In this document: piece after piece, positions 1 through 64,000 of the stretch
How positions within the stretch are numbered: the first letter of the stretch is position 1
Layout: every line of letters starts with the position of its first letter
NCBI RefSeq assembly: GCF_016464705.1
Contig: NZ_JAEHOB010000008.1
Span: forward strand, 124,001-188,000
Source: Qaidamihabitans albus
Lineage (GTDB): Bacteria; Actinomycetota; Actinomycetes; Mycobacteriales; Pseudonocardiaceae
Direction of reading: 5' to 3'
Length of the DNA: 64,000 nucleotides
Made by a program: the position numbers and the translations under genes
Notes under the pieces: model-generated
Database searches by the model: none
The model's input: the letters and a program-made list of their open reading frames with translations, nothing else
Told to the model about the DNA's origin: nothing

Positions 1-1016
1 TCGCGGTCGCCGGCATCCTCGGCGCCAACCTCGGCGGGCTCATCCTCGCCGGCCTGGTCTTCACGCTGGTGCTGGTTCCGGTCGTCGTGGGCTATGCCCG
101 CTGGGTCGGGCCGAAGCTGGAGTCGCGGGTGGTGCCGGACGTCCGCGCCGAGGTGTACGGCCCGGTCACCGCGCACAGTTCCGTCACGTCGGGCGCGGGG
201 GAAGCCACGGATGCCACGGACACCACCCAGCATGCCGAGTCCACCGAGTTCGGCGAGACCGCCGAGCCGCCCGAGGAGCCGGTCTCCGCGCTCGGCACCC
301 CGCCGGAAGGGGCCCGCGCGCATCGGATGTCCGCGGGCCTCGGCTTCCTGCCGCTGCTGGTGCCGCTGCTGCTCATCGTCGCGAACACCGTCGCGACCGC
401 GATCGACCGCAACGCTCAGGGCGTGCTGAGCGGTGACGAGTACGAACCTTCCACGATCGCGGCCGTGCTGGCGTTCGTGGGCGACCCGATGGTGGCGCTG
501 CTGATCGGGATCGTGCTCGCCGTGTACGTGCTGCTGCCCCGGTGGACGACCCGTGGTCAGGTCAGCGGCTGGCTCTCGCAGGCCGCGGCGTCCGCCGGGC
601 TGATCATCCTGATCACCGGAGCCGGCGGGGCGTTCGGCCAGGTGCTGCGCGACACGGGGGTCGGCGACGCGGTGGGCGAGGCCATCGCGTCGTGGAACCT
701 GCCCGGCGTGCTGGTGCCGTTCCTGATCGCGACCCTGGTGCGGGTCGCACAGGGATCGGGCACGGTCGCCATGATCACCGCCGCCTCGGTGACCGCCCCG
801 CTGGTCGGCGGGCTCGGTATCTCGCCACTCGTGGCGGCGCTGGGTTGCTGCGCGGGTTCGATGGTGTTCAGCTACTTCAACGACTCGTACTTCTGGGTGG
901 TCACCCGGTTCACGGGTCTCGACGGTGTCGCCGCGCTGCGCGGGTGGTCCGGCATCACCACCGCCGTGTGGCTGGGTTCGCTGCCGCTCGTGCTGCTCGC
1001 GAGCGCGGTGCTGTGA
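1..1016 (+). CDS. GntP-family acid-sugar permease, C-terminal part
   Basis: The reading frame is open from the left edge to a TGA at 1014-1016, so the N-terminus lies outside the window. The visible part has a hydrophobic start, a roughly 70-residue acidic hydrophilic loop (from about base 130 to 330), then several membrane segments, including the GntP-like stretch SWNLPGVLVPFLIATLVRVAQGSGTVAM and a final FSYFNDSYFWVVTRF-type segment. GntP permeases are inner-membrane proton symporters for gluconate and related sugar acids. The gene ends 14 bp before a DUF1537 sugar-acid kinase, which suggests import of a four-carbon acid such as threonate or erythronate; the substrate is inference. Confidence 0.85.
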   Translation, partial: AVAGILGANLGGLILAGLVFTLVLVPVVVGYARWVGPKLESRVVPDVRAEVYGPVTAHSSVTSGAGEATDATDTTQHAESTEFGETAEPPEEPVSALGTPPEGARAHRMSAGLGFLPLLVPLLLIVANTVATAIDRNAQGVLSGDEYEPSTIAAVLAFVGDPMVALLIGIVLAVYVLLPRWTTRGQVSGWLSQAAASAGLIILITGAGGAFGQVLRDTGVGDAVGEAIASWNLPGVLVPFLIATLVRVAQGSGTVAMITAASVTAPLVGGLGISPLVAALGCCAGSMVFSYFNDSYFWVVTRFTGLDGVAALRGWSGITTAVWLGSLPLVLLASAVL

Positions 1017-1030
1017 CGGGGAGGCTGATT

Positions 1031-2284
1031 GTGCCCCAGGTCTTCGTCATCGGTGACGACCTGACCGGCAGCAACGCGACCGGTGCGCGGTTCGCGCGCG
1101 CCGGGCTGCGCACGATCGCGGTCAGCGGGCTCGACCGGCTCTCGTGTACGACGGAGGCCGACGTCGTCGTGCTCAACGTGGGCACCCGGCAGTGCGCGGC
1201 CGACCGGGCGCGGGCGATCGTGCGGGAGGCGGTGCGGGCACTGCCCGATCCCGCGCTGCTGGCCAAGCGGGTGGACACCACGCTGCGGGGCAACGTCGGA
1301 GCGGAGGTCGACGCGCTGCTCGACGAGGCCGCACCCGGTACGCGCGCCCTGGTGGTACCCGCGTTCCCCGAAGCGGGCCGCACGACCGTCGGCGGGCTGC
1401 ACCTGGTCGACGGGGTTCCGCTGGCGGAGACCCCCGCCGCGCGGGACCCGCTCACCCCGGTGGGGTGCTCGCGGGTGGCGACGGTGCTGCGGCTGGGGAC
1501 ACGGCGGTCGATCGCGGAGGTTCCGCTGGACGTCGTCGAGGCCGGGGTGGCGGCGGTGGTCCGCGAACTGGTGGCGGCCGACGCGCAGCTCCTGGTCTGT
1601 GACGCGACGTCGAACCGGCATCTCGGGGTGATCGCCGAGGCGGCCGCGCGGGTGCGGGCCGCGGACGGGACACGGTGGGTCTCGGTCGACAGCGGGCCAT
1701 TCGCGGTCCAGCTCGCGACGGCACTGGGCATCGGCTCCGCGGCGCGGGCGGACCCGCCGGTGCTGGCTGTGGTCGGCAGTATCACCGAGACCACTCGCGA
1801 CCAGGTGCTCGAACTCGAGCAGCTGCTGGGAGCGCGGTTCGTGGACGTGGCACCGGACGGACTCGATGCGTCCGCGATCGCGAGCCGCGTTTCGGAGCTG
1901 CTGCGTTCCGGCGGCCGCGTGGTGGGGATCCGGACCAGCGTGCCGGGGCGGCACGAGCGGGCCGATCCTGCGCTGGCCGCGCGCATTCCGGGAGTACTGG
2001 CCGAGGCCGCCGCGCGGTTGCTCGCCGAGCACCGGTTCGGCGGGCTGTACGCCACCGGCGGCGACATCGCCGAGGCCACCACGGCGGCGCTGGCCAGCGA
2101 CGGTTTCGCCATCGAGGCCGAGGTGCTTCCGCTCGCGGTCGCCGGGCGGCTCGTCGGCGGCCCGCACGACGGCCTGCCCTTCGCCACCAAGGGCGGGCTG
2201 ATCGGCGACCGGGCCGCGGCGGTCGCCTGCCTGGAACACCTGATCGGCGTCATCGCACGACAAGAGAGAGGAATGCCGCTGTGA
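1031..2284 (+). CDS. Four-carbon acid sugar kinase (DUF1537 family)
   Basis: A 417-residue cytoplasmic kinase. The GTG start at 1031 is chosen because GGGGAGG lies just upstream and the protein then opens with the family's nucleotide/substrate motif FVIGDDLTGSNATG. The C-terminal half carries the glycine-rich GLYATGGDIAEAT and GGPHDGLPFATKGGLIGD segments typical of DUF1537. Characterised members (DtnK, OtnK) phosphorylate D-threonate, D-erythronate or 3-oxo-tetronates at O4. Its stop overlaps the start of the downstream PdxA2 gene by 4 nt (GTGA), the classic pairing for D-threonate/D-erythronate use. The exact stereoisomer cannot be read from sequence. Confidence 0.88.
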   Translation: MPQVFVIGDDLTGSNATGARFARAGLRTIAVSGLDRLSCTTEADVVVLNVGTRQCAADRARAIVREAVRALPDPALLAKRVDTTLRGNVGAEVDALLDEAAPGTRALVVPAFPEAGRTTVGGLHLVDGVPLAETPAARDPLTPVGCSRVATVLRLGTRRSIAEVPLDVVEAGVAAVVRELVAADAQLLVCDATSNRHLGVIAEAAARVRAADGTRWVSVDSGPFAVQLATALGIGSAARADPPVLAVVGSITETTRDQVLELEQLLGARFVDVAPDGLDASAIASRVSELLRSGGRVVGIRTSVPGRHERADPALAARIPGVLAEAAARLLAEHRFGGLYATGGDIAEATTAALASDGFAIEAEVLPLAVAGRLVGGPHDGLPFATKGGLIGDRAAAVACLEHLIGVIARQERGMPL

Positions 2285-3312
2285 CAACTCAGCCTCCGAT
2301 CCTGGCCGTCACCCTCGGCGACCCTGTCGGTATCGGCCCGGAGATCACCGCCCGCACGCTCGCCGACCCCGCGGCCACCGAGGGCGCCCGGCCGCTGGCG
2401 GTGGGGGACGCCGCGGTGCTGCGCAGGGCCGTCGACGTGTGCAGGCTGGACGTCGGGGTCCGCCCCGTCGGCGCGGTCTCCGCGGCGCGGTTCGAGCCCG
2501 GCGTGATCGACGTGCTCGACCTGGGCATCGCACCGGCCGACCTGCCGTGGGGGGTGGTCGACGGGGTGGCGGGTGCCGCCGCGGTCGCGGCGATCGAGGC
2601 GGCCACGAAGGCGGCGCTGGACGGTGCCGTCGACGCGGTGGTGACCTCGCCCATCAACAAGGAGGCGATCTGGGCGGCCGGCTCGGAGCATCTCGGGCAC
2701 ACCGAGATGCTCGGCGAGCTGACCGGCTCCCGCCGGTTCAACACGATGTTCTGGGTGCGCGGGCTGAAGATCTTCTTCGCCACCCGCCACCTGTCCCTGC
2801 GGGAGGCACTCGACCAGATCACCAAGCCGAACATCGAGCACGCCATCCGGGAGGCCTACACGGCGCTGGAGGTTTTCGGCACCCGCGAGCCGCGGCTCGC
2901 CGTCGCCGCGCTGAACCCGCACGGCGGCGAGAACGGCAAGTTCGGCGACGAGGAGATCGTGGCCATCGGCCCGGCGGTGGAGGCGGCCCGTGCCGACGGG
3001 CTCGACGTGGCCGGGCCGGTCCCGGCCGACTCGGTGTTCCACCAGGGCCTCGAGGGCCGCTACGACGGCGTGCTCTCGCTGTATCACGACCAGGGACACA
3101 TCGCCTCGAAGACGGTGGACTTCCACGGCACCGTCTCGGTGACGGTGGGGCTGCCCATCCTGCGTACCTCGGTGGATCACGGCACCGCGTTCGACATCGC
3201 GGGCACCGGCAAGGCGGACCCGGGCACCATGCACGCGGCCTTCCGCGCTGCCGTCGAGCTCGCCCCGTTCGCCGGGCGGCTGCGGGAGGTCTACCCGCCG
3301 GCATCGTCGTAG
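2281..3312 (+). CDS. pdxA2: PdxA2-type 4-phospho-D-threonate/erythronate dehydrogenase
   Basis: A 343-residue member of the PdxA family (4-hydroxythreonine-4-phosphate dehydrogenase fold). Visible signatures are the N-terminal VTLGDPVGIGPEI, the SPINKEAIW segment, the metal/substrate region HTEMLGELTG, LNPHGGENGKFGDEE, and the C-terminal YDGVLSLYHDQGHIASK with DHGTAFDIAGTGKADPG. Because it is fused by a 4-nt overlap to a DUF1537 kinase it is most likely PdxA2, which oxidatively decarboxylates 4-phosphothreonate to dihydroxyacetone phosphate, and not the pyridoxine-biosynthetic PdxA. This is a functional inference from context; the folds are the same. Confidence 0.88.
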   Translation: MTTQPPILAVTLGDPVGIGPEITARTLADPAATEGARPLAVGDAAVLRRAVDVCRLDVGVRPVGAVSAARFEPGVIDVLDLGIAPADLPWGVVDGVAGAAAVAAIEAATKAALDGAVDAVVTSPINKEAIWAAGSEHLGHTEMLGELTGSRRFNTMFWVRGLKIFFATRHLSLREALDQITKPNIEHAIREAYTALEVFGTREPRLAVAALNPHGGENGKFGDEEIVAIGPAVEAARADGLDVAGPVPADSVFHQGLEGRYDGVLSLYHDQGHIASKTVDFHGTVSVTVGLPILRTSVDHGTAFDIAGTGKADPGTMHAAFRAAVELAPFAGRLREVYPPASS

Positions 3313-3318
3313 CGGTCG

Positions 3319-3324
3319 TAAGGT
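3319..3324 (+). promoter_or_regulatory. -10-like hexamer for a leaderless deoR transcript
   Basis: TAAGGT is followed by 6 nt and the GTG start of the DeoR gene at 3331, with no Shine-Dalgarno sequence. This spacing predicts transcription starting at the initiation codon. It would let the regulator be made independently of the upstream operon. Confidence 0.4.
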
Positions 3325-3330
3325 CGCGGC

Positions 3331-4107
3331 GTGACCGTTCCCCGGCAGACGACGACCCAGCGGCGGACGATGCTGCTCGCCGCCGTCCGTGGCGGTGACC
3401 GCAGCATCCAGCAGCTCGCGGAGCAGTTCGGCGTGTCGTCGTCGACGATCCGGCGGGACCTGACCGAGCTGGCCAGGGCCGGGCACGTCGTCCGGACCTA
3501 CGGTGGCGCGCTGGACACCGGCCACGGCGTCGAGCGCACGCTCTGGGAGAAGGACGCCAGCAACGCCGAGGAGAAGGACGCCGTGGCGCGGACGGCCGCG
3601 GAGCTGGTGGGCGAGGGAGAGGTGGTGTTGCTCGACGCCGGCACCACCACCGGGCGGCTCGCCAGGCACCTCGCGGACCGTCCGGGGCTGACCGTGGTCA
3701 CCAACGGGCTGAGCGTGCTGCTCGCGCTCGCCGACAGCCCGGAGGTGGAGGTGGTCGTCCTCGGCGGGCGGCTGCGGTACCCGAACGAGGCGATCATCGG
3801 CGGGCCGGTGGAGCAGCAGCTGAAGTACATCAGGCCGGACCGGGTGTTCCTCGGTGCCGACGGCATCACCGCCGAGCGCGGGCTGTGCTCGCCGACACTG
3901 GAGCAGGCGCAGCTCAAGCACGGCATGCTGCACGCGGGCCGGGAGTCCTATGTGCTGGTGGACCACTCCAAAGTGGGGCACGCGCCGTTCTCGTACTGGA
4001 CGCCGCTGGACCGGGAGCACACCGTGGTGGTGGACGGCGGTGGCGAGCAGGCCGCCCTCGACGGCTTCCGCGCCACCGCGCACTGCTCCCTGCTCGTGAG
4101 TGTTTAG
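3331..4107 (+). CDS. DeoR/GlpR-family transcriptional regulator
   Basis: A 258-residue regulator. Residues about 6-60 form the DeoR winged helix (QRRTMLLAAVRGGDRSIQQLAEQF, then VSSSTIRRDLTELARAGHVVRTYGGA). The rest is the DeoR sensor domain with LDAGTTTGRLARHL and FLGADGITAERGLCSPT, which binds phosphorylated sugar intermediates in known members. It starts 18 bp after pdxA2 and most likely represses the permease-kinase-dehydrogenase operon in the absence of a four-carbon sugar phosphate. The last codons, including the TAG stop, lie inside a 46-bp palindrome, so the C-terminal residues LLVSV are partly encoded by that element. Confidence 0.9.
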   Translation: MTVPRQTTTQRRTMLLAAVRGGDRSIQQLAEQFGVSSSTIRRDLTELARAGHVVRTYGGALDTGHGVERTLWEKDASNAEEKDAVARTAAELVGEGEVVLLDAGTTTGRLARHLADRPGLTVVTNGLSVLLALADSPEVEVVVLGGRLRYPNEAIIGGPVEQQLKYIRPDRVFLGADGITAERGLCSPTLEQAQLKHGMLHAGRESYVLVDHSKVGHAPFSYWTPLDREHTVVVDGGGEQAALDGFRATAHCSLLVSV

Positions 4108-4138
4108 CCGAGTCAGAACGCGGCTACGCACTCACGAG
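4093..4138. repeat. 46-bp stop-codon palindrome, copy A
   Basis: Arms CTCGTGAGTG (4093-4102) and CACTCACGAG (4129-4138) are perfect inverted repeats; inside them TAGCCG and CGGCTA form a second stem around a 10-nt loop. The DeoR stop TAG (4105-4107) is part of the inner stem. Three related elements of the same length occur in this window. Confidence 0.85.
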
Positions 4139-4167
4139 ACGGGACGGGACGATGGTCGTGGAGGAGC

Positions 4168-4851
4168 ATGCCTGATGACGAGGCGGAGGTCGCGCGGGCG
4201 ACGCGGTTGATGCTGCGGCCCATCGCCAGCCCGCTTCCTCTCGGCTTCTTCGCGTTCGCGATCGGCTCGGGCCTGCTCAGCATGGAGCAGTTCGGTCTGC
4301 TCGGCTCCGGGCAGGAGCGGAACCTGGCGCTGCTGCTGGCGGTGTTCGTGTTCCCGGCCCAGCTGCTGGCCGGAGTCTTCGCGTTCCTCGGCCGGGAGCC
4401 GATCGCCGCGACCGCGCTGAGCATCATCGCCTTCTCCTGGCCCGCGGCGGCGCTCGTCACCGTGCTCGCGCCACCCGGCGACTCGACCAGCCCGCTGGCA
4501 GGGGCACTCGACGCGCTGATCGCGCTGGTGCTCGGACTGCTCGTACCGGTCGGCATCCGCGGCAAGCCGGTGGTCGGCACGGTCGTGCTGCTCGGCGCGA
4601 CCCGTTACGCACTCAACGCCGCCGTCGAGTTCACCGGCAGCGGCGTCGTGGAGCTGCTGTCCGCCGCGACCGGAACACTCATCCTCGTGCTCGGCGTCTA
4701 CGGCGGGCTGGCCCTGGTGCTGGAGGACACGGCGCACCGCACCGTCCTCCCGTTCCCCCGGCTGGGGGAGGCCCGCAGTGCCATGCAGACCGACCTGCAC
4801 GACCAGGCCGCCAGCGTCACCCGGGAGGCCGGTGTCCGCCGCCAGCTCTGA
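4168..4851 (+). CDS. GPR1/FUN34/YaaH-like membrane protein
   Basis: A 227-residue protein with about six hydrophobic segments. The N-terminal PIASPLPLGFFAFAIGS fits the N-P-x-P-L-G-L-like entry of the acetate/succinate channel family GPR1/FUN34/YaaH, but the central sequence is divergent, so the family call is moderate. If correct it would move short organic acids across the cytoplasmic membrane. It stands alone between two 46-bp palindromes, convergent with uxaC, and its TGA directly abuts the second palindrome. A relation to the flanking sugar-acid clusters is plausible but unproven. Confidence 0.55.
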   Translation: MPDDEAEVARATRLMLRPIASPLPLGFFAFAIGSGLLSMEQFGLLGSGQERNLALLLAVFVFPAQLLAGVFAFLGREPIAATALSIIAFSWPAAALVTVLAPPGDSTSPLAGALDALIALVLGLLVPVGIRGKPVVGTVVLLGATRYALNAAVEFTGSGVVELLSAATGTLILVLGVYGGLALVLEDTAHRTVLPFPRLGEARSAMQTDLHDQAASVTREAGVRRQL

Positions 4852-4897
4852 CTCGTGCGTGCGCACACGAGTTAGAACGCCGGTAGCCACTCACGAG
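4852..4897. repeat. 46-bp stop-codon palindrome, copy B
   Basis: Arms CTCGTGCGTG (4852-4861) and CACTCACGAG (4888-4897) pair with one mismatch. It lies between convergent genes. The YaaH-like gene stops at its left border and the uxaC stop (TGA on the minus strand, 4893-4891) lies within its right arm. A shared bidirectional terminator role is likely. Confidence 0.8.
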
Positions 4898-6315
4898 GCG
4901 GGGCGCTGGAAGGCGAGCTTCGGCAGCCGGTAGGCGAGGTCGACCGCGGTCTCGGCGGCCTCCTCCTCGCTCAGCCGGTGCTCGGTCACCAGGCGCGCGA
5001 GGTAGCCGGCGTCGATCCGGCGGGCAAGGTCGTGCCGGGCCGGGATCGACGGGAACGCCCGCGTGTCGTCCACGAAGCCAGAGGTGTTGTAGAACCCCGC
5101 CGTCTCGGTGGCCAGCTCGCGGAACCGGCGCATGCCGTCGGGGCTGTCCAGGAACCACCACGGCGCGCCGAGCCGGACCGCCGGATACCCGCCGGCCAGC
5201 GGGGCGAGCTCGCGGCTGTAGACGGTCTCGTCCGTGGTGTAGATGACCATGCGGAAGTCCGGGTTGTGCCCGTACTCCCGCAGCAGCGGCCGCAGCCCCC
5301 TGGTGAACTCGGCCGCGACCGGGATGTCGAGCCCCCTGTCCGAGCCGAACGCCCGGTAGGTGGCGTCGTGGTGGTCGCGCAGCACGCCAGGGTGTAGCTG
5401 CATGACGAGCCCGTCGTCACAGGACATGCCCGCGAGCACGAACAACATGTGCCCGGCGAACGCGTCCGCCTCGGCGGCGCTGACCTCGCCCGCCTTGGCC
5501 CGCGCGTAGATCTCGGCGGCCGTACGGTCGTCGAGCGGTGTCGTGTCGGTACCGAGGTGGCCGTGGTCGGTCGCCAGCGCACCGGCCGCCACGAAGTCCT
5601 CCCGCCTGCGGCGCAACGCCGCCAGGAAGCCGTCGTAGGTCGAGACGTCCACAGTGGCCAGTGTGCCGAGCTCCTCGACCTGCTTGCGCCACCCCTCATG
5701 TCCGATGTGGACAACGGAGTCCGGGCGGAACGTCGGAATGACCCGGTCGCCGAAGCCGTTCTCGCGTAGCCGCGCGTGGTGCCGCAGGTCCGACGTCGCG
5801 GAGTCCGTGGTGGCGATCAGCTCGATGTCGAAGCGGTCGAGCAGTGCCAGCGGCCGGAACTCCGGCGCGGCGAGTGCGGTTGCGATCTCGTCGTAGATCC
5901 GATCGGCGGTCGCGGCGCTCGGCTGGACGCTGACGCCGAACACCTCGGAAAGCTCGTGCTCGAGCCAGTACCGGGACGGTGTGCCCCGGAAAAGGTGCCA
6001 GTGCTCGCAGAAGAGCCGCCAGATCCGGCGCGGATCGGTCTCGGAGGCGCCGCCGTCGCGGCGGGCCACCCCGAGGTCCTCCAGGCAGACGCCCTGTGAC
6101 ATCAGCATTCGCGTGACGTAGTGGTCGGGCACGACCAGCAGCCGGGCCGGGTCGGGGAACGGCTCGTCGTCGGCAAGCACCTGCGCCTCGACGTGCCCGT
6201 GCATGCACACCAGGGGCAGCGACCGGGTCTCGGCGTAGAGCCGTTGGGCGACCGACCTGGTCGTGGGGTCCGCGGGCAGCGCCCGGTCAGGGTGCGGAGC
6301 GAGAGGTGTGGCCAT
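4891..6315 (-). CDS. uxaC: Glucuronate/galacturonate isomerase UxaC
   Basis: A 474-residue cytoplasmic isomerase, close to the usual 470. ATG at 6315 (MATPLAPHPDRALP) is chosen because the longer open frame upstream runs through the promoter region and GGAGG lies upstream. It shows the amidohydrolase-fold signature CMHGHVEAQVLADDEPFPDPARLL near the N-terminus and LLDRFDIELIATTDSA and FDLGAPWWFLDSPDGMRRF-like segments in the body. It interconverts D-glucuronate with D-fructuronate (and galacturonate with tagaturonate), the first intracellular step here. It is divergent from the lacI-type gene and would share its control region. The stop lies in palindrome B. Confidence 0.93.
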   Translation of the reverse strand: MATPLAPHPDRALPADPTTRSVAQRLYAETRSLPLVCMHGHVEAQVLADDEPFPDPARLLVVPDHYVTRMLMSQGVCLEDLGVARRDGGASETDPRRIWRLFCEHWHLFRGTPSRYWLEHELSEVFGVSVQPSAATADRIYDEIATALAAPEFRPLALLDRFDIELIATTDSATSDLRHHARLRENGFGDRVIPTFRPDSVVHIGHEGWRKQVEELGTLATVDVSTYDGFLAALRRRREDFVAAGALATDHGHLGTDTTPLDDRTAAEIYARAKAGEVSAAEADAFAGHMLFVLAGMSCDDGLVMQLHPGVLRDHHDATYRAFGSDRGLDIPVAAEFTRGLRPLLREYGHNPDFRMVIYTTDETVYSRELAPLAGGYPAVRLGAPWWFLDSPDGMRRFRELATETAGFYNTSGFVDDTRAFPSIPARHDLARRIDAGYLARLVTEHRLSEEEAAETAVDLAYRLPKLAFQRPAS

Positions 6316-6350
6316 CTGGTGAGGATCCTCCACGTTGCGCGGTGATGTGA

Positions 6351-6364
6351 TGAAAAGGGTTGCA
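6351..6364. promoter_or_regulatory. LacI-type operator, site 1
   Basis: TGAAAAGGGTTGCA, 36 bp upstream of the uxaC start. It matches site 2 at 12 of 14 positions (differences CG/GG and A/G in the centre) and resembles the TGAAANCGNTTNCA pattern bound by LacI/CcpA-family regulators. Confidence 0.5.
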
Positions 6365-6449
6365 TGCGCGCCGGTCACCGGGCAAGCCGTGCTGTGGCAA
6401 GAGAGATCGCGAACCGAGACGAATTGAGGCAGCCCCATTGACAAGACTA

Positions 6450-6463
6450 TGAAAACGATTGCA
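6450..6463. promoter_or_regulatory. LacI-type operator, site 2
   Basis: TGAAAACGATTGCA, with the CG centre typical of LacI-family operators, lies 57 bp upstream of the lacI-type start and 99 bp from site 1. The pair brackets the divergent control region and could be bridged by one repressor tetramer. Confidence 0.6.
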
Positions 6464-6519
6464 TCCTCTCTCCACCACGTGCACCGAAGCACGTTGCCGA
6501 CAGAAGCGGGACCAAGGTC

Positions 6520-7506
6520 ATGGCTGTAACGATCCGCGACGTGGCGAAGGCCGCGGGAGTCTCACCGGCCACCGTGTCCCGCGCGCTGTCCGGGTCGGAG
6601 CTGGTCGAACAGGGCACCAGGGAGCTGGTGCTACGGACCGCCGCACAGCTCGGCTACCTGCCCAACCGGGCCGCCCGTGGCCTGATCACCGGCCGCACCG
6701 GCAACCTCGGGCTGATCGTTCCCGACCTGGCGAACCCGTTCTTCCCCGACGTCGTCAAGGGCATCCAGGCCAGGGCGCGCGAGGCCGACTACTCGGTCTT
6801 CCTCTCCGACACCGACGAGGACCCCGCGGCCGAACTCGGCCTCGTGCGCGCACTCGCCAAGCAGGTCGACGGCATCATCCTGTGCTCGCCGCGGATGAGC
6901 GCCGAGGACCTGCGAGCCGCCGTCGACTGCGCGCCACTCGTGGCGGTCAACCGGCGTGGCTCGCACGTTCCGGGCGTCACCATCGACAACGCGGACGGCA
7001 TGCGCCAGGCGGTCGCGCATCTCGCGGCGCTGGAGCACCGGCGGGTCGGCTACGTCGCCGGGCCGCGGAGCAGCTGGTCGAACCGGGAGCGGTTGCGGGC
7101 CGTTCGCACGGCCGCCGAGGCCGAGGGCGTCGAGCTCGTGCAGATCGGGAACGTGCCGCCACAGTTCGAGGGCGGCGTTGCCGCGGCGGATCTCGTGGTC
7201 GCCGCAAAGGTCTCGGCGGTGATCGCCTACAACGACGTCGTCGCGCTCGGCCTGCTCACCCGGCTGGCCGCACGCGGCATCGAGGTGCCGCGGGACATGA
7301 GCGTGGTCGGCATCGACGACATCGCGATGTCGGCCATGTTCAGCCCGGCGCTGACCACAGTGTCCATCCCCAAGGCGCAGTCGGGGCGCGCCGCCGTGGA
7401 GCTGCTGCTGCAGCTGCTCGGCAACCCCGGTGCCCGTAACCCGTCCCGGCGCGAGATCCCCACCCAGCTACTCGTGCGGGACACCACTGCCGTCGCTCGT
7501 CAGTAA
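6520..7506 (+). CDS. LacI-family transcriptional regulator of hexuronate genes
   Basis: A 328-residue regulator. The helix-turn-helix and hinge are at residues 2-55 (VTIRDVAKAAGVSPATVSRA), followed by a periplasmic-binding-protein-like effector domain (GNLGLIVPDLANPFFPDVVKGI, then HRRVGYVAGPRSSWSNRERL and VVGIDDIAMSAMFSPALTTV). It lies between uxaC and the transporter operon with two operator-like sites in the divergent spacer, so it probably represses uxaC, itself and the downstream genes until a hexuronate or its breakdown product binds. The effector is inference. Confidence 0.92.
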   Translation: MAVTIRDVAKAAGVSPATVSRALSGSELVEQGTRELVLRTAAQLGYLPNRAARGLITGRTGNLGLIVPDLANPFFPDVVKGIQARAREADYSVFLSDTDEDPAAELGLVRALAKQVDGIILCSPRMSAEDLRAAVDCAPLVAVNRRGSHVPGVTIDNADGMRQAVAHLAALEHRRVGYVAGPRSSWSNRERLRAVRTAAEAEGVELVQIGNVPPQFEGGVAAADLVVAAKVSAVIAYNDVVALGLLTRLAARGIEVPRDMSVVGIDDIAMSAMFSPALTTVSIPKAQSGRAAVELLLQLLGNPGARNPSRREIPTQLLVRDTTAVARQ

Positions 7507-7559
7507 GAGCCTCGCCGCCGGCCGATGACCGCCCGGCGGGAGAGAAGGGAATTCGATCG

Positions 7560-8771
7560 ATGCGAAAGACCCGACGCCCCATATCCCTGATCGCGGCCGC
7601 ACTGGCCGGGGCGCTGCTCGCCTCGTGCGGCGCGCCGGACACGGGCGATCCCGCCGACTCGTCCGGGCCGGTGCCGGAGAAACCGGAGAACCCGGTCACG
7701 CTCAACATCCTCGACGTCGCCGGCAACCTCCAGCTCACCCAGGGCATGATCGACGAGTTCGTGGAGCAGAACCCCGACGTCATCGAGCGAGTGACCTACA
7801 GCAAGGCGCCCGCGCCCGACCTGATCGGCAAGATCAAGTCGCAGCAGGGTGCGGGCCGGGTGGACATCGGACTCGTGCTGACCGGTGTGGACGGTCTCGC
7901 CGCCGGGCTCGAGCAGGGCCTGTGGGAGCAGCTGCTGCCCAAGCACGCCGACCGGCTGCCCGGCATGAACGACTACCTGGAGCCCGCCGCGCAGATGCAG
8001 GAGCTCGCCGACGACCACGGCGTGACCGTGACCTACTACCCGTCGGGGCCGCTCATCGAGTACATGCCCTCGCGCGTGCCGAACCCGCCGAAGAACGCGC
8101 AGGAACTCCTCGACTACGCCGAGGCGAACCCCGGCAAGGTCGAGTACGCGCGGCCCTCGAACTCCGGCCCCGGCAGGACGTTCCTGATGGGACTTCCCTA
8201 CATCCTCGGCGACAGTGATCCCAAGGACCCGGAGAACGGCTGGGACAAGACCTGGGATTACCTCGGTGAGCTCGACAAGCACATCAACCGTTACCCGTCG
8301 GGCACCACGCAGACGATGACGGACCTGGCCAACGGAACCGCCGACATCATCGTCACGACGACCGGCTGGGACATCAACCCGCGGGCGCTCGGCACCGTTC
8401 CCGCGGAGGCCCAGGTCGGCGCGCTCGACGGCTTCCACTGGGTGACCGATGCGCACTACGCGGTGGTGCCCAAGGGCGCGACCGCGGACCAGCAGGCCGC
8501 CGTGCTCCAGCTGATCCAGTTCATGCTCACCAAGGAGCAGCAGGCCAAGGCCTACGACGAGGGCTACTTCTACCCGGGCCCCGCCATCAAGGACGTCGAG
8601 CTGTCCATGGCACCGCAGTCCAGCCAGGACGTCATCAACCAGTTCGGCCGCGACTCCTACGACTCGCTGATCGCCGACAACCCCAAGGAGACCCCGATCG
8701 ACGCCAAGGCCATGGTCGCGGCCTTCGACCGCTGGGACCGGGAGATCGGCGGGGGAAAGGTGGATGAGTGA
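7560..8771 (+). CDS. Lipoprotein solute-binding protein (iron/polyamine-type ABC importer)
   Basis: A 403-residue extracellular binding lipoprotein. The signal peptide ends in the lipobox LLASC with the lipidated Cys at residue 23, followed by an acidic/proline linker. The mature region resembles SBP_bac_6-type proteins of Fe3+/spermidine/putrescine importers. AGAAGGGA just upstream is the ribosome site. It heads an ATPase and two permeases joined by 4-nt overlaps, followed by three hexuronate catabolic genes, so the predicted ligand is glucuronate, galacturonate or an aldobiouronic acid. That prediction rests only on context; the family is better known for cations and amines. Confidence 0.85.
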   Translation: MRKTRRPISLIAAALAGALLASCGAPDTGDPADSSGPVPEKPENPVTLNILDVAGNLQLTQGMIDEFVEQNPDVIERVTYSKAPAPDLIGKIKSQQGAGRVDIGLVLTGVDGLAAGLEQGLWEQLLPKHADRLPGMNDYLEPAAQMQELADDHGVTVTYYPSGPLIEYMPSRVPNPPKNAQELLDYAEANPGKVEYARPSNSGPGRTFLMGLPYILGDSDPKDPENGWDKTWDYLGELDKHINRYPSGTTQTMTDLANGTADIIVTTTGWDINPRALGTVPAEAQVGALDGFHWVTDAHYAVVPKGATADQQAAVLQLIQFMLTKEQQAKAYDEGYFYPGPAIKDVELSMAPQSSQDVINQFGRDSYDSLIADNPKETPIDAKAMVAAFDRWDREIGGGKVDE

Positions 8772-9919
8772 AGGGACAGGACCAGTTCGCGACGCTGACC
8801 CTGCGCGGCGTCGGGCGCAGGTTCGGCGCGACCGATGCGCTCAAGAACCTCGACCTGGAGATCGGCAAGGGTGAGTTCATCGCGCTGCTCGGGCCGTCGG
8901 GCTGTGGCAAGTCCACTGCGCTGAACTGTCTGGCCGGGCTGCTGCCGCTCACCGCGGGCAGCATCTGGCTGGACGACACGCGGGTCGACGTGCTGCCGCC
9001 CGAGCGGCGGGGCTTCGGCATGGTGTTCCAGAACTACGCGCTGTTCCCGCACATGTCGGTACGCCGCAACGTCGCCTTCGGACTCCGGATGCGCCGGCTG
9101 GCGAAGAGCGAGGTCACGCGCCGCACCGAGGAGGCCATTCAGCTCGTGCAGCTGCAGGAGCACGCGGACAAGCTGCCCGGCCAGCTCTCGGGCGGCCAGC
9201 AGCAGCGCGTCGCGATCGCGCGGGCGGTGGTCCTGGAACCCTCGCTGGTGCTGATGGACGAGCCGCTGTCCAATCTGGACGCCAAGCTGCGGCTGGAGAT
9301 GCGCACCGAGATCCGCAGGCTGCACCAGAGCCTCGGGCTGACCACGGTCTACGTGACGCACGACCAGGAGGAGGCGCTGTCGCTCGCCGACCGGCTCGTC
9401 GTGCTGCGCGCGGGCGAGGTCCAGCAGATCGGTACGCCCGAGGACCTGCACAACCGGCCCGCGAACTGGCATGTCGCCGACTTCATGGGCTACCGCAACC
9501 TCCTGCGACTCACGGCCGGGGACAAGGTGGGCGACGGCGTGCGCGTCGAGGGCAGCGGCCTGAGCCTGGTCGCCACCGCGGTCGGTGGCGTGCCTCCGGG
9601 CACCCCGGTACTGACCGCGGTCCGTCCCGAGGACCTGGTGGTCACCGGCGGTACGGGCGCGGCGGCACCGAACCGGATCGGCGCGACGGTGGAGGTGGTG
9701 GAGTACCAGGGCCGGGAGCTGGCCGTGGAGGCGCGGACCGCGGACGGCGTGCTGCTGCACGTACGCAGCGAGCAGCGGCTGGCACCGGGGGACGAGGTGA
9801 CGCTCGACGTCGCCGTCGACCGGTTGCTCGCCTTCCCCGAGGACGACGGCGACGTCGCGGAAGAGGCTTCCACGCTCGACGGCGTGCCCGCGATGTCCGG
9901 GCGGGAGTCGGCGGGATGA
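8768..9919 (+). CDS. ABC importer ATPase (PotA-like)
   Basis: A 383-residue ATPase beginning at a GTG that overlaps the preceding stop (GTGA). The nucleotide-binding domain has Walker [10 protein letters not shown], the signature [14 protein letters not shown], Walker [13 protein letters not shown] and the switch histidine in [17 protein letters not shown]-terminal TOBE-like region (about residues 240-360) includes [11 protein letters not shown], typical of importers of the PotA/FbpC/MalK type. It energises the two following permeases at the cytoplasmic face. Confidence 0.93.
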
Positions 9920-10851
9920 CCGGCGCACCGGTTGCCTCCCGGCCGGAGGCGGCTCCACCGCCGCCCCGGCAAGAAGACCCAGGGCTGCGGCATCGCCTCG
10001 CCGAGCGCGGCATCGACCGCAACCTGCTGCTGATCCTGCCTGCGATCGTGTTCATCGTGGGGCTGTTCATCTACCCGTTCCTCTACGGGCTGGGGCTGTC
10101 GTTCCAGCCGAAGGAGGGCGGCGGCCCCTTCGCCGACTACGAGCGCTTCTTCACCGACCCCTACCAGCGGAACACGATCTGGAAGACGCTCGGCCTCGCG
10201 ATCCCGGCCGCCCTGCTCAACGTGCTGGCCTCGGTGCCGATCGCCTATCGCATGCGCGGCCGGTTCCGGGGCAAGCGGCTGCTCACGATCGTGCTCGTCG
10301 TGCCGATCACGCTCGGCACGGTGCTCACGGCCGAGGGCCTGCTGAACTTCCTCGGGCCCGCGGGCTGGTTCAACCGCACCCTGCTGGAGATCGGACTGGT
10401 CGATGAGCCGATCCGCCTCATCAACAACTACTGGGGCGTGTTCTTCTCGCTGATCATCACCGGGTTCCCGTTCGCGTTCCTGCTGATCTCGTCGTACCTG
10501 TCCGGCATCGACCCCTCGCTCGAACGCGCGGCGGCCACGATGGGCGCGGGCTGGTGGGACCGCTTCCGGCACATCACGCTGCCGCTGCTGACGCCCGGGC
10601 TCGCCACCACGTTCTGCCTGACGTTCGTGCTGGCGTTCAGCGTGTTCCCCTCGGCGATCCTGGTCGGCGAGCCGGCGGGGGAGACAAGGGTGATCTCGAT
10701 CGCCGCCTACCAGGCCGCCTACGAGCAGTACGACTACCCGATGGCCTCGACCATCGCGATGGTCATGGGCGCGGTGGAGCTGATCGTGATCGCCGCGGTC
10801 CTCGTGTGGCGCTCGCGCTTCTACACGGGCACGACGGGAGGTAAGGGATGA
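9916..10851 (+). CDS. ABC importer permease, first subunit
   Basis: A 311-residue membrane protein starting with a 4-nt overlap (ATGA) on the ATPase gene. A cytoplasmic N-terminal tail rich in Pro precedes about six membrane helices; the coupling EAA-type loop is visible as [27 protein letters not shown]. It is a PotB/HisM-type binding-protein-dependent permease and forms a heterodimer with the next gene product. Confidence 0.9.
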
Positions 10852-11711
10852 CCCTCGGACTCGCAGGCGGCACGCGGTCGCGGCGCAGGATCGTCGCCAG
10901 TCCCGGCGCCTGGCTCGTGTGGGGCGCGGTGGCGTTCTTCCTGCTCAGCTTGCTGGGTGTGGTCGGATCGGTACTGGTCAACTCGTTCGGCACCAGGTGG
11001 TTCGGCGGCTGGTTTCCCGAAGGCGCCACCACCCGGTGGTACACCGAGGCGTGGAGCGACTTCGGGATCACCGAGCTGATCTTCGTGACGGTCGAGGTGT
11101 CGGCCGCGGTGGTGGCGCTGTCGCTGCTGATCGGCGTGCCCGCCGCCTACACGCTGGCTCGGCGCGACTTTCCCGGCAAGCGCTTGGTGTACCTCTCGTT
11201 CCTGCTGCCGATCCTGATGCCGCCCATCACCTACGGCATTCCACTCGCGACAGTGCTCTACAAGTTCGGCTTCGCGGGCAACCTGTCCGGGGTGATCCTG
11301 GCCAACCTCGTGCCCGCGGTGCCGTTCGTGATCCTCACCATGACGCCGTTCATCGAGCAGATCGACCCGGCGATCGAACGCGCGGCCCGCATGTGCGGTG
11401 CCGGGCTGCGGTCGGTGTTCCTGCGGATCCTGGCGCCTCTGCTGGTCCCGGGCATCCTGGCCGCGGGCATTCTCGTGCTCGTGCGCACGGTCGGCATGTT
11501 CGAGCTGACGTTCCTCACCGCGGGTCCCGACTCGCAGACGCTGATCGTGGCGCTGTTCTACTCGATGTCCTCGGCCGGGATCCGTGCGCAGCAGTCGGTG
11601 GACGCGATGGCCGTGGTCTACATGGCGATGATGCTGACGCTGCTGGTGCTCGCACTGCGCTTCGTGAACCCGACGCAGCTGGTGGCACGGGTCAAGGAGG
11701 AGCCGGAATGA
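10848..11711 (+). CDS. ABC importer permease, second subunit
   Basis: A 287-residue membrane protein that overlaps the first permease by 4 nt. It has about six helices and the coupling loop [27 protein letters not shown]. It is the PotC-like partner. The stop overlaps the start of the manD gene, so transporter and catabolic genes are one translationally coupled operon. Confidence 0.9.
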
Positions 11712-12916
11712 AGATCACCGACGCGAAGGTCATCGTCACCTGCCCCGGCCGCAACTTCGTCACGCTGAAGCTGAGCACCGACGAGGGCGTCACCGGGGTC
11801 GGTGACGCGACCCTCAACGGCAGGGAGCTCGCCGTCGCCGCGTACCTGCGCGAGCACGTGCTGCCGCTGCTGATCGGCCGCGACGCGCACCGCATCGAGG
11901 ACACCTGGCAGTACCTGTTCCAGGGTGCCTACTGGCGGCGCGGCCCGGTGACGATGACCGCCATCGCGGCCGTGGACACGGCGCTGTGGGACATCAAGGG
12001 CAAGGCGGCCGGGCTGCCGGTGTACCAGCTGCTCGGCGGGCGCAGCCGCGAGGGCGTGACCGTCTACGGGCACGCCAACGGGGAGACCGTCGAGGAGATG
12101 CTCGGTGAGGTGGAGCGGTTCGTCGACCTGGGTTACCGCGCGGTGCGCCTGCAGTGCGGGGTGCCCGGCCTCGCCTCGACCTACGGCGTGAGCGGCGACA
12201 AGATGTTCTACGAGCCCGCCGACGCCGCGATACCGACCGAGAACGAGTGGTCGACGGCGGCGTACCTCGACTTCGCGCCCACGCTGTTCCGCCGGGCACG
12301 CGAGGAGTTCGGGCCGGGCCTGGCGCTGTTGCACGACGTGCACCACCGGCTGACGCCGATCGAGGCGGCGCGGCTCGGCCGCAGCCTCGAACCGTACGGC
12401 CTGTTCTGGCTGGAGGATCCCGTTCCGGCGGATCTCCAGGAGGGCTTCCGGCTCATCCGGAACCACACCACCACGCCGATCGCGGTCGGCGAGGTGATCA
12501 ACAACATCTGGGACTGCGCCGGGCTGATCCGCGAGCAGCTAATCGACTTCATCCGGTGCAGCGTCGTGCACGCGGGCGGGATCACGCAACTGCGGCGGAT
12601 CTTCGATCTCGCCGCGCTGCACCACGTCCGCAGCGGCTCGCACGGCGCGACCGACCTGTCGCCGGTGTGCCTGGCGGCGGCACTGCACGTGGACGTGAGC
12701 ATCCCGAACTTCGGGTTGCAGGAGTACATGCGGCACACCGACGCCACCGACGAGGTGTTCCCGCACGGGTACCACTTCGCCGACGGGTACCTGCACCCGA
12801 GCGAGGAGCCAGGTCTCGGCGTCGACATCGACGAGGACGCCGCCGCCCGGTATCCGTACCGGCCCGCCTCGCTGCCGGTGAACCGGCTGGAGGACGGCAC
12901 GATGCATCCGTGGTGA
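11708..12916 (+). CDS. manD: D-mannonate dehydratase (enolase superfamily, ManD/RspA type)
   Basis: A 402-residue enolase-superfamily enzyme. The ATG at 11708 follows GGAG and overlaps the permease stop. The N-terminal capping domain ([22 protein letters not shown]) is followed by the barrel, with DVHHR (metal Asp plus catalytic His), WLEDP (metal Glu) and AVGEV (metal Glu), the ManD pattern, and a C-terminal [11 protein letters not shown]. It dehydrates D-mannonate to 2-keto-3-deoxygluconate. RspA-type paralogues with weak or other activity exist, but the uxaC-uxuB-kdgK neighbourhood supports genuine mannonate dehydratase activity in place of UxuA. Confidence 0.9.
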
Positions 12917-12941
12917 GCGCTGTGAGCCGGAAGGAGTAACA

Positions 12942-13886
12942 GTGTCCGAACTGGACGTACTGGTCATCGGGGAGCCGCTTGTCGAGCTGTCGTCGCCGCT
13001 GCCGCTGCGCAACGAGGCGCAGCTGCGGCTCGGCTTCTCCGGGGACGCGCTCAACGCGGCGGCCGCGGCCGCCGCCGCGGGCGCCCGCACCGCACTGCTG
13101 GCGCGCATCCCGGCCGACGAGCTGGGCGACGCGATGGTCGCCCGGATCGCCGAGCTGGGCATCGACACGAGCGCGCTGATCCGCGTGGCCGGCCAGCACG
13201 GCGTCTACCTGACCCACATCGACCCGGCAGGCGAGCGCCAGTTCGCCTACGCCCGCGCCGGCAGTGCCGGTTCCGCGCTGGCACCCGCCGACGTCGCCGA
13301 GGAGCTGATCGCCGCGACGTCGGTGGTGGTGTCGAGCGGGGTGACCGGTGCCATCTCGGCCACCGCGGCCGCCGCCGTCGAGCGGGCGGGCCGGCTGGCA
13401 CGGCGGTTCGTCTACGACCCGAACTTCCGGCCACGGCTGACCGACGCCGCGAGCGCGGCCGCCGCGCTGAGCCGGCTTGCGCCGCTGGCGGAGCTGGTCA
13501 CGCCGTCGTGGCCGGGCGAAGCACGGCAGCTGCTCGGGCTCGGCCCCGAGTCGTCACCGCGCGAGGCCGCCACCGCGGTGCTGGGCCTCGGCGCGTCCGC
13601 CGTGGCCCTCACCTGCGGGCCGGACGGCGTGGTGCTCGGCATGCGGGAGTCGGTGGAGGAGCTGCCGGCGACCCCGCCACCGGACGTGGTCGACCAGACC
13701 GGCGCGGGCGACGTGTTCACCGGTACCGTTGCCGCGCGCCTCGCGCTCGGCGAGGAACTGCGGGCCGCGGCACGGATCGCCGTCGCCGCGGCCGCGCTCT
13801 CCGTGCAGGGGCAGGGCGGAACGGGATACCTGCCGTCGCTGGCCGAGTCACGCTCGGCAGCTCGCGTGGAAGAGGCGACCCGATGA
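12942..13886 (+). CDS. kdgK: PfkB-family sugar kinase, probable 2-keto-3-deoxygluconate kinase
   Basis: A 314-residue ribokinase-fold kinase. It has the PfkB N-terminal glycine region (LRLGFSGDALNAAAAAAAAG) and the C-terminal catalytic signature DQTGAGDVFTGTVAARLALG containing the base Asp. Located between manD and uxuB, it most likely phosphorylates 2-keto-3-deoxygluconate to the 6-phosphate. No aldolase for that product is in the window, so it must be encoded elsewhere. The specificity is assigned from context; the fold is clear. Confidence 0.85.
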   Translation: MSELDVLVIGEPLVELSSPLPLRNEAQLRLGFSGDALNAAAAAAAAGARTALLARIPADELGDAMVARIAELGIDTSALIRVAGQHGVYLTHIDPAGERQFAYARAGSAGSALAPADVAEELIAATSVVVSSGVTGAISATAAAAVERAGRLARRFVYDPNFRPRLTDAASAAAALSRLAPLAELVTPSWPGEARQLLGLGPESSPREAATAVLGLGASAVALTCGPDGVVLGMRESVEELPATPPPDVVDQTGAGDVFTGTVAARLALGEELRAAARIAVAAAALSVQGQGGTGYLPSLAESRSAARVEEATR

Positions 13887-15313
13887 CTCACGACGCCGTA
13901 CCGCGGCTGTCCGAGGCCACGGTCTCCGCGGCGCCGCGTCCGTCGGCCGTCGGCATCCTCCACCTCGGGCTCGGCGCCTTCCACCGGGCGCACCAGGCGG
14001 TGTTCACCGAGGACGCCGGTTCCGGCGACTGGGGCATCTGCGGAGTCACCCAGCGCACGGCGACGGTGGTGGAGCAGCTGCGGCCGCAGGACTGCCTGTT
14101 CACCGTGCTGGAACGGGACCGCGACTTGGCCGGCTGCCGGGTGATCGGCTCCGTGCGGGAGGTCCTGTTCGCGGCCGGGGAGGCCGAGCGGCTGCGGGAC
14201 CGGTTCGCCGACGAGCGCGTGCGGATCGTATCGCTCACGGTGACGGAGAAGGGGTACCGGCGCGCAGGCTCGGGGCGGCTGGACCTCACGGACCCGCTGG
14301 TGCGGCAGGACCTCGCCGGGGAGAGCGCGCCACGTACCGTCGTGGGGCAACTGGTGCGCGGGCTGCAGGCCCGGCGCGCCTCCTCCGCCGCGCCGGTGAC
14401 CGTGCTCTGCTGCGACAACCTGACCGGCAACGGCGAGGTCGTGCGCGGCCTCGTTGCCGACTTCTGCGCGGCGCTGCCGTCGGCCGAGGGCGACCAGCTC
14501 GCCGGATGGATCGAGGAGCAGGTGCGCTTCCCCGGCACGATGGTCGACCGGATCGTCCCGGCGACCACGGCGGCGGACGTGGCCGAGGTACGGGCCCGGC
14601 TCGGCGTGCGGGACGAGGCGGTGGTGGTCGCCGAACCGTTCCGCCAGTGGGTGATCGAGGACGACTTCGCCGCGGGGCGCCCCGCCTGGGAGAAGGCGGG
14701 CGCGCAGTTCACCACCGACGTGGCGCCGTACGAGGCGATGAAGCTGCGGCTGCTGAACGGCACGCACTCCCTGCTGGCCTACCTCGGCGCGCTCGCCGGG
14801 CACGACACGATCGCCGGAGCCGTCGCCGACCCGGCGATCGCGGAGGCCGCGGCGGGACTGCAGGAGCAGGACGTGCTGCCGACGCTGACCGTCCCCGCCG
14901 GGGTCGACGCGACCGCCTATGCCGCCGAGATCCTGGCGCGCTTCGCCAACCCGGCGCTGCGCCACCGGACCACGCAGGTGGCCATGGACGGTTCGCAGAA
15001 GTTGCCGCTGCGGCTGCTCGGCACCATCCGCGACCGGCTCGCGGCCGGAGCGACGCCGTACTGGGCGACGCGGGCGGTGGCTGCCTGGATGGTCTACGTC
15101 GCCGTGGGCCGCGACCGGCTCGGCCGCCCGTTGCCGCTGGACGATCCGCTCGCGGACCGGCTGCGGCAGGCCGCGGGCGGCGGACGCGAAGCGAGGTCCG
15201 TCGTGCACGGGCTGCTCGGCGTCGGCGAGGTGTTCGGCCACGACCTGCCGGAGTGCGCGGCCTTCCGCGAGCTGCTGGAGGAGTCGGTCGCCGAACTGCT
15301 GGACCGCTCGTGA
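13883..15313 (+). CDS. uxuB: D-mannonate oxidoreductase (fructuronate reductase)
   Basis: A 476-residue member of the long-chain mannitol dehydrogenase family, starting at ATG 13883 with a 4-nt overlap on kdgK. It has the Rossmann entry GILHLGLGAFHRAHQAVFTED, the central VTEKGYRR and CDNLTGNGEVVRG segments, and the catalytic-domain motif APYEAMKLRLLNGTHSLLAYLG with the family's Lys/Asn/His. It reduces D-fructuronate to D-mannonate with NADH. A mannitol or tagaturonate role is possible for the family but is less likely here. The operon ends after this gene with a palindrome. Confidence 0.9.
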   Translation: MTHDAVPRLSEATVSAAPRPSAVGILHLGLGAFHRAHQAVFTEDAGSGDWGICGVTQRTATVVEQLRPQDCLFTVLERDRDLAGCRVIGSVREVLFAAGEAERLRDRFADERVRIVSLTVTEKGYRRAGSGRLDLTDPLVRQDLAGESAPRTVVGQLVRGLQARRASSAAPVTVLCCDNLTGNGEVVRGLVADFCAALPSAEGDQLAGWIEEQVRFPGTMVDRIVPATTAADVAEVRARLGVRDEAVVVAEPFRQWVIEDDFAAGRPAWEKAGAQFTTDVAPYEAMKLRLLNGTHSLLAYLGALAGHDTIAGAVADPAIAEAAAGLQEQDVLPTLTVPAGVDATAYAAEILARFANPALRHRTTQVAMDGSQKLPLRLLGTIRDRLAAGATPYWATRAVAAWMVYVAVGRDRLGRPLPLDDPLADRLRQAAGGGREARSVVHGLLGVGEVFGHDLPECAAFRELLEESVAELLDRS

Positions 15314-15321
15314 GCACGCAG

Positions 15322-15420
15322 CCCCCGGCGGGCTGTGCCCCCAATGCGGCATCGGGTGCGCTGGACGCACCCGATGCCGCATTGGGGACGTGTGCCGGTC
15401 AGCGCGGGCCGAACCGGCGG
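15322..15420. repeat. About 100-bp direct repeat, copy 1
   Basis: Aligns with 16265-16364 at roughly 90% identity with one indel. Its core is the 22-bp-arm palindrome. Its right end contains GCGCGGGCCGAACCGGCGG, the same 19 bases that encode the C-terminus of the GH115 gene in copy 2, although no GH115 gene abuts this copy. Confidence 0.8.
15339..15387. repeat. Perfect 22-bp-arm palindrome, copy 1 (terminator-like)
   Basis: Arms 15339-15360 and 15366-15387 are perfect inverted repeats around the loop CTGGA; the left arm begins CCCCAATGCGGCATCGGG. It follows uxuB and is a likely transcript end or 3' stabiliser. There is no U tract. Confidence 0.85.
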
Positions 15421-15466
15421 TCCCCGGCGGCGGCGGGCGCATAAACGGTTTCCCGGGTGGCTCGGG

Positions 15467-16255
15467 ATGCGCCAGGATCTGCCCGTGTCCACCATGGGGA
15501 GCGGCTCGGAGTTGGTGCGCGGCCTGCAGGAGAGGGCAGCCAGTGCGCTTCCGGCCGAACACGTCGAGGAAGTCGAAGGATGGCGGCTGCGCCGTTCCCC
15601 CGGCTGTGCGTGGTGGACGGGAACCGTGCTGCCGCACGGCCCCGCCGGTCCGGATGAGCTGGCGTACCGGGTCGCCCGCGCGGAGAGATTCTATACCGGT
15701 CGAGGCGCGGCCGCGCGTTTCCAGATCAGCCCGGGTGCGTGTCCGGAAACCCTGGACACGGAACTGGCGGACCGGGGCTATCGCCGGCTGAGCTCGATGT
15801 CGTTGCAGGTGGCATCGACCGCGCGGGTGCTCGAGAAGGCGTATGTGGGCTCACTGCGGGTCCGGCTGGCCGACCGCCCGGATCGCGCGTGGTTCGACAC
15901 CTGGCACGCCGTGCACGGCCATGGCCGTGAGACTCGCGCCGAGTGGGATCTGCTCGGCCGGGTCCGGCTGCCGTGTGCCTACGCCTGCGCGATGATCGGC
16001 GACGATGTCGTCGCGGTGGGCCGCGCTGTCGCCGACACCGGCTGGGCCGGAGTGTTCGGCATGGCCACGCTTGCGCAGGCACGCGGGAAGGGCGCGGCCA
16101 GGGAAGTGCTCGCCGCGCTGGCCCGCTGGGCAGGCGCGAACGAAGTCGGCCGGATGTATCTGCAGGTAGAGTGCGCCAACGTCCCGGCTGTCCAGCTGTA
16201 TGAGCGGACAGGTTTCCGCGAGCTCTGCGCTTACCACTACCGCACCGCGGACTGA
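15467..16255 (+). CDS. GNAT-family N-acetyltransferase
   Basis: A protein of about 262 residues. ATG 15467 is chosen because the open frame upstream runs through the palindrome; GTG 15485 or ATG 15494 are possible alternatives. The C-terminal half is a GNAT domain, with VFGMATLAQARGKGAAREVLAAL (acetyl-CoA pyrophosphate loop) and QVECANVPAVQLYERTGFRELC. The N-terminal half resembles the degenerate first domain of double-GNAT proteins. The substrate is unknown. The gene is flanked by two near-identical direct repeats, which suggests it arrived as an insertion between uxuB and the GH115 gene. Confidence 0.82.
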   Translation: MRQDLPVSTMGSGSELVRGLQERAASALPAEHVEEVEGWRLRRSPGCAWWTGTVLPHGPAGPDELAYRVARAERFYTGRGAAARFQISPGACPETLDTELADRGYRRLSSMSLQVASTARVLEKAYVGSLRVRLADRPDRAWFDTWHAVHGHGRETRAEWDLLGRVRLPCAYACAMIGDDVVAVGRAVADTGWAGVFGMATLAQARGKGAAREVLAALARWAGANEVGRMYLQVECANVPAVQLYERTGFRELCAYHYRTAD

Positions 16256-16264
16256 GGGCGAACA

Positions 16265-16364
16265 GCCCCGGCAGGCGGTGTCCCCAATGCGGCATCGGGT
16301 GCGCTGGACGCACCCGATGCCGCATTGGGGACGTATGCCGCGCTAGCGCGGGCCGAACCGGCGG
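16265..16364. repeat. About 100-bp direct repeat, copy 2
   Basis: Second copy of the segment at 15322-15420. It includes the palindrome and the final codons of the GH115 gene (RRFGPR and stop). The two copies bracket the acetyltransferase gene. Confidence 0.8.
16281..16331. terminator. Bidirectional hairpin, palindrome copy 2
   Basis: A perfect 23-bp stem (16281-16303 with 16309-16331) around loop CTGGA, lying between the convergent acetyltransferase and GH115 genes. The stem plus T/A closing pair makes it a strong candidate bidirectional terminator, though without U tracts. Confidence 0.65.
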
Positions 16365-19300
16365 CTCTCCGGCGGGCCGAGGTAGCTGTGCCGCACCCCG
16401 CCGGTGTCCACGACGAGGTTCTGCACCACGACGGTCGGATCGACCATCCAGAACTTCAGCGTGTGCCTGCCCGGCTCGGTGATCTCGTGGGTGGTCGACG
16501 TCAGGTTGACGTTGTCCGAGGTGTTGCGCTCCCACTGCCGGTTCATGCTCGTGTCGTCGGCCCCGGTGGCCTCGGTGATGTTGACGACCTGCGGCGGCTG
16601 GTCGTCGATCGAGACCGCGTACTTGAGCCCGTCCGTCGGGAACACGTTGTTCCGTGGTGACAGGTACGCGTGCACGTCGACCGGCCCGGTGGTGAACAGG
16701 GTCATCTCGTACTCCAGCCGGGGACCGTCGCCGCCCGGTTCCTGACGGGGTGCGGTGACCGGGAAGGCCTCCATGCCCGCGCCGGTACGCCCGAGGTCCG
16801 GAATGTGCTTCCAGTGCGCTCCGCCGTCACCGCCGTTGATCACCCGCGTGGCGTGCTCGGCCTCCATCGAGACGTAGCCGCCTGCCTCGACGAAGCCCTT
16901 CAGCCGGTGCCGTGGCACGTCGGGGTTGTGCAAGACCGCGTCGACGGTGACCTCGGTGCCGTCCGGCCCGGAGACGGTGATGGGCACGGTGGTCCGGCCC
17001 TTCGGCGCCCGTGTCCAGTCGATGCGCACGGTGGCGGTCACCTGCTTGTCGACGCGGCCCCGGTGGTTGTCGACGCGCACCCAGGGTTCCGCGGCTTCGA
17101 TGCGGTAGTCGAAACCGACGGAGCCGCGGTTGAACACCTCGATGTACTGCTGCGGCCCGCTCTGGTACGGACTGAACTCCGGGAGCACCGGGCGGGACTC
17201 GGCGTGTGGCCACCATTCCCGCGATCCGTCGACGGCGACGCCCATCTCGGCGCGTTCCGGCACCTCGATGCGCTGCACCGCGGGGTAGATCGCGTCGGGA
17301 AGCGCCTCGTGGTTGCGCTCGGGCTGCTGCCATGGCGCGTTCGGGCCGTAGCGTTCGACGTCGCCGTAACCGATCTTCGGCTGCGTCTGGAAGCCGTGCC
17401 ACTTCCCGTCGGCGAGCGTGTTGTTGTAGTAGTCCGACATCGCCTGGTCGTCGGCGAAGCGCGCCTCGGTAACCTCGGCGAGGTCGTTCGTTGCGGCCCG
17501 TCCCTGCTCGGCGTAGAGGAGGTTGCGGAACTCCGCCTGCCGTAGCTCGTAGAGGTTGGCCGTCGCCTTCACCTGGTAGAGCACGAGTTGGTAGTAGGCG
17601 TCGTCGTACTTGTCGGGTAGTGCTCTGCCGATCCGTTCGGCCCGCGCGGCCAGGCGTTTCCATTCCTCCGTGACCCGGTCGATCTCGCGGTAGTTGACCA
17701 GGCTGAACGGTGTGTTCTCGTCGTCGTAGACGACGGCGTCCGGATCGGTGGTGATGTCCTTGGTCGGGTCGACGGTGATGCGCCGGTTCAGCAGCTCGGG
17801 CTTCCGGCGCGACTGCAGGTTGGCGTAGGTGTGCAGGACGTCGGCGATCGGCCTGGCGAGCTGCGGGCCGAAGTTCTGCGCCGCGTACTGCCGTTCCCAC
17901 TCGTCGAGCCGTTCCACCGGCCAGCGGTCCGGGTTCCACGCGTAGTCGAGGAAGAACTGCAGCGGCATCTCCTCGTTCTTCATGTCACCGACGTTGACGA
18001 CCCAGAGCCGGTCGACACCCGAGGTGTAGGCCTGGTTGAGCTGGTCCCAGATATTGGGCAGCAGGTTGGTGTCCACCCACTTGTAGTTGCGGCCGCCGCC
18101 CACGTAGTCGTAGTGGTAGTAGAGGCCGTAGCCACCGCTACGCTCGGGCAGGCTCGCGTCGGGCAGCTTGCGCATGTTGCCCCAGTTGTCGTCGCAGAAG
18201 ACCACGGTCACGTCGTCCGGCGGACGCAGGCCCTTGTCCCAGTACCGCTGGACTTCCTTGTAGAGGGTCTGTACCTGCGGGATCTTCGTGATGTCCTGCT
18301 CGGCGACCTCGGCGAGGATCTCGCGCTGGGTGCCGATGATCTCCTCCATCAGGCCGATGCCGTCACCGTCGGGGAGGCTGACGTCGCCGTTGCCGCGCAT
18401 GCCGAGCGTGACCACGCCCTCGAAGTCCTCGTCCATCATGCGGCGGATCCCGTCGGCCCAGTACTGCTTGATCGCCTCGGCGTTGCGGCGGAAACTCCAT
18501 TCGCCGGTGCCGCCGTAGGGATCCTGGCCGGGTTCGACGATCTCGCCGTCCTCGTCCCGCTTGGCGGGGGTGGCATGCCGGTTCCACTCCTCGATGCCGC
18601 GCATCATCGGCGCCTCGTGCGAGGTGCCCATCACCACGCCGTAATCCTTGGCGGTCTGGTGATTGAGCGGGTCGTCCTCGGCGAAGGCCCGGCCCCAGAC
18701 CGCGGGCCAGAGGTAGTTGGCCTTGGTCCGGAGCATCGTCTCGAAGACCTTGGCGTAGAACTTGTGGTTGAAGCCGTTGGGATGGCCGGGCGCGTGCCCT
18801 GGACCGAAGTACTCCGGTGCCCAGCGGCCGAGTGCGGGGTTCTCGTCGTTGATGAAGAAGCCGCGGTACTTCACCGCGGGCGTGCCCTGGCTGTGCCTTC
18901 CGGGCATGACGTAGAGCTCATCGTGCTGCTGTGCCGGTACGTCGTCCCACCAGTACCACGGTGAGACGCCGATCCGCTTGGAGACGTCGTAGGCGCCGAA
19001 GATGGTGCCGCGCTGGTCACTGCCCGCGACCACGAACGCGCGCCGCACGCCCGGCAGGGGATTGTGGACCACCTGTTGCAGCGAGGTCTCCCACTTGCCG
19101 GCGATTCCGGAGACGTCCAGCTTCCCGCGCACCACCAGGTCGTCGATGAGCGGGCTGTCGCCGATGGTGCCGACGAGTACGACGTCCCGCTTTGCCGGGA
19201 CCTCGTTCTTCGACACGGAGGGCCGTACGCCGGTGACCTTCTCGATGTCGGCCTGCAGGTCGTCCACCACCCGGACGACGCCGGTGTGGTCCTTCGTGCT

Positions 19301-19510
19301 GACCACCAGCGGCGCGGCCTTTCCTTTCGCCACCAAGGGGAAATGGCCGGGTCTGGCGGTGGTGCTGATGTAGCCGCTCTGGTCGTGCCGGTCGCCGGCC
19401 GGGCTACCGGACGGCCTCGCCACCGCGGCCGGGGTGGCGACGGTGATCGAGGCGAGGACGAACAAGGACACCAGTAGCCGTAAGGGTTGCGACTTCAGTG
19501 ATCTCTGCAT
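16343..19510 (-). CDS. Secreted GH115 alpha-glucuronidase
   Basis: A 1055-residue exported hydrolase. A Sec signal peptide (hydrophobic LLVSLFVLASITVATPAA, likely cleavage near residue 30, AVA) is followed by GH115 signatures: GTIFGAYDVSKRIGVSPWYWWDDVP, KYRGFFINDENPALGRWAPEY, KANYLWPAVWGRAF, VTLGMRGNGDVSLPDG, VVFCDDNWGNMRKLP, GLYYHYDYVGGGRNYKWVDT and VNVGDMKNEEMPLQFFLDYAWNP. A C-terminal beta-rich module (EAEHATRVINGGDGGAHWKH) is the usual extra domain. GH115 enzymes remove 4-O-methyl-glucuronic acid from xylan, even from internal residues. It would supply the adjacent hexuronate uptake and catabolic operon. Confidence 0.92.
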   Translation of the reverse strand: MQRSLKSQPLRLLVSLFVLASITVATPAAVARPSGSPAGDRHDQSGYISTTARPGHFPLVAKGKAAPLVVSTKDHTGVVRVVDDLQADIEKVTGVRPSVSKNEVPAKRDVVLVGTIGDSPLIDDLVVRGKLDVSGIAGKWETSLQQVVHNPLPGVRRAFVVAGSDQRGTIFGAYDVSKRIGVSPWYWWDDVPAQQHDELYVMPGRHSQGTPAVKYRGFFINDENPALGRWAPEYFGPGHAPGHPNGFNHKFYAKVFETMLRTKANYLWPAVWGRAFAEDDPLNHQTAKDYGVVMGTSHEAPMMRGIEEWNRHATPAKRDEDGEIVEPGQDPYGGTGEWSFRRNAEAIKQYWADGIRRMMDEDFEGVVTLGMRGNGDVSLPDGDGIGLMEEIIGTQREILAEVAEQDITKIPQVQTLYKEVQRYWDKGLRPPDDVTVVFCDDNWGNMRKLPDASLPERSGGYGLYYHYDYVGGGRNYKWVDTNLLPNIWDQLNQAYTSGVDRLWVVNVGDMKNEEMPLQFFLDYAWNPDRWPVERLDEWERQYAAQNFGPQLARPIADVLHTYANLQSRRKPELLNRRITVDPTKDITTDPDAVVYDDENTPFSLVNYREIDRVTEEWKRLAARAERIGRALPDKYDDAYYQLVLYQVKATANLYELRQAEFRNLLYAEQGRAATNDLAEVTEARFADDQAMSDYYNNTLADGKWHGFQTQPKIGYGDVERYGPNAPWQQPERNHEALPDAIYPAVQRIEVPERAEMGVAVDGSREWWPHAESRPVLPEFSPYQSGPQQYIEVFNRGSVGFDYRIEAAEPWVRVDNHRGRVDKQVTATVRIDWTRAPKGRTTVPITVSGPDGTEVTVDAVLHNPDVPRHRLKGFVEAGGYVSMEAEHATRVINGGDGGAHWKHIPDLGRTGAGMEAFPVTAPRQEPGGDGPRLEYEMTLFTTGPVDVHAYLSPRNNVFPTDGLKYAVSIDDQPPQVVNITEATGADDTSMNRQWERNTSDNVNLTSTTHEITEPGRHTLKFWMVDPTVVVQNLVVDTGGVRHSYLGPPESRRFGPR

Positions 19511-19553
19511 CGTGCGGTCTCCGTGACGATTGGGCGAGGCGGACGACTTGCGC

Positions 19554-19565
19554 CGAAATGTTTCG
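19554..19565. promoter_or_regulatory. CGAAA-N2-TTTCG box downstream of GH115 promoter
   Basis: CGAAATGTTTCG, about 45 bp upstream of the GH115 start. It resembles the CGAAA-N-TTTCG boxes reported upstream of Streptomyces xylanase/xylosidase genes. A minus-strand TTGACC at 19618-19613 could be the -35 of the promoter it would control. Confidence 0.5.
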
Positions 19566-19642
19566 TAATCCGGTGTTCACGGCACCGCTTATTTTGACTT
19601 GGGAATGCGAATGGTCAAGAGCTGGTCGGTGATTGTTGTGTC

Positions 19643-19655
19643 CGAAAATGTTTCG
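19643..19655. promoter_or_regulatory. CGAAA-N3-TTTCG box upstream of GH115 promoter
   Basis: CGAAAATGTTTCG, a second copy 89 bp from the first. The two boxes lie on either side of the putative -35 TTGACC, an arrangement expected of repression. Confidence 0.45.
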
Positions 19656-19720
19656 ACAACGGGATTTCCGTATGTCTACTGTGGACAGATCGTTCCGTCG
19701 GTGAATTCACTCGATCGGTA

Positions 19721-19736
19721 TCGAATACTTGTTCGA
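19721..19736. promoter_or_regulatory. SOS-box-like site before the DUF222-HNH gene
   Basis: TCGAATACTTGTTCGA matches the CGAACRNRYGTTCG LexA consensus of Gram-positives and mycobacteria at 12 of 14 core positions. It ends 9 bp before the -10-like TACAGT of the next gene. Confidence 0.5.
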
Positions 19737-19745
19737 GTATCGCGC

Positions 19746-19751
19746 TACAGT
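19746..19751 (+). promoter_or_regulatory. -10-like hexamer for leaderless DUF222-HNH transcript
   Basis: TACAGT followed by 6 nt and GTG at 19758, the start that best fits the DUF222 domain. Confidence 0.4.
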
Positions 19752-19757
19752 GATGGT

Positions 19758-21165
19758 GTGGACGAGACGGCGGGGCTGGCCGGGTTGGGCGGGTTGGGCG
19801 CGGAGGCGTTGTGGCGGTGGCCGGATGCGGAGCTGGCGGCGGCGCTGGTCGAGGGGGAGGGGGTGTTGCGGCGGGAGTATGCCCGCGCGGTGCGGTTGGT
19901 GGGGGAGGCGGAGCGGCGGGGGCTGGCGTCGAGGTTGGGGTATCGGGATCTGGTGGCGTTGCTGCGCACGGAGGCGCGGCTGTCTGGGCGGGAGGCGCGG
20001 GAGCGGGTGGCGCAGGCGGTCGCGGTCGAGCCCGGCCGGGCGCTGGGTGGTGATCCGCGGCCGGCACCGCTGGCGGCCACCGGGGAGGCGCTGGCGCGCG
20101 GCGAGGTCGGGCCGGAGCACGTGCAGGAGATCGGCCGGGTTTTCGCGCGCTATCCGGATGTGGTGCCCGCGGCGCAGCGCGCCAGTGATGAGGCGACGCT
20201 GCTGGGGGTGGCGGTGCAGGCGCCGCCGGAGACGGTGCGCCAGGTGGGGCGGCGGCTGCTGGGCTACTGGCAGCACGAGCACGCCGATCCCGAGCGGGAG
20301 GCGGCCGAGCTGGCATGGCCGCGGCGGGAGCTGCGCTATCGTTACCTGCCAGCGGGCGGATGCGCTTCACCGGCGAGTTGGACGCCGAGACCGCCGCGAC
20401 GCTGGAGGGCCTGTTCGGGCCGCTGGCCTGCCCCCGCGGCAGCGATGAGGACGGGCGCCCGGATGTGCGCGGCAGCGCTGAGCGGCACGGTGACGCGCTG
20501 GCCGAGATCATCGACTGCGCCGCCCGCGCCGACGAGCTCACCGTGCAGGGTGGTGAACACGCCGTGCTCACCGCCACCATCGAGGTCACAGAGCTGCAGC
20601 GGCGCACCCGTGCGGCGGTGCTGGACCTGCCCGGTCACACCAGCCTGGAGCAGCTACGCCGGCTGGCCTGCCACGCCAAGATCGTGCCCGCCATCTACAA
20701 CGCCACCGGCGAAATCCTCCACCTCGGCCGCGCCGCCCGCTCCGCCACACCCGCGCAGCGCCGCGCGCTCGGGCTGCGCGATCGCGGCTGCGCCTCCCCG
20801 GCTGCACCCGCCCCACCAAATGGTGCGTGCCCCACCACATCACCTGGTGGTCCCACGGCGGCGGCACCGACCTCGACAATCTTGTGCTGGTCTGCACCCA
20901 CCACCACTGGATCCTGCACCACACCGAGTGGCACGCCCGCCACAACCCCACCGACCGGCTCCCCGAATTCCTCCCACCAGCACGACTCGACCCTCAACGA
21001 AAGCCCCTCCGCAACACCACACACCCACCACCACACCAACGCCGCCCGAGTGACGGCGCGACCGGTCATGCCTACGGCGAGTCAGAAACGCCGCGCCACT
21101 TCCCTCGACCGCCCGGATTCACGCGCCGTCCGGCAACGGGGACGAGGTGTTCAGCACGGGGATGA
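19758..21165 (+). pseudogene. DUF222/13E12-family HNH endonuclease, two frameshifts
   Basis: A recognisable DUF222 domain (GAEALWRWPDAELAAALVE... ARLSGREARERVAQA... GEALARGEVGPEHVQEIGRV) runs in one frame to about 20358, continues in the next frame (MRFTGELDAETAATLEGLFG... DLPGHTSLEQLRRLA) to about 20800, and ends in the third with the HNH nuclease core HHITWWSHGGGTDLDNLVLV then THHHWILHH. Each join needs one added base at a GG run (gcgGGatg-like at 20358; ccGGctg at 20800). The full product would be about 430 residues. Either the gene has decayed or the assembly lacks two bases. Family members in mycobacteria are DNA-damage-inducible, consistent with the SOS-like box. The C-terminus also runs past the usual end. 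Confidence 0.8.
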
Positions 21166-21262
21166 GCCGGGCGATTTCCACGTCGGCCTCGGGTGACGGG
21201 TCAGGTGTACAGCGAGTCCCGAACGGCAGGCGAGATCGCCGCTCTTCTTCAGCGCACGGCGC

Positions 21263-21817
21263 CTAGTCGCCGATCTCGCGCGACGCTCGCTCCAGGCGCC
21301 ACACGACGACGTAGCCGTTGCTCGCGGATCCGCCCGCCGCCTGCGCCGCGCGCCGGTGCAGCCGCGCGAACCCGAGCCGCCGCGGGACGGCCCCGCTGCG
21401 TTCGTTGTGCTCGTCGTGCACGATCTCGACGTGCTCGGCGCCCACCCGGAACGCCTCGTCCACCAGCAGCGCGGCCGTCTCCGTGGCCAGGCCCCGGCCC
21501 CGCCAGTCGTGGTGCAGCCAGTAGCCGATCTCCAGGCCGGCGCCACCGATCCGGTTCATCAGCCCGCAGCTGCCGATGATCCGGTCGCCGGCCACGATCG
21601 CGTAGTCGAACGACACGCCCTGCGCCCAGTTCCGCTCGGTCAGCGCCAGGAACCCGGCGGCCTCGCGCGGCCCGTAGCCGTTGGCCGCCCATGGCATCCA
21701 CGGCTTGAGGGTCTCGATCGTGTCCGACACGACCCTGCGCAGCTCGGTCGCGTCGGCGGACGACCACCGGCGCAGCACGATCCCGTCGCCGGTCAGCTCC
21801 TCCCGTGGCGTGCGCAT
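21263..21817 (-). CDS. GNAT-family acetyltransferase (RimJ/RimL-like)
   Basis: A 184-residue acetyltransferase of the RimJ/L type: IVLRRWSSADATELRRVV near the start, then EIGYWLHHDWRGRGLATETAALLVDEAF (acetyl-CoA binding) and VEIVHDEHNERSGAVPRRLGFARL. Proteins of this class acetylate N-terminal or small-molecule amines; the substrate is not readable. ATG 21817 follows GGAGGT with almost no spacing, so an in-frame GTG at 21832 is a reasonable alternative start. It lies 32 bp downstream of the SulP gene on the same strand and may be cotranscribed. Confidence 0.88.
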   Translation of the reverse strand: MRTPREELTGDGIVLRRWSSADATELRRVVSDTIETLKPWMPWAANGYGPREAAGFLALTERNWAQGVSFDYAIVAGDRIIGSCGLMNRIGGAGLEIGYWLHHDWRGRGLATETAALLVDEAFRVGAEHVEIVHDEHNERSGAVPRRLGFARLHRRAAQAAGGSASNGYVVVWRLERASREIGD

Positions 21818-21849
21818 ACCTCCATCGTGCACGCCGGCTCCGGGGTGGC

Positions 21850-23343
21850 TCAGTGTGCGCCGGTCAGGTTGCCGGCGAGCGTGTTGTGCCGCTGCTCGCT
21901 GTCGTGGTTCATGCCACTGATCGTGACGTGGGTGCCGCGCGCCGCGTACTTGGTGGTGATGGCGTCGAGCGAGGCGACGGTGGAGGCGTCCCAGACGTGG
22001 GCGTCGGACAGGTCGATCACGACCTCGGGCGGGTCGTTCGCGTAGTCGAACTGGAAGACGAGGTCGTTGCTGGAGGCGAAGAACAGCTGCCCGGTGACGG
22101 TGTAGATCTTGGTGCTGCCGTCCGGGTCGAGGACGCTGTCCACGGTGACCAGGTGGGAGACGCGGCGCGCGAAGAGCACCATCGCGACGAGCACGCCGAC
22201 GACGACGCCGATGGCGAGGTTGTGGGTGAGCACCGTGACGGCGACCGTGGAGACCATCACGATGGTCTCGCTCTTGGGCATCCGCCGCAGTGTCCTCGGG
22301 TGGATGCTGTGCCAGTCGAACGTGCCGATCGCGACCATGATCATCACGCCGACGAGCGCGGCCATCGGGATGAGGCCCACGACCTGGCCGAGGGCGACGA
22401 CGAGGACGAGCAGGAACACTCCGGAGAGGAACGTCGACGCGCGGGTGCGGGCACCGGACTTCACGTTGATCATGGTCTGGCCGATCATGGCGCAGCCGCC
22501 CATGCCGCCGAAGAAGCCGGTGACGATGTTGGCCACGCCCTGGCCCCAGGACTCGCGTGTCTTGTCCGAGTGGGTGTCGGTGATGTCGTCGACCAGCTTC
22601 GCCGTCATCAGCGACTCCATCAGCCCGACCAGCGCCATCGCGAAGGCGAACGGGGCGACGATGGTCAGCGTCTCGAGGTTGAGCGGGACGGCCGGGACGC
22701 CGAGCACGGGCAGGCTGTTGGGCAGCTCCCCCTCGTCGCCCACGGTGGGCACGGCGACGCCCGCGACGACGGTGAACGCGGTCAGCGTGACGATCGCGAC
22801 CAGCGGTGCGGGCACCGCCTTGGTGAGCCGGGGCAGGCCGAATATGACGACCAGCCCCACGGCCAGCAGCGGGTAGACCGCCCACGGCACGTCGATCAGG
22901 TACGGCAGTTGCGCGAGGAAGATCAGGATGGCCAGCGCGTTGACGAAGCCGACCATCACGCTGCGCGGCAGGAAGCGCATCAGCCGCGCCACACCGGACA
23001 CCGCGAGCAGCACCTGGATGAGGCCGCCGAGTACCACCGCGGCCAGCAGGTACTCCACGCCGTGGTCCCGCACGAGCGGGGCGAGCACCAGTGCGATCGC
23101 GCCGGTCGCGGCGGAGATCATCGCCGGGCGCCCACCGGTGAAGGCGATCGTCACGGCCATCGTGAACGAGGCGAAGAGCCCGATGCGGGGATCGACGCCC
23201 GCGATGATCGAGAACGACACGGCCTCCGGGATCAGGGCGAGGGCGACGACCAGGCCGGAGAGGGCCTCGGTGCGGAACACGCGGGGAGACAGCCAGGCGG
23301 GGCGGGCGACGTTCGGGCGCAGCGCAGCGGGAAGCGACATCAT
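21850..23343 (-). CDS. SulP-family anion permease with STAS domain
   Basis: A 497-residue transporter starting at ATG 23343 (MMSLPAALRPN). The membrane domain has about 10-12 helices with SulP signatures (GLVVALALIPEAVSFSIIAGVDP, GGRPAMISAATGAIALV, and FFGGMGGCAMIGQTMINVKSG). A cytoplasmic STAS domain occupies the last ~90 residues (VIDLSDAHVWDASTVASLDAI). SulP proteins carry sulfate, bicarbonate or other anions; closeness to BicA-like sequences makes bicarbonate as likely as sulfate. It is divergent from a MerR regulator with an 18-bp perfect palindrome between them. Confidence 0.9.
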   Translation of the reverse strand: MMSLPAALRPNVARPAWLSPRVFRTEALSGLVVALALIPEAVSFSIIAGVDPRIGLFASFTMAVTIAFTGGRPAMISAATGAIALVLAPLVRDHGVEYLLAAVVLGGLIQVLLAVSGVARLMRFLPRSVMVGFVNALAILIFLAQLPYLIDVPWAVYPLLAVGLVVIFGLPRLTKAVPAPLVAIVTLTAFTVVAGVAVPTVGDEGELPNSLPVLGVPAVPLNLETLTIVAPFAFAMALVGLMESLMTAKLVDDITDTHSDKTRESWGQGVANIVTGFFGGMGGCAMIGQTMINVKSGARTRASTFLSGVFLLVLVVALGQVVGLIPMAALVGVMIMVAIGTFDWHSIHPRTLRRMPKSETIVMVSTVAVTVLTHNLAIGVVVGVLVAMVLFARRVSHLVTVDSVLDPDGSTKIYTVTGQLFFASSNDLVFQFDYANDPPEVVIDLSDAHVWDASTVASLDAITTKYAARGTHVTISGMNHDSEQRHNTLAGNLTGAH

Positions 23344-23430
23344 CTTCTTTCGCGAGAAGGAGTGAGAAAGCGAAGAGCTGGAGAAGAGGAGCCGCTCCGA
23401 TGGGGCTCGACCAGGGACTCCGGTGAACCG

Positions 23431-23448
23431 TACCCTCACGTGAGGGTA
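23431..23448. promoter_or_regulatory. MerR operator, 18-bp perfect palindrome
   Basis: TACCCTCACGTGAGGGTA lies 88 bp upstream of the SulP start and 120 bp before the MerR start. ACCCTC/GAGGGT half-sites are typical of MerR regulators of the BmrR/TipA branch. Confidence 0.65.
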
Positions 23449-23567
23449 ATGATGGGCGGATGTGATCTACGACCGATGTGACCTGGCTCAAGCGGCGCGC
23501 GCCCGGAGCAGCCGCGCGTACGGCCGGTACCTTGGTGGGATCGGTGCCGGAGAAGTGAGGTTGTCGC

Positions 23568-23987
23568 GTGGGCGAGCACATGCGGATCGGCGAGGTGGCC
23601 GAGCGCACGGGCCTTTCGCTGCGGACGATCCGCTACTACGAGGAGGTCGGGCTGGTCACGCCGAGTGCGCGCAGCCAGGGCGGTTTCCGGCTCTACACCG
23701 AGCCGGACGTGGCGCGGCTGCGGCTCGTGATGCGGATGAAGCCGCTGGGCTTCCAGCTCGACGAGATGCGGGAGCTGCTCGGCATGCTCGACCCGGAGGC
23801 GGCAGGCACCCCGAACGTCCGCAGGTTGCGCAAGGACCAGCTCGGCCGGCTGCGTGAGTTCTCCGACGCGGCGCAGCGGCGGTGCGCGGAGCTGCGCGCC
23901 GAGCTCGCGGCGGCGGAGGAGTTCGCCGGGCTGCTGCGCGAACGGCTCGGCTCGACCGGCCGGGGCTCCGCGAGAAACATACCGTGA
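23568..23987 (+). CDS. MerR-family transcriptional regulator
   Basis: A 139-residue regulator. It has the MerR winged helix at residues 5-72 (MRIGEVAERTGLSLRTIRYYEEVGLVTPSARS, then FRLYTEPDVARLRLVMRMK), followed by a coiled-coil dimerisation helix (residues about 85-130). No metal-binding Cys cluster is present, so it is not a typical metal sensor. GTG 23568 has GAAGTGAGG upstream; ATG 23580 is an alternative. It is divergent from SulP and probably controls it. A second copy of its likely operator overlaps its own 3' end, in front of prfC. Confidence 0.88.
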   Translation: MGEHMRIGEVAERTGLSLRTIRYYEEVGLVTPSARSQGGFRLYTEPDVARLRLVMRMKPLGFQLDEMRELLGMLDPEAAGTPNVRRLRKDQLGRLREFSDAAQRRCAELRAELAAAEEFAGLLRERLGSTGRGSARNIP

Positions 23988-23997
23988 CGTGAGGGTA
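23980..23997. promoter_or_regulatory. Second MerR-type operator, in front of prfC
   Basis: TACCGTGACGTGAGGGTA differs from the site at 23431 at two positions, both in the left half. It overlaps the merR stop codon and precedes prfC by 38 bp. Confidence 0.45.
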
Positions 23998-24034
23998 GGG
24001 TTGAGATACATGCGCACAGTCAGTAAGGGGTCAA

Positions 24035-25648
24035 GTGACCGCAGGTAGTACCGCGTCCGCCACGATGCAGGACGTGGCCTCGGAAGCCGCTCGCCGCCGC
24101 ACGTTCGCCGTGATCAGCCACCCGGACGCCGGTAAGTCGACGCTCACCGAGGCGCTGGCGCTGCACGCCGAGGTGATCTCCGAGGCCGGTGCGGTGCACG
24201 GCAAGTCGGGGCGCCAGGGCGTCGTGTCGGACTGGCTGGAGATGGAGCAGGCACGGGGTATCTCGATCACCTCGGCGGCGTTGCAGTTCGCCTACCGCGA
24301 CACGGTGATCAACCTGCTGGACACCCCGGGGCACGCGGACTTCTCCGAGGACACCTACCGAGTGCTCTCGGCGGTGGACTCCGCGGTGATGCTGCTGGAC
24401 TCGGCCAAGGGCCTGGAGCCGCAGACACTGAAGCTGTTCGACGTGTGCAGGCACCGGGGCATCCCGGTGATCACATTCATCAACAAGTGGGACCGGCCCG
24501 GCCGGGAGGCGCTGGAGCTGTGTGACGAGCTGGTCGAGCGGATCGGCCTGCAGCCGATGCCGCTGACCTGGCCGGTCGGCGTTTCCGGTCACTTCCGCGG
24601 CGTGCTGGACCTGGCCGACGGCTCGTTCATCCGCTACCAGCGGACGGCGGGCGGAGCCACGGTGGCGCCGGAGGAGCGGCTGGACCCGGCACGGGCCGAG
24701 GCCGAGGAGGGCGCCGACTGGCTGCAGGCACACGAGGAGGCGGAGCTGCTCACCGCCTCGGGTGGCGAGTTCGATCCTGCGGCGTTCGCCGCCGGGTCGG
24801 GCACGCCGGTGCTCTTCGGCGCGGCGGTGCTGAACTTCGGCGTGCGGCACCTGCTGGATCTGCTGCTGGACCTGGCCCCGCGACCGGAGCCGAGGGTCGA
24901 CGTCGACGGAGTCACGCGGCGGCTCGACTCGCCGTTCTCCGCGTTCGTGTTCAAGGTGCAGACCGGGATGGACCGGGCGCACCGGGATCAGGTGGCCTTC
25001 GCCAGGGTGTGTTCCGGCATGTTCGAACGGGGCATGGTGGTCACCAACGCGACCACCGGGCGGCCGTTCGCCACCAAGTACGCGCAGCAGGTGTTCGGGC
25101 AGCAGCGCTCGACGGTGGACGTCGCGTACCCGGGCGATGTGATCGGCCTGGTCAACGCCTCCGCGCTGGGGGTGGGGGACACGCTGTACGCGGGCAAGCC
25201 CGCGGTCAGGTTCCCCGGCCTCCCGAGCTTCGCACCCGCGCACTTCGCCACCGCGCGCCCGGCCGACCTGAGCCGGTCCAAGCAGTTCCGCAAGGGGGTC
25301 GAGCAGCTGGAGTCCGAGGGTGTCGTGCAGGTGCTGCGCTCCGATCTGCGGGGTGACGCGGTGCCGGTGTTCGCCGCTGTCGGGCCGATGCAGTTCGACG
25401 TGGCGGAGCACCGGCTGGAGCACGAGTTCAGCTGCCCGGTGCGGCTGGACCGGTTGTCCTACCGCGCGGTGCGCAGGCTGGGCGACCCGGCACAGCGGCA
25501 GCTGGTGGACGGTGGCCGCCGCAGCGAGGTGCTCACCCGCACGGACGGCGCCGAGCTCGCGCTGTTCGAGGACGAGATGACCATGCGCATCCTGCAGCGC
25601 CAGCATCCCGACCTGGCGCTCGAGCCGCTCGTCGCCGAAGGGGGCTGA
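24035..25648 (+). CDS. prfC: Peptide chain release factor 3
   Basis: A 537-residue translational GTPase. P-loop SHPDAGKST, switch I region with ARGISITSAALQF, switch II DTPGHADFSEDTYR and the guanine-specificity motif NKWD (NKWDRPGREA) are in order. The C-terminal RF3 domains include GPMQFDVAEHRLEHEF. RF3 recycles RF1/RF2 after peptide release and contributes to quality control. AAGGGG lies upstream of the GTG start. A MerR-like operator sits just upstream. Convergent with the HPF-like gene; an 8-bp inverted repeat spans both stop codons. Confidence 0.95.
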   Translation: MTAGSTASATMQDVASEAARRRTFAVISHPDAGKSTLTEALALHAEVISEAGAVHGKSGRQGVVSDWLEMEQARGISITSAALQFAYRDTVINLLDTPGHADFSEDTYRVLSAVDSAVMLLDSAKGLEPQTLKLFDVCRHRGIPVITFINKWDRPGREALELCDELVERIGLQPMPLTWPVGVSGHFRGVLDLADGSFIRYQRTAGGATVAPEERLDPARAEAEEGADWLQAHEEAELLTASGGEFDPAAFAAGSGTPVLFGAAVLNFGVRHLLDLLLDLAPRPEPRVDVDGVTRRLDSPFSAFVFKVQTGMDRAHRDQVAFARVCSGMFERGMVVTNATTGRPFATKYAQQVFGQQRSTVDVAYPGDVIGLVNASALGVGDTLYAGKPAVRFPGLPSFAPAHFATARPADLSRSKQFRKGVEQLESEGVVQVLRSDLRGDAVPVFAAVGPMQFDVAEHRLEHEFSCPVRLDRLSYRAVRRLGDPAQRQLVDGGRRSEVLTRTDGAELALFEDEMTMRILQRQHPDLALEPLVAEGG

Positions 25649-25675
25649 CCGAGCGGCCGAGAGCGCCGTCAGCCC
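25642..25675. terminator. Inverted repeat across prfC and HPF-like stops
   Basis: GGGCTGAC (25642-25649) and GTCAGCCC (25668-25675) pair around an 18-nt GC-rich loop. The stop codons of both convergent genes are within the arms. No U tract. Confidence 0.4.
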
Positions 25676-26025
25676 ACCTCGCCGTCGGCGAAGGCACGAT
25701 CCCGCTGCCGTGGCACGACGTCGAACTTGGCGGCGAGTCGCTCGCAGACCCGGTCGATCGCCTCGTGCGGGTCCGCGGCGATGCCACTGGCCCGGATCAC
25801 GTGGGCGCCCAGGTGCAGGCTGGCGTCGGCCAGCAGGGCGGTCGGCATCGCCGGGTGGGCGCCGCGGGCGAGTCTTACCTCGATCCGGTCGGCCCAGCTC
25901 AGGCTGAGTGCCGCCCGCGCGCGCAGATGCTCGAGCGCGGAGCCGAGGCAGCCTGGTTCGACGCCGGGTCGCAGGAGGACCTGCACCGCCGGCGCGTCGA
26001 CATCCTGGGGAGGCGGCATCGTCAC
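25669..26025 (-). CDS. HPF/RaiA-like ribosome-associated protein
   Basis: A 118-residue protein. GTG 26025 is chosen because it overlaps the upstream stop (GTGA); ATG 26019 is the alternative. The sequence VQVLLRPGVEPGCLGSALEHL, then HLGAHVIRASGIAADPHEAIDRVCERLAAKFD resembles the last strand and helix of the HPF/RaiA (S30EA) fold, whose members bind the 30S subunit and silence ribosomes in dormancy. Similarity is partial, so the call is moderate. Its operon partner is a PPOX protein, the same pairing as Rv0079/Rv0080 of the M. tuberculosis dormancy regulon. Confidence 0.55.
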   Translation of the reverse strand: MTMPPPQDVDAPAVQVLLRPGVEPGCLGSALEHLRARAALSLSWADRIEVRLARGAHPAMPTALLADASLHLGAHVIRASGIAADPHEAIDRVCERLAAKFDVVPRQRDRAFADGEVG

Positions 26026-26552
26026 GTATCCGACCTTGCCAACGTGACGTCCCCGGTACCAGGGGCCAAGGTCCCTGTCCGCCGGTGACCGGAGACCCCG
26101 CCGGTGCCGGGCCGCGCGTCCCGGGCGGTCCGCTGATCGGGGATCTCGCCGCCGGGGTCGGCGGTGACCCGGACGCCGGTCAGCCGCGCGACGCGTACCC
26201 GGATCCCGTTCTGGAACGCCTGGAGCATGGCCAGCGCACCCGTGGTGTGCGGGAAGGGCCTCGGCTGGTCGCGCCGGTGCAACGGCCGGGCGAGGCCGGT
26301 GCCCGTCACGGTCCACGCGGTGTGGCCGTCCCGGTCGCGATGGCTGAACTCGACCCGGACGGGACATCCGGCGGCGGCCCGCAACAGTGCGCGGCTCTCC
26401 CCGGTCGGTACGAGCACGTCGCCGTTGTCCAGCACGAAACAGGCGAGCGGAACGGAGTCCCGGCCGTCGACGGCGACCATTCCCGTCCGGCTTCGTTCCG
26501 GTGAGCGGATGAGCTTGATGCAGTCCTGGTGGGTCAGTTCCGTCGCGGCCAT
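26022..26552 (-). CDS. PPOX-family flavin-binding protein (Rv0080-like)
   Basis: A 176-residue protein with a split-barrel PPOX domain in the first ~130 residues (GMVAVDGRDSVPLACFVLDNGDVLVPT, CPVRVEFSHRDRDGHTAWTVTGTG). ATG 26552 has GGGAGG upstream. The tail after about residue 135 is hydrophilic and low in predicted structure. PPOX proteins bind FMN, F420 or heme; no ligand can be assigned. Cotranscribed with the HPF-like gene through a 4-nt overlap, which points to stress or low-oxygen adaptation. Confidence 0.75.
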   Translation of the reverse strand: MAATELTHQDCIKLIRSPERSRTGMVAVDGRDSVPLACFVLDNGDVLVPTGESRALLRAAAGCPVRVEFSHRDRDGHTAWTVTGTGLARPLHRRDQPRPFPHTTGALAMLQAFQNGIRVRVARLTGVRVTADPGGEIPDQRTARDARPGTGGVSGHRRTGTLAPGTGDVTLARSDT

Positions 26553-26848
26553 GTCCGCTGCCTCCCGTCCGGGCCGGCACCCACGGACCAGTCTCCCGGC
26601 CTGTGCGGGCGTTCGTACATACCGCCGCCCGCGATTCACCCTTTGCGAGCACCGGAGATCGCTGCGCTCGGGAACGCAGGCAAGCCGGGCAACAACATCA
26701 CCGCGCACCGGCGTCGGTGTTCACCCGTTCGGGATGCCGCTGGTCCGTCCCGGTGGCAACCGGAGGGACGTCTTGCAAATGACGATCATCGCCAGTAGCA
26801 CTGAGAGGGCCGGTACGACCGAACACCGATCCGCCTGGAGGCAGGTCC
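26553..26848. other. Divergent intergenic region, no gene found
   Basis: A 296-bp spacer between the PPOX gene and the SCO5389-like gene. I see ribosome sites for both genes, but no convincing DosR/DevR box, hairpin or small gene. GGACCAGTCTCC near 26585 is only a weak dyad. Confidence 0.5.
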
Positions 26849-27241
26849 ATGTCCCTGAACGTGCCCACCCGACTGCTCGAAAGCGCCGAACGCGGCGAGG
26901 TCGGCGACGCCGAGTTCGTCGCCTGTGTGCGCGAGTCGCTGCCCTACGCCTGGCAGGTGATCAGCGGCGTCGTCGCCGACCTGGAGACCGGGCGCGCCGG
27001 GTTCGCCGACGACACCACCCCGCCGCCGAGCGAGTCCGAGCGCGGGCAGCTGCTGCGTGCGCTGGCCTCGGACGCGATCCGCGGCGGGCTCGAACGGCAC
27101 TTCGGCGTCAAGCTGGCCTTTCAGAACTGCCACCGTGTCGCGGCTTTCCGTACGTCCGCTGTGGACGGTGCCGACTACCGCGCCTTCATCTCCGCGCGTG
27201 GCCAGCTCCTCAACCAGAGCCCCGAACTGCGAGACTGCTAG
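26849..27241 (+). CDS. SCO5389-family conserved protein
   Basis: A 130-residue protein widespread in actinomycetes, recognisable by its N-terminal MSLNVPTRLLESAERGEV, the central ESLPYAWQVISGVVADL and TPPPSESERGQLLRALASDA, IRGGLERHFGVKLAFQNCH, and the C-terminal GQLLNQSPELRDC with an invariant-looking terminal Cys. GGAGG precedes the ATG. No signal peptide or membrane segment. I know of no assigned function; the conserved C-terminal Cys and short helical make-up suggest a small cytoplasmic regulatory or scaffold protein, which is only a guess. Confidence 0.8.
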   Translation: MSLNVPTRLLESAERGEVGDAEFVACVRESLPYAWQVISGVVADLETGRAGFADDTTPPPSESERGQLLRALASDAIRGGLERHFGVKLAFQNCHRVAAFRTSAVDGADYRAFISARGQLLNQSPELRDC

Positions 27242-27367
27242 GCGGGGCGGCGCGCACGTGCGCCGGTGGCGCACCGGGGCACGTGCGCCGTAAGCTCGCC
27301 GGGCCCTTCCAGCCGACGCTCCGCCACCCGATAGAGTGAAGGTGATCACTGAGGCCGAGGAGCGCGC

Positions 27368-28216
27368 ATGTCCGACAGGGAGCCCGATTTCGTCCCCGAG
27401 GGAGTCGACCTCGACCGGCCGAACCCAGCCCGGATCTACGACTGGTTCCTCGGTGGTACCGCCAACTGGGCGATCGACCGCGAGTTCGGCGCGAAGGCCG
27501 TCGAGGCCTTCCCGATGGTGCGAACGATGGCGAAGGTGGGCCGCGAGTTCCTCGGCAGGGGCGTGCACTACCTGGCCCGTCAGGGCATCACCCAGTTCCT
27601 CGACCTCGGTTCCGGGGTACCCACCGTCGGCAACGTGCACGAGGTCGCGGACTCGGTGAACCCGGACAGCCGGTGTGTCTATGTCGACAACGAGCCGGTC
27701 GCCGTCGCGCACTCGCAGGTACTGCTGGAACGCGAGGGCGACCTCGACCGGCATGCGGTGCTGCACGGCGATCTGCGCAACCCCGAGGACATCTGGCGGC
27801 GCGCGCTCGCCACCGGGATCCTCGATCCCGAGCAGCCGATCGGGCTGATCCTGGTGAACGTGCTGTACTTCGTGAGCCCGGAGGACGGCCCGCACGAGAT
27901 CGTCGCGAAGTACCGCGACCTGCTCCCCGCGGGGTCGTACCTGCTGTCCTCGCACATGACGGACGAAGGGGTGCCCGCCGAGGGCGAGAGCGAACGGGCC
28001 GAGGTGCGCAGGCAGTACCAGCAGGCGAGCTCCGCCCTGCACCTGCGCACGCGGGCGGAGTTCACCCGCTTCTTCGACGGCTTCGAACTCGTGGAGCCGG
28101 GCGTGGTGTGGATTCCGCAGTGGCGGCCCGAGGAGCGCGAGTCCCCGGCGACCAGGGAGTACGCCGACGAACCGGCGGCGAGTAGCGCGCTGGCGGGGCT
28201 GGGCCGCAAGAAGTAG
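27368..28216 (+). CDS. SAM-dependent methyltransferase (DUF574 type)
   Basis: A 282-residue enzyme of the actinomycete-expanded S-adenosylmethionine methyltransferase family. The N-terminal family signature is NPARIYDWFLGGTANWAIDRE; the SAM site is QFLDLGSGVPTVGNVHE, with VYVDNEPVAVAHSQVLL as the acidic strand and LILVNVLYFVSPEDG later. Substrates of this family are unknown, and genomes often contain dozens. It ends 7 bp from a convergent nitrilase-fold gene. Confidence 0.88.
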   Translation: MSDREPDFVPEGVDLDRPNPARIYDWFLGGTANWAIDREFGAKAVEAFPMVRTMAKVGREFLGRGVHYLARQGITQFLDLGSGVPTVGNVHEVADSVNPDSRCVYVDNEPVAVAHSQVLLEREGDLDRHAVLHGDLRNPEDIWRRALATGILDPEQPIGLILVNVLYFVSPEDGPHEIVAKYRDLLPAGSYLLSSHMTDEGVPAEGESERAEVRRQYQQASSALHLRTRAEFTRFFDGFELVEPGVVWIPQWRPEERESPATREYADEPAASSALAGLGRKK

Positions 28217-28223
28217 CGCGCGT

Positions 28224-28928
28224 TCAGCGCAGCGTCGCCCGCGTGACGGCGCCGGTCTCCGGCCCGGCACTGGCGACCGCGAGGCCGTCGGCGGCCCAGA
28301 TGCCGGACCGGCCCGCCGCCTGGGTGTAGCCGCCACCGGTCGACCCGGCGAAGCTCGCCACGGCGACCCAGACGCCGTGTTCGGTGGCGATCCGCCGGGC
28401 GCGCTCGTCCTGCAGCCCCGCCTCCTCCGCCGACTTGACGGTGCCGGCGAGGTAGGCGTCGATTCCCAGCGCCGCGGTGTCGGCCGCGTGGCGGGCGACA
28501 CCGGTGTCCTTGCAGATGGCGAGACCGAGCCGCCAGCCGTCGACGGTGAGCACGGCCGGCTCCGTGCCCGCGGCGAACCGTTCGGCTTCCGCAGCGCCGA
28601 GCCACATCTTGCGGTAGGCCACCGCGGCGCCGGTGCCGTCGATGGCCAGCGTCGCGATGTACGGCCCGCCGGTGTCGTCCCGGACCGGAGCGCCGACCAG
28701 CGCCGTTGCCGTCGTTTCGGCACAGGCCTCGACGACGGGCGACAGCCGCGGGTCGCCTGCCGTGATCGCCTCGGCGGCCAGCTCGTATCCCGTGAGGGAG
28801 AGCTCGGGAAAGACCACCACCCTGGCGCCTGCCGAGCGCACCGTGTCCGCATGCCGCACCGCGTTCGCCGCGACGTCGTGGGACACGCACAGTGGCTGGG
28901 CGACGGCCATGGCGAGCGGGTGACGCAC
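28224..28928 (-). CDS. Carbon-nitrogen hydrolase (nitrilase superfamily)
   Basis: A 234-residue single-domain hydrolase with the complete catalytic triad of the superfamily: Glu in VVFPELSLTGYE, Lys in YRKMWLG and Cys in LGLAICKDTG. The length is shorter than most (about 260-280) and the sequence matches no specific branch that I recognise; an amidase acting on a small amide is likely. GTG 28928 is used as start; ATG 28913 is possible. The sequence just upstream, CACTCACGA, resembles one arm of the 46-bp palindromes but has no partner arm. Confidence 0.82.
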   Translation of the reverse strand: MRHPLAMAVAQPLCVSHDVAANAVRHADTVRSAGARVVVFPELSLTGYELAAEAITAGDPRLSPVVEACAETTATALVGAPVRDDTGGPYIATLAIDGTGAAVAYRKMWLGAAEAERFAAGTEPAVLTVDGWRLGLAICKDTGVARHAADTAALGIDAYLAGTVKSAEEAGLQDERARRIATEHGVWVAVASFAGSTGGGYTQAAGRSGIWAADGLAVASAGPETGAVTRATLR

Positions 28929-29046
28929 TCACGAATCTTCAGCGATCGCGGTTCGTTACGTCAATGCGACTTTCGAAACCGGTGTTTCGGTTACTGTTAC
29001 CGCGTGCATCGGGGATGGGCGCGGACGATCGGAGCATTCGACGCTG

Positions 29047-29664
29047 ATGACCTCGGCAACGGCGCACAGGTCCCGGTCCGATGCCACGGATGCGAGCGAC
29101 GACCCGCTGAACGAGCTGGCACGCGCGGCCGCGGGGGGCGACCGTGCCGCGGCGGACCGGCTGCTCGCGACGATCCGCCCGATGCTCGTGCGGTACATCC
29201 GCGCGCGGATCGGGCGCAGCGGGGGCAGTGAGGGCGCCTACTACTCGGCCGACGACGTGGCTCAGGAAGCCTGCCTCGGCGTCTTCCGGTCGCTGTCCCA
29301 CTACCAGCCGCTCGGGCATTCCTTCACGGCGTTCGCCTACCGGATCGCGTCGAACAAGGTGGTGGATCACTACCGGCGCTCCGGCGTGAACAGGGAGACC
29401 GCCTGCGACGTGCTACCGGAGACCGCCGATCCCCAGCGGAGTCCGGAGGCGCGCTGCCTCGAGGCCGAACGCGGGCGGTACCTGAAACGGCTGCTGGACC
29501 ACGTCACCGGCCGGGAACGGGAACTGCTCACCCTGCGGATCGTCGTGGGGCTCTCTGCCGAGGAGACGGCCCGCGCCATCGGCTCGACCCCGGGCGCGGT
29601 ACGGGTGGCCCAGCATCGTGCCCTCGCGAAGCTGCGCAAGGTGCTGACTCCACCTCCGCGGTAG
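29047..29664 (+). CDS. ECF sigma factor of the SigD/ShbA type
   Basis: A 205-residue sigma-70 family protein. Region 2 includes YYSADDVAQEACLGVFRSL and FAYRIASNKVVDHYRR; region 4 includes ERELLTLRIVVGLSAEETARAIGSTPGAVRVAQHRALAKL, nearly the sequence of mycobacterial SigD and Streptomyces ShbA. ShbA drives transcription of the principal sigma factor gene hrdB in Streptomyces; SigD acts in starvation. No anti-sigma gene is adjacent, as for ShbA. The ATG has no ribosome site; a -10-like TACTGT lies 50 bp upstream. Confidence 0.88.
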   Translation: MTSATAHRSRSDATDASDDPLNELARAAAGGDRAAADRLLATIRPMLVRYIRARIGRSGGSEGAYYSADDVAQEACLGVFRSLSHYQPLGHSFTAFAYRIASNKVVDHYRRSGVNRETACDVLPETADPQRSPEARCLEAERGRYLKRLLDHVTGRERELLTLRIVVGLSAEETARAIGSTPGAVRVAQHRALAKLRKVLTPPPR

Positions 29665-29717
29665 GTGCGGCGGCCGGACGGGAACGATCGAGGCGGGCGT
29701 GTGTCGCGCGCCGGGTT

Positions 29718-29723
29718 TACCGT
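29718..29723 (+). promoter_or_regulatory. -10-like hexamer for leaderless VOC gene
   Basis: TACCGT followed by 6 nt and ATG 29730; no Shine-Dalgarno sequence is present. Confidence 0.4.
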
Positions 29724-29729
29724 GCGGGT

Positions 29730-30098
29730 ATGCGCCGGATCGACTACATGATCTTCTACGTCGAGTCCCTCGCCCGGTCGGTGACGTTCTACCGCGACGT
29801 GATCGGGCTCGACGTGCGGATCGAAGGTGACGGCTACGTCGAGTTCGCGATGGACAACACCAAGTTCTCGCTGTTCGAGCGTGCGAAGCTGCCCGAGCTG
29901 ATCGGCCGGGAGGGCGGCCGCCCCCCGTGCGGGGAGGTCGGATTCATCGTCGACGACGTGGACGCGGAAGCCGAACGGCTGCGGGAGGCCGGTGCCGAGA
30001 TCCTGACCGGGCCGGTGGACCGGCCCTGGCGCGAGCGGACCCTGCACGTCGCCGACCCGGACGGCAACATCGTCGAGTTCGCCCAGCGCCTGTCGTGA
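29730..30098 (+). CDS. VOC (glyoxalase/dioxygenase) superfamily protein
   Basis: A 122-residue protein with one VOC module pair: IDYMIFYVESLARSVTFYRDVIGL at the start and LHVADPDGNIVEFAQRL at the end, which carries the last metal-ligand Glu. Members include glyoxalases, dioxygenases and antibiotic-binding proteins; the reaction is not readable from sequence. Probably monocistronic and leaderless. Confidence 0.85.
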   Translation: MRRIDYMIFYVESLARSVTFYRDVIGLDVRIEGDGYVEFAMDNTKFSLFERAKLPELIGREGGRPPCGEVGFIVDDVDAEAERLREAGAEILTGPVDRPWRERTLHVADPDGNIVEFAQRLS

Positions 30099-30110
30099 GA
30101 CCGGCGGCGC

Positions 30111-30116
30111 TACAGT
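30111..30116 (+). promoter_or_regulatory. -10-like hexamer for leaderless cupin gene
   Basis: TACAGT followed by 7 nt and GTG 30124. Confidence 0.4.
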
Positions 30117-30123
30117 GCCGGGC

Positions 30124-30573
30124 GTGACGTCAGCGACTCCCGCGGGCCGCCCGCCGCTCGCCGAAGCCCTCGACCTGCTTCCGCATCCGGAGGGAGGCTG
30201 GTACCGGCAGACGTGGCGGACCGAGGCCGCGTTCCGGCCGCCCGGCTACCCGGGCGAACGCGCCGCCGCGACGGCCATCTACTACGCGCTCGAACCGGGC
30301 GAGGAGTCGCGGTGGCACCAGGTGCGCGGCGACGAGCTGTGGCTGTGGCACCGGGGCGGGCCGCTGAACCTGCTGCTCGGCGGCGAGGGGGAACGGCCGT
30401 CGCGGGGACCGGAGGTGGTGACCCTCGGGCCGGCGGCCGAGCGGGGGGAGCGGCCGCAGGCGCTCGTGCCCGGTGGCTGCTGGCAGGCCGCGCGGCCTGC
30501 CGGAACCGAGGCGGTCCTCGTGTCCTGCGTGGTCTCACCGGGGTTCGACTTCGCCGACTTCCGCCTGCTCTGA
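30124..30573 (+). CDS. Cupin_5 (DUF985) family protein
   Basis: A 149-residue cupin. Family marks are LDLLPHPEGGWYRQTWRTE, TAIYYALEPGEESRWHQVRGDELWLWHRGGPL with cupin metal-type histidines, and the C-terminal GCWQAARP then VSCVVSPGFDFADFRLL. The GTG at 30124 is preferred to 30115 because it lies 7 nt after a -10-like hexamer. Function of the family is not established; related folds bind sugars or act as epimerase-like enzymes. Confidence 0.82.
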   Translation: MTSATPAGRPPLAEALDLLPHPEGGWYRQTWRTEAAFRPPGYPGERAAATAIYYALEPGEESRWHQVRGDELWLWHRGGPLNLLLGGEGERPSRGPEVVTLGPAAERGERPQALVPGGCWQAARPAGTEAVLVSCVVSPGFDFADFRLL

Positions 30574-30580
30574 CGCGGGA

Positions 30581-30781
30581 TCAGGCTGCGGCCTCGTCCC
30601 TGGCGGCCCCGGCCTGACTTGCCTCCGTCACCCTGGCGCCGGTGAGCACGGTCAGCAGCTGCCCGTCGTAGCAGACGAGCTCGACGGCGATCACCCCCGG
30701 CTCGACATTGACCAGGCGCTTGACCCGGCGCTGGCTCAGCAGCACCTCGGCATCGTGCTCGGGGCAATACACGGCGAACAT
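30581..30781 (-). CDS. Small conserved actinobacterial protein
   Basis: A 66-residue protein starting at ATG 30781 after GGAGGT (MFAVYCPEHDAEVLL). The conserved part is Cys6-Pro-x-His and a later Cys (VCYDGQ), reminiscent of a small zinc-ribbon-like protein known from many actinomycetes, although only two Cys are present here. The Ala-rich tail after residue 50 looks disordered. It lies downstream of the SARP gene only by position and is convergent with the cupin gene, 7 bp away. Confidence 0.65.
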   Translation of the reverse strand: MFAVYCPEHDAEVLLSQRRVKRLVNVEPGVIAVELVCYDGQLLTVLTGARVTEASQAGAARDEAAA

Positions 30782-30859
30782 GGTCCGACCTCCTCTGTTG
30801 CCTGACCGGTTCACTGTGCGCGGCGCCGCTGACGGTGCGCTGATGGCTCTGGCGCTGGG

Positions 30860-33800
30860 TCAGTCGAGCGCGAGCTGTCCGACCCGCTCGGTGAGCGCGG
30901 GGAGGTTGTCCGCCCATTCGGCACCGGTGGCCGCCGCCGCACGTGCGGCGGCGGCCGGTAGCTCCTCGCGCACCGCGGCGGCGGCCTGGTCGGCCTCGGG
31001 TATCTCACCGGCGGGCCGCGGCGCCCCGGCGGCGTCGCGCAGCGCGGCGGCGGCACCGAGCAGCACCGCGGCGCTGGGCAGCTGCGGGCAGGCCACCGCG
31101 AGCCCCTCCAGCGCGAGCGCGACGGCTCGCTGGTCACCGGTTCGCAACGCGGCGGCCAGCGCTGTGCGCTGCCACGTTCGTGCGTCGGCGAGGTCTCCGG
31201 TGGCGGCGGCCGCCAGTCCCGCCGCGGCGCAGGTGAAGGCGACGCCTGAGGGGGAGCCGACCCGGCGGTAGTGCCGCAGCGCCGCCTCATGGTGCACCTT
31301 CGCCTCGTGCGGCCTGCCCGCCCGCCGCAGGATCAGGCCGAGGCCGTTCACCGCGTAGGCGGTCGTGCTCGCCAGGCCGAGCTCACGGCTGAGGTCCCTC
31401 GCCCGCAGCAGGTGCGCTTCGGCCGCGTCCAGCTCGCCTGCCAGCCCGCAGAGGTTGCCGATCCGGACAAGCTGGTAGGCACGCACGTCCGCCAGCCCGA
31501 GGTGGTCGGCGAGTTCGATGACGCGTTCCCTGGCTCGCCGGGCGGCGTCGTAGTCGCCGATCATCTCGTCGATGCCGGCCAGCAGATCCAGCGACTGCGC
31601 CTGGCCCCACAGGTCCCCGGCCGCGGTGAAGCCGGCGAGCGCGGCCTCGGCGCAGTGCCGGCCCTGCCCCGGCGTTCCGTACAGCGACGCTCCGATGCCC
31701 GCCATCAGTCGTGCGGCGGCGGTCAGCCACTCGTCGTCGAACCGCTCCGCGATCTTGCTGATCTCGTCCAGCAGAGCGCGCGCCTGTACCGGGTCGCCGC
31801 GCTGGAACAGCCGGTCCGTGGTCAGGATCGCGACCATCCGCAGCCCGGCGTCCCAGTGGTCGGAGCTCGTCGCGTCGAGCACGGCCGCCGCCGTGCGCAG
31901 CGCGCTGTCGGAGTCGCTGAACGCGAGCGCAGCGGCCCAGGCCTGCGCGGCCGCCCGGTCCGGCGTCTGCTCGTCGACGGCGGCGATGGCCTGTTCCAGC
32001 ACGACGCGCCCGTCCTGGCGCCGTCCGCTCAGCCACCAGTACCAGCCCAGCGAGCTCGCCAGCCGCAGCGCGTCGGCGGCGCGACCGTGCCTGCCGAACG
32101 TGCCGATCGCGGTGACCAGATCGGCATGGACGGCGGTGAGCCGCCGGAATGCCGTGGGCTGCTCGGCGCCGCGGAGCAGCCGGTCGGTGCGCTCGGCAAG
32201 CACCTGGAAGTACGTGGCGTGCGCGAGTTCGACCTCACGCAGGTGCGGGCTTTCCCGGAGCCTGCGCAGCGCGTAGGCGCGGATGCTGTCCAGCAGCCGG
32301 TACGGCAGGTCGGTGTTCTCCGGCTGATGACTGATCAGCGAGCGGTCGACCAGGCGCGCGACCACGCTGACGACCTCGCCGTGCGTGGCCTGTGGCGCGG
32401 CGAGGGCGTGTGCGGCGTCCAGGCACCACGGTCCCTCGATCACGGCCACCCTGCTGAGCAGGTCGATCTCCTCGTCCGTGAGCAGCTGCCAGCTCCGGTC
32501 GATGGTGTCGGTGAGCGTGAGGCGCTGCTCGGCGTGCAGGTGGGCGTCGAGGTCGGCGAGGGTCAGGCCGCGCAGCAGGCCGGCCGCGACCTCGATCGCC
32601 AGCGGCACCCCGTCGGCCCGGCGGACGATCCCGGCCACGTGGCCGAGGTCGTCCTCGGACAGGGTCTCGCCGTCGAGCCGGGCGCGGGCGCAGAAGAGCG
32701 CGACGGCTTCCGAGGCGAGCCGGGCCTCGCGGGATGCGGCCGGCTCCGGCGCGGGCAGCGGCTCCAGCCGCAGCACCGACTCCTCCGGCAGACCCAGCAC
32801 CACCCGGGTGGTGGTCACCACGCGCGCTCCCGGGCAGTCGGCGAGCAGCCGGTGGGCGAACGCGGCGAGTTCGGCGCTGACGTGCTCGCCGTTGTCCAGC
32901 ACGAGCACCAGGTCGCTGGTGCCGATCCGGTCGCACAGCCGGGTGAGCGCGTCCCGGCCGGGGTCGGCGCGGACGGTCTCGTCGACACCGAGGTCGGCGC
33001 CGGTCCGGTCGCGCAGCACCCGCAGGGTCGCCTCGGCGACGGCGGTCAGCCGGTCGGTGCCGTCGCCGATCGCGCGCAGGTCGGTGAACCACACCCCGTC
33101 GGCGGGCTGGGTGATCGTGTGCAGCGTGTGCACCACGAGCCTGGTCTTGCCGATGCCGCCCGGACCGGTGACGGTCACCAGCCGTTCGCGGGCGAGCAGG
33201 TCCCGCAGCCGCTGCCGCTGTCGCACACGGCCGACGAAGGTGGTCGATTCGGCGGGCAGCCGGCTCGGGACCGCGGTGGCGGCGCCTGCGGACTCGGGCT
33301 GGGCGAGCACCTCCGCCTGAGCGGCGCGCAGGTCAGGGCCCGGGTCGATGCCGAGCTCGTCACGCAGCAGCCGGCGGCCCTCCTGGAAGACCGTCAGCGC
33401 CTCACTCTGCCTGCCCTGGCGGGCGAGCGTCCGCATCAGCAGGGCCCGCAACGACTCCCGTAGCGGGTGCTCGGCGAGCAGGAGCGCGAGCTCGTCCGGC
33501 ACGCCGGGCCTGCCGCCCGTGACCAGCCAGGCGGTGGCGTGCAGCTCCACCGCGCCGAGCCACTGCGCGGTGAGCGCCTCGGCTGCGGCGACGGCGTAGG
33601 GATAGTCCTGGTACTCGGGCAGCGGCGGCCCCCGCCAGAGTGCGAGCGCATCCTCCAGCAGGGCGTAGGCGCGGGCGGTGTGGCCCGCGTCGAGCGCACG
33701 CCTGCCGTCGCCGACGAGGTGGGCGAAGCGGGCGGCGTCGAGCATGTCGACGGGCACGTTCAGCTGGTAGGCGCCGTCCCGGGCGGCCAGTATGGCCCGG

Positions 33801-34042
33801 CCGCGGTCGGGGTCGCCGGGTGCCAGCGCGCTGCGCAGACTGGACACCTTGGCCTGCAACGCGTTCAGCGCCTTCGCGGGCGGGTTGGCGCCCCAGAGCT
33901 CGTCGATGATCCGCTCGGCGGCGATCGGCCGGTTCCGGTGTACGAGCAGGAAGCCGAGCAGGGCGCGCTGTTTCGCCCCGGGCACCGGAACACTGGTGTC
34001 CCCGTCCCGGACGGCCAGCCCGCCCAGGATCTCGAACCGCAT
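30860..34042 (-). CDS. SARP/AfsR-like regulator with NB-ARC and TPR domains
   Basis: A 1060-residue multidomain activator. Residues about 1-95 are an OmpR-type winged helix (MRFEILGGLAVRDGD... GFLLVHRNRPIAAERIIDELW); 95-245 the bacterial transcriptional activation domain (LLREHPL-like TPR, GRQSEALTVFQEGRRLLRDELGIDPGP); about 270-560 an NB-ARC ATPase with P-loop VTGPGGIGKTRLV and LVLVLDNGEHV; the rest TPR-like helical repeats. Such proteins activate antibiotic pathways or morphological genes. No biosynthetic cluster is present in the window, so this is an orphan. Nearby candidates for control are the GT-C gene and the drug-exporter operon. Confidence 0.92.
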   Translation of the reverse strand: MRFEILGGLAVRDGDTSVPVPGAKQRALLGFLLVHRNRPIAAERIIDELWGANPPAKALNALQAKVSSLRSALAPGDPDRGRAILAARDGAYQLNVPVDMLDAARFAHLVGDGRRALDAGHTARAYALLEDALALWRGPPLPEYQDYPYAVAAAEALTAQWLGAVELHATAWLVTGGRPGVPDELALLLAEHPLRESLRALLMRTLARQGRQSEALTVFQEGRRLLRDELGIDPGPDLRAAQAEVLAQPESAGAATAVPSRLPAESTTFVGRVRQRQRLRDLLARERLVTVTGPGGIGKTRLVVHTLHTITQPADGVWFTDLRAIGDGTDRLTAVAEATLRVLRDRTGADLGVDETVRADPGRDALTRLCDRIGTSDLVLVLDNGEHVSAELAAFAHRLLADCPGARVVTTTRVVLGLPEESVLRLEPLPAPEPAASREARLASEAVALFCARARLDGETLSEDDLGHVAGIVRRADGVPLAIEVAAGLLRGLTLADLDAHLHAEQRLTLTDTIDRSWQLLTDEEIDLLSRVAVIEGPWCLDAAHALAAPQATHGEVVSVVARLVDRSLISHQPENTDLPYRLLDSIRAYALRRLRESPHLREVELAHATYFQVLAERTDRLLRGAEQPTAFRRLTAVHADLVTAIGTFGRHGRAADALRLASSLGWYWWLSGRRQDGRVVLEQAIAAVDEQTPDRAAAQAWAAALAFSDSDSALRTAAAVLDATSSDHWDAGLRMVAILTTDRLFQRGDPVQARALLDEISKIAERFDDEWLTAAARLMAGIGASLYGTPGQGRHCAEAALAGFTAAGDLWGQAQSLDLLAGIDEMIGDYDAARRARERVIELADHLGLADVRAYQLVRIGNLCGLAGELDAAEAHLLRARDLSRELGLASTTAYAVNGLGLILRRAGRPHEAKVHHEAALRHYRRVGSPSGVAFTCAAAGLAAAATGDLADARTWQRTALAAALRTGDQRAVALALEGLAVACPQLPSAAVLLGAAAALRDAAGAPRPAGEIPEADQAAAAVREELPAAAARAAAATGAEWADNLPALTERVGQLALD

Positions 34043-34085
34043 ACCAGAAGGGTACGGGGCTCTGGGGCCCTGGCGTAGCCGTTTT

Positions 34086-34274
34086 TCAGCTCTTGCCGCC
34101 GGATGCGCGGGCGTACCGGTCGACGTGGCTCGCGTAGGCGTCGCCGAGCCTGCGGAGCACTCCGAGGCCCGCGCGCAGGTCGAGCAGGAGGTTGCCGGAG
34201 CCGTGCCGGGTCACCCGGCCGAGTACGGCCAGCACGGTCATCATGAGGAGGAGGAAAAGCACGGTCGCTGTCAT
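34086..34274 (-). CDS. Small single-span membrane protein, hypothetical
   Basis: A possible 62-residue protein: an N-terminal membrane helix (TATVLFLLLMMTVLAVLG) followed by a basic tail (GNLLLDLRAGLGVLRRLGDAYASHVDRYARASG). It ends 43 bp upstream of the SARP start and could be in the same transcript. Its ATG overlaps, on the opposite strand, a candidate ATG of the GT-C gene, so one of the two starts must be wrong. No family recognised. Confidence 0.42.
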   Translation of the reverse strand: MTATVLFLLLMMTVLAVLGRVTRHGSGNLLLDLRAGLGVLRRLGDAYASHVDRYARASGGKS

Positions 34275-34311
34275 GGCATCGAGTGTTGCCGGTGCCGCTG
34301 ACGATCGGCTG

Positions 34312-36057
34312 ATGCTCGCCGGAGGGGAAGGATTGGCTGAGCACAGGAGCGTTGAGCACAGGAGCGTTGAGCACAGGAGCGCTGAGCAGAGGAGCACTGC
34401 CCTGCGTCCGCCAGGGCTCGGCGCCGTCACCGCCGTTCTCGGCGCGACGGCGCTGATCGGCTGGCACGGGTCCCGGTTCGGCAACTGGATCGTCGACGAT
34501 GCCGCGATCACGTTCGCCTACGCCCGCAGCATCGCCGAGGGGCACGGCCCCGTGCTCCAGCCCGGCGCGGAACCGAGCGAGGGCTTCTCCAACCCGTCCT
34601 GGCTCCTGCTGCTCACCCTCGGCCGCCTGCTCGGCCTGTTCGACCACGGGAGGATCCTGGGTGTTCCCGACTACGTGGTCTTTCCGAAGGCGCTCGCGCT
34701 GGTGTGCTGTGCCGGGATCGTGGCCGCCTGCCACTACGCGGCGGCGCGGGTCACCAGCAGGCCGGCGGTGGTGACCTTCGTCGCCGGCGTGCTGCTCGCG
34801 GCCAACCCGTCCTTCGTGATCTGGAGCTTCTCCGGCCTGGAGAACGCTCTCTTCGCGCTGGCCGTGACCTGGCTGGCCGTGGTGCTGTTCCGCGCGGCCG
34901 TGGACGGGCGCCTCGCGGCGCCGGGCATCGCGGTGATCGCCGGAGCGCTCGCCGCGCTGGCCGCGCTCACCAGGCCCGACGGCCTGATCTATGCGCTGGC
35001 GTACCCGCTTGCGCTGCTGGTGCTGGGCGAGCGTGCGACTCTCGGTGCGAGCGCGCGGTCGGCGCTGCTGTCCTCGATCGCCTTCGCCTTCCCGGTCGGC
35101 GGTTACCTCGGCTGGCGATACCTCGAGTTCGGTCACCTGCTGTCGTTGCCGGCGGTCGCCAAGAACCAGGAGCTGCCCGAGTTCGCCGACCTGGCTCGCA
35201 GCGGGGAGCTCGTCGAGTACGTCGGCGCGCCCGCCGGGATCGCCTTCGCGGTGCTCGTCGGCCTGGTGCTGTCCCGGCCGTCGGCGGCGCGTACCGGAAT
35301 GATCCCGCTGCTGGTGACCGGGCTGCTGGCCGTGGGCGCCTATGCCATGCTCAAACCGGACTGGATGGGGGAGCTTCGCTTCGCGACCCCGGTCTGGGCG
35401 CTCGGCGCGCCTGCCGGCGCGCTCGCGGGGGCGGCCGCCCTGCGGCAGGTGGGGATCCGCGGCCGCGTGGTGCTCAGCGCGATCCTGGCCGTCGCGCTCG
35501 CCCTGTCCGGCACCCTCTTCGCGTCCGCTTCGGAGAAGTTCCGCGCCGCGCCGACAGTGCCGATGTGCGTCGTCGCCGAGCGGTTCGGCCGCGCCTTCAA
35601 CGGTTATGCCGACATCGCCGGGATCGAGCGCGGCTCGTTGCTGCTTCCCGACGTCGGCGCCACGGCACTGATCAGCCGGTTGCGCGTGGTCGACCTGGCA
35701 GGGCTCACCGAACCCAGGATCGCGGAGTTCTGGTCGAACCGGCAGTGGACCGCGCTGCGCGACCACGTCTACGACGAGCTGCGGCCGACATTCATCCATG
35801 CCCACGGCGTGTGGGGCGGGCGCACCGGAATCGTGCGGGACCCCCGGCTGGACCGGGACTACGCGCTGATCCGGTCGACGTCGGAGGGCAGCGGTGACTG
35901 GGTGCGCAGGGATGCCGTATCCGGTCCGGCGGAGCTGGCCGAGCTGCGAGCCTATGCGCGGGACGAGGTGGCCAGAGCCACGGCGGCGGCGCATGGGGCG
36001 TCGCTCGGTCACTGTGGACCCACGCTTCGGCCGGGGCAGCTCCCCACGGGTGGGTGA
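34312..36057 (+). CDS. GT-C type membrane glycosyltransferase
   Basis: A protein of about 581 residues with some ten membrane helices. The first periplasmic loop has WIVDDAAITFAYARSIAEGHGPV then PSEGFSNPSWLLLL, the Asp-Asp catalytic motif of GT-C enzymes that use polyprenyl-phosphate sugars, as in mycobacterial arabinofuranosyltransferase AftB. The C-terminal third is a soluble extracytoplasmic domain. It may decorate cell-wall arabinogalactan or lipoglycan. The start is uncertain: ATG 34312 is taken; ATG 34273 is longer, and TTG 34333 has the only good ribosome site (GGAGGGG). The N-terminus is spanned by a 15-bp tandem repeat giving EHRSV-type pentapeptides. Confidence 0.75.
   Translation: MLAGGEGLAEHRSVEHRSVEHRSAEQRSTALRPPGLGAVTAVLGATALIGWHGSRFGNWIVDDAAITFAYARSIAEGHGPVLQPGAEPSEGFSNPSWLLLLTLGRLLGLFDHGRILGVPDYVVFPKALALVCCAGIVAACHYAAARVTSRPAVVTFVAGVLLAANPSFVIWSFSGLENALFALAVTWLAVVLFRAAVDGRLAAPGIAVIAGALAALAALTRPDGLIYALAYPLALLVLGERATLGASARSALLSSIAFAFPVGGYLGWRYLEFGHLLSLPAVAKNQELPEFADLARSGELVEYVGAPAGIAFAVLVGLVLSRPSAARTGMIPLLVTGLLAVGAYAMLKPDWMGELRFATPVWALGAPAGALAGAAALRQVGIRGRVVLSAILAVALALSGTLFASASEKFRAAPTVPMCVVAERFGRAFNGYADIAGIERGSLLLPDVGATALISRLRVVDLAGLTEPRIAEFWSNRQWTALRDHVYDELRPTFIHAHGVWGGRTGIVRDPRLDRDYALIRSTSEGSGDWVRRDAVSGPAELAELRAYARDEVARATAAAHGASLGHCGPTLRPGQLPTGG
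34338..34397 (+). repeat. 15-bp tandem repeat, four units
   Basis: Four units of TGAGCACAGGAGCGT, the first two identical and the last two diverging (34338-34352, 34353-34367, 34368-34382, 34383-34397). Read in the GT-C frame they encode EHRSV, EHRSV, EHRSA and EQRST. Length change would be in frame. Confidence 0.85.
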
Positions 36058-36086
36058 CGGCTAGCGTATTTCTACACTTTCTTAAC

Positions 36087-36115
36087 TTCACAACATCCTG
36101 AAAGACCTGTACATT
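36087..36115 (+). promoter_or_regulatory. Sigma-70-type promoter of the exporter leader
   Basis: -35 TTCACA (36087-36092), a 17-bp spacer, and -10 TACATT (36110-36115), 7 nt before the ATG of a 36-codon ORF. This is the best promoter match in the window and lies in an unusually AT-rich stretch. Confidence 0.7.
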
Positions 36116-36122
36116 CCGGGAC

Positions 36123-36233
36123 ATGACGATCACGCCGCTCACCGCTGCCAGGGGCCTGCCCCTGGACCGGGTTGGCCGCCTGTCGTCGTCGCACGCGGGG
36201 GCACGCAAGGCGGACTCCGATCCACCGCGATAG
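36123..36233 (+). CDS. Putative leader peptide of ABC exporter operon
   Basis: A 36-residue ORF (MTITPLTAARGLPLDRVGRL, then SSSHAGARKADSDPPR) that starts 7 nt after the -10 hexamer of a strong promoter, so it would be translated from a leaderless mRNA. It contains a 7-bp stem (36148-36154 with 36159-36165) and ends 137 bp before the exporter ATPase gene, with a stronger hairpin between. It resembles no protein family; the layout is that of a leader peptide whose stalled translation would open the downstream genes. Confidence 0.5.
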   Translation: MTITPLTAARGLPLDRVGRLSSSHAGARKADSDPPR

Positions 36234-36241
36234 GTAGCCCT

Positions 36242-36273
36242 GCCCACCGGACCGTGCGCCGTGTCCGGTGGGC
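36242..36273 (+). promoter_or_regulatory. Attenuator-like hairpin before ABC exporter
   Basis: GCCCACCGGAC (36242-36252) and GTCCGGTGGGC (36263-36273) form a perfect 11-bp stem with a 10-nt loop, 9 nt after the leader peptide stop. A second smaller stem, GCGTGC-TCC-GCACGC, follows near 36300. No U tract, so the end could be Rho-dependent or the hairpin may act on translation. Confidence 0.5.
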
Positions 36274-36369
36274 ACCACCTCGTGAAGCGGTCCTGTCGGC
36301 GCGTGCTCCGCACGCATCGCCGGCGCCGCGTATCCGCCCCTGTCACACGATGAAGACGAGGAATCCGCC

Positions 36370-37311
36370 ATGCCTGAACCAGCCGAACTCCGGGCCGGGG
36401 ACACCGCGATCGAGGTGTCCGGCCTGAACAAGTCCTTCGGCGCCACCAAGGCGCTCGACCAGCTCGACCTGAACGTGCGCACGGGTGAGGTGCACGGCTT
36501 TCTCGGCCCGAACGGGGCGGGCAAGTCGACGACCATCCGGGTGCTCCTCGGCCTGCTGCGGGCCGACTCGGGCCGCGCGACCGTGCTCGGTGGCCACCCG
36601 TGGCACGACGCGGTCGCCCTGCACCGCAGGCTCGCCTATGTGCCGGGCGACGTGAACCTGTGGCCAACCCTCACCGGCGGCGAGGCGATCGACCTCTTCG
36701 CCCGGCTGCGCGGTGGTTTCGACCGCCGCAGGCGCAACGAGTTGTGCGAACGGTTCGACCTCGACCCGACGAAGAAGGGCCGTACCTACTCGAAGGGCAA
36801 CCGGCAGAAGGTGGCGATCGTCGCCGCGCTCGCGTCCGATGTGGAGCTACTGATCCTGGACGAGCCCACGGCGGGACTCGACCCGCTGATGGAGACGATC
36901 TTCGCCGAGTGCATCCGCGAGGTGAAGGGCGCCGGCCGCACGGTGCTGCTCTCCAGCCACATCCTGGCGCAGGTGGAGGCACTCGGTGACCGTGTCTCGA
37001 TCATCCGGCAGGGACACATCGTGGAGTCGGGCACGCTGTCCGAGCTGCGGCATCTGACCCGCACATCGGTGGAGGCGGAGACGCACCGTTCCGCCGACGG
37101 GGTGCGCGACCTGCCGGGCGTGCACAACGTGGCGGTCAGCAACGGCAAGGTTCACTTCGATGTGGACACCGAGCACCTGGACACCGCCGTCGGGCACCTG
37201 CACGGCCTTGGCATCCGCTCGCTGGTGAGCCAGCCGCCGACGCTGGAGCAGCTGTTCATGCGCCACTACGGCGAGGAGCTGGCCGAGGCGACGAACGGAC
37301 GTGGCCGGTGA
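36370..37311 (+). CDS. ABC exporter ATPase (drug-resistance type)
   Basis: A 313-residue ATPase. Walker [10 protein letters not shown], the signature-equivalent [16 protein letters not shown], Walker [14 protein letters not shown] and the H-loop SSHILAQVE are present, and a C-terminal ~80-residue extension ([20 protein letters not shown]) is as in ATPases paired with large actinomycete drug-export permeases. The YSKGNRQK form of the signature is characteristic of this subgroup. It overlaps the next gene by 4 nt. The leader ORF and hairpin upstream suggest induction by translation inhibition. Confidence 0.92.
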
Positions 37312-38957
37312 GCACCACGACCATGCCGCGGGCCGCACCGAAGATGTCCACCCGCCGCGACGATCTCGCCGGCACCGCGACGTTGATCCGGTTCATGCTG
37401 CGCCGGGACCGTGTCCGTATCCCGGTATGGCTCGCCGCGCTGACGCTGGGCACGGTCGCCACCGCCCAGAGCTTCGGGGACCTGTACCCGGACGCGGCGG
37501 CCCGGCAGGCCGCCGCCCAGTCGATGAACTCCCCGGCCGGGCTCGCGATGACGGGCCCCAGCCACTACCTGCAGGACTACAACTTCGGCTCGATGCTGAG
37601 CCACCAGATGCTCGGCTTCCTGGGTGTCCTGGTGGGCCTGATGAGCGTGCTGCTGCTCGTGCGGCACAGCAGGGCCGAGGAGGAGACCGGACGGGCCGAG
37701 CTCGTCCGCGCGAGCATCGTCGGGCGGCACGCCCACATGACGGCCGCCCTGAGCGTGGTGGCGGGGACCAACATCCTGCTGGCCGTGCTGCTCACGCTCG
37801 GCCTCGGTGGTCTCGGGGTCGAGGGGATCACGTGGAGCGGGTCGCTGCTCTACGGTGCCGCGCACGCGATGATGGGGCTGGTGTTCGCCGGGGTCGCCGC
37901 GGTGACCGTGCAGATCACCGAGCACTCCCGCGGCGCGGCGGGGCTCGGCCTCGCGGCGATCGGCGTCGCCTACGTGCTGCGCGCCTCGGGTGACGTGGGC
38001 AACGAGGCGATCTCGTGGCTCTCGCCGATCGGCTGGGCGCAACGGACCTACGCCTATGTGGACAACCGCTGGTGGCCACTGCTGCTCGGGCTGGCGCTCG
38101 CGGCGGTGCTCGTCGTCGCCGGGTTCGAGCTGAGCACCCGGCGCGACGTCGGTTCCGGTCTGCGGCAGTCGCGGCCCGGCAAGGCGGCGGCGTCCGACGT
38201 GCTGGCCCACCCGATCGGGCTGGCGCTGCGGCTGCACCGCGGCCTGCTGATCGGGTTCGGCGTCGCGATGCTGCTGCTCGGTGCCTCCTACGGCTCGATC
38301 ATCGGCGACGCGGAGGAGATGCTCGGCAGCGTCGACGTCCTCAACGAAGCCCTCGCGGAGATCGGTGGCGCGAGCATCGCCGAGTCCTTCGCCTCGATGG
38401 TCATGGTCGTGATGGTCATCGTCGCCTCGATCTACGTGGTGATGGCCGCACTACGACCCCGTTCCGAGGAGACCGCAGGCAGGGCCGAACCGGTCCTGGC
38501 GACCGCGCTCTCCCGGGGCCGGTGGCTGGGCGGCCACCTGGTCGTCGTGCTGGGCGGCGCCGTGGTGATGGCCCTGCTCCTCGGACTCGGCTTCGGCCTC
38601 AGCGGAGCATCCAGCATGGGCGACACCGGCTTCCTGTGGAACATCCTCGGCGCCGCGCTGGCCTACGTGCCCGCCCTGTGGTTCGTCGCCGGTGTCGCGG
38701 TGGCCCTCTTCGGCTGGCTGCCGCGGGGAGCGGCGCTGGCGTGGGCGCTGCCGGTGTACGGCTTCGTCGTCGGCTACCTCGGCCAGATCCTGCAGTTCCC
38801 GGGATGGATGAACAACCTGTCGCCGTTCGGTCATGTGCCGCAGTTGCCCGCTGACGAGCTGACCTGGACCCCGCTGGTTGTGCTCACCCTGCTGGCCGCG
38901 GCGCTGATCGTGCTCGGCCTGGCGGGGTTCCGGCGGCGCAGCGTCGAGATGACCTGA
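37308..38957 (+). CDS. ABC exporter permease (polyketide antibiotic exporter type)
   Basis: A 549-residue membrane protein with two homologous halves of about six helices each, the fused ABC-2-like arrangement of antibiotic exporters such as those for macrolides or tetronasin. The repeated sequence [20 protein letters not shown] in the first half and [25 protein letters not shown] in the second marks the duplication. It exports drugs or lipids from the inner leaflet; substrate unknown. GTG start, overlapping the ATPase stop. Ends 15 bp before an 18-bp-stem hairpin shared with the convergent PPOX gene. Confidence 0.88.
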
Positions 38958-38968
38958 CGCCGGGCCGC

Positions 38969-39433
38969 TCACGGCTGAGCTTCGACTTCGTCTTCGGCGA
39001 AGTCGAAGCTCAGCCAGCGGTCGGGCCTGCCGGTGAACAGGACGAAGGTGCCGGTCGGATCGGCGGTTTCGGTTTCGGCGAGCTCGCGGGCGACATCTTC
39101 GGGCAGGTAGCGGGTGGCGACGGCGCGGACCTGCTCGGCGGTGGGCGCCCGGTCGGCGCGGACGAGTGTGCATTCGACGGTCACGTACTTGTACGGCGAC
39201 CGTGGTTGCTGGACGCAGAAGCTGAACCCGCCTGCCCGCTCCAGCAGGCGGGTCTTGCGAGCCGTGCGCCCCTCGGTACCGGTGAAGAAGGTGAGGTCAC
39301 CGCCGGGCTGGTAGGCGTACCAGACGGGCACCGTGAGCGGTGGCCGTCCGTTGTCGGCGGCGACGCTGAGCACGCCGGTGTGCGGCTCGGCGAGGAACTG
39401 TTCGCGTTCGGTCGTGGTGAGGGTTCTGGGCAT
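38969..39433 (-). CDS. PPOX-family flavin/F420-binding protein
   Basis: A 154-residue split-barrel protein: EREQFLAEPHTGVLSVAADNGRPPLTVPVWYAYQPGGDL is the classic PPOX N-terminus, followed by GFSFCVQQPRSPYKYVTVECTL. Actinobacterial members are often F420-dependent reductases or heme oxygenase-like; not resolvable here. ATG 39433 follows GGAAGG. Its last 14 codons (LSFDFAEDEVEAQP) form one perfect hairpin at the DNA level, so the terminator is built into the coding sequence. Confidence 0.85.
   Translation of the reverse strand: MPRTLTTTEREQFLAEPHTGVLSVAADNGRPPLTVPVWYAYQPGGDLTFFTGTEGRTARKTRLLERAGGFSFCVQQPRSPYKYVTVECTLVRADRAPTAEQVRAVATRYLPEDVARELAETETADPTGTFVLFTGRPDRWLSFDFAEDEVEAQP
38973..39015. 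terminator. 18-bp-stem hairpin inside PPOX 3' end
   Basis: Arms 38973-38990 (GGCTGAGCTTCGACTTCG) and 38998-39015 are perfect inverted repeats with the loop TCTTCGG. The hairpin lies between the exporter operon and the convergent PPOX gene and is translated as the PPOX C-terminus. Confidence 0.7.
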
Positions 39434-39486
39434 GGCCGGTCTTACCTTCCTCTGTGGATGCCTCGTCCGTGGGTGCTGGTCCGGTC

Positions 39487-39667
39487 TCAGTCGCCGTACT
39501 CCTCGTGCGCCCTCAGCCAGCTCATCGCCGGGCCCTGCGGCCAGCCGGGCGGGGAGTCCTCCCACAGTTCCTGCCTGCCGTAGGGCGTGAGGTCGAGCAG
39601 GTTGAAGTCGAGCCTGAGCCGGTCCACGCCGCGGCCGGTGGTGAAAGACGACCTCGGGTCTTTTCAT
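39487..39667 (-). pseudogene. Small hypothetical gene, frameshift after start codon
   Basis: A coherent reading frame ends EEYGD-stop at 39487 and covers [20 protein letters not shown], then [20 protein letters not shown]. The only upstream ATG (39667) is out of frame by one because of an AAAA run right after it; removing one A would give a 59-residue protein beginning MKDPRSSF. An in-frame GTG at 39627 would give 46 residues but lacks a ribosome site. No family recognised. It is divergent from the HxlR gene. Confidence 0.35.
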
Positions 39668-39719
39668 GCCCGCTCCCAGGTTGGTTTCTTCGCGGAACGG
39701 ACTGACGGTAGCACGGATC

Positions 39720-39736
39720 AGTTCCTTCAGGGAACT
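39720..39736. promoter_or_regulatory. HxlR operator-like dyad
   Basis: AGTTCC-N5-GGAACT, overlapping the expected -35 position of the hxlR promoter (its -10 TAGACT is at 39745). Well placed for autorepression and control of the divergent small gene. Confidence 0.5.
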
Positions 39737-39744
39737 ATGTGTTC

Positions 39745-39750
39745 TAGACT
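39745..39750 (+). promoter_or_regulatory. -10-like hexamer for leaderless hxlR
   Basis: TAGACT followed by 6 nt and ATG 39757, without a Shine-Dalgarno sequence. Confidence 0.45.
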
Positions 39751-39756
39751 GGCTCC

Positions 39757-40209
39757 ATGCAGCGCACCCGGTTCGGCGACATGGCGTGCTCGATCGCCCG
39801 CGCCCTGGATGTGATCGGCGAGCCGTGGTCGCCACTGATCCTGCGCGACATCTATGTCGGCGTGTCCCGCTTCGAGCAGATCCAGCAGGACCTCGGTGTC
39901 TCCCGCAAGGTGCTCGCCGAGCGGCTCAAGTGGCTGGTCGAGAGCGGTGTGCTGAAGCGAAGGCAGTACTCGGACCGGCCGCCACGGTACGAGTACACGC
40001 TCACCACCAAGGGCATTGAGCTGTGCGACCTGCTGCTGGTGATGGTGCGCTGGGGCGACCGGTGGCTGTCCGGTGAGGCCGGACCGCCGGTGCGCTACCT
40101 GCACCACGGCTGCGGGCGGATCGGTCACGTCGAGCTGGTCTGCTCGGAATGTGGCCTGCCGATGCACGCCACCGATGTCGACGTGCTGCCCGGTCCGGGC
40201 GCCGCGTAA
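39757..40209 (+). CDS. HxlR-family winged-helix regulator
   Basis: A 150-residue regulator. The HxlR domain fills residues 7-100: CSIARALDVIGEPWSPLILRDI (with the family's redox-type Cys near residue 11), VSRFEQIQQDLGVSRKVLAERLKWL and YEYTLTTKGIELCDLLLVM. The C-terminal ~45 residues contain HHGCGRIGHVELVCSECGLPM, with three Cys and several His, possibly binding metal. It would control itself and the divergent small gene through the AGTTCC dyad. Confidence 0.9.
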   Translation: MQRTRFGDMACSIARALDVIGEPWSPLILRDIYVGVSRFEQIQQDLGVSRKVLAERLKWLVESGVLKRRQYSDRPPRYEYTLTTKGIELCDLLLVMVRWGDRWLSGEAGPPVRYLHHGCGRIGHVELVCSECGLPMHATDVDVLPGPGAA

Positions 40210-40369
40210 CGGGGAGTCCGCCCGCGGTTCGCCCGCGGCCGAGGCGCCGACGGCCGAATTTCTCTTCCACCCCACGAAAGGTCGCTGCCCGCGTCCGCAG
40301 CGAGTGGGGAGTCTGTAGCCGCATCGATGTTACCTCGGTCCAACGGCGCTACCGAAACTGGAGATGCTC

Positions 40370-41968
40370 GTGAGAACAAGACTTCAGCAGCTGATCGCGT
40401 GCGTGGGGGTGATTCTCGTTGTCGCCGCGTGCGGGGGTGGCCCGGCCGGCACGAGTGCCGGACCGGCGGGCCCGCCGCAGCAGGGCGGCTCGCTCACCAC
40501 CCTGGTGACGTCCGGTTTCGCGGGTTCCTGGCCGAGCGGGCTGGATCCCGCGACGAACACCACCGGCGGCGCGAACCTCAGCCACATGAACGCGATCTTC
40601 AGCGGGCTGTTCAAGCTGGTGGCCGACGACGACGGCGGCAATGCCCGCGTGGAGCCGGAACTCGCGAGCGGCTACGAGTTCGAGGACGGCGGCAAGACCG
40701 TCAAGGTCTCGATCCGCGAGGGCATCGAGTTCAGCGACGGCACGCCGTTCGACGCGGAGGCCGTCGCCTTCAACTGGGAGCGGGCGGTCGACTCGTCCTG
40801 CACCTGTGCTCCGCGCTGGCCGCTGGTCGAGGAGGGCGGCATCACCGTCGAGGGCAACACGGTGGTGCTGAAGTTCACGCAGCCCTACGCCGCCGTGATC
40901 AACTCGATGGTCGTCTCCAATGCCAACTGGATCGCCTCGCCGACGGCGCTGGAGAAGATGGGCGAGGAGAAGTTCAAGATGAAGCCGGTGGGCGCGGGAC
41001 CGTTCAAGGTCGTGAGCAACCGGCTCAGTTCCGAACTGCGGCTGACCCGCAACGAGAACTACCACAAACAGGGCCGGCCCTACCTCGACGAGCTGATCAT
41101 CAAGTCGGTCGGCGGCGACCAGCCCGCTTACCAGGCGGTGCTCGCCGGCCAGGCACAGGTTTTCGAGGGCATGGTGACCACGCCGCTCATCGACCAGGCG
41201 CAGGGCAACCCGCAGGTGACCGTGACACCGCAGCCGCCGACGTCGCCGTACGTGATCCAGCTGAACACGAAGAAGGCGCCGTTCGACGAGCAGAAGGCGC
41301 GCGAGGCCATCTACTACGCCACCGACGTCGAGGCGATCCGCAAGGGCCTGTTCGGCAACCGGTACCCGGCCGCCCAGACGTTCACCGGTCCCGGCGGGAT
41401 GTTCCATGACGACACGGTGCCCGGCTACCGCACGTACGACCCGGAGAAGGCCAGGCAGCTCGTCAAGGAGCTCGGCGGGCTGACCGTGCACCTCGGCACG
41501 ATCAAGCAGTACGTGGCCGAGCAGATCAACACCGCGTTGCAGAGCCAGTGGGAGGAGGTCGGCATCAAGACGACCATCGACTCGCACGAGCTGAACTCGC
41601 TGATCGGCAACTTCAACTCGGGCGAGTGGGAGGCGATGTTGCAGACCGCGGGCGCCTGGGACCCGGCGGCCGGTGTGGGCGTCGGCTTCCGGTTCGACTC
41701 GGAAGCGCCGTTCAGCGGTGTCGCCGATCCCGAGCTCGACACCCTGCTCGACGACGCGGCCGCCACGATCGAGCCGCAGGAGCGCGACGAGCTCTACGCC
41801 GAGGCGGGCAAGCTCATCAGTGACAAGGCCTACGCCCCGTTCATCCTGGCCTTCGCCCCGACCAACATCGCGGCCGAAGGCGTGCACGGACCTGGCGTCA
41901 CCACCAAGATCCCGCCGGTCCTCGTCAATACCGGGATCCAGTGGGACGAGGTGTGGATGAGCCAGTGA
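40370..41968 (+). CDS. Dpp/Opp-type solute-binding lipoprotein
   Basis: A 532-residue family 5 binding protein. GTG 40370 is chosen because GGAG lies 6 nt before it; ATG 40364 sits directly on that ribosome site. The signal peptide ends in the lipobox VAAC (Cys21) and a Gly/Pro linker. Family marks are GGTVTVS-like KTVKVSIREGIEFSDGTPFDAEAVAFNWERA and the hinge KKAPFDEQKAREAIYYATD. It delivers peptides, nickel chelates or oligosaccharides to the following permeases; the ligand cannot be assigned. First gene of a five-gene operon. Confidence 0.92.
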   Translation: MRTRLQQLIACVGVILVVAACGGGPAGTSAGPAGPPQQGGSLTTLVTSGFAGSWPSGLDPATNTTGGANLSHMNAIFSGLFKLVADDDGGNARVEPELASGYEFEDGGKTVKVSIREGIEFSDGTPFDAEAVAFNWERAVDSSCTCAPRWPLVEEGGITVEGNTVVLKFTQPYAAVINSMVVSNANWIASPTALEKMGEEKFKMKPVGAGPFKVVSNRLSSELRLTRNENYHKQGRPYLDELIIKSVGGDQPAYQAVLAGQAQVFEGMVTTPLIDQAQGNPQVTVTPQPPTSPYVIQLNTKKAPFDEQKAREAIYYATDVEAIRKGLFGNRYPAAQTFTGPGGMFHDDTVPGYRTYDPEKARQLVKELGGLTVHLGTIKQYVAEQINTALQSQWEEVGIKTTIDSHELNSLIGNFNSGEWEAMLQTAGAWDPAAGVGVGFRFDSEAPFSGVADPELDTLLDDAAATIEPQERDELYAEAGKLISDKAYAPFILAFAPTNIAAEGVHGPGVTTKIPPVLVNTGIQWDEVWMSQ

Positions 41969-42996
41969 CGACGACCGAACCGGTGACCGACGACGCCCGG
42001 GAAGCCGCCCCGGGCGCCGTCGCCCGCCTCGTGCACTCGCCGAGCGTGCGGCTGATCGCCAGACGGCTCGTCGCGGCCGTGCCGATCGTGCTCGGTGTCA
42101 GCATCCTGACCTTCATCGTGCTGAGCCTCATCCCCGGGGACGCCGCGCAGCTGCTGCTCGGCCCGGAGGCGACGCCGGAGCAGATCGCGGCGATGCACCG
42201 GCAGATGGGCCTGGACCAGCCGCCCGTGCAGCGTTACCTGGGCTGGCTGGGCGGCGCACTCACGGGTGACCTCGGCAACTCACTCGTCAGCGGGCAGCCG
42301 GTCACCGGCGAGCTCGGCTCGCGGCTGGCGGTCACCGGGGAGCTCGTGGGGCTGGCCTTCGTCCTCTCGCTCGGCCTGGCGATCCCGGTCGCGCTGCTCG
42401 CCGCGTACAAGCCGAACCGGCTGTTCGACCGGGTGAGCATGCTGGTGAGCATCACCGGCCTCGCGGTGGCCAACTACGTGATCGCGCTGCTGCTGGTGCT
42501 GGTGTTCGCGGTGCAGTTCGCGTTCTTCCCCGCGATCGGCTTCGTCCCGATCGGCCAGGGGATCGGCGAGAACCTGCGCTCGATGCTCCTGCCCGCGGTG
42601 TCGATCGCCTTCCCGCTGTTCTGCTTCTACACCCGGTTCCTGCGCGGCGACCTGGTGGACCAGTTGCGGGGCGAGGACTACATCGTGACGGCGCGGGCGA
42701 AGGGCATCGGTCCGGGGCAGGTGTTGCTGCGGCACGCTTTCCGCAACTCCTCGTTCGGCCTGCTCACCGTGGTCGGGCTGAACCTGGGCACGCTGATCGG
42801 CGCCACGGTGATCATCGAGCAGATCTTCGCGCTGCCCGGCATCGGCCAGCTGCTGCTGCAGGCCATCAACACCCGCGACTTCGTGGTGGTGCAGGCGTGC
42901 GTGGTGGTGTTCGCCGTGGTCGCGGTGCTGGCCAACCTCGTGACGGACCTGCTCTACGCCGTGCTCGACCCGAGGATCCGATATGGCAATCGTTGA
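41965..42996 (+). CDS. Dpp/Opp-type ABC permease, first subunit
   Basis: A 343-residue membrane protein starting at GTG 41965, overlapping the previous stop by 4 nt. DppB-like order: first helix VPIVLGVSILTFIVLSLIPG, loop with LGPEATPEQIAAMHRQMGLD, and the coupling segment DYIVTARAKGIGPGQVLLRHAFRNS. Works with the next permease. Confidence 0.92.
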   Translation: MTTTEPVTDDAREAAPGAVARLVHSPSVRLIARRLVAAVPIVLGVSILTFIVLSLIPGDAAQLLLGPEATPEQIAAMHRQMGLDQPPVQRYLGWLGGALTGDLGNSLVSGQPVTGELGSRLAVTGELVGLAFVLSLGLAIPVALLAAYKPNRLFDRVSMLVSITGLAVANYVIALLLVLVFAVQFAFFPAIGFVPIGQGIGENLRSMLLPAVSIAFPLFCFYTRFLRGDLVDQLRGEDYIVTARAKGIGPGQVLLRHAFRNSSFGLLTVVGLNLGTLIGATVIIEQIFALPGIGQLLLQAINTRDFVVVQACVVVFAVVAVLANLVTDLLYAVLDPRIRYGNR

Positions 42997-43858
42997 GGCG
43001 TCCGCGTCGCCTGCGCTACTCGAGGAGGCCGGCCAGGGCCGGTTCCGCGGCTGGCTGCGGCATCTGGAGCTGATCTTCCCCGGCGCGCTGCTGGTGCTGA
43101 TCATCGGCGGCTGCTTCGTGTGGCCGCTGGTCGCGGCGGTACCGGACCCGGTCGGCGGGGACGTGCTGGAGTCGAACCTGCCCGCGTTCTCCGAGGGGCA
43201 CCTGCTCGGCACCGACCCCAACGGCAACGACGTCTGGTCCCGCATCCTCTACGGCGGGCGGGCCTCGCTCGTGGTGGGCGTCGCGGTGAACGTGCTCGGT
43301 CTGATCGTCGGCGGCACGCTCGGCGCGGTGAGCGCCCACGTGGGGGGCCTGCTCGACGCGGTCATCATGCGGGTGCTCGACGTGCTCATCGCGTTCCCCT
43401 CGCTCGTGCTGACGCTGGCGGTGGCGCAGAGCCTCGGGCCGAGCCAGGTGAACACGATCTTCGCGCTGGCGTTCTTCTCGGTACCGGCGTTCGCGCGGGT
43501 GTCCCGTGCCGCCACGCTGCGGCTGCGCGAGCAGCCGTTCATGACCGCGGCGCGGCTGTCCGGCACCAGTGGCCGGCGGATGCTGTTCCGGCACATCGCG
43601 CCGAACATCACGCCGCAGCTGGTGACGTTCTCGATGCTGAGCATGGGCATCATCATCGTGATCGAGGGTGCGCTGAGCTTCCTCGGTCTCGGCATCCCAC
43701 CGCCCGCGCCGAGCTGGGGCAACATGATCTCCCAGGGACAGCAGGCCCTTTCGGCCACGCCGATGCTGGTGGTCTGGCCGTGCGTCGTGCTCTTCCTGAC
43801 CGTGCTGGCGTTCAACCTGCTCGGCGAAACCCTGCGTGCCCGTTGGAGCGGCCGATGA
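42983..43858 (+). CDS. Dpp/Opp-type ABC permease, second subunit
   Basis: A 291-residue DppC-like permease overlapping the first by 14 nt. Marks are HLLGTDPNGNDVWSRILYGGR, SLVVGVAVNVLGLIVGGTLG and the coupling loop FMTAARLSGTSGRRMLFRHI then LGIPPPAPSWGNMISQG. Confidence 0.92.
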   Translation: MAIVEASASPALLEEAGQGRFRGWLRHLELIFPGALLVLIIGGCFVWPLVAAVPDPVGGDVLESNLPAFSEGHLLGTDPNGNDVWSRILYGGRASLVVGVAVNVLGLIVGGTLGAVSAHVGGLLDAVIMRVLDVLIAFPSLVLTLAVAQSLGPSQVNTIFALAFFSVPAFARVSRAATLRLREQPFMTAARLSGTSGRRMLFRHIAPNITPQLVTFSMLSMGIIIVIEGALSFLGLGIPPPAPSWGNMISQGQQALSATPMLVVWPCVVLFLTVLAFNLLGETLRARWSGR

Positions 43859-44904
43859 GTATCGAGGAAGTCAGCGAGCTCGCCTCGCCCGCCCCGGTGT
43901 ACGGCGGCGCGGAACCGCTGCTGGAGGTCAGCGACCTGCGGGTGCGGTTCGACGCGAAGGGCCGCCGCGTGAACGCGGTCAACGGGCTGAGCTATCACGT
44001 GCACGCGGGCCGGATGCTGGCGATCATCGGCGAGTCCGGCTCCGGCAAGAGCGTCAGCTCCCGCGCGCTGATGGGGTTGCTGCCGCCGACCGCGCGGATC
44101 AGCGGCTCAGCCCGGTTCCTCGGTACCGACCTGCTGAGCCTCTCCGAGCGGGAGATGCGCAGGCACCGTGGGGCCGACCTGGCGATGGTCTTCCAGGACC
44201 CGACGCGCTCGCTCAACCCGACCATGCGCATCGGAACGCAGATCACCGAGGCGGTGCGCGCGCACGGCGACGTGGACAAGCGGGCCGCGTTCGACCGGGC
44301 GATGGAGCTGCTGCAACTGGTCCGGCTGCCCGCGCCCGAGCGGAGGTTCTACGAGTACCCGCACCAGCTCTCCGGTGGGATGCGTCAGCGCGTGATGATC
44401 GCGATCGCGCTCGCCGCCGACCCGAAGCTGCTCATCGCCGACGAGGCCACCACCGCGCTGGACGTGACCACGCAGGCGCAGGTCATGGAGCTGTTGCTGG
44501 AGCTACAGGAGCGGCTCGGCACCGCGATCATCATGATCAGTCACGACCTCGGGCTCGCGGCGAGCTACGCCCACGACGTGATCGTGATGTACGCGGGCAG
44601 GGCGGTGGAGTACGCACCGGCGAGCACGCTGTTCTCACACGTCCGGATGCCGTACACGCGGGCGCTGCTCGGCGCGATTCCGCGGCTGGAAAGGACTCCG
44701 CACTCGCTGCTGCCGGTGACCCCCGGCCAGCCGCCGGACCTGACCGCGCTGCCACCGGGCTGCCCGTTCGCGCCCCGGTGCTCCCGCGCGCAGGACGACT
44801 GCCACGCCGAGCCGCCGCCGTTCGCCGAACACGAACCCGGTCACTGGTGGGCGTGCTGGCATCCCTGTGAGGTCGGCGGCCCGGCGGAAGAAGGAGGACG
44901 GTGA
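43855..44904 (+). CDS. Dpp/Opp-type ABC ATPase, DppD-like
   Basis: A 349-residue ATPase overlapping the permease stop (ATGA). Walker A GESGSGKSV, signature LSGGMRQRVMIAIALA, Walker B LLIADEATTALDVT, and the C-terminal oligopeptide-transporter extension PPGCPFAPRCSRAQDDC, a Cys-rich segment that binds an iron-sulfur cluster in several members. Confidence 0.93.
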   Translation: MSIEEVSELASPAPVYGGAEPLLEVSDLRVRFDAKGRRVNAVNGLSYHVHAGRMLAIIGESGSGKSVSSRALMGLLPPTARISGSARFLGTDLLSLSEREMRRHRGADLAMVFQDPTRSLNPTMRIGTQITEAVRAHGDVDKRAAFDRAMELLQLVRLPAPERRFYEYPHQLSGGMRQRVMIAIALAADPKLLIADEATTALDVTTQAQVMELLLELQERLGTAIIMISHDLGLAASYAHDVIVMYAGRAVEYAPASTLFSHVRMPYTRALLGAIPRLERTPHSLLPVTPGQPPDLTALPPGCPFAPRCSRAQDDCHAEPPPFAEHEPGHWWACWHPCEVGGPAEEGGR

Positions 44905-44910
44905 CCAGCG

Positions 44911-45906
44911 ATGACCATTGTGGACGAGCGTGAGCCGCTGCTGCGGGCGCGCGAGCTCGTGCAGGAGTTCACCGTGCGCGGCCGTGGCGGCGTCAAGGGC
45001 GGCGTGGTGCACGCGGTGTCCGGGGTGTCGTTCGACATCAACGTCGGCGAGACCCTCGGCGTGGTGGGGGAGACCGGTTCGGGCAAGTCGACGCTGGCGC
45101 GCTCGATCATCCAGGCGCCGCGGCCGAAGTCGGGTGAGGTGCACTTCAAGGGCACCGATCTGGTGCGCTGCAAGCGCGGGCGGCTGGCGGAGGCCCGGCG
45201 GCACATGCAGATGGTGTTCCAGGACCCGTTCGGCTCGCTCAACCCGCGCTGGCGGATCTCCGACATCGTCGCCGAGCCGCTGATCGGTTACGGCGCAGGC
45301 AGCGGCGGCGCCCGCGCACGGCGGGTGCGGGAACTGCTGGATCTGGTGGGGCTGAACCCGGACAGCTACGGCAGGCGGCGGCCGCACGAGCTCTCCGGCG
45401 GGCAGTGCCAGCGGGTGGCGATCGCGCGGGCGATCGCGCTGGACCCGGCGCTGATCGTGTGCGACGAGGCGGTCTCCTCGCTCGACGTGCTGATCCAGGC
45501 GCAGGTGCTCAACCTGTTCGAGCAGCTGCGCAGCGAGCTCGGTCTGTCCTATCTGTTCATCTCCCACGACCTGGCGTTGGTCAAACAGGTCAGCGACCGG
45601 GTCGCCGTGATGCACCTCGGGCAACTGTGCGAGATCGGGCCCGCGGAGACGCTGTACCGGACCCCGCTGCATCCGTACACGGTCGCGTTGCTGGCGTCGA
45701 TCCCGGACCTGGATCCGTCCGCGGCAAGGCATCGCGCGCGGCTGAGCATCCACGGCGAGCCGCCGTCGCCGATCTCGCCGCCCAGCGGCTGCCGGTTCCG
45801 TACCCGGTGCCCGCGCGCGGCCGCGCGGTGTGCCGACGAGGCACCGGTGCTGCGGGAGATCACGCCCGGCCACAGCGTCGCGTGCCACTTCCCCGTCACC
45901 TCGTGA
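44911..45906 (+). CDS. Dpp/Opp-type ABC ATPase, DppF-like
   Basis: A 331-residue second ATPase 6 bp after the first. Walker A GETGSGKST, signature [16 protein letters not shown], Walker B LIVCDEAVSSLDVL, and the C-terminal SGCRFRTRCPRAAARC Cys cluster. The stop TGA is supplied by palindrome C, which ends the operon. Confidence 0.93.
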   Translation: MTIVDEREPLLRARELVQEFTVRGRGGVKGGVVHAVSGVSFDINVGETLGVVGETGSGKSTLARSIIQAPRPKSGEVHFKGTDLVRCKRGRLAEARRHMQMVFQDPFGSLNPRWRISDIVAEPLIGYGAGSGGARARRVRELLDLVGLNPDSYGRRRPHELSGGQCQRVAIARAIALDPALIVCDEAVSSLDVLIQAQVLNLFEQLRSELGLSYLFISHDLALVKQVSDRVAVMHLGQLCEIGPAETLYRTPLHPYTVALLASIPDLDPSAARHRARLSIHGEPPSPISPPSGCRFRTRCPRAAARCADEAPVLREITPGHSVACHFPVTS

Positions 45907-45945
45907 GTGCCTACCCGAGTTCTAACTCGCGTAGGCACTCACGAG
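45900..45945. repeat. 46-bp stop-codon palindrome, copy C
   Basis: The most complete copy. CTCGTGAGTGCCTAC pairs with GTAGGCACTCACGAG (15 bp), then a C/C mismatch, then CGAGTT with AACTCG and a 2-nt tip. The stop codon of the DppF-like gene (45904-45906) is inside the left arm. Confidence 0.9.
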
Positions 45946-45953
45946 GTTCGTGC

Positions 45954-45959
45954 TAGTGT
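45954..45959 (+). promoter_or_regulatory. -10-like hexamer for leaderless mini-ORF
   Basis: TAGTGT followed by 6 nt and GTG 45966; begins 9 bp after palindrome C. TAGGCA, inside the palindrome, is a possible -35 at 16-bp spacing. Confidence 0.35.
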
Positions 45960-45965
45960 TGCCGC

Positions 45966-46022
45966 GTGACTGCCGGGTCGGCCGAGTGCCATGAGCGAGT
46001 GGGTTACCCGGCCACGGCGTGA
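45966..46022 (+). CDS. Putative 18-residue leader peptide
   Basis: GTG-started mini-ORF (VTAGSAECHERVGYPATA) placed 6 nt after a -10-like hexamer and 177 bp before the nitroreductase-hemerythrin gene. The long GC-rich leader after it holds no strong hairpin. Supported only by promoter spacing. Confidence 0.25.
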   Translation: MTAGSAECHERVGYPATA

Positions 46023-46199
46023 TCGCCAGGCGGGCCAGAGGGCCGCCCTTCTCTCCTGATTCTCCAGTGCTCTTCTGACTTTCCCGTGCGCGCGTGTCTT
46101 TCCCGCGCGCCCGGCGGCGCCTGCCGACGCCACGTGCCTCTCGCCTTCCACCCCTGCCGCGCGCCGTCGCCGCACCCACCCCTGGAGCAGAACAACAGC

Positions 46200-47033
46200 A
46201 TGTCCATCGACTTCAACCAGCAGATCATCGAGGAGTTTCGCGCCAACCGCGGGCACGTCGGCGGCCCCTTCGAGGGAGCTCGGCTACTCCTGCTCACCAC
46301 CACCGGAGCCAGGACCGGCGCGCAGCGCACCGTCCCGCTCGGCTACCTGCACGACGGCGGCGGGCGACTGCTCGTCATCGCTTCCGCCGCCGGTGCGCCG
46401 CACCATCCGGCCTGGTACCACAACGTGCTCGCCGATCCGCAGGTCACCGTGGAGACCGGCGTGTTCACCTTCCGGGCGGGGGCGGTGGTGCTGGAGGGGG
46501 AGGAACGCGACCGCGTTTTCGCCCGTGCGGCCGAGGCCGACCCGGGATGGGCCGACTACCAGGCCAGGACGACCCGCACGATCCCGGTGGTCGCACTGAA
46601 CCCGCTCGAAGGCGGGCCGAACGCCGAGCCGCTCGGCGACGCGCTCAAGACCATCCACGACGCGTTCCGCCACGAGCTCACGCTGATCCGCAAGGAGGTC
46701 GCCGCGTCGGGCCCTGGGCTGGGCGCGCAGTTGCGGATCAACTGCCTCACCGTGTGCGAGGGCCTGCACCACCACCATTCCGTCGAGGACGGTCAGATGT
46801 ATCCCTTCCTCGACGAGCACCATCCGGAGCTCGCGGCGACCCTGGTGCGGCTGCGTCAGGAGCACCAGGCGATCAAACGGCTGCTCGACGAGCTCCAGGA
46901 ACTCGTCGCCGCCGAGGACGCGGACCCGGCCGTGGTGCTCACCGAGGTGGAGCGGCTCACGACCGAACTCGAGGACCACCTCGACTACGAGGAGGAGCAC
47001 CTGATCCCGGTTCTGAACGCGGTGGTGTTCTAG
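46200..47033 (+). CDS. Ddn-type F420 nitroreductase fused to hemerythrin domain
   Basis: A 277-residue two-domain protein. Residues 1-135 are the deazaflavin-dependent nitroreductase (Ddn/PNPOx-like) fold: RANRGHVGGPFEGARLLLLT, TGARTGAQRTVPLGYL, APHHPAWYHNVLADPQVTVE. Residues about 150-275 are an HHE hemerythrin domain: H in IHDAFRHELTLI, then CEGLHHHHSVEDGQMYPFLDEHHPEL and a C-terminal DHLDYEEEHLIPVL. The first half would use F420H2, the second bind a di-iron centre sensing or carrying O2 or NO. ATG 46200 gives the normal Ddn N-terminus. Its last 77 bp overlap the antisense end of the AraC gene. Confidence 0.88.
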   Translation: MSIDFNQQIIEEFRANRGHVGGPFEGARLLLLTTTGARTGAQRTVPLGYLHDGGGRLLVIASAAGAPHHPAWYHNVLADPQVTVETGVFTFRAGAVVLEGEERDRVFARAAEADPGWADYQARTTRTIPVVALNPLEGGPNAEPLGDALKTIHDAFRHELTLIRKEVAASGPGLGAQLRINCLTVCEGLHHHHSVEDGQMYPFLDEHHPELAATLVRLRQEHQAIKRLLDELQELVAAEDADPAVVLTEVERLTTELEDHLDYEEEHLIPVLNAVVF

Positions 47034-47976
47034 TGCCCTGCACCTGATTGTTTCGGAACTCGCTCGGGTTGGCGCCCCGGACCCGTTTGAACGCCGCGCT
47101 GAACCCGAACGGATCGGAGTAACCCACGGTGCGGGCGATCTGCGCGAGGGTTGCGGCCTCCTGCTCGACCAGCAGGTCCGCCGCGAGCGTCATGCGCCAG
47201 CGGGTGAGGTAGGTCCGCGGCGGTTCGCCGACCAGGTCGGCGAACCGCTTGGCCAGCGTCGAACGCGACACTCCGGTGTGCTCGGCCAGTGCGGCGACCG
47301 TCCATGGCGCCGCCGGTTCGGCGTGCAGCAGGCGCAGCGCGTCGCCGACCACCGGGTCCCGCTGGGCGGCCCACCAGGCCGGGGGCTCGCCGCCCGGCCG
47401 GTCGAACCACTCGCGCAGCGTGCAGACCAGCATCCAGTCCAGCAGCCGGTCGAGCACCACCTGCTGGCCCGGCGTGTCGACGGCGGCCTCGTCGGCGAGA
47501 TGGTCCAGCACGGCGTCAGCGGTGCCCCCGGCGTCCACGCGCAGCACGACGGGCAGCGCGTCCAGCAGTCGGCGACTGATCTCGCCGCGCACCGGATAGG
47601 CGCCGGTGATCAGGGTCGTCGCACCAGCGACGTCACCGCCGTCTCCACCGCGGTCGTTCCAGCCGCGCCGGTGCCGGGTCCCGCCCTGCTCGGGCGTCGC
47701 GCAGTGCTCGCCGCACGCGATCGGTTCGGCCTGGGTGCCGACCTCGTCGACGAAGGTGAACGTCGCAGGGCCGCGTACGACGATCGTCTCCCGGGCGCGA
47801 AGCGGCTCGGGCGGACGGTTCTCCGGCACGACCCAGCCCGCCCCGGTGAGGACGGTGCACAGGGTCAGCGGCGCGCCGTCCACGAAATGCAGTGCCCAGG
47901 GCGGTGACAGGGTCGAGCTGCCGAACAACGAGCCGTGGGCGCGCACCCCGCGGATCAGGTCACTGAAGACGTCCAC
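46957..47976 (-). CDS. AraC-family transcriptional regulator
   Basis: A 339-residue regulator starting at GTG 47976. The N-terminal cupin_6-like domain (VDGAPLTLCTVLTGAGWVVP, IVVRGPATFTFVDEVG, ITGAYPVRGEISRRLLDALP) precedes two C-terminal helix-turn-helices (WTVAALAEHTGVSRSTLAKRF, LAQIARTVGYSDPFGFSAAF). The extra tail after NPSEFRN runs on for about 30 residues, antisense to the hemerythrin domain, and may be an extension after loss of an earlier stop. It is divergent from the broken PPOX gene, its probable target. Confidence 0.88.
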   Translation of the reverse strand: MDVFSDLIRGVRAHGSLFGSSTLSPPWALHFVDGAPLTLCTVLTGAGWVVPENRPPEPLRARETIVVRGPATFTFVDEVGTQAEPIACGEHCATPEQGGTRHRRGWNDRGGDGGDVAGATTLITGAYPVRGEISRRLLDALPVVLRVDAGGTADAVLDHLADEAAVDTPGQQVVLDRLLDWMLVCTLREWFDRPGGEPPAWWAAQRDPVVGDALRLLHAEPAAPWTVAALAEHTGVSRSTLAKRFADLVGEPPRTYLTRWRMTLAADLLVEQEAATLAQIARTVGYSDPFGFSAAFKRVRGANPSEFRNNQVQGTRTPPRSEPGSGAPPRSRGGPRVRS

Positions 47977-47983
47977 CCTAGCG

Positions 47984-47989
47984 AGGTTA
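47984..47989 (-). promoter_or_regulatory. -10-like hexamer for leaderless araC-type gene
   Basis: On the minus strand TAACCT is followed by 7 nt and the GTG start at 47976. Confidence 0.4.
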
Positions 47990-48058
47990 GACGAACACAC
48001 AGGCGATCCGGCTTCTCACCTATGGGTTTGTCCGAGCCGGCCGTGTTCAATCGGCGTC

Positions 48059-48486
48059 ATGAGCACCGACGCCAGTTCGCTGACCACCCAGGACCTCGAG
48101 TTCCTCCGGCGCCCCCTGCACGGGTTCCTGTCCGTAGCCGGGGGCCACTGCCGCCGCAGCCCCGGCCGGTGTGGTTCGAGGCCACTGCCGAGGGCACGAT
48201 CGAACTGTTCACGGGCCCGGACTCGCCCAAGGTGCGGCACCTACGCCGCGACCCCCGCGCCTCGATCGTCGTCGCCGCCCCGGTGGGTGAACGCGAACGC
48301 TGGCTGTCGGTCGCCGGCCGCACCACGGTGGAACCCGACGGAGCATACGACCTGTGCACCCGCCTGGCCGCTCGCTACTGGGACCTCGACGACCCGGCCC
48401 GCGCCGACGACCTCGCCGGGATGCTGGCCGCGGACCTGGTTCGCCTCGTCATCCTCCCGGGGACCGTAAGTCGCTACCTGCTGTGA
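48059..48486 (+). pseudogene. PPOX-family gene with a frameshift
   Basis: The reading MSTDASSLTTQDLEFLRRPL, HGFLSVAG runs from ATG 48059 to a five-G run at 48140-48144, after which the family sequence resumes one frame over: PLPPQPRPVWFEATAEGTIE, LFTGPDSPKVRHLRRDPRAS and so on to SRYLL-stop at 48486. One extra G would restore an intact ~142-residue PPOX protein. Either a recent mutation or a base-calling error. Divergent from the AraC regulator. Confidence 0.75.
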
Positions 48487-48543
48487 CCTCCGTGACGGCC
48501 TGTCCGGGTGCGCCGCGGTTACGTGACGGCCCTTGGCGGCGGC

Positions 48544-48549
48544 TACCGT
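48544..48549 (+). promoter_or_regulatory. -10-like hexamer for coupled mini-ORF
   Basis: TACCGT followed by 6 nt and ATG 48556. Confidence 0.4.
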
Positions 48550-48555
48550 GCGGGG

Positions 48556-48585
48556 ATGCATATGCGCATGAGGGCGACCGGGTGA
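48556..48585 (+). CDS. Putative 9-residue mini-ORF coupled to next gene
   Basis: ATG at 48556 lies 6 nt after a -10-like hexamer and opens MHMRMRATG, whose TGA overlaps the GTG start of the spermidine-synthase-like gene as GTGA. Three ATGs occur in five codons. The layout suggests leaderless initiation followed by termination-reinitiation. Confidence 0.4.
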   Translation: MHMRMRATG

Positions 48586-49316
48586 GCGCCCGCTTCCAGG
48601 AACTCGACTGGCGGCCGACGCCGATGGGCGAGCTCGTCCTGCGCCGCCGCCGGGATCCCACTGTCGGCAAGGAGATCTACGAGATCAAGCTCGACGACGA
48701 CTTCCTGATGTCGAGCCTGTTCACCGTCGCCGAGGTGGAGATGGCGCGGCTCGCCCTGGCCGAGGTGGCGGAACCGGCGCCCGAGGTCGCGGTGGGCGGC
48801 CTCGGTCTCGGCTACACCGCGCAGACGGTGCTGGAGAACCCGGACGTGGCTTCGCTCGTCGTGATCGAGGCGCTCGGCGAGGTGATCGAGTGGCACGAGC
48901 GAGGGCTGATACCGGCCGGAGCCAAGCTGACCCCCGATGCACGCTGCCGCCTCGTGCACGGCGACTTCTTCGCGCTGCTCCGCTCGCCCGCGGGACTCGA
49001 TCCCGCGGCCACCGGCAGGCGGTTCCACGCCATCATCGTCGACATCGACCATTCGCCGCGGCACGTGCTGCATCCCGGTCACGCGGAGTTCTACGAACCG
49101 GCGGGCCTGCGGCGGCTGGCCGGCTTCCTGCATCCCGGCGGGGTTTTCGCGCTCTGGTCGAACGACCCGCCGGACGAGGAGTTCACGGCCGCGCTCGCCC
49201 GGACGTTCACCGAGGTGCGGGCCGAGGTCGTCGGCTTCGCCAACCCGCTGCAGGAACGCGACGCGGCGAACACCGTCTACCTGGCGAAGCTGGGCGCGGG
49301 GCCGGCACCGGAATAG
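48582..49316 (+). CDS. Spermidine synthase-like methyltransferase-fold protein
   Basis: A 244-residue Rossmann-fold protein. GTG 48582 is the first start in frame; ATG 48556 is in another frame. Features: TPMGELVLRRRRDPTVGKEIYEIKLDDDFLMSS, the nucleotide-type loop EVAVGGLGLGYTAQTV, VVIEALGEVIEWHERGL (acidic strand) and FHAIIVDIDHSPRHVLH. This resembles the SpeE-like family without the true polyamine-site residues, so the reaction is unknown. A mini-ORF is coupled to its start. Confidence 0.78.
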   Translation: MSARFQELDWRPTPMGELVLRRRRDPTVGKEIYEIKLDDDFLMSSLFTVAEVEMARLALAEVAEPAPEVAVGGLGLGYTAQTVLENPDVASLVVIEALGEVIEWHERGLIPAGAKLTPDARCRLVHGDFFALLRSPAGLDPAATGRRFHAIIVDIDHSPRHVLHPGHAEFYEPAGLRRLAGFLHPGGVFALWSNDPPDEEFTAALARTFTEVRAEVVGFANPLQERDAANTVYLAKLGAGPAPE

Positions 49317-49352
49317 CCGGCCGTGGGATACGGTTGCCCTCATCAGTTGAGC

Positions 49353-49367
49353 GTTGAACTAGTTGAG
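49353..49367. promoter_or_regulatory. Possible operator before luciferase-like operon
   Basis: GTTGAACTAGTTGAG contains the 8-bp palindrome AACTAGTT and partially repeats the preceding AGTTGAG. It lies between a TACGGT -10-like hexamer (49329) and the GTG start at 49376. No regulator gene is adjacent. Confidence 0.25.
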
Positions 49368-49375
49368 GAGCCGTC

Positions 49376-50470
49376 GTGCAGTTCGGGATCTTCACCGTCG
49401 GAGACGTCACCGCGGATCCGACGACCGGGCGGGTGCCGTCCGAGGTGGAGCGGATCAAGGCGATGGTCACCATCGCGCAGAAGGCCGAGGAGGTCGGGCT
49501 CGACGTCTTCGCCACGGGGGAGCATCACAACCCGCCCTTCGTGCCCTCCTCGCCGACCACGATGCTGGGCTACGTCGCCGCCCGTACCCGGCGGCTGATC
49601 CTCTCCACCTCGACGACGCTGATCACCACCAACGACCCGGTGAAGATCGCCGAGGACTTCGCGATGCTCCAGCACCTCGCCGACGGCCGGGTGGACCTGA
49701 TGCTGGGCCGGGGGAACATGGCGCCGGTGTATCCGTGGTTCGGCCAGGACATCCGCCAGGGCATCCCGCTGGCGATCGAGAACTACCACCTGCTGCACCG
49801 GTTGTGGCGCGAGGACGTGGTCGACTGGGAGGGCCGGTTCCGCACGCCGCTCCAGGGCTTCACCTCGACGCCGCGCCCGCTGGACGGCGTGCCGCCCTTC
49901 GTCTGGCACGGCTCGATCCGCAGCCCGGAGATCGCGGAGCAGGCCGCCTACTACGGCGACGGCTTCTTCGCCAACCACATCTTCTGGCCCAAGGAGCACT
50001 TCATCCGCCTGGTGAACCTCTACCGCGGCCGGTTCGAACACTACGGCCACGGCGCCGCGGACCAGGCGATCGTCGGGCTCGGCGGGCACGTGTTCATGCG
50101 TGAGCGCTCGCAGGACGCCGTCGCCGAGTTCCGGCCGTACTTCGACCACGCCCCGGTCTACGGTGGCGGACCTTCGCTGGAGGACTTCATGGCGGAGACG
50201 CCGCTGAGCGTGGGCAGCCCGCAGGAGGTGATCGACAAGACGCTGACCTTCCGCGAGAGCTTCGGTGACTACCAGCGGCAGCTCTTCCTGGTCGATCACG
50301 CCGGGCTGCCGCTGAAGACCGTGCTGGAGCAGCTCGACCTGCTCGGCGAGCGGGTAGTCCCCGTACTGCGGAAGGAACTCGACGCCAAGCGTCCGGCGCA
50401 CGTGCCCGGCGCGCCGACCCACGCCGGACGGCGCGCCGCGCTGTCGGCGCCGGGAGGGGAGCAGCCATGA
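49376..50470 (+). CDS. LLM-class flavin-dependent oxidoreductase (first)
   Basis: A 364-residue luciferase-like monooxygenase-fold enzyme. Marks: QFGIFTVGDVTADPTTGRVP, LDVFATGEHHNPPFVPSSPT, DGRVDLMLGRGNMAPVYPWF and GGHVFMRERSQDA. The GTG start follows GAGGAG. It probably uses FMNH2; closely related proteins are annotated CE1758-type. Overlaps the next gene by 4 nt, so the two oxidoreductases are made together and may act in one oxidation. Confidence 0.88.
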   Translation: MQFGIFTVGDVTADPTTGRVPSEVERIKAMVTIAQKAEEVGLDVFATGEHHNPPFVPSSPTTMLGYVAARTRRLILSTSTTLITTNDPVKIAEDFAMLQHLADGRVDLMLGRGNMAPVYPWFGQDIRQGIPLAIENYHLLHRLWREDVVDWEGRFRTPLQGFTSTPRPLDGVPPFVWHGSIRSPEIAEQAAYYGDGFFANHIFWPKEHFIRLVNLYRGRFEHYGHGAADQAIVGLGGHVFMRERSQDAVAEFRPYFDHAPVYGGGPSLEDFMAETPLSVGSPQEVIDKTLTFRESFGDYQRQLFLVDHAGLPLKTVLEQLDLLGERVVPVLRKELDAKRPAHVPGAPTHAGRRAALSAPGGEQP

Positions 50471-51369
50471 CCGACTACGGGCGCGACATCCAGTTCGGCG
50501 TCTTCCCGACACCGAGAGCGGACTCGGTGGAGCGGATCCTGGAGATCGCCGAGGCGGCGGACCGCGGGGGGCTCGACCTGATCGGCATCCAGGACCATCC
50601 CTACCAGCGGCGGTTCCTCGACACGTGGTCGCTGATGGCGACCGTGCTGGCACGCACCGAGCGGGTGCGCGTGTTCCCCGACGTCGCCGTGCTGCCGCTG
50701 CGGCCACCGGCGATGCTGGCCAAGGCCGCGGCGAGCATGGACGTGCTCTCCGGCGGACGCTTCGAGCTCGGGCTCGGCGCGGGCGGGTTCTGGGACGCGA
50801 TCGGCGCGATGGGCGGCCCCGTGCGCTCGCCGCGGCAGGCGGCCGACGCGCTGATCGAGGCCGTGCGGGTGATCAGGCTGATGTGGTCGGACGAACGCGC
50901 CGTGCGCCACGAAGGCGAGTTCTACCCGCTTTCCGGCGTGCATCCCGGCCCGCGGCCCGCGCACCCGATCGGGCTGTGGCTCGGGGTGCGTGGCCCGCGC
51001 CTGCTCGCCGAGGTCGGCCGCAGCGCCGACGGCTGGGTGCCGTCGGCGAGCTATGTACCGCCGGATGCGCTGGCCGACAAGCACGACCGGATCGACACCG
51101 CCGCCGCCGAGGCGGGCCGGGATCCCGCCCGGATCCAGCGGATCTACAACGTCTTCGGCAAGATCACCGGCTCCGGGGCCTCCGGTTTCCTGGAGGGGCC
51201 GGTGAGCCAGTGGGTCGACCAGCTGACCGGGTTCGCCGTCGAGCACGGGATGGACACCTTCGTCTTCGGCACCGACGGGGACGACGTCGGCCAGGTCCGG
51301 ACCTTCGCCGAGGAGGTGGCGCCCGCCGTGCGCGCCGCCGTCGCCGAACACCGGGGGCGGAGTGCCTGA
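50467..51369 (+). CDS. LLM-class flavin-dependent oxidoreductase (second)
   Basis: A 300-residue luciferase-like enzyme with the shorter F420-type pattern: IQFGVFPTPRADSVERILEIAEAADRGGLDLIGIQDHPYQRRFLD, VLPLRPPAMLAKAAASMDVLSGGRFELGLGAGGFWDAI, and HPIGLWLGVRGPRLLAEVGR. Use of F420 or FMN cannot be told apart here. Cotranscribed with the first oxidoreductase through an ATGA overlap. Confidence 0.88.
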   Translation: MTDYGRDIQFGVFPTPRADSVERILEIAEAADRGGLDLIGIQDHPYQRRFLDTWSLMATVLARTERVRVFPDVAVLPLRPPAMLAKAAASMDVLSGGRFELGLGAGGFWDAIGAMGGPVRSPRQAADALIEAVRVIRLMWSDERAVRHEGEFYPLSGVHPGPRPAHPIGLWLGVRGPRLLAEVGRSADGWVPSASYVPPDALADKHDRIDTAAAEAGRDPARIQRIYNVFGKITGSGASGFLEGPVSQWVDQLTGFAVEHGMDTFVFGTDGDDVGQVRTFAEEVAPAVRAAVAEHRGRSA

Positions 51370-51376
51370 CGCCAGG

Positions 51377-51382
51377 CACAAT
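51377..51382 (+). promoter_or_regulatory. -10-like hexamer for leaderless acetyltransferase gene
   Basis: CACAAT followed by 6 nt and ATG 51389. Confidence 0.4.
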
Positions 51383-51388
51383 GGCCGC

Positions 51389-51877
51389 ATGCGCTTCAGG
51401 GAGGCCCGCCCCGGCGACTGGGCCGTCATCTGGCCGCTGGTGCGCCAGGTGGCCGCCACCGGGGAGACCTACACGCTGCCCCGGAACCTCGGCGAGGACG
51501 ACGCACGTGCGATCTGGATGGTCGATCCGCCGGGCCGGACGGTCGTCGCGGTCGAGGAGGACGGCACCGTGATCGCCTCGGCGAAGCTGGGGCACAACCA
51601 GCGGGGACCGGGCGCGCATGTCGCCAACGCGAGCTTCATGGTCGCACCAGGACACGCCGGGCGCGGCGTGGGCCGCGCGCTCGGCGAGCACGTCCTCGAC
51701 CTCGCGCGCGCCGACGGCTACCTGGCGATGCAGTTCAACGCCGTGGTGGAGACCAACACCCGCGCCGTCGCCCTGTGGCGCTCACTCGGTTTCGAGATCA
51801 TCGCGACGGTGCCCGAGGGGTTCGAGCATCCCGTGCACGGATACGTCGGGTTGCACATCATGTACCGGACCCTGTGA
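51389..51877 (+). CDS. GNAT-family acetyltransferase
   Basis: A 162-residue GNAT enzyme: MRFREARPGDWAVIWPLVRQ, ASFMVAPGHAGRGVGRALGEHVLDLARADGYLAMQFNAVVETNTRAVALWRSLGFEI, and a C-terminal HPVHGYVGLHIMYRTL, close to L-amino-acid or phosphinothricin-type acetyltransferases. The ATG at 51389 is supported by the -10 spacing and by the usual N-terminus. Convergent with amiB, 13 bp away. Substrate unknown. Confidence 0.87.
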   Translation: MRFREARPGDWAVIWPLVRQVAATGETYTLPRNLGEDDARAIWMVDPPGRTVVAVEEDGTVIASAKLGHNQRGPGAHVANASFMVAPGHAGRGVGRALGEHVLDLARADGYLAMQFNAVVETNTRAVALWRSLGFEIIATVPEGFEHPVHGYVGLHIMYRTL

Positions 51878-51890
51878 GTGTTTCTGCCCG

Positions 51891-52898
51891 CTACACCGGG
51901 TCCCCGCGGACGACCAGCCGCTCGCCCGACACGCGCGCGGTCACGTGTACCGGGTCGGTGCCGACGGGCCGGACGCGGAGCAGCTCGGCGGCGACCGGGG
52001 CGGCGAGCTCCGTGCGCAGGCAGCGGCGGAGGGCTCTCGCGCCGTAGACGGGGTCGAAGCCGTGCCGCGCGAGCAGCCGGACCGCGGCGTCCTCGACGTC
52101 CAGCAGGACGCCGCGCCGGTGCAGGCGGCGGCGCAGCAGCTCGACCTCGAGCCCGGTGATCTCCACGGCCGTGGCCGAGCCGATCTCGGTGAACTCGACG
52201 ACCTCGTCGATCCGGTTGCGGAACTCCGGGTCGAAGAACCGGGTCAGGGCGCGGGAGATCACCTCGTGCTCGCCACCGGGGTGGAGCCTGCGCCACCACG
52301 CCGCCCGGCGCCGGGCCAGCTCCGCCGAGCCAAGGTTGGACGTCAGGAAGACGAAGCTGTTGCGGAAGGAGATGATCTGCTGGCCGCTGGCCAGCCGCAG
52401 CACGCCGGTGTCCAGCACGTGCAGCAGGGCGCGCAGCACGGTCGGGTGCGCCTTCTCGACCTCGTCGAACAGCACGATGCCCGGCGTGTACGGATCTCCC
52501 TCCACAGTGGATCGGTCGAAGACGCTGAACGCCTCCTTGCTCCCGGCGTAGCCCGGCGGCGCGCCGGTGAACGAGGCGGCGTAGTGCTCCTGGGCGAACG
52601 CGCTCATGTCCACCCGGCACAGATCGTCCGGGCCGGACCTGAGCTCCGCGGCCAGCCGCCGCACCAGCTCCGTCTTGCCGACCCCGGTCGGACCGACCAG
52701 CAACAGGCTGGCCAGTGGCCGATCGGGGTCGTGCGTACCCGCGCGGGCCAGCACCACGGCACGCACGACCGCGTCCACCGCACGGTCCTGGCCCAGCACC
52801 CGGCCACGTAGCCGGGCCGCCACGTCCGCGGGCGCCGGGGCGGCGGCCTCCCGCCGGTGCCGGTTCTGGTCGTGATACCTGTCGGTCAGGTACGGCAT
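51891..52898 (-). CDS. amiB: Clp-like AAA ATPase of amidase operon (AmiB-like)
   Basis: A 335-residue protein with a single AAA+ module of the ClpB second-domain type: LGQDRAVDAVVRAV, Walker A GPTGVGKT, Walker B VLFDEVEKAHP, sensor NSFVFLTSNLGS and RFFDPEFRNRIDEVVEF, and a C-terminal Clp small domain (GFDPVYGARALRRCL). It lacks the N-domain and first ATPase of ClpB and has no protease-docking loop that I can see. In Pseudomonas aeruginosa the amidase operon encodes AmiB, a Clp-like ATPase of about this size, suggested to work with AmiS. Last gene of the minus-strand operon, 31 bp after amiE. ATG 52898; a GTG 9 bp upstream is possible. Confidence 0.82.
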   Translation of the reverse strand: MPYLTDRYHDQNRHRREAAAPAPADVAARLRGRVLGQDRAVDAVVRAVVLARAGTHDPDRPLASLLLVGPTGVGKTELVRRLAAELRSGPDDLCRVDMSAFAQEHYAASFTGAPPGYAGSKEAFSVFDRSTVEGDPYTPGIVLFDEVEKAHPTVLRALLHVLDTGVLRLASGQQIISFRNSFVFLTSNLGSAELARRRAAWWRRLHPGGEHEVISRALTRFFDPEFRNRIDEVVEFTEIGSATAVEITGLEVELLRRRLHRRGVLLDVEDAAVRLLARHGFDPVYGARALRRCLRTELAAPVAAELLRVRPVGTDPVHVTARVSGERLVVRGDPV

Positions 52899-52929
52899 CG
52901 CGTGCACTCCGCTCGGTTGCCGGCTCCCT

Positions 52930-53967
52930 TCACGCCTCCCGCACCTGCTCGACCGGCAGCGAGCCGACCCGGCACTCCGCCACCCCGACCGTGTCGCGGG
53001 TGATCGCATGAACGTTCTCCTGCGCCTTCTGCGCGTCGGTCACCCACAGCTTGTAGAAGTCGAACGGGCAGTCCGCCACACCGAGGTCGCCGTCACCGGC
53101 CGCGTGCACGCCCGAGTAGCCCCGGTGCAGCAGTTTGAAGAGGTGGTTCTGCGACTGGTCGTGGCTGCGCGCGTCCCGGATCGCCGACAGCGAGAGCTGT
53201 GCGTACTGGATGCCGTACTCCTCCTCGCCGGTCTCGCCGAGCGTGCGCCCGTCGAAGCCGATGATCGAGGAGTGCCCGAAGTAGGAGTACACCCCGTCGA
53301 AACCTGCGGCGTTGGCGACGGCGACGTAGCAGTTGTTGGCCCACGCCATCGCCTTGGCCATCAGCACCTGCTGGTCCTTGGCCGGGTACATGTAGCCCTG
53401 GCAGCGCACCACTAGCTCGGCGCCCTTCATGGCGCAGTCGCGCCAGATCTCGGGATAGTTGCCGTCGTCGCAGATGATCAGCGAGATCTTCATGCCCTTG
53501 GGTCCCTCGGTGACGTAGGTCGTGTCACCCGGGTACCAGCCCTCGATCGGGCACCACGGCAGGATCTTGCGGTACTTCTGCACGATGTCGCCGCGGTCGT
53601 CGATGAGCACGAGCGTGTTGTAGGGCGGCTTGTCCGGATGGCTCTCGTGCTGCTCGCCGGTGATCGAGAAGACGCCCCAGGTGCGGGCCTGCCTGCAGGC
53701 GGCCGCGAAGATGTCGGTCTCCTCCCCGGGGACGGTCGCGGCGGTGGCGAACATCTCGTCCGGGTCGTACATGATCCCCTGGGTCGAGTACTCCGGGAAC
53801 ACGACCAGGTCCATGCCCGGCAGGCCGCTCTTCATGCCGACGACCATCTCCGCGATCCGGTTGGCGTTGTCCAGGACCTCGGCTTTGGTGTGCAGGCGCG
53901 GCATCTTGTAGTTCATGACCGCGATGCCGACGGTGTCGGGACTGGCGGAAATATCACCGTGTCGCAT
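52930..53967 (-). CDS. amiE: Aliphatic amidase AmiE
   Basis: A 345-residue nitrilase-fold enzyme whose catalytic residues fall at the numbers known for the Pseudomonas enzyme: Glu59 ([10 protein letters not shown]), Lys134 ([17 protein letters not shown]) and Cys166 ([22 protein letters not shown]). It hydrolyses short aliphatic amides such as acetamide to the acid and ammonia and usually forms a hexamer in the cytoplasm. ATG 53967 follows AAGGAGAG. It lies between the amide channel gene amiS and the ATPase gene amiB. Confidence 0.95.
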
Positions 53968-54008
53968 TGGGGCTCTCCTTCGGTTGTGGTGACGGTTGCG
54001 TGGAGTGT

Positions 54009-54638
54009 TCAGGCGGGGGCGGTGGCGCGCGCGGTCGCGGAAGGGACCTCGCGCGGGCGGGAGGCGAGCAGGGCGGCCACGCCGACGAGCAGCACGGCGG
54101 CGGCCGCGGCGATCAGGCCGGTGGTGGTGTTCGACCGGTAGGCACCCGTCATGGCCAGGAACGCGGGCACGGTGCAGGTGGGCTGGCTGAGCAGGACGAC
54201 CGTCCAGCCGGTGAACCGGGTCAGCCGCTGCCTGCCGAGTCCGAGGACGAGGAAGAAGAGTGTCCACAGTAGAGACCACGCGAGCCAGATCACGCCGAAC
54301 ACCGGGTCGCCGTCGCGCCAGAACGACAGCGCGGCGTACACGACGGCGCAGGCAGCGACGAACAGCGAGAACCAGCCGACGCCCTCCGGTTCCAGGCCCG
54401 CCAGGTTCGCCACGCCCACGTAGAGGTAGGTGAAGCCGAACAGGTAGAGCCCGGAAGCCGCCAGGATCGCGTCGGTGTCGCCGCCTGCCTGCACGATCAG
54501 CACGGTCGGTGTCAGGCACTGCAGGGCGCCGACGAAGAGGTTGAGCGCGCCCGCCGAGCGGGCGGGCACGCGGCCCAGCAGCATCAGCCCGTTGATCAGC
54601 AGGACCGCGCCGACGTAGAGCAGACCGACGTTGTTCAT
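54009..54638 (-). CDS. amiS: AmiS/UreI-family amide/urea channel
   Basis: A 209-residue membrane protein with six to seven helices: [88 protein letters not shown] and a final [16 protein letters not shown]. The LYVG-x-VLxxNG start and Y-LYVG-x-N-L are signatures of the proton-gated urea channel UreI and amide channel AmiS. It would admit short amides for AmiE. Confidence 0.93.
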
Positions 54639-54674
54639 CGTGGCCTCCGTGGTTCCCGGGAACCGACCGAATCG

Positions 54675-54703
54675 CTTTCACATGGTCTATTTTCATGTGA
54701 AAG
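54675..54703. promoter_or_regulatory. Amidase-operon operator, 10-bp inverted repeat
   Basis: CTTTCACATG (54675-54684) and CATGTGAAAG (54694-54703) are perfect inverted repeats separated by 9 nt, in the 112-bp gap between amiC and amiS. The right half TTTCATGTGAAA recurs, with two changes, upstream of amiC. Confidence 0.6.
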
Positions 54704-54750
54704 TAAGTGGGTGGAGGCCTGCGGTCAAGGGGTGCGAGGGGGCGCGGTGG

Positions 54751-55833
54751 CTACAGCTGGGTCACGACGTCGAACTCGTAGCCGTCGGCCACCGCGAGAT
54801 GCACGCGTTGCGCGGCCTGCGGGCCGTGGAACTCCACGGTGCCGCGCGGTCCGTGGTAGGCGGTGCCGTCGACCGCGGCGTTGAGCTCACGAAGATCGGC
54901 GGTTCCGGCCCGGTGGGCGAGCTGATGAAGGGCGCGCAGGCCCTCGTAGCACGACTCCGCGGCGTTGTTCAGCGGCGGTGCGCTCGGGCCGTGCAGCCGC
55001 ACGTACGAGCCGAGCAGGTCCATCGCATCCGCCGACACCAGCGAGCGGAAGTAACCGGCCGCGGCGAACAGGTTCCTCGTGCCGCCCGCGCCGCTGGCGA
55101 TCAGCATGTTCTCTTCCATCAGCGGGCTGAACCGTACGAGCCGCTCGTGCAGGCCGCGAGCGGCGAAGCACCGGTTGAACTCGACCGCGTCCTGCCCGAC
55201 CAGCAGCATCAGCACGCCGTCGCACGGCGTCCGCTGTACCAGGTCGACCACGTGGCCCATGTCCGCCGTACCCAGGCTGACGAAGGCCTCGCCGCTGATC
55301 CGCAGGTCGAACTCGTGCGCGTACCGGCGGACGGCCGCCGTCGATCCGCGCGGCCAGACGTAGTCGTCGCCGACGACGAACCAACGCCGGGCACCCACGT
55401 TGTCCCGCAGCCAGCGCAGCGCCGGTGCGATCTGGCAGCGCGGCGTCTCACCCGAACAGAACACCCCTGGCCTGCGCTCGCCGCCTTCGTAGAGCGAGGT
55501 GTAGACGTAGGGCACCCGGTCGGCCAGTACCGGGGCGATCGCGTGGCGCACCGACGAGATGTGCCAGCCGCTGACCGCGTCCACCGCGCCGCGATCGACG
55601 AGGTCACGGAGCTCGGCGGCGACCTGGGCAGGTGGCGCGCCACCGTCCACGAGCTCGACGGCGACCTCGCGGCCGAGGATCCCGCCGCCCTCGTTGAGCT
55701 CGCACACGGCGAGATCGGTGATCGCCTCGCAGGACGGTCCGAACAGGCCGGCGGGCCCCTGCAGGGGGATCACCATCGCGACGCGCCAGACATCGGTGCG
55801 ACCGCGCTCATCGATGGCCAGGCCGGTTGCCAT
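54751..55833 (-). CDS. amiC: AmiC-like amide-binding protein
   Basis: A 360-residue periplasmic-binding-protein fold of the Leu/amide type, but without a signal peptide, like the cytoplasmic sensor AmiC of Pseudomonas (385 residues). Marks: WRVAMVIPLQGPAGLFGPSC near residue 17, AVDAVSGWHISSVRHAIAPVLADRVPYVYTSLYEGGE, and RWFVVGDDYVWPRGSTAAVRRYA. AmiC in Pseudomonas binds acetamide and releases the antiterminator AmiR; no amiR is present here. It is the first gene of the operon and divergent from a MarR regulator, 100 bp away. Confidence 0.87.
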   Translation of the reverse strand: MATGLAIDERGRTDVWRVAMVIPLQGPAGLFGPSCEAITDLAVCELNEGGGILGREVAVELVDGGAPPAQVAAELRDLVDRGAVDAVSGWHISSVRHAIAPVLADRVPYVYTSLYEGGERRPGVFCSGETPRCQIAPALRWLRDNVGARRWFVVGDDYVWPRGSTAAVRRYAHEFDLRISGEAFVSLGTADMGHVVDLVQRTPCDGVLMLLVGQDAVEFNRCFAARGLHERLVRFSPLMEENMLIASGAGGTRNLFAAAGYFRSLVSADAMDLLGSYVRLHGPSAPPLNNAAESCYEGLRALHQLAHRAGTADLRELNAAVDGTAYHGPRGTVEFHGPQAAQRVHLAVADGYEFDVVTQL

Positions 55834-55880
55834 GAGGACTCCGAACGGACGCCGGGTCGCCTCCCCGTCGACTGAAGCAG

Positions 55881-55892
55881 TTCCAGATGAAA
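55881..55892. promoter_or_regulatory. Amidase-operon operator, divergent marR-amiC region
   Basis: TTCCAGATGAAA, read on the minus strand as TTTCATCTGGAA, differs by two bases from TTTCATGTGAAA before amiS. It adjoins a plus-strand TACAAT (-10-like) and a minus-strand TAATAC. Confidence 0.5.
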
Positions 55893-55933
55893 GTATTACA
55901 ATCGGAACTGAACTCGCGCAAGGGTGAGGACAC

Positions 55934-56365
55934 GTGCACATGGACGTACGCGACGCCGCCGGGATGCGGCTGAGCAGCACGCTGACACGGGCGGCGCGGA
56001 CGGTGACCGCGCGTGTGGAGCAGGTACTGCGGCCCGAGGGCGTCACCTTCGACCAGTGGCTGGTCATGCACGCGCTCGCCACCCAGGGCGGCCTCACGAT
56101 GTCGGAGCTGACGACGAGGACCATGGCGACCGGGCCCACGCTGACCCGCGTGGTCGACCGGCTGGTCACCGCGGCCGCCGCCTACCGCGAGATCGACCCG
56201 GAGGACCGGCGCAAGGTGCGCGTGTACCTCAGCTCGCGCGGCCGGGCCGAGCACGACCGCATCGCGCGCAAGGTGGGCGAGGTCGAGCAGGCGGTGCTCG
56301 GGCAGCTGCCCAGGCCCGGCAGCCTGATGACGGCGCTCGGCCGGCTCGCCGCCGACGACGACTGA
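55934..56365 (+). CDS. MarR-family regulator of amidase operon
   Basis: A 143-residue MarR protein: winged helix with FDQWLVMHALATQGGLTMSELTTRTMATGPTLTRVVDRLVTAAAAY and the wing DPEDRRKVRVYLSSRG. GTG 55934 is used; ATG 55940 is possible. It is divergent from amiC and both intergenic regions of the operon carry copies of a TTTCAT-type dyad, so this protein, not AmiR, most likely controls the amidase genes. The inducer could be an amide or the AmiC-bound form. Confidence 0.9.
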   Translation: MHMDVRDAAGMRLSSTLTRAARTVTARVEQVLRPEGVTFDQWLVMHALATQGGLTMSELTTRTMATGPTLTRVVDRLVTAAAAYREIDPEDRRKVRVYLSSRGRAEHDRIARKVGEVEQAVLGQLPRPGSLMTALGRLAADDD

Positions 56366-56402
56366 CACCGCGGGAGCCCCGGGCGGGGAGGGGATCGCAC
56401 GC

Positions 56403-57581
56403 TCACCAGCTGACCGGGAGCCGCGCCAGCCCGCCGGTCAGCACGTCGCGGCGGATCGGCAACCGTTCCACCGGCTCGGCGAGGCGCAGCGTCGGAAAGC
56501 GCGAGGCGAGCCCGCCGAACACCGTCTGCAGCTCGATGCGGGCCAGCGGCGCCCCGATGCAGTAGCGGGGGCCGTGCCCGAACGTGAGGTGGCCGCCGGC
56601 CCGGCGGGTGATGTCGACGTCATAGGGGTCGGTGAAGACGGCGGGGTCGTGGTTGGCGGCACCGTTGTCCAGCAGCACGAGATCTCCCTTGTGGACGGTG
56701 ACGTCGGCGATCTCCAGCTCCGTCCTGGCGTAGCGGGGGATACCGCCGTTCGTCTTGACCGGTGCCCGCAGTAGCTCCTCGACCGCGCCCGGCAGCAGTC
56801 CGGGATCGTCCACGAGCGCCTGCCACTGGCCGGGACCGGTCAGCAGTTGCAGGACGCCGAGTCCGATCTGGACGACGGTGGTCTCGTGGCCGGCGAACAG
56901 CAGCGCCATCGAAAGCACGGCGATCTCGTCGTCGGCGACCCCTTCGGTGGCGCACAGCCGGGAGATCACGTCGTCCCCCGGTTGCTCGCGCTTGCGGGCG
57001 ACCAGGCGCCTGCCGTAGCCGAACAGCTCGGCCAGCCCGCGCTCGGAGCGGGCGCGGTCCCGGATGTCGGCGGCCTCCTGGGTCCAGGCGCGGAAGGTGT
57101 CCCGGTCCTCGTAGGGCACGCCGAGCAGTTCGCAGATCACCAGGATCGGCAGCGGAAGCGCGAGCAGGGCGTGCAGATCCGCCGGTCGCGGCTGCTCGGC
57201 CAGCTCGTCCAGGAGTCGCGTGGTGAGCGCCTCGACCCGGGGTCGCAGGGCGCGCATCCGTTTCGGGGTGAAGTGCGGCTGGAGCAGCGAGCGCATCCGG
57301 GCGTTGTCGGCCTGCTCGGTGTCGAAGGCGCCGACCGGGCCGCCGAACAGCACCGACTCACCGGTGCGCGCGGCCTGGTCCGGGGCGGGGTGGGAACGGC
57401 CGAGCCGGTCGTCGTTCAGCAGCCGTCGCACCTCGGCGTAGCCGGTGACCAGCCAGGCCCGGTGGCCGACGGCGGTGCGGGCCTCGTGGATCGTGCCTCC
57501 AGGGCGGAGTTCCCGCAGCAGCGGCGGGACCTCGAGTGGATGCCCCTGTTCGAAGGGCAGCTGGATCGGCGTGCGCATCAT
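56403..57581 (-). CDS. Cytochrome P450
   Basis: A 392-residue soluble bacterial P450. Signatures in order: I-helix oxygen-binding LLFAGHETTVVQIG, K-helix EELLRAP (ExxR) and the heme loop FGHGPRYCIGAPLAR with the axial Cys. It resembles CYP105/107-like macrolide or terpene hydroxylases in length. No ferredoxin gene accompanies it. ATG 57581 follows AAGGGGG. Divergent from a TetR regulator with a dyad between them, so the pair is probably inducible. Substrate unknown. Confidence 0.93.
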   Translation of the reverse strand: MMRTPIQLPFEQGHPLEVPPLLRELRPGGTIHEARTAVGHRAWLVTGYAEVRRLLNDDRLGRSHPAPDQAARTGESVLFGGPVGAFDTEQADNARMRSLLQPHFTPKRMRALRPRVEALTTRLLDELAEQPRPADLHALLALPLPILVICELLGVPYEDRDTFRAWTQEAADIRDRARSERGLAELFGYGRRLVARKREQPGDDVISRLCATEGVADDEIAVLSMALLFAGHETTVVQIGLGVLQLLTGPGQWQALVDDPGLLPGAVEELLRAPVKTNGGIPRYARTELEIADVTVHKGDLVLLDNGAANHDPAVFTDPYDVDITRRAGGHLTFGHGPRYCIGAPLARIELQTVFGGLASRFPTLRLAEPVERLPIRRDVLTGGLARLPVSW

Positions 57582-57602
57582 GGCCCCCTTCTGATTTACA
57601 GG

Positions 57603-57630
57603 CGGTTGTACACAGCGGTGTAAACAACCG
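57603..57630. promoter_or_regulatory. TetR operator between P450 and tetR
   Basis: CGGTTGT (57603-57609) and ACAACCG (57624-57630) are perfect inverted repeats; the interior ACAC and GTGT pair with a 2-nt offset. A further TGTACAC-like repeat lies at 57635. Correctly placed for repression of both genes. Confidence 0.55.
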
Positions 57631-57664
57631 TAGATGTACACTCTGCCGTAAACAAGGGGGTGTG

Positions 57665-58255
57665 ATGACGGCGGAGCACCGGCCCGCCCGGCGCATGGCC
57701 CGCGCCGAGCGGCGCGCGCAGATCGTGGACGCGGCGACCCGGGCCTTCGCCCGGGGCGGGTACGCCGCCACCAACCTCGAAGACGTGGCGGTGGAGGCCG
57801 GCGTCACCAGGGTGATCCTCTACCGGCACTTCGACTCGAAGGCCGACCTGTACCGGGCTGTTCTCGATCGGGCCCGCACCCGGCTCCTCGACGCCGTCGG
57901 GGCCGACGACTTCGACGAGACCAGCATCCCGGCGCTCGTCCGCGCGGCCGCGGAGAACCCGGAGGGGTTCCGGCTGCTGTTCCGCCACGCCGCCAGGGAG
58001 CCCGAGTTCCGGGATCTGATCGACTCGTTCAACGAGGGCTCGGCCGAGGTGACCCACCGCAACCTCAGCATGGTCCTGCCGGACGGGCCGTGGACCCGGT
58101 GGGCGGCCCGGCTGCTGCCCACGATGACCCTCGAAGCGGTGATCGCCTGGCTCGATGCCGGCCAGCCTGATCCGGACCAGGCCGCGGACCGGATCGGCCG
58201 GGCCGTCCACGGCGTTATCGAGGCGGCGGGCGGCGGCGCGCAGGCAGGCTCGTGA
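57665..58255 (+). CDS. TetR-family regulator
   Basis: A 196-residue TetR protein with N-terminal helix-turn-helix AQIVDAATRAFARGGYAATNLEDVAVEAGVTRVILYRHFDSKADLYRAVL, then a variable ligand domain. GGGGG precedes ATG 57665. It most likely represses the divergent P450 and itself. The last codons and the TGA (58253-58255) come from palindrome D. Confidence 0.9.
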   Translation: MTAEHRPARRMARAERRAQIVDAATRAFARGGYAATNLEDVAVEAGVTRVILYRHFDSKADLYRAVLDRARTRLLDAVGADDFDETSIPALVRAAAENPEGFRLLFRHAAREPEFRDLIDSFNEGSAEVTHRNLSMVLPDGPWTRWAARLLPTMTLEAVIAWLDAGQPDPDQAADRIGRAVHGVIEAAGGGAQAGS

Positions 58256-58294
58256 GTGCCTACGCGAGTTAGAACTCGTCTGCGCACTCACGAG
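58249..58294. repeat. 46-bp stop-codon palindrome, copy D
   Basis: Arms CTCGTGAGTG (58249-58258) and CACTCACGAG (58285-58294) are perfect; inner GCGAGTT and AACTCGT also pair. The TetR stop is in the left arm. Confidence 0.88.
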
Positions 58295-58431
58295 CTCTGG
58301 CTGGGTCGGTCCTGGGGTTTCCTGTGCGTGGGCTGCCGTGGCGGCGGGCAGCCGTGCGCTGGTGCACGGCCGGGGCGCCGGATTCTCAGAATTCGCCAAG
58401 AAGCTCCCAGAAACCGGCCAGTCCGGCTCGG

Positions 58432-58437
58432 CACGAT
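58432..58437 (+). promoter_or_regulatory. -10-like hexamer for leaderless ABC gene
   Basis: CACGAT followed by 7 nt and ATG 58445; no ribosome site. Confidence 0.35.
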
Positions 58438-58444
58438 CGCACCC

Positions 58445-59359
58445 ATGACAGTGATCGAAGTACAGGGACTGACCAAGCGGTACGGGCCCGACACAGTGGT
58501 GGACGACCTGTCGTTCACCGTCGAACCGGGGCACGTGACCGGTTTCCTCGGCCCGAACGGCGCAGGCAAGTCCACGACGATGAAGATGATCCTGGGGCTG
58601 GCCGCTCCCACCCGTGGTTCCGTCACCATCGGCGGCCGCCGCTACCGCGACCTCCCCGTACCGCTGACCGAGGTGGGCGCGCTGCTCGACGCGGGCGCCG
58701 TACACGGCAGCCGGAAGGCGTACGACCACCTGCTCGCGCTCGCCGTGAGCAACGGCCTCCCCCGGCGCCGGGTCGGCGAGGTGCTCGCCCGGACGGGACT
58801 CGAGGGCGTGGCCGGCAAGCGGGCCGGAGGGTTCTCGCTCGGCATGCGGCAACGGCTCGGCCTCGCGGCGACGCTGCTCGGCGACCCGCAGGTGCTGATC
58901 TTCGACGAGCCGGTGAACGGGCTCGACCCCGAGGGCATCCGCTGGATCCGGGACTTCATGCGCTCGCTCGCCCGCGAGGGCAGGGCGGTGCTGGTCTCCA
59001 GCCACCTCATGAGCGAGATGGCGCAGACCGCCGACCACCTGGTCGTCATCGGCCGGGGCCGGCTCATCGCCGACACCAGCATGAGCGAGTTCCTGCGCGC
59101 CAGCAGCGAGGGCACCGTGCTCGTCCGCACGCCCGACCCGGGCCCCTTCGCGCTCCGGCTGACCGCTGGCGGGGCCACCGTGCGAGAAGGGCCCGAGTCC
59201 TCGCTCGTCGTCTCCGGCATGACGAGCGAGGAGATCGGCAAGTTCGCCACCTACCACGGCGTCACGCTCAGCGAGCTCACCCCGCAGCGGGCCTCGCTTG
59301 AGGACGCCTTCATGGAACTGACCAGGGACAGCGTCGAGTACCAGGGGACAACCGCATGA
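58445..59359 (+). CDS. ABC-2 type transporter ATPase
   Basis: A 304-residue ATPase of the BcrA/CcmA-like group: Walker [10 protein letters not shown], signature FSLGMRQRLGLAATLL, Walker B LIFDEPVNGLDPEGI, H-loop SSHLMSEMAQTADH. The C-terminal ~85 residues include LTPQRASLEDAFMELT, usual for this subgroup. Overlaps the permease gene by 4 nt. Exports a peptide, lipid or drug; genes for a two-component system lie in the same operon, as in BceAB/BcrAB systems. Confidence 0.93.
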   Translation: MTVIEVQGLTKRYGPDTVVDDLSFTVEPGHVTGFLGPNGAGKSTTMKMILGLAAPTRGSVTIGGRRYRDLPVPLTEVGALLDAGAVHGSRKAYDHLLALAVSNGLPRRRVGEVLARTGLEGVAGKRAGGFSLGMRQRLGLAATLLGDPQVLIFDEPVNGLDPEGIRWIRDFMRSLAREGRAVLVSSHLMSEMAQTADHLVVIGRGRLIADTSMSEFLRASSEGTVLVRTPDPGPFALRLTAGGATVREGPESSLVVSGMTSEEIGKFATYHGVTLSELTPQRASLEDAFMELTRDSVEYQGTTA

Positions 59360-60174
59360 GCTCGCTCGCCACCGTGCCCGACATGTCCACCGCGTCCAAC
59401 GTGACCTTCGCCAACACGCTCCGCGCGGAGTGGATCAAGCTCCGCAGCCTGCGTTCCACCTGGTACACGCTCGCCTGCCTCTTCGTGGTCGGACTCGGCA
59501 TCACGCTCCTCTCCATGAGCTCCCTGGCGCAGGAGTACGAGAGCCTCACCGCCGCGGAGCGGCAGGCGTGGGATCCGACCAACCTCAGCCTGAGGACCTA
59601 CATCGTCGCCCAGTTGATCATCGGTGTGCTGGGCATCTTGGTCGTCACCTCCGAGTACGCGACCGGCCTGATGCAGACGTCGCTCACCGCCACGCCCCGC
59701 AGGCACCGGCTGCTGGCGGCCAAGGTCGTCGTGGCCACCGCCGTCGCCGTGGTGGCGGGTCAGGCACTGATGTTCGCCGCCTTCCTCGCCGGACAGGCGC
59801 TGCTCGCCGTGCAGGACGTGCCGAACGCGGGGCTCGGCGATCCCGGTGTGCTCTCCGCCGTGGCGGGTGGCGGGCTCTACCTCTCGGCGATCGCGCTGCT
59901 CGCGATCGGTCTCGGCACGATCATGCGAGCCACGGCGGGAGCGCTCGCCACCCTGGTGGGGATCGTCTTCCTGCTACCCGCCGTCTCGGGCCTGTTCCCC
60001 TCGTGGCTCCAGGGTCTCTTCGACTTCTGGCCGAGCCAGGGTGCGGTCGCGGTTCTCGCGACGGTCCCGGACCCCGACTACCCGCACCCCTGGCTGAACC
60101 TGGGTGGGATGTGCCTCGGGGTCGCCGCCGTTCTGGTCGCCGCGTTCGTCGTCTTCCGCCGCCGCGACGTGTGA
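59356..60174 (+). CDS. ABC-2 type transporter permease
   Basis: A 272-residue permease with six helices: FANTLRAEWIKLRSLRSTWYTLACLF, LIIGVLGILVVTSEYATGLMQTSLTATPRR, LMFAAFLAGQALLA, IALLAIGLGTIMRATAGALATLVGIVFLLPAVSGLFP and a final helix MCLGVAAVLVAAFVVFRRRDV. Typical partner for the preceding ATPase. The stop codon overlaps the next start (TGATG). Confidence 0.92.
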   Translation: MSSLATVPDMSTASNVTFANTLRAEWIKLRSLRSTWYTLACLFVVGLGITLLSMSSLAQEYESLTAAERQAWDPTNLSLRTYIVAQLIIGVLGILVVTSEYATGLMQTSLTATPRRHRLLAAKVVVATAVAVVAGQALMFAAFLAGQALLAVQDVPNAGLGDPGVLSAVAGGGLYLSAIALLAIGLGTIMRATAGALATLVGIVFLLPAVSGLFPSWLQGLFDFWPSQGAVAVLATVPDPDYPHPWLNLGGMCLGVAAVLVAAFVVFRRRDV

Positions 60175-61400
60175 TGCACGTGCGGGTGACGCCACGGGAC
60201 GTGTACGAGGGTCTGGCCGCGGCGGCTGCCGCCCTGCTCGCCATGGCAGGCATCGCCGCGGCCGGCCTGTCCCTGCTCGACGCCGACCGGATCGGCGGGC
60301 TCGGCGCGCTCACGGCGGCCGTGGTCGCGCTGGCGGTCGGCGGTTCGGCGAAGTTCGGCGCGGTGCCGGCCGGCGGGCTCCCCGTCACCGTGCAGGGTGG
60401 CGTCCACGTGATGCCGCTGGGCGTCTCCCTGGTGGGTGCGGTGGTGCTGGGGGCGCTACTGCTGCGCCGCGGCAGGGACGGTTTGCTCGTCCGCGGCGCG
60501 GCGGCAGCGGCCACCTTTCCGGCGGGGCTTGCGATGGTGGCATGGGCGGCGCGGGGAACCGTGACGTTCCGGCTGCCGGATGGGACATCGGCGGCGGGTG
60601 GTGGGCTCGGGGTGCCCGGCTGTTCGAAGGGCGGGGTTCCCGCGGCAGGGGGCCTGCCGTTCGGCGGAGGCGGGCCTCTCGGCGCGCTCGATGCCGGATT
60701 CTCCGTGGCCGTCGGCCCGGCGTCGGCGGCGGCGGTGGGCTGGGCGCTCGCCGTCGTGGGAGTGTGCTGGCTGGCAGTGCGGTTCCGGGTCGCCGCGGCA
60801 GGGCTGCGCGCGGTGCTGTGGCTGATGGGCGGGATCACCGTCGTCGGCCTGCTCGTCGCGTGGGCATCCGGCGGCGCCGCTGCGGCCGGTGGCGTCCTGC
60901 TCGTCCTGCCGCTGGCGGTGTTCGGCGCCCTGCTGCTCGGACTCGGCGTGCCGTGGACGGTGAGCTCGGAGGGCATGCTCTCCTGCGTGCTGGACGGTGC
61001 CGGGCCGCTGTCCCCGGGCGGGCCCCTGATCTGGGTGTCCGGTGCCGCGCTGCTGGGCTGCGCCATCGTCGCCGCCAGCGCCGCCGCCAGCGCCGGTGGT
61101 CGGCCCGGCGGCCCGCTGCGCCGTGCCGCGGACCTCGCCGTGCGGCTCGCCCCGGTGGTGGGTGCCGTACTGGCCGCCATGGCGCTGCTGTCCCGGGTCT
61201 CCGCCGGGCTCGGCATCAACGCGTTCGGCTTCTCGCTCCCCGTCCTCGACGCGCAGGTGGCGGCGAACCCGCTGCTCGCTCTGGGCGCAGGACTCGCGGG
61301 CGGCGCCGTGGCGGGCCTCGCCGGAAGCCTGCTCGTCGACGGGTTCCGGAGCCGGGCTTCCGTAGCCTGGCCGACATGGAACGATCAGGACAGGCGATGA
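60174..61400 (+). CDS. Streptophobe-family membrane protein
   Basis: A 408-residue, Ala/Gly-rich protein with about ten membrane segments. It matches the actinomycete streptophobe family by LAAAAAALLAMAGIAAAGLSLLDADRIGGLGALTAAVVALAVGGS and HVMPLGVSLVGAVVLGALLLRRGRDG. A Gly-rich extracytoplasmic stretch lies at residues about 135-175. Function unknown. It is locked by overlaps between the ABC permease and the response regulator, implying a shared role in envelope sensing or export. Confidence 0.8.
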   Translation: MHVRVTPRDVYEGLAAAAAALLAMAGIAAAGLSLLDADRIGGLGALTAAVVALAVGGSAKFGAVPAGGLPVTVQGGVHVMPLGVSLVGAVVLGALLLRRGRDGLLVRGAAAAATFPAGLAMVAWAARGTVTFRLPDGTSAAGGGLGVPGCSKGGVPAAGGLPFGGGGPLGALDAGFSVAVGPASAAAVGWALAVVGVCWLAVRFRVAAAGLRAVLWLMGGITVVGLLVAWASGGAAAAGGVLLVLPLAVFGALLLGLGVPWTVSSEGMLSCVLDGAGPLSPGGPLIWVSGAALLGCAIVAASAAASAGGRPGGPLRRAADLAVRLAPVVGAVLAAMALLSRVSAGLGINAFGFSLPVLDAQVAANPLLALGAGLAGGAVAGLAGSLLVDGFRSRASVAWPTWNDQDRR

Positions 61401-62107
61401 CACCCCGGGGAGGTGCCGAGCGGCTGCTGGTGGTGGACGACGAGGCCACCGTCCGTGAGCTGCTCTCCGCGACGCTGCGTTTCGCCGGATTCCGGGTGAC
61501 CTCGGCAGCGACCGCAACCGAGGCCGTCGCCGCGGCTGCCGCGGAGCCTCCCGATCTGGTGCTGCTCGACGTCATGTTGCCGGACATGGACGGCTTCGAG
61601 GTGGTCCGGCGGCTGCGTGAGCAGCGGCCGGAGGGCCGTAGCGGGCCGGTGCCCGTCCTCTTCCTCACCGCCCGGGACGGTCAGGCCGACAAGATCACCG
61701 GGCTCTCCCTCGGTGCTGACGACTATGTGACGAAGCCTTTCGACCTGGAGGAGCTGATCGCCCGGATCCGCGCGATCCTCCGCCGCACCACGGGCCACCA
61801 GTCGGACGTGCTGACGGTGGGCCCGCTCGCCCTCGACGCCGAGGGGCACCAGGTGACGCGGGCGGGGCAGCCCGTCCGCGTCACCCCCACCGAGTTCCGG
61901 CTGCTGCGCTACCTGATGGAGAACGCCGGGCGCGTGGTGTCCAAGGCGCAGATCCTCGACCGGGTGTGGCAGTACGACTTCGGCGGTGACGCCAGCATCG
62001 TCGACACCTACATCTCCTATCTGCGGCGCAAGGTCGACGCCGAGGAGCCCAAGCTGATCCACACCGTGCACGGCGTGGGCTACGTGCTGCGCGAGTCCCG
62101 GCGGTGA
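61397..62107 (+). CDS. OmpR-family response regulator
   Basis: A 236-residue regulator: receiver domain with the phosphorylated Asp in LLDVMLPDMDG and the conserved Lys in YVTKPFDLEEL, followed by an OmpR winged helix (VRVTPTEFRLLRYLMENAGRVVSKAQILDRVW, YLRRKVDAEEPKLIHTVHGVGYVL). ATG 61397 overlaps the streptophobe stop (ATGA) with AGGACAGG upstream. ATG 61376 is an alternative, 7 nt after a -10-like TAGCCT (61363-61368), which would allow separate leaderless expression. Overlaps the kinase gene by 4 nt. Confidence 0.92.
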   Translation: MTPRGGAERLLVVDDEATVRELLSATLRFAGFRVTSAATATEAVAAAAAEPPDLVLLDVMLPDMDGFEVVRRLREQRPEGRSGPVPVLFLTARDGQADKITGLSLGADDYVTKPFDLEELIARIRAILRRTTGHQSDVLTVGPLALDAEGHQVTRAGQPVRVTPTEFRLLRYLMENAGRVVSKAQILDRVWQYDFGGDASIVDTYISYLRRKVDAEEPKLIHTVHGVGYVLRESRR

Positions 62108-63573
62108 GGCGCCTGCTGAGCCGGTTCTCGCTGCGGGCCAGGCTGCTGCTGCTCACCACCGGCCTGCTGCTGGCCGGACTGAGCCTCGTCAGCGCGCTCG
62201 TCTCCGACCACCTGGAGCGCTACCAACTCGACCGCATCGACAGCCAGCTGCGCTCGTTCACCGCGCTCGTCTCCCGCGTGCCGGTCACCGGGCCGCCCGA
62301 GATCACCGACGCCGCCGCCCACCCCGAAGTCGTCGATCCCGCGCTCGACCTGATCGGCACCCCGTACGTGGTGTACCTGGACGCGGAGGGCGCGGTGGTG
62401 AGAGATGTCCATTCCTCCCGGCTGGACAGCGCGACCTTGCCGCCGCGCGACGAGCTGCGCGCGGTCCCCGCCGACGGAGCAGCCGTCGACCTGCGCGCCG
62501 CGGACGGCTCGGGACGCTGGCGGGCCGTCGCCAGGCCGACCACCGGAGGGGGCGGGACGGTGATCGCGGCCGCGCCGCTCACCGAAGCCGACGCCACCAT
62601 CGCGCGGCTCCGGACAAGCAGCCTGGTCAGCGGCGCCGTGTTGCTCGTCCTGCTGACGGCGGTCGGCTGGTTCGCCCTCGGCCGGGGCCTGCGGCCGCTG
62701 CGCCGGATCGAGCACACGGCGGCCGCCATCGCCGAAGGGGACCTCACCCGGCGCGTACCCGGGCTCGCCCCGCCCAGCACCGAGATCGGGCACCTCGCGA
62801 CGTCGCTCAACACCATGCTCGGCCAGCTCGAACAGGCCTTCGCCGACCGGGCCGCGTCCGAGGCCAGGATGCGCAACTTCCTCTCGGACGTCAGTCACGA
62901 GCTGCGCACCCCGCTCTTCGGCATCAAGGGCTCGACCGAGCTGTACCGGATGGGCGCGCTGCCCGAGCGGGCCGACGTCGACGAGGCGATGCACCGCATC
63001 GACCGCGAGGCCACCCGGCTCAGCGCGCTCACCGAGGACCTGCTGCTGCTCGCCCAGCTGGACGAGGCGCCCGAAGGGCAGCTCGACCGGGCCCCGATGG
63101 ACTTACGCACCCTCGCGGGCGACGCCCGGCACGATCTGCGCGCGCTCGACCCGTCCCGGCCGGTCGAGCTCACCGGGCCGGGCGGCAGCGGCGCGCCCGG
63201 CCCCGCCCCGGTCCACGCCGACGAGGCCAGGCTGCGACAGGTCGTCACCAACCTCGTCGGCAACGCCGCCGCCCACACCCCACCGGGCACCCCCGTCCGC
63301 ATCGGCATTGGCACGGCCGGCGGCCGCGCCGTGCTGGAGGTCGCGGACGAGGGCCCGGGGATGACGGCCGAGCAGGCGGACCGCGTCTTCGACCGGTTCT
63401 ACCGGACCGATCGCTCCCGGAACCGCTCGGGCGGCGCCCACACGGGGCTCGGGCTCGCGATCGCCCGCTCCCTCGCCAGGGCACACGACGGCGACGTCGA
63501 GCTGGAGACCGCCCTCGGCGAAGGCGCCTGCTTCCGGCTGACGCTGCCGCTGTCGCAGCCCGACCGGCCCTAG
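62104..63573 (+). CDS. Sensor histidine kinase
   Basis: A 489-residue membrane kinase. First helix at residues about 12-35 (LLLLTTGLLLAGLSLVSALV), an extracytoplasmic domain of ~140 residues, second helix (LVSGAVLLVLLTAVGWFALG), HAMP (LRPLRRIEHTAAAIAEGDLTRRVPG), HisKA with the phosphorylated His in SDVSHELRTPLFGIKGSTEL, and the ATPase with NLVGNAAAHTPPGTP, DEGPGMT and GLGLAIARSLARAH. GTG 62104 overlaps the regulator stop. Likely senses an envelope stress or ligand handled by the ABC transporter. Its TAG stop overlaps the TAG stop of the convergent gene through the palindrome CTAG. Confidence 0.93.
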   Translation: MRRLLSRFSLRARLLLLTTGLLLAGLSLVSALVSDHLERYQLDRIDSQLRSFTALVSRVPVTGPPEITDAAAHPEVVDPALDLIGTPYVVYLDAEGAVVRDVHSSRLDSATLPPRDELRAVPADGAAVDLRAADGSGRWRAVARPTTGGGGTVIAAAPLTEADATIARLRTSSLVSGAVLLVLLTAVGWFALGRGLRPLRRIEHTAAAIAEGDLTRRVPGLAPPSTEIGHLATSLNTMLGQLEQAFADRAASEARMRNFLSDVSHELRTPLFGIKGSTELYRMGALPERADVDEAMHRIDREATRLSALTEDLLLLAQLDEAPEGQLDRAPMDLRTLAGDARHDLRALDPSRPVELTGPGGSGAPGPAPVHADEARLRQVVTNLVGNAAAHTPPGTPVRIGIGTAGGRAVLEVADEGPGMTAEQADRVFDRFYRTDRSRNRSGGAHTGLGLAIARSLARAHDGDVELETALGEGACFRLTLPLSQPDRP

Positions 63574-64000
63574 GCGGTCACCGGCTCCCAGCACGCGCGG
63601 CCGAGGAACGCCAGCCAGCGGGTCTGCTCGTCGGCGTCCGGCGGTGGCGTCAGCTCGGGTCCGAAGTAGCCCGGTGCCCGGACCATGTTCGCGCGTGCCC
63701 ACGCGAACGAGCCGGTGACCAGTTCGGGGGCCAGCCGTACGTCGAGACCGAGCGCGTGCCCGATGTCCCAGGTGTGCGCGAGGTGGTCGGTCACCAGCAG
63801 CGTCACCACCCCGGCCAGCGGGATGTCCCCGAGCCCGGTGATCGACACGGTCCGGCCCAGCGCCTCATCGGTGAGCGTCTCGGCGCAACGTGCGCGAGCG
63901 GCCCGCCAGGTCGCCACGGGATCGTCGCCCGTCAGCTCACCCGGATGTGGTGTTCCCGGAGCCCCGGTGGTGCCGGTGTACTCCTGACCGGTCGCCCAGT
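63570..64000 (-). CDS. TIGR03086-like/DinB-fold protein, C-terminal part
   Basis: The frame is open to the right edge, so the N-terminus lies outside. The visible 143 residues include VATWRAARARCAETLTDEAL, GDIPLAGVVTLLVTDHLAHTWDIGHALGLDVRL (with the family's His residues) and FGPELTPPPDADEQTRWLAFLGRACW, typical of the C-terminal half of the mycothiol-dependent/TIGR03086 metal-binding family. Many members are mycothiol S-transferases or isomerases; the exact reaction is unknown. Confidence 0.8.
   Translation of the reverse strand, partial: WATGQEYTGTTGAPGTPHPGELTGDDPVATWRAARARCAETLTDEALGRTVSITGLGDIPLAGVVTLLVTDHLAHTWDIGHALGLDVRLAPELVTGSFAWARANMVRAPGYFGPELTPPPDADEQTRWLAFLGRACWEPVTA

Follow-up and report, generated by a model that had tools for sequence, protein, structure and literature searches.

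A leader ORF with a conserved Asp-Pro-Pro motif at a predicted leaderless start precedes a multidrug-type ABC exporter in Qaidamihabitans albus

The stretch of DNA analysed here, referred to as the window, comprises 64,000 nucleotides of the Qaidamihabitans albus genome. A promoter and then a short leader ORF separate a membrane-protein-like ORF (34192-36057), which had no Pfam match, from a two-gene ABC exporter. The features of promoter, leader and exporter are all on the plus strand. The exporter ATPase (36370-37311) is a DrrA-like orthologue of Rv1218c and matched PDB chain 8k1n_E with an E value of 1.8e-114; its match to the DrrA model TIGR01188 had an E value of 1.1e-56, yet was below the cut-off of the model. 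A Shine-Dalgarno (SD)-like GAGGA is located at 36358-36362. The permease (549 aa, 37308-38957), whose start overlaps the ATPase stop, is an orthologue of Rv1217c. It showed no match in Pfam or NCBIfam at E <= 0.001 and matched PDB chain 8k1m_B (E 3.5e-98) over residues 1-546 of both proteins. Rv1217c and Rv1218c constitute the multidrug efflux system of PDB entries 8k1m-8k1p. The initial annotation described the exporter as one of the drug-resistance kind, and the near full-length match of both subunits to this system suggests that it is of the multidrug type. Downstream, the permease gene converges with a PPOX-type oxidoreductase gene, and the interval between their ends holds a perfect inverted repeat of 18 bp (38973-39015; loop of 7 nt), perhaps a two-way terminator.

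The promoter consists of TTCACA (36087-36092), a 17-nt spacer and TACATT (36110-36115), a -10 hexamer whose position is conserved in the surveyed loci; an ATG follows after 7 nt, at 36123. The -35 hexamer is included in an operator-like palindrome, TTCACAACATCCTGAA (36087-36102; family consensus TTCACAAnnTTGTGAA), the right half of which is worn in the window, with 12 of 16 positions matching the consensus. A consensus scan alone rates the promoter as weak, with one found in 8 kb against 0.4 expected. It had been claimed as the best promoter of the window; the promoter is present, but it is only joint best, as two sites in the 64 kb on both strands reached 9 of 12 consensus matches, the other being on the minus strand near 19618. 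We count the promoter as real because of the comparison with related loci, 53 of 63 of which have the operator-promoter and a start codon 6-8 nt past the -10 hexamer. A T-rich block (TT..tta.c; capitals at >=80%) just 5' of the -35 box was conserved across the 54 loci with an operator. Such a block upstream of the -35 box recalls WhiB7-type promoters.

The ATG at 36123 opens a leader ORF of 36 codons and a TAG stop (36231-36233), MTITPLTAARGLPLDRVGRLSSSHAGARKADSDPPR (36123-36233), which is predicted to be leaderless. The 36-codon ORF reported at this distance from the promoter is thus confirmed as an observation, and it is strengthened by comparison. We found leader-type ORFs at the same place and with the same C-terminal motif in 15 loci, the window included, from five genera, all of the Pseudonocardiaceae. 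A search of 390 genomes of the family with the single leader gave matches in 14 genomes at E <= 0.01, of which 10 were short ORFs at the leader place and 4 were other, longer frames. A profile of seven leaders matched at least 160 of the 390 genomes at E <= 0.1 and 13 at E <= 1.3e-6; among the matches listed, the next (E 2.6e-4) lay in a 564-aa frame. All 13 leaders found with the profile precede an exporter ATPase. Two more divergent leaders (G643 and G644) were found by a survey of position, so divergent leaders can escape sequence queries. In 396 genomes of the phylum, the single-sequence query gave four matches outside the family, all in frames of 127-695 aa, and in 298 genomes of the order, family members included, no profile match outside the family was better than 3.6e-4. 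Among the weak loci outside the family, the operator-like palindrome was found in none of six inspected and an ATPase of this kind in none of ten. The leader had no match up to E 1 in the plasmid collection.

The exporter ATPase follows the leader in all 15 loci. Seven proteins of the window were sought in nine other leader loci; the ATPase and the permease were found in all nine and the five neighbours in none. Compared with the window, the ATPase is 85% and the permease 58% identical in G019, and the corresponding values in G799 are 86% and 82%, a difference that may reflect an exchange of exporter halves in G019.

The 15 leaders share the C-terminal motif [RG]-L-[SY]-[ST]-..-[AT]-G-[AE]-R-x-A-[DH]-[STP]-D-P-P. 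The N-terminal half of the peptides is variable, and likeness begins at about position 18. From there, 10 loci read R-L-[SY]-S-S-x-A-G-[AE]-R-x-A-D-S-D-P-P, three read G-L-Y-S-S-R-A-G-A-R-T-A-D-P-D-P-P, and two read R-L-S-T-A-T-G-A-R-T-A-H-T-D-P-P. The leaders of G643 and G644 carry RLSTATGARTAHTDPP. At the nucleotide level, the window, G490 and the six g294 leaders with ADSDPP share an identical stretch of 14 nt (GCGGACTCCGATCC). In the window, the conserved core obtained from the alignment and the peptides of all 15 loci is RLSSSHAGARKADSDPP (36177-36227), and it ends at the second Pro of Asp-Pro-Pro (DPP; 36219-36227), the proposed pause site. Every one of the 15 leaders has the consecutive prolines at a conserved position close to the C-terminus, and neither RAPP nor RGPP occurs in any of them. 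Conservation ends at the second Pro, which is followed by R, VR, RL, RR, TAG or AAG and the stop, or by a long tail. The stop lies within three residues of DPP in 12 of the 15 leaders; G503, G498 and G496 have no stop near DPP and carry tails of 18, 37 and 32 residues, which differ in length and mostly in sequence, those of G503 and G498 having one short stretch in common. Conservation that stops at DPP, with little regard for the sequence beyond, is expected if the ribosome pauses there.

We examined the 16-codon core by pooling pairs from 11 of the 15 sequences; two near-duplicates and two sequences with a one-residue gap were left out, and the pairs are not independent. In frame, pS was 0.46 and pN 0.10. 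In each of the two other frames of the same core, pS was 0.10 and pN 0.25. These results indicate that the leader ORF encodes a selected peptide, silent changes per site being more than four times as frequent as replacements. The check on relatives suggested in the initial annotation therefore found the leader conserved in 15 loci, and the lack of conservation that was to count against the proposal was not seen. The ORF has sequence features of a regulatory leader, as it is short, lies between promoter and exporter, and encodes a conserved peptide under codon-level selection.

We then compared 63 loci of related ATPases. These comprised the 30 best of 46 matching genomes (one locus each) in a search of 60 genomes of relatives, 11 loci from the leader searches, 20 picked from a search of the family in which 261 of 386 genomes matched, a second ATPase copy in the genome of Q. 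albus itself (L161), and G501. In 38 loci, the ATPase itself starts 6-8 nt past the operator-promoter (TTCACAA-NN-TTGTGAA over the -35 box), a leaderless-type arrangement. A separate leader ORF starts at that place, 7-8 nt past the -10 hexamer, in 15 loci. Such an operator is lacking in nine, and G501 has the operator and no start at the right distance. The part of the survey that involved no hand-picking (30 loci) contained 24 leaderless loci, two leader loci (the window and G019) and four without the operator. The distance expected of a leaderless start is found in 15 of 15 leader loci and 38 of 38 leaderless-ATPase loci. The leader thus occupies the promoter-proximal, leaderless-type start that most of the surveyed relatives use for the ATPase. 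Since 38 of 63 loci have a leaderless ATPase, and since G501 has no recognisable leader although its ATPase lies inside a leader-bearing clade (clade B, below), the leader is dispensable for the exporter as such.

A divergent gene of the MarR type (Pfam MarR_2, E 3e-8 and 3e-9 in two examples) lies beside the operator in 50 of the 54 loci that have one, against none of the nine operator-less loci. It adjoins all 38 leaderless loci, 11 of the 15 leader loci, and G501. Because the MarR gene tracks the operator across the loci, the palindrome is most likely the operator of a MarR-type protein. The four leader loci without an adjacent MarR gene are the window, G490, G643 and G644, the last two inspected over more than 1.1 kb upstream of the operator, and all four have retained the leader. 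Two relatives of the MarR regulator are encoded elsewhere in the Q. albus genome, one of them beside the leaderless ATPase copy. The MarR type of the adjacent regulator in relatives of the window differs from the mycobacterial system, and RaaS (Rv1219c) has been described as a regulator of efflux pumps in mycobacteria (PMC4155686).

A tree of 68 ATPases was rooted at its midpoint, and 15 rows of neither the leader nor the leaderless kind were left uncounted. The leader-bearing ATPases formed two separate clades. Clade A contains the window, G019, G799, G490, G643 and G644, and clade B contains nine g294 rows with G501 inside; the support was 100/99 for each. Given the starred branches, the leader and leaderless rows require two or more changes of state, and none of 200 bootstrap trees could be explained by one. 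The branch uniting clade A with operator-less rows had a support of 80/73. The leader peptides of the two clades are alike despite the separation of their ATPases. Either the leader moved between exporters together with its promoter, or it is old and has often been lost.

The initial annotation had also reported two stems and read the locus as ribosome-mediated attenuation. The 7-bp stem with a 4-nt loop inside the leader ORF (36148-36154 / 36159-36165) exists and is present in the fold; among 13 folded leader loci, G490 has a like stem at a like place. The stem behind the stop codon also exists with its 10-nt loop; however, it is a perfect stem of 12 bp preceded by seven unpaired bases (36241-36252 / 36263-36274), rather than one of 11 bp starting 9 nt after the stop. 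Against shuffled sequences, it had a z score of -2.38, with 4 of 200 shuffles as good, and in a second run -2.97, with none of 60. No T run follows it, and a terminator scan behind it (36274) found none. Rfam had no match up to E 1 over 35800-36600. The stems could belong to an attenuator of the BmrB or Erm type, in which a drug-bound ribosome that stalls in the leader would change the pairing among three stems (36148-36165, 36241-36274, 36287-36329) and thereby free transcription or translation of the exporter. BmrB/BmrCD is described as such a system (PMC4191407), and the post-leader stem of the window is stronger than its shuffles. G490 resembles the window in having an internal stem, a strong post-leader hairpin and no adjacent MarR gene; as these are two cases, we take the coincidence as a hint and not as a result.

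The initial annotation proposed that the stems be sought in relatives, where they were not conserved. A post-leader hairpin with z below -2.9 was found in two of the 15 leader loci, the window (-2.97) and G490 (-2.95), and the values in the other 13 ranged from -2.23 to +1.03. In four g294 loci, the stop codon is covered by a small stem (z -1.2 to -2.2). No consensus structure was found for the leader ORFs (11 rows; z -2.1; of 12 pairs, 4 vary on both sides and 9 are disrupted in at least one row) or for the clade B subset (5 rows; z -1.15). A structure in the clade A spacer (5 rows, z -9) was discarded because the shuffled energies were near zero, the alignment was mostly gaps, and 11 of 13 pairs were broken in some row. 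We also considered release of the SD by a stalled ribosome, as a GGACTCC in the g294 leaders faces a GGAGTC at the ATPase SD, and rejected it, since folding and masking in 13 loci gave no consistent opening. When a ribosome was simulated at DPP in these loci, the mean accessibility of the SD changed by -0.15 to +0.09. Over the stretch that runs from the SD to the start codon, the change lay between -0.12 and +0.10, and the greatest increase, from 0.30 to 0.40, occurred in the window. With the hairpins of the window absent from most leader loci, an inconsistent opening of the SD, and neither a terminator nor a common structure found, we regard the hairpin attenuator of the window as unlikely. 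Of the ribosome-mediated attenuation proposed initially, what stands is a selected leader ORF at a leaderless-type position before the exporter; the stems as conserved parts of a switch found no support.

The spacer between leader and exporter varied in length. Leader stop and ATPase start are 118-198 nt apart in all six loci of clade A and 41-45 nt apart in six g294 loci. For the three loci with tails, the values are 67, -4 and 192 nt, so that the 15 loci span -4 to 198 nt; in G498, the end of the leader overlaps the beginning of the ATPase gene. A C-rich spacer that would be friendly to Rho was considered and set aside, because C >= G held in 15 of 15 spacers, but C > G also held in 8 of 15 leader ORFs, which makes the C-richness uninformative.

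Codon-level selection fits action in cis and in trans alike, and the peptide could be a functional small protein that acts on the exporter or its regulator or is exported. The constant presence of the ATPase behind the leader fits this explanation. However, the C-terminal end is fixed and the N-terminal half variable, the reverse of most exported modified peptides. Three homologues have differing C-terminal tails, and of the seven window proteins sought only the ATPase and permease recur. We therefore consider a small protein improbable. A passive leader, left behind when the exporter start moved downstream and kept for leaderless loading or translational coupling whatever its sequence, would sit where leaderless ATPases start and would suit the overlap in G498, but it is likewise improbable given the purifying selection that acts on the peptide in both exporter clades and the distance of 118-198 nt in all six clade A loci, which is long for coupling.

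We favour an arrest-type leader peptide that is read from leaderless RNA, pauses the ribosome at DPP and gates the exporter, and consider this explanation probable. The leader cistron would be translated from a start that is the predicted first base of the RNA, and the nascent chain ending in D-P-P would slow the ribosome when the second Pro is added. Depending on whether the ribosome stays or leaves, more or less mRNA would extend into the Rv1217c/Rv1218c-type exporter or be translated there. The exporter ATPase itself starts downstream of the leader, in the window behind an SD. DPP is a diprolyl arrest motif relieved by EF-P (PMC6544042). A pause encoded by the peptide is preferred to a particular pair of stems because the conserved part is the C-terminal half ending at DPP. 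As the output step, transcription read-through between leader and exporter would be favoured over SD release, in view of the negative tests of SD accessibility and structure. Read-through between a leader and the genes downstream is the step controlled in BmrB and in TnaC. From this evidence, we infer the transcription start at 36123, the translation of the leader, the pausing at DPP and the control of the exporter. The inducing signal may be a ribosome-binding drug, by analogy with BmrB, or the capacity of EF-P or of diproline synthesis; a substrate of the exporter is also a candidate. Several observations count against the arrest-type leader peptide. The Arg stands seven residues before the last Pro, unlike the well-described R-[AG]-P-P arrest sequence, and arrest at DPP is relieved by EF-P (PMC6544042). 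A TnaC-like stall at the stop codon would call for a stop close to DPP, and G503, G498 and G496 lack one there. No RNA element common to the leader loci was found, strong post-leader hairpins occur in two of the 15, and the distance to the ATPase varies widely. The exporter also occurs with no leader in 38 of the 63 surveyed loci, and with no recognisable one in G501.

Translation-sensing leader peptides are best known from SD-led mRNAs of Bacillota and Pseudomonadota. Polycysteine leaderless short ORFs of mycobacteria are reportedly cysteine-responsive and attenuate the genes downstream (Canestrari 2020). The leader described here resembles them as a leaderless short ORF of Actinomycetota and differs in that its peptide contains no Cys and ends in DPP. 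The closest functional precedent is the BmrB leader of Bacillus subtilis, likewise a short ORF directly 5' of a multidrug ABC exporter, the translation of which is needed for efficient and drug-induced expression of BmrCD (PMC4191407). In BmrB, a terminator lies within the ORF, and the 5'-UTR carries possible ribosome-binding sites (PMC4191407), whereas the Qaidamihabitans leader has no terminator that could be found, a leaderless-type start and a DPP end; the comparison is one of described features. RAPP/RGPP arrest peptides (R-[AG]-P-P), many of them with export signals, precede sec, copper, TonB and other genes (PMC12992588). They too are encoded by short upstream ORFs, which also occur in Actinomycetota, and carry a diproline close to the C-terminus (PMC12992588, PMC10951233). 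Our leaders end in [DH]-[STP]-D-P-P, for which reason we do not class them as RAPP peptides, and they stand before a drug-type exporter; the term "ABC transporter" does not occur in the main text of PMC12992588. In the open PMC literature, we found no paper on this leader-peptide family, and none on an exporter of this kind preceded by a leaderless leader; sequences inside figures would escape such a search. The locus thus combines known kinds, namely an exporter leader as in BmrB, leaderless regulatory short ORFs, and diproline arrest in upstream ORFs.

Taken together, selection, position and phylogeny point to a leader peptide that is translated from leaderless RNA ahead of a multidrug-type exporter and whose diproline end differs from that of RAPP peptides. 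More tentatively, the leaders could represent a new arrest-peptide family (ADxDPP) on a mobile, leaderless promoter-leader cassette that was placed more than once on Rv1218c-type exporters; DPP pausing would tie expression to translation inhibitors or EF-P capacity, and in some lineages the cassette would have outlived the local MarR repressor. If ribosomes pause at the leader, the system would provide a test of leaderless initiation combined with nascent-chain pausing, and of how a drug pump of Actinomycetota is kept off. The related genera offer a clean evolutionary comparison of one promoter with and without a leader.

Three loci showed further peculiarities. The second ATPase copy of Q. 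albus (L161, C1:511500-517500) is about 63% identical to that of the window and has a leaderless-type GTG start, the operator and an adjoining MarR gene; the window permease had no match at E 1e-8 in the 6 kb around it. In G501 (L184), a 26-codon GTG ORF starts directly past a -10-like TACGCT. Its last residues are Gly-Pro-Pro, and its stop codon overlaps the beginning of the ATPase gene; a second palindrome, TTCACATGGTTGTGAA, lies nearby. In G035 (L027), the ATPase has a leaderless-type GTG start, and an in-frame ATG behind GGAGAG follows 13 codons on, so a double start is possible.
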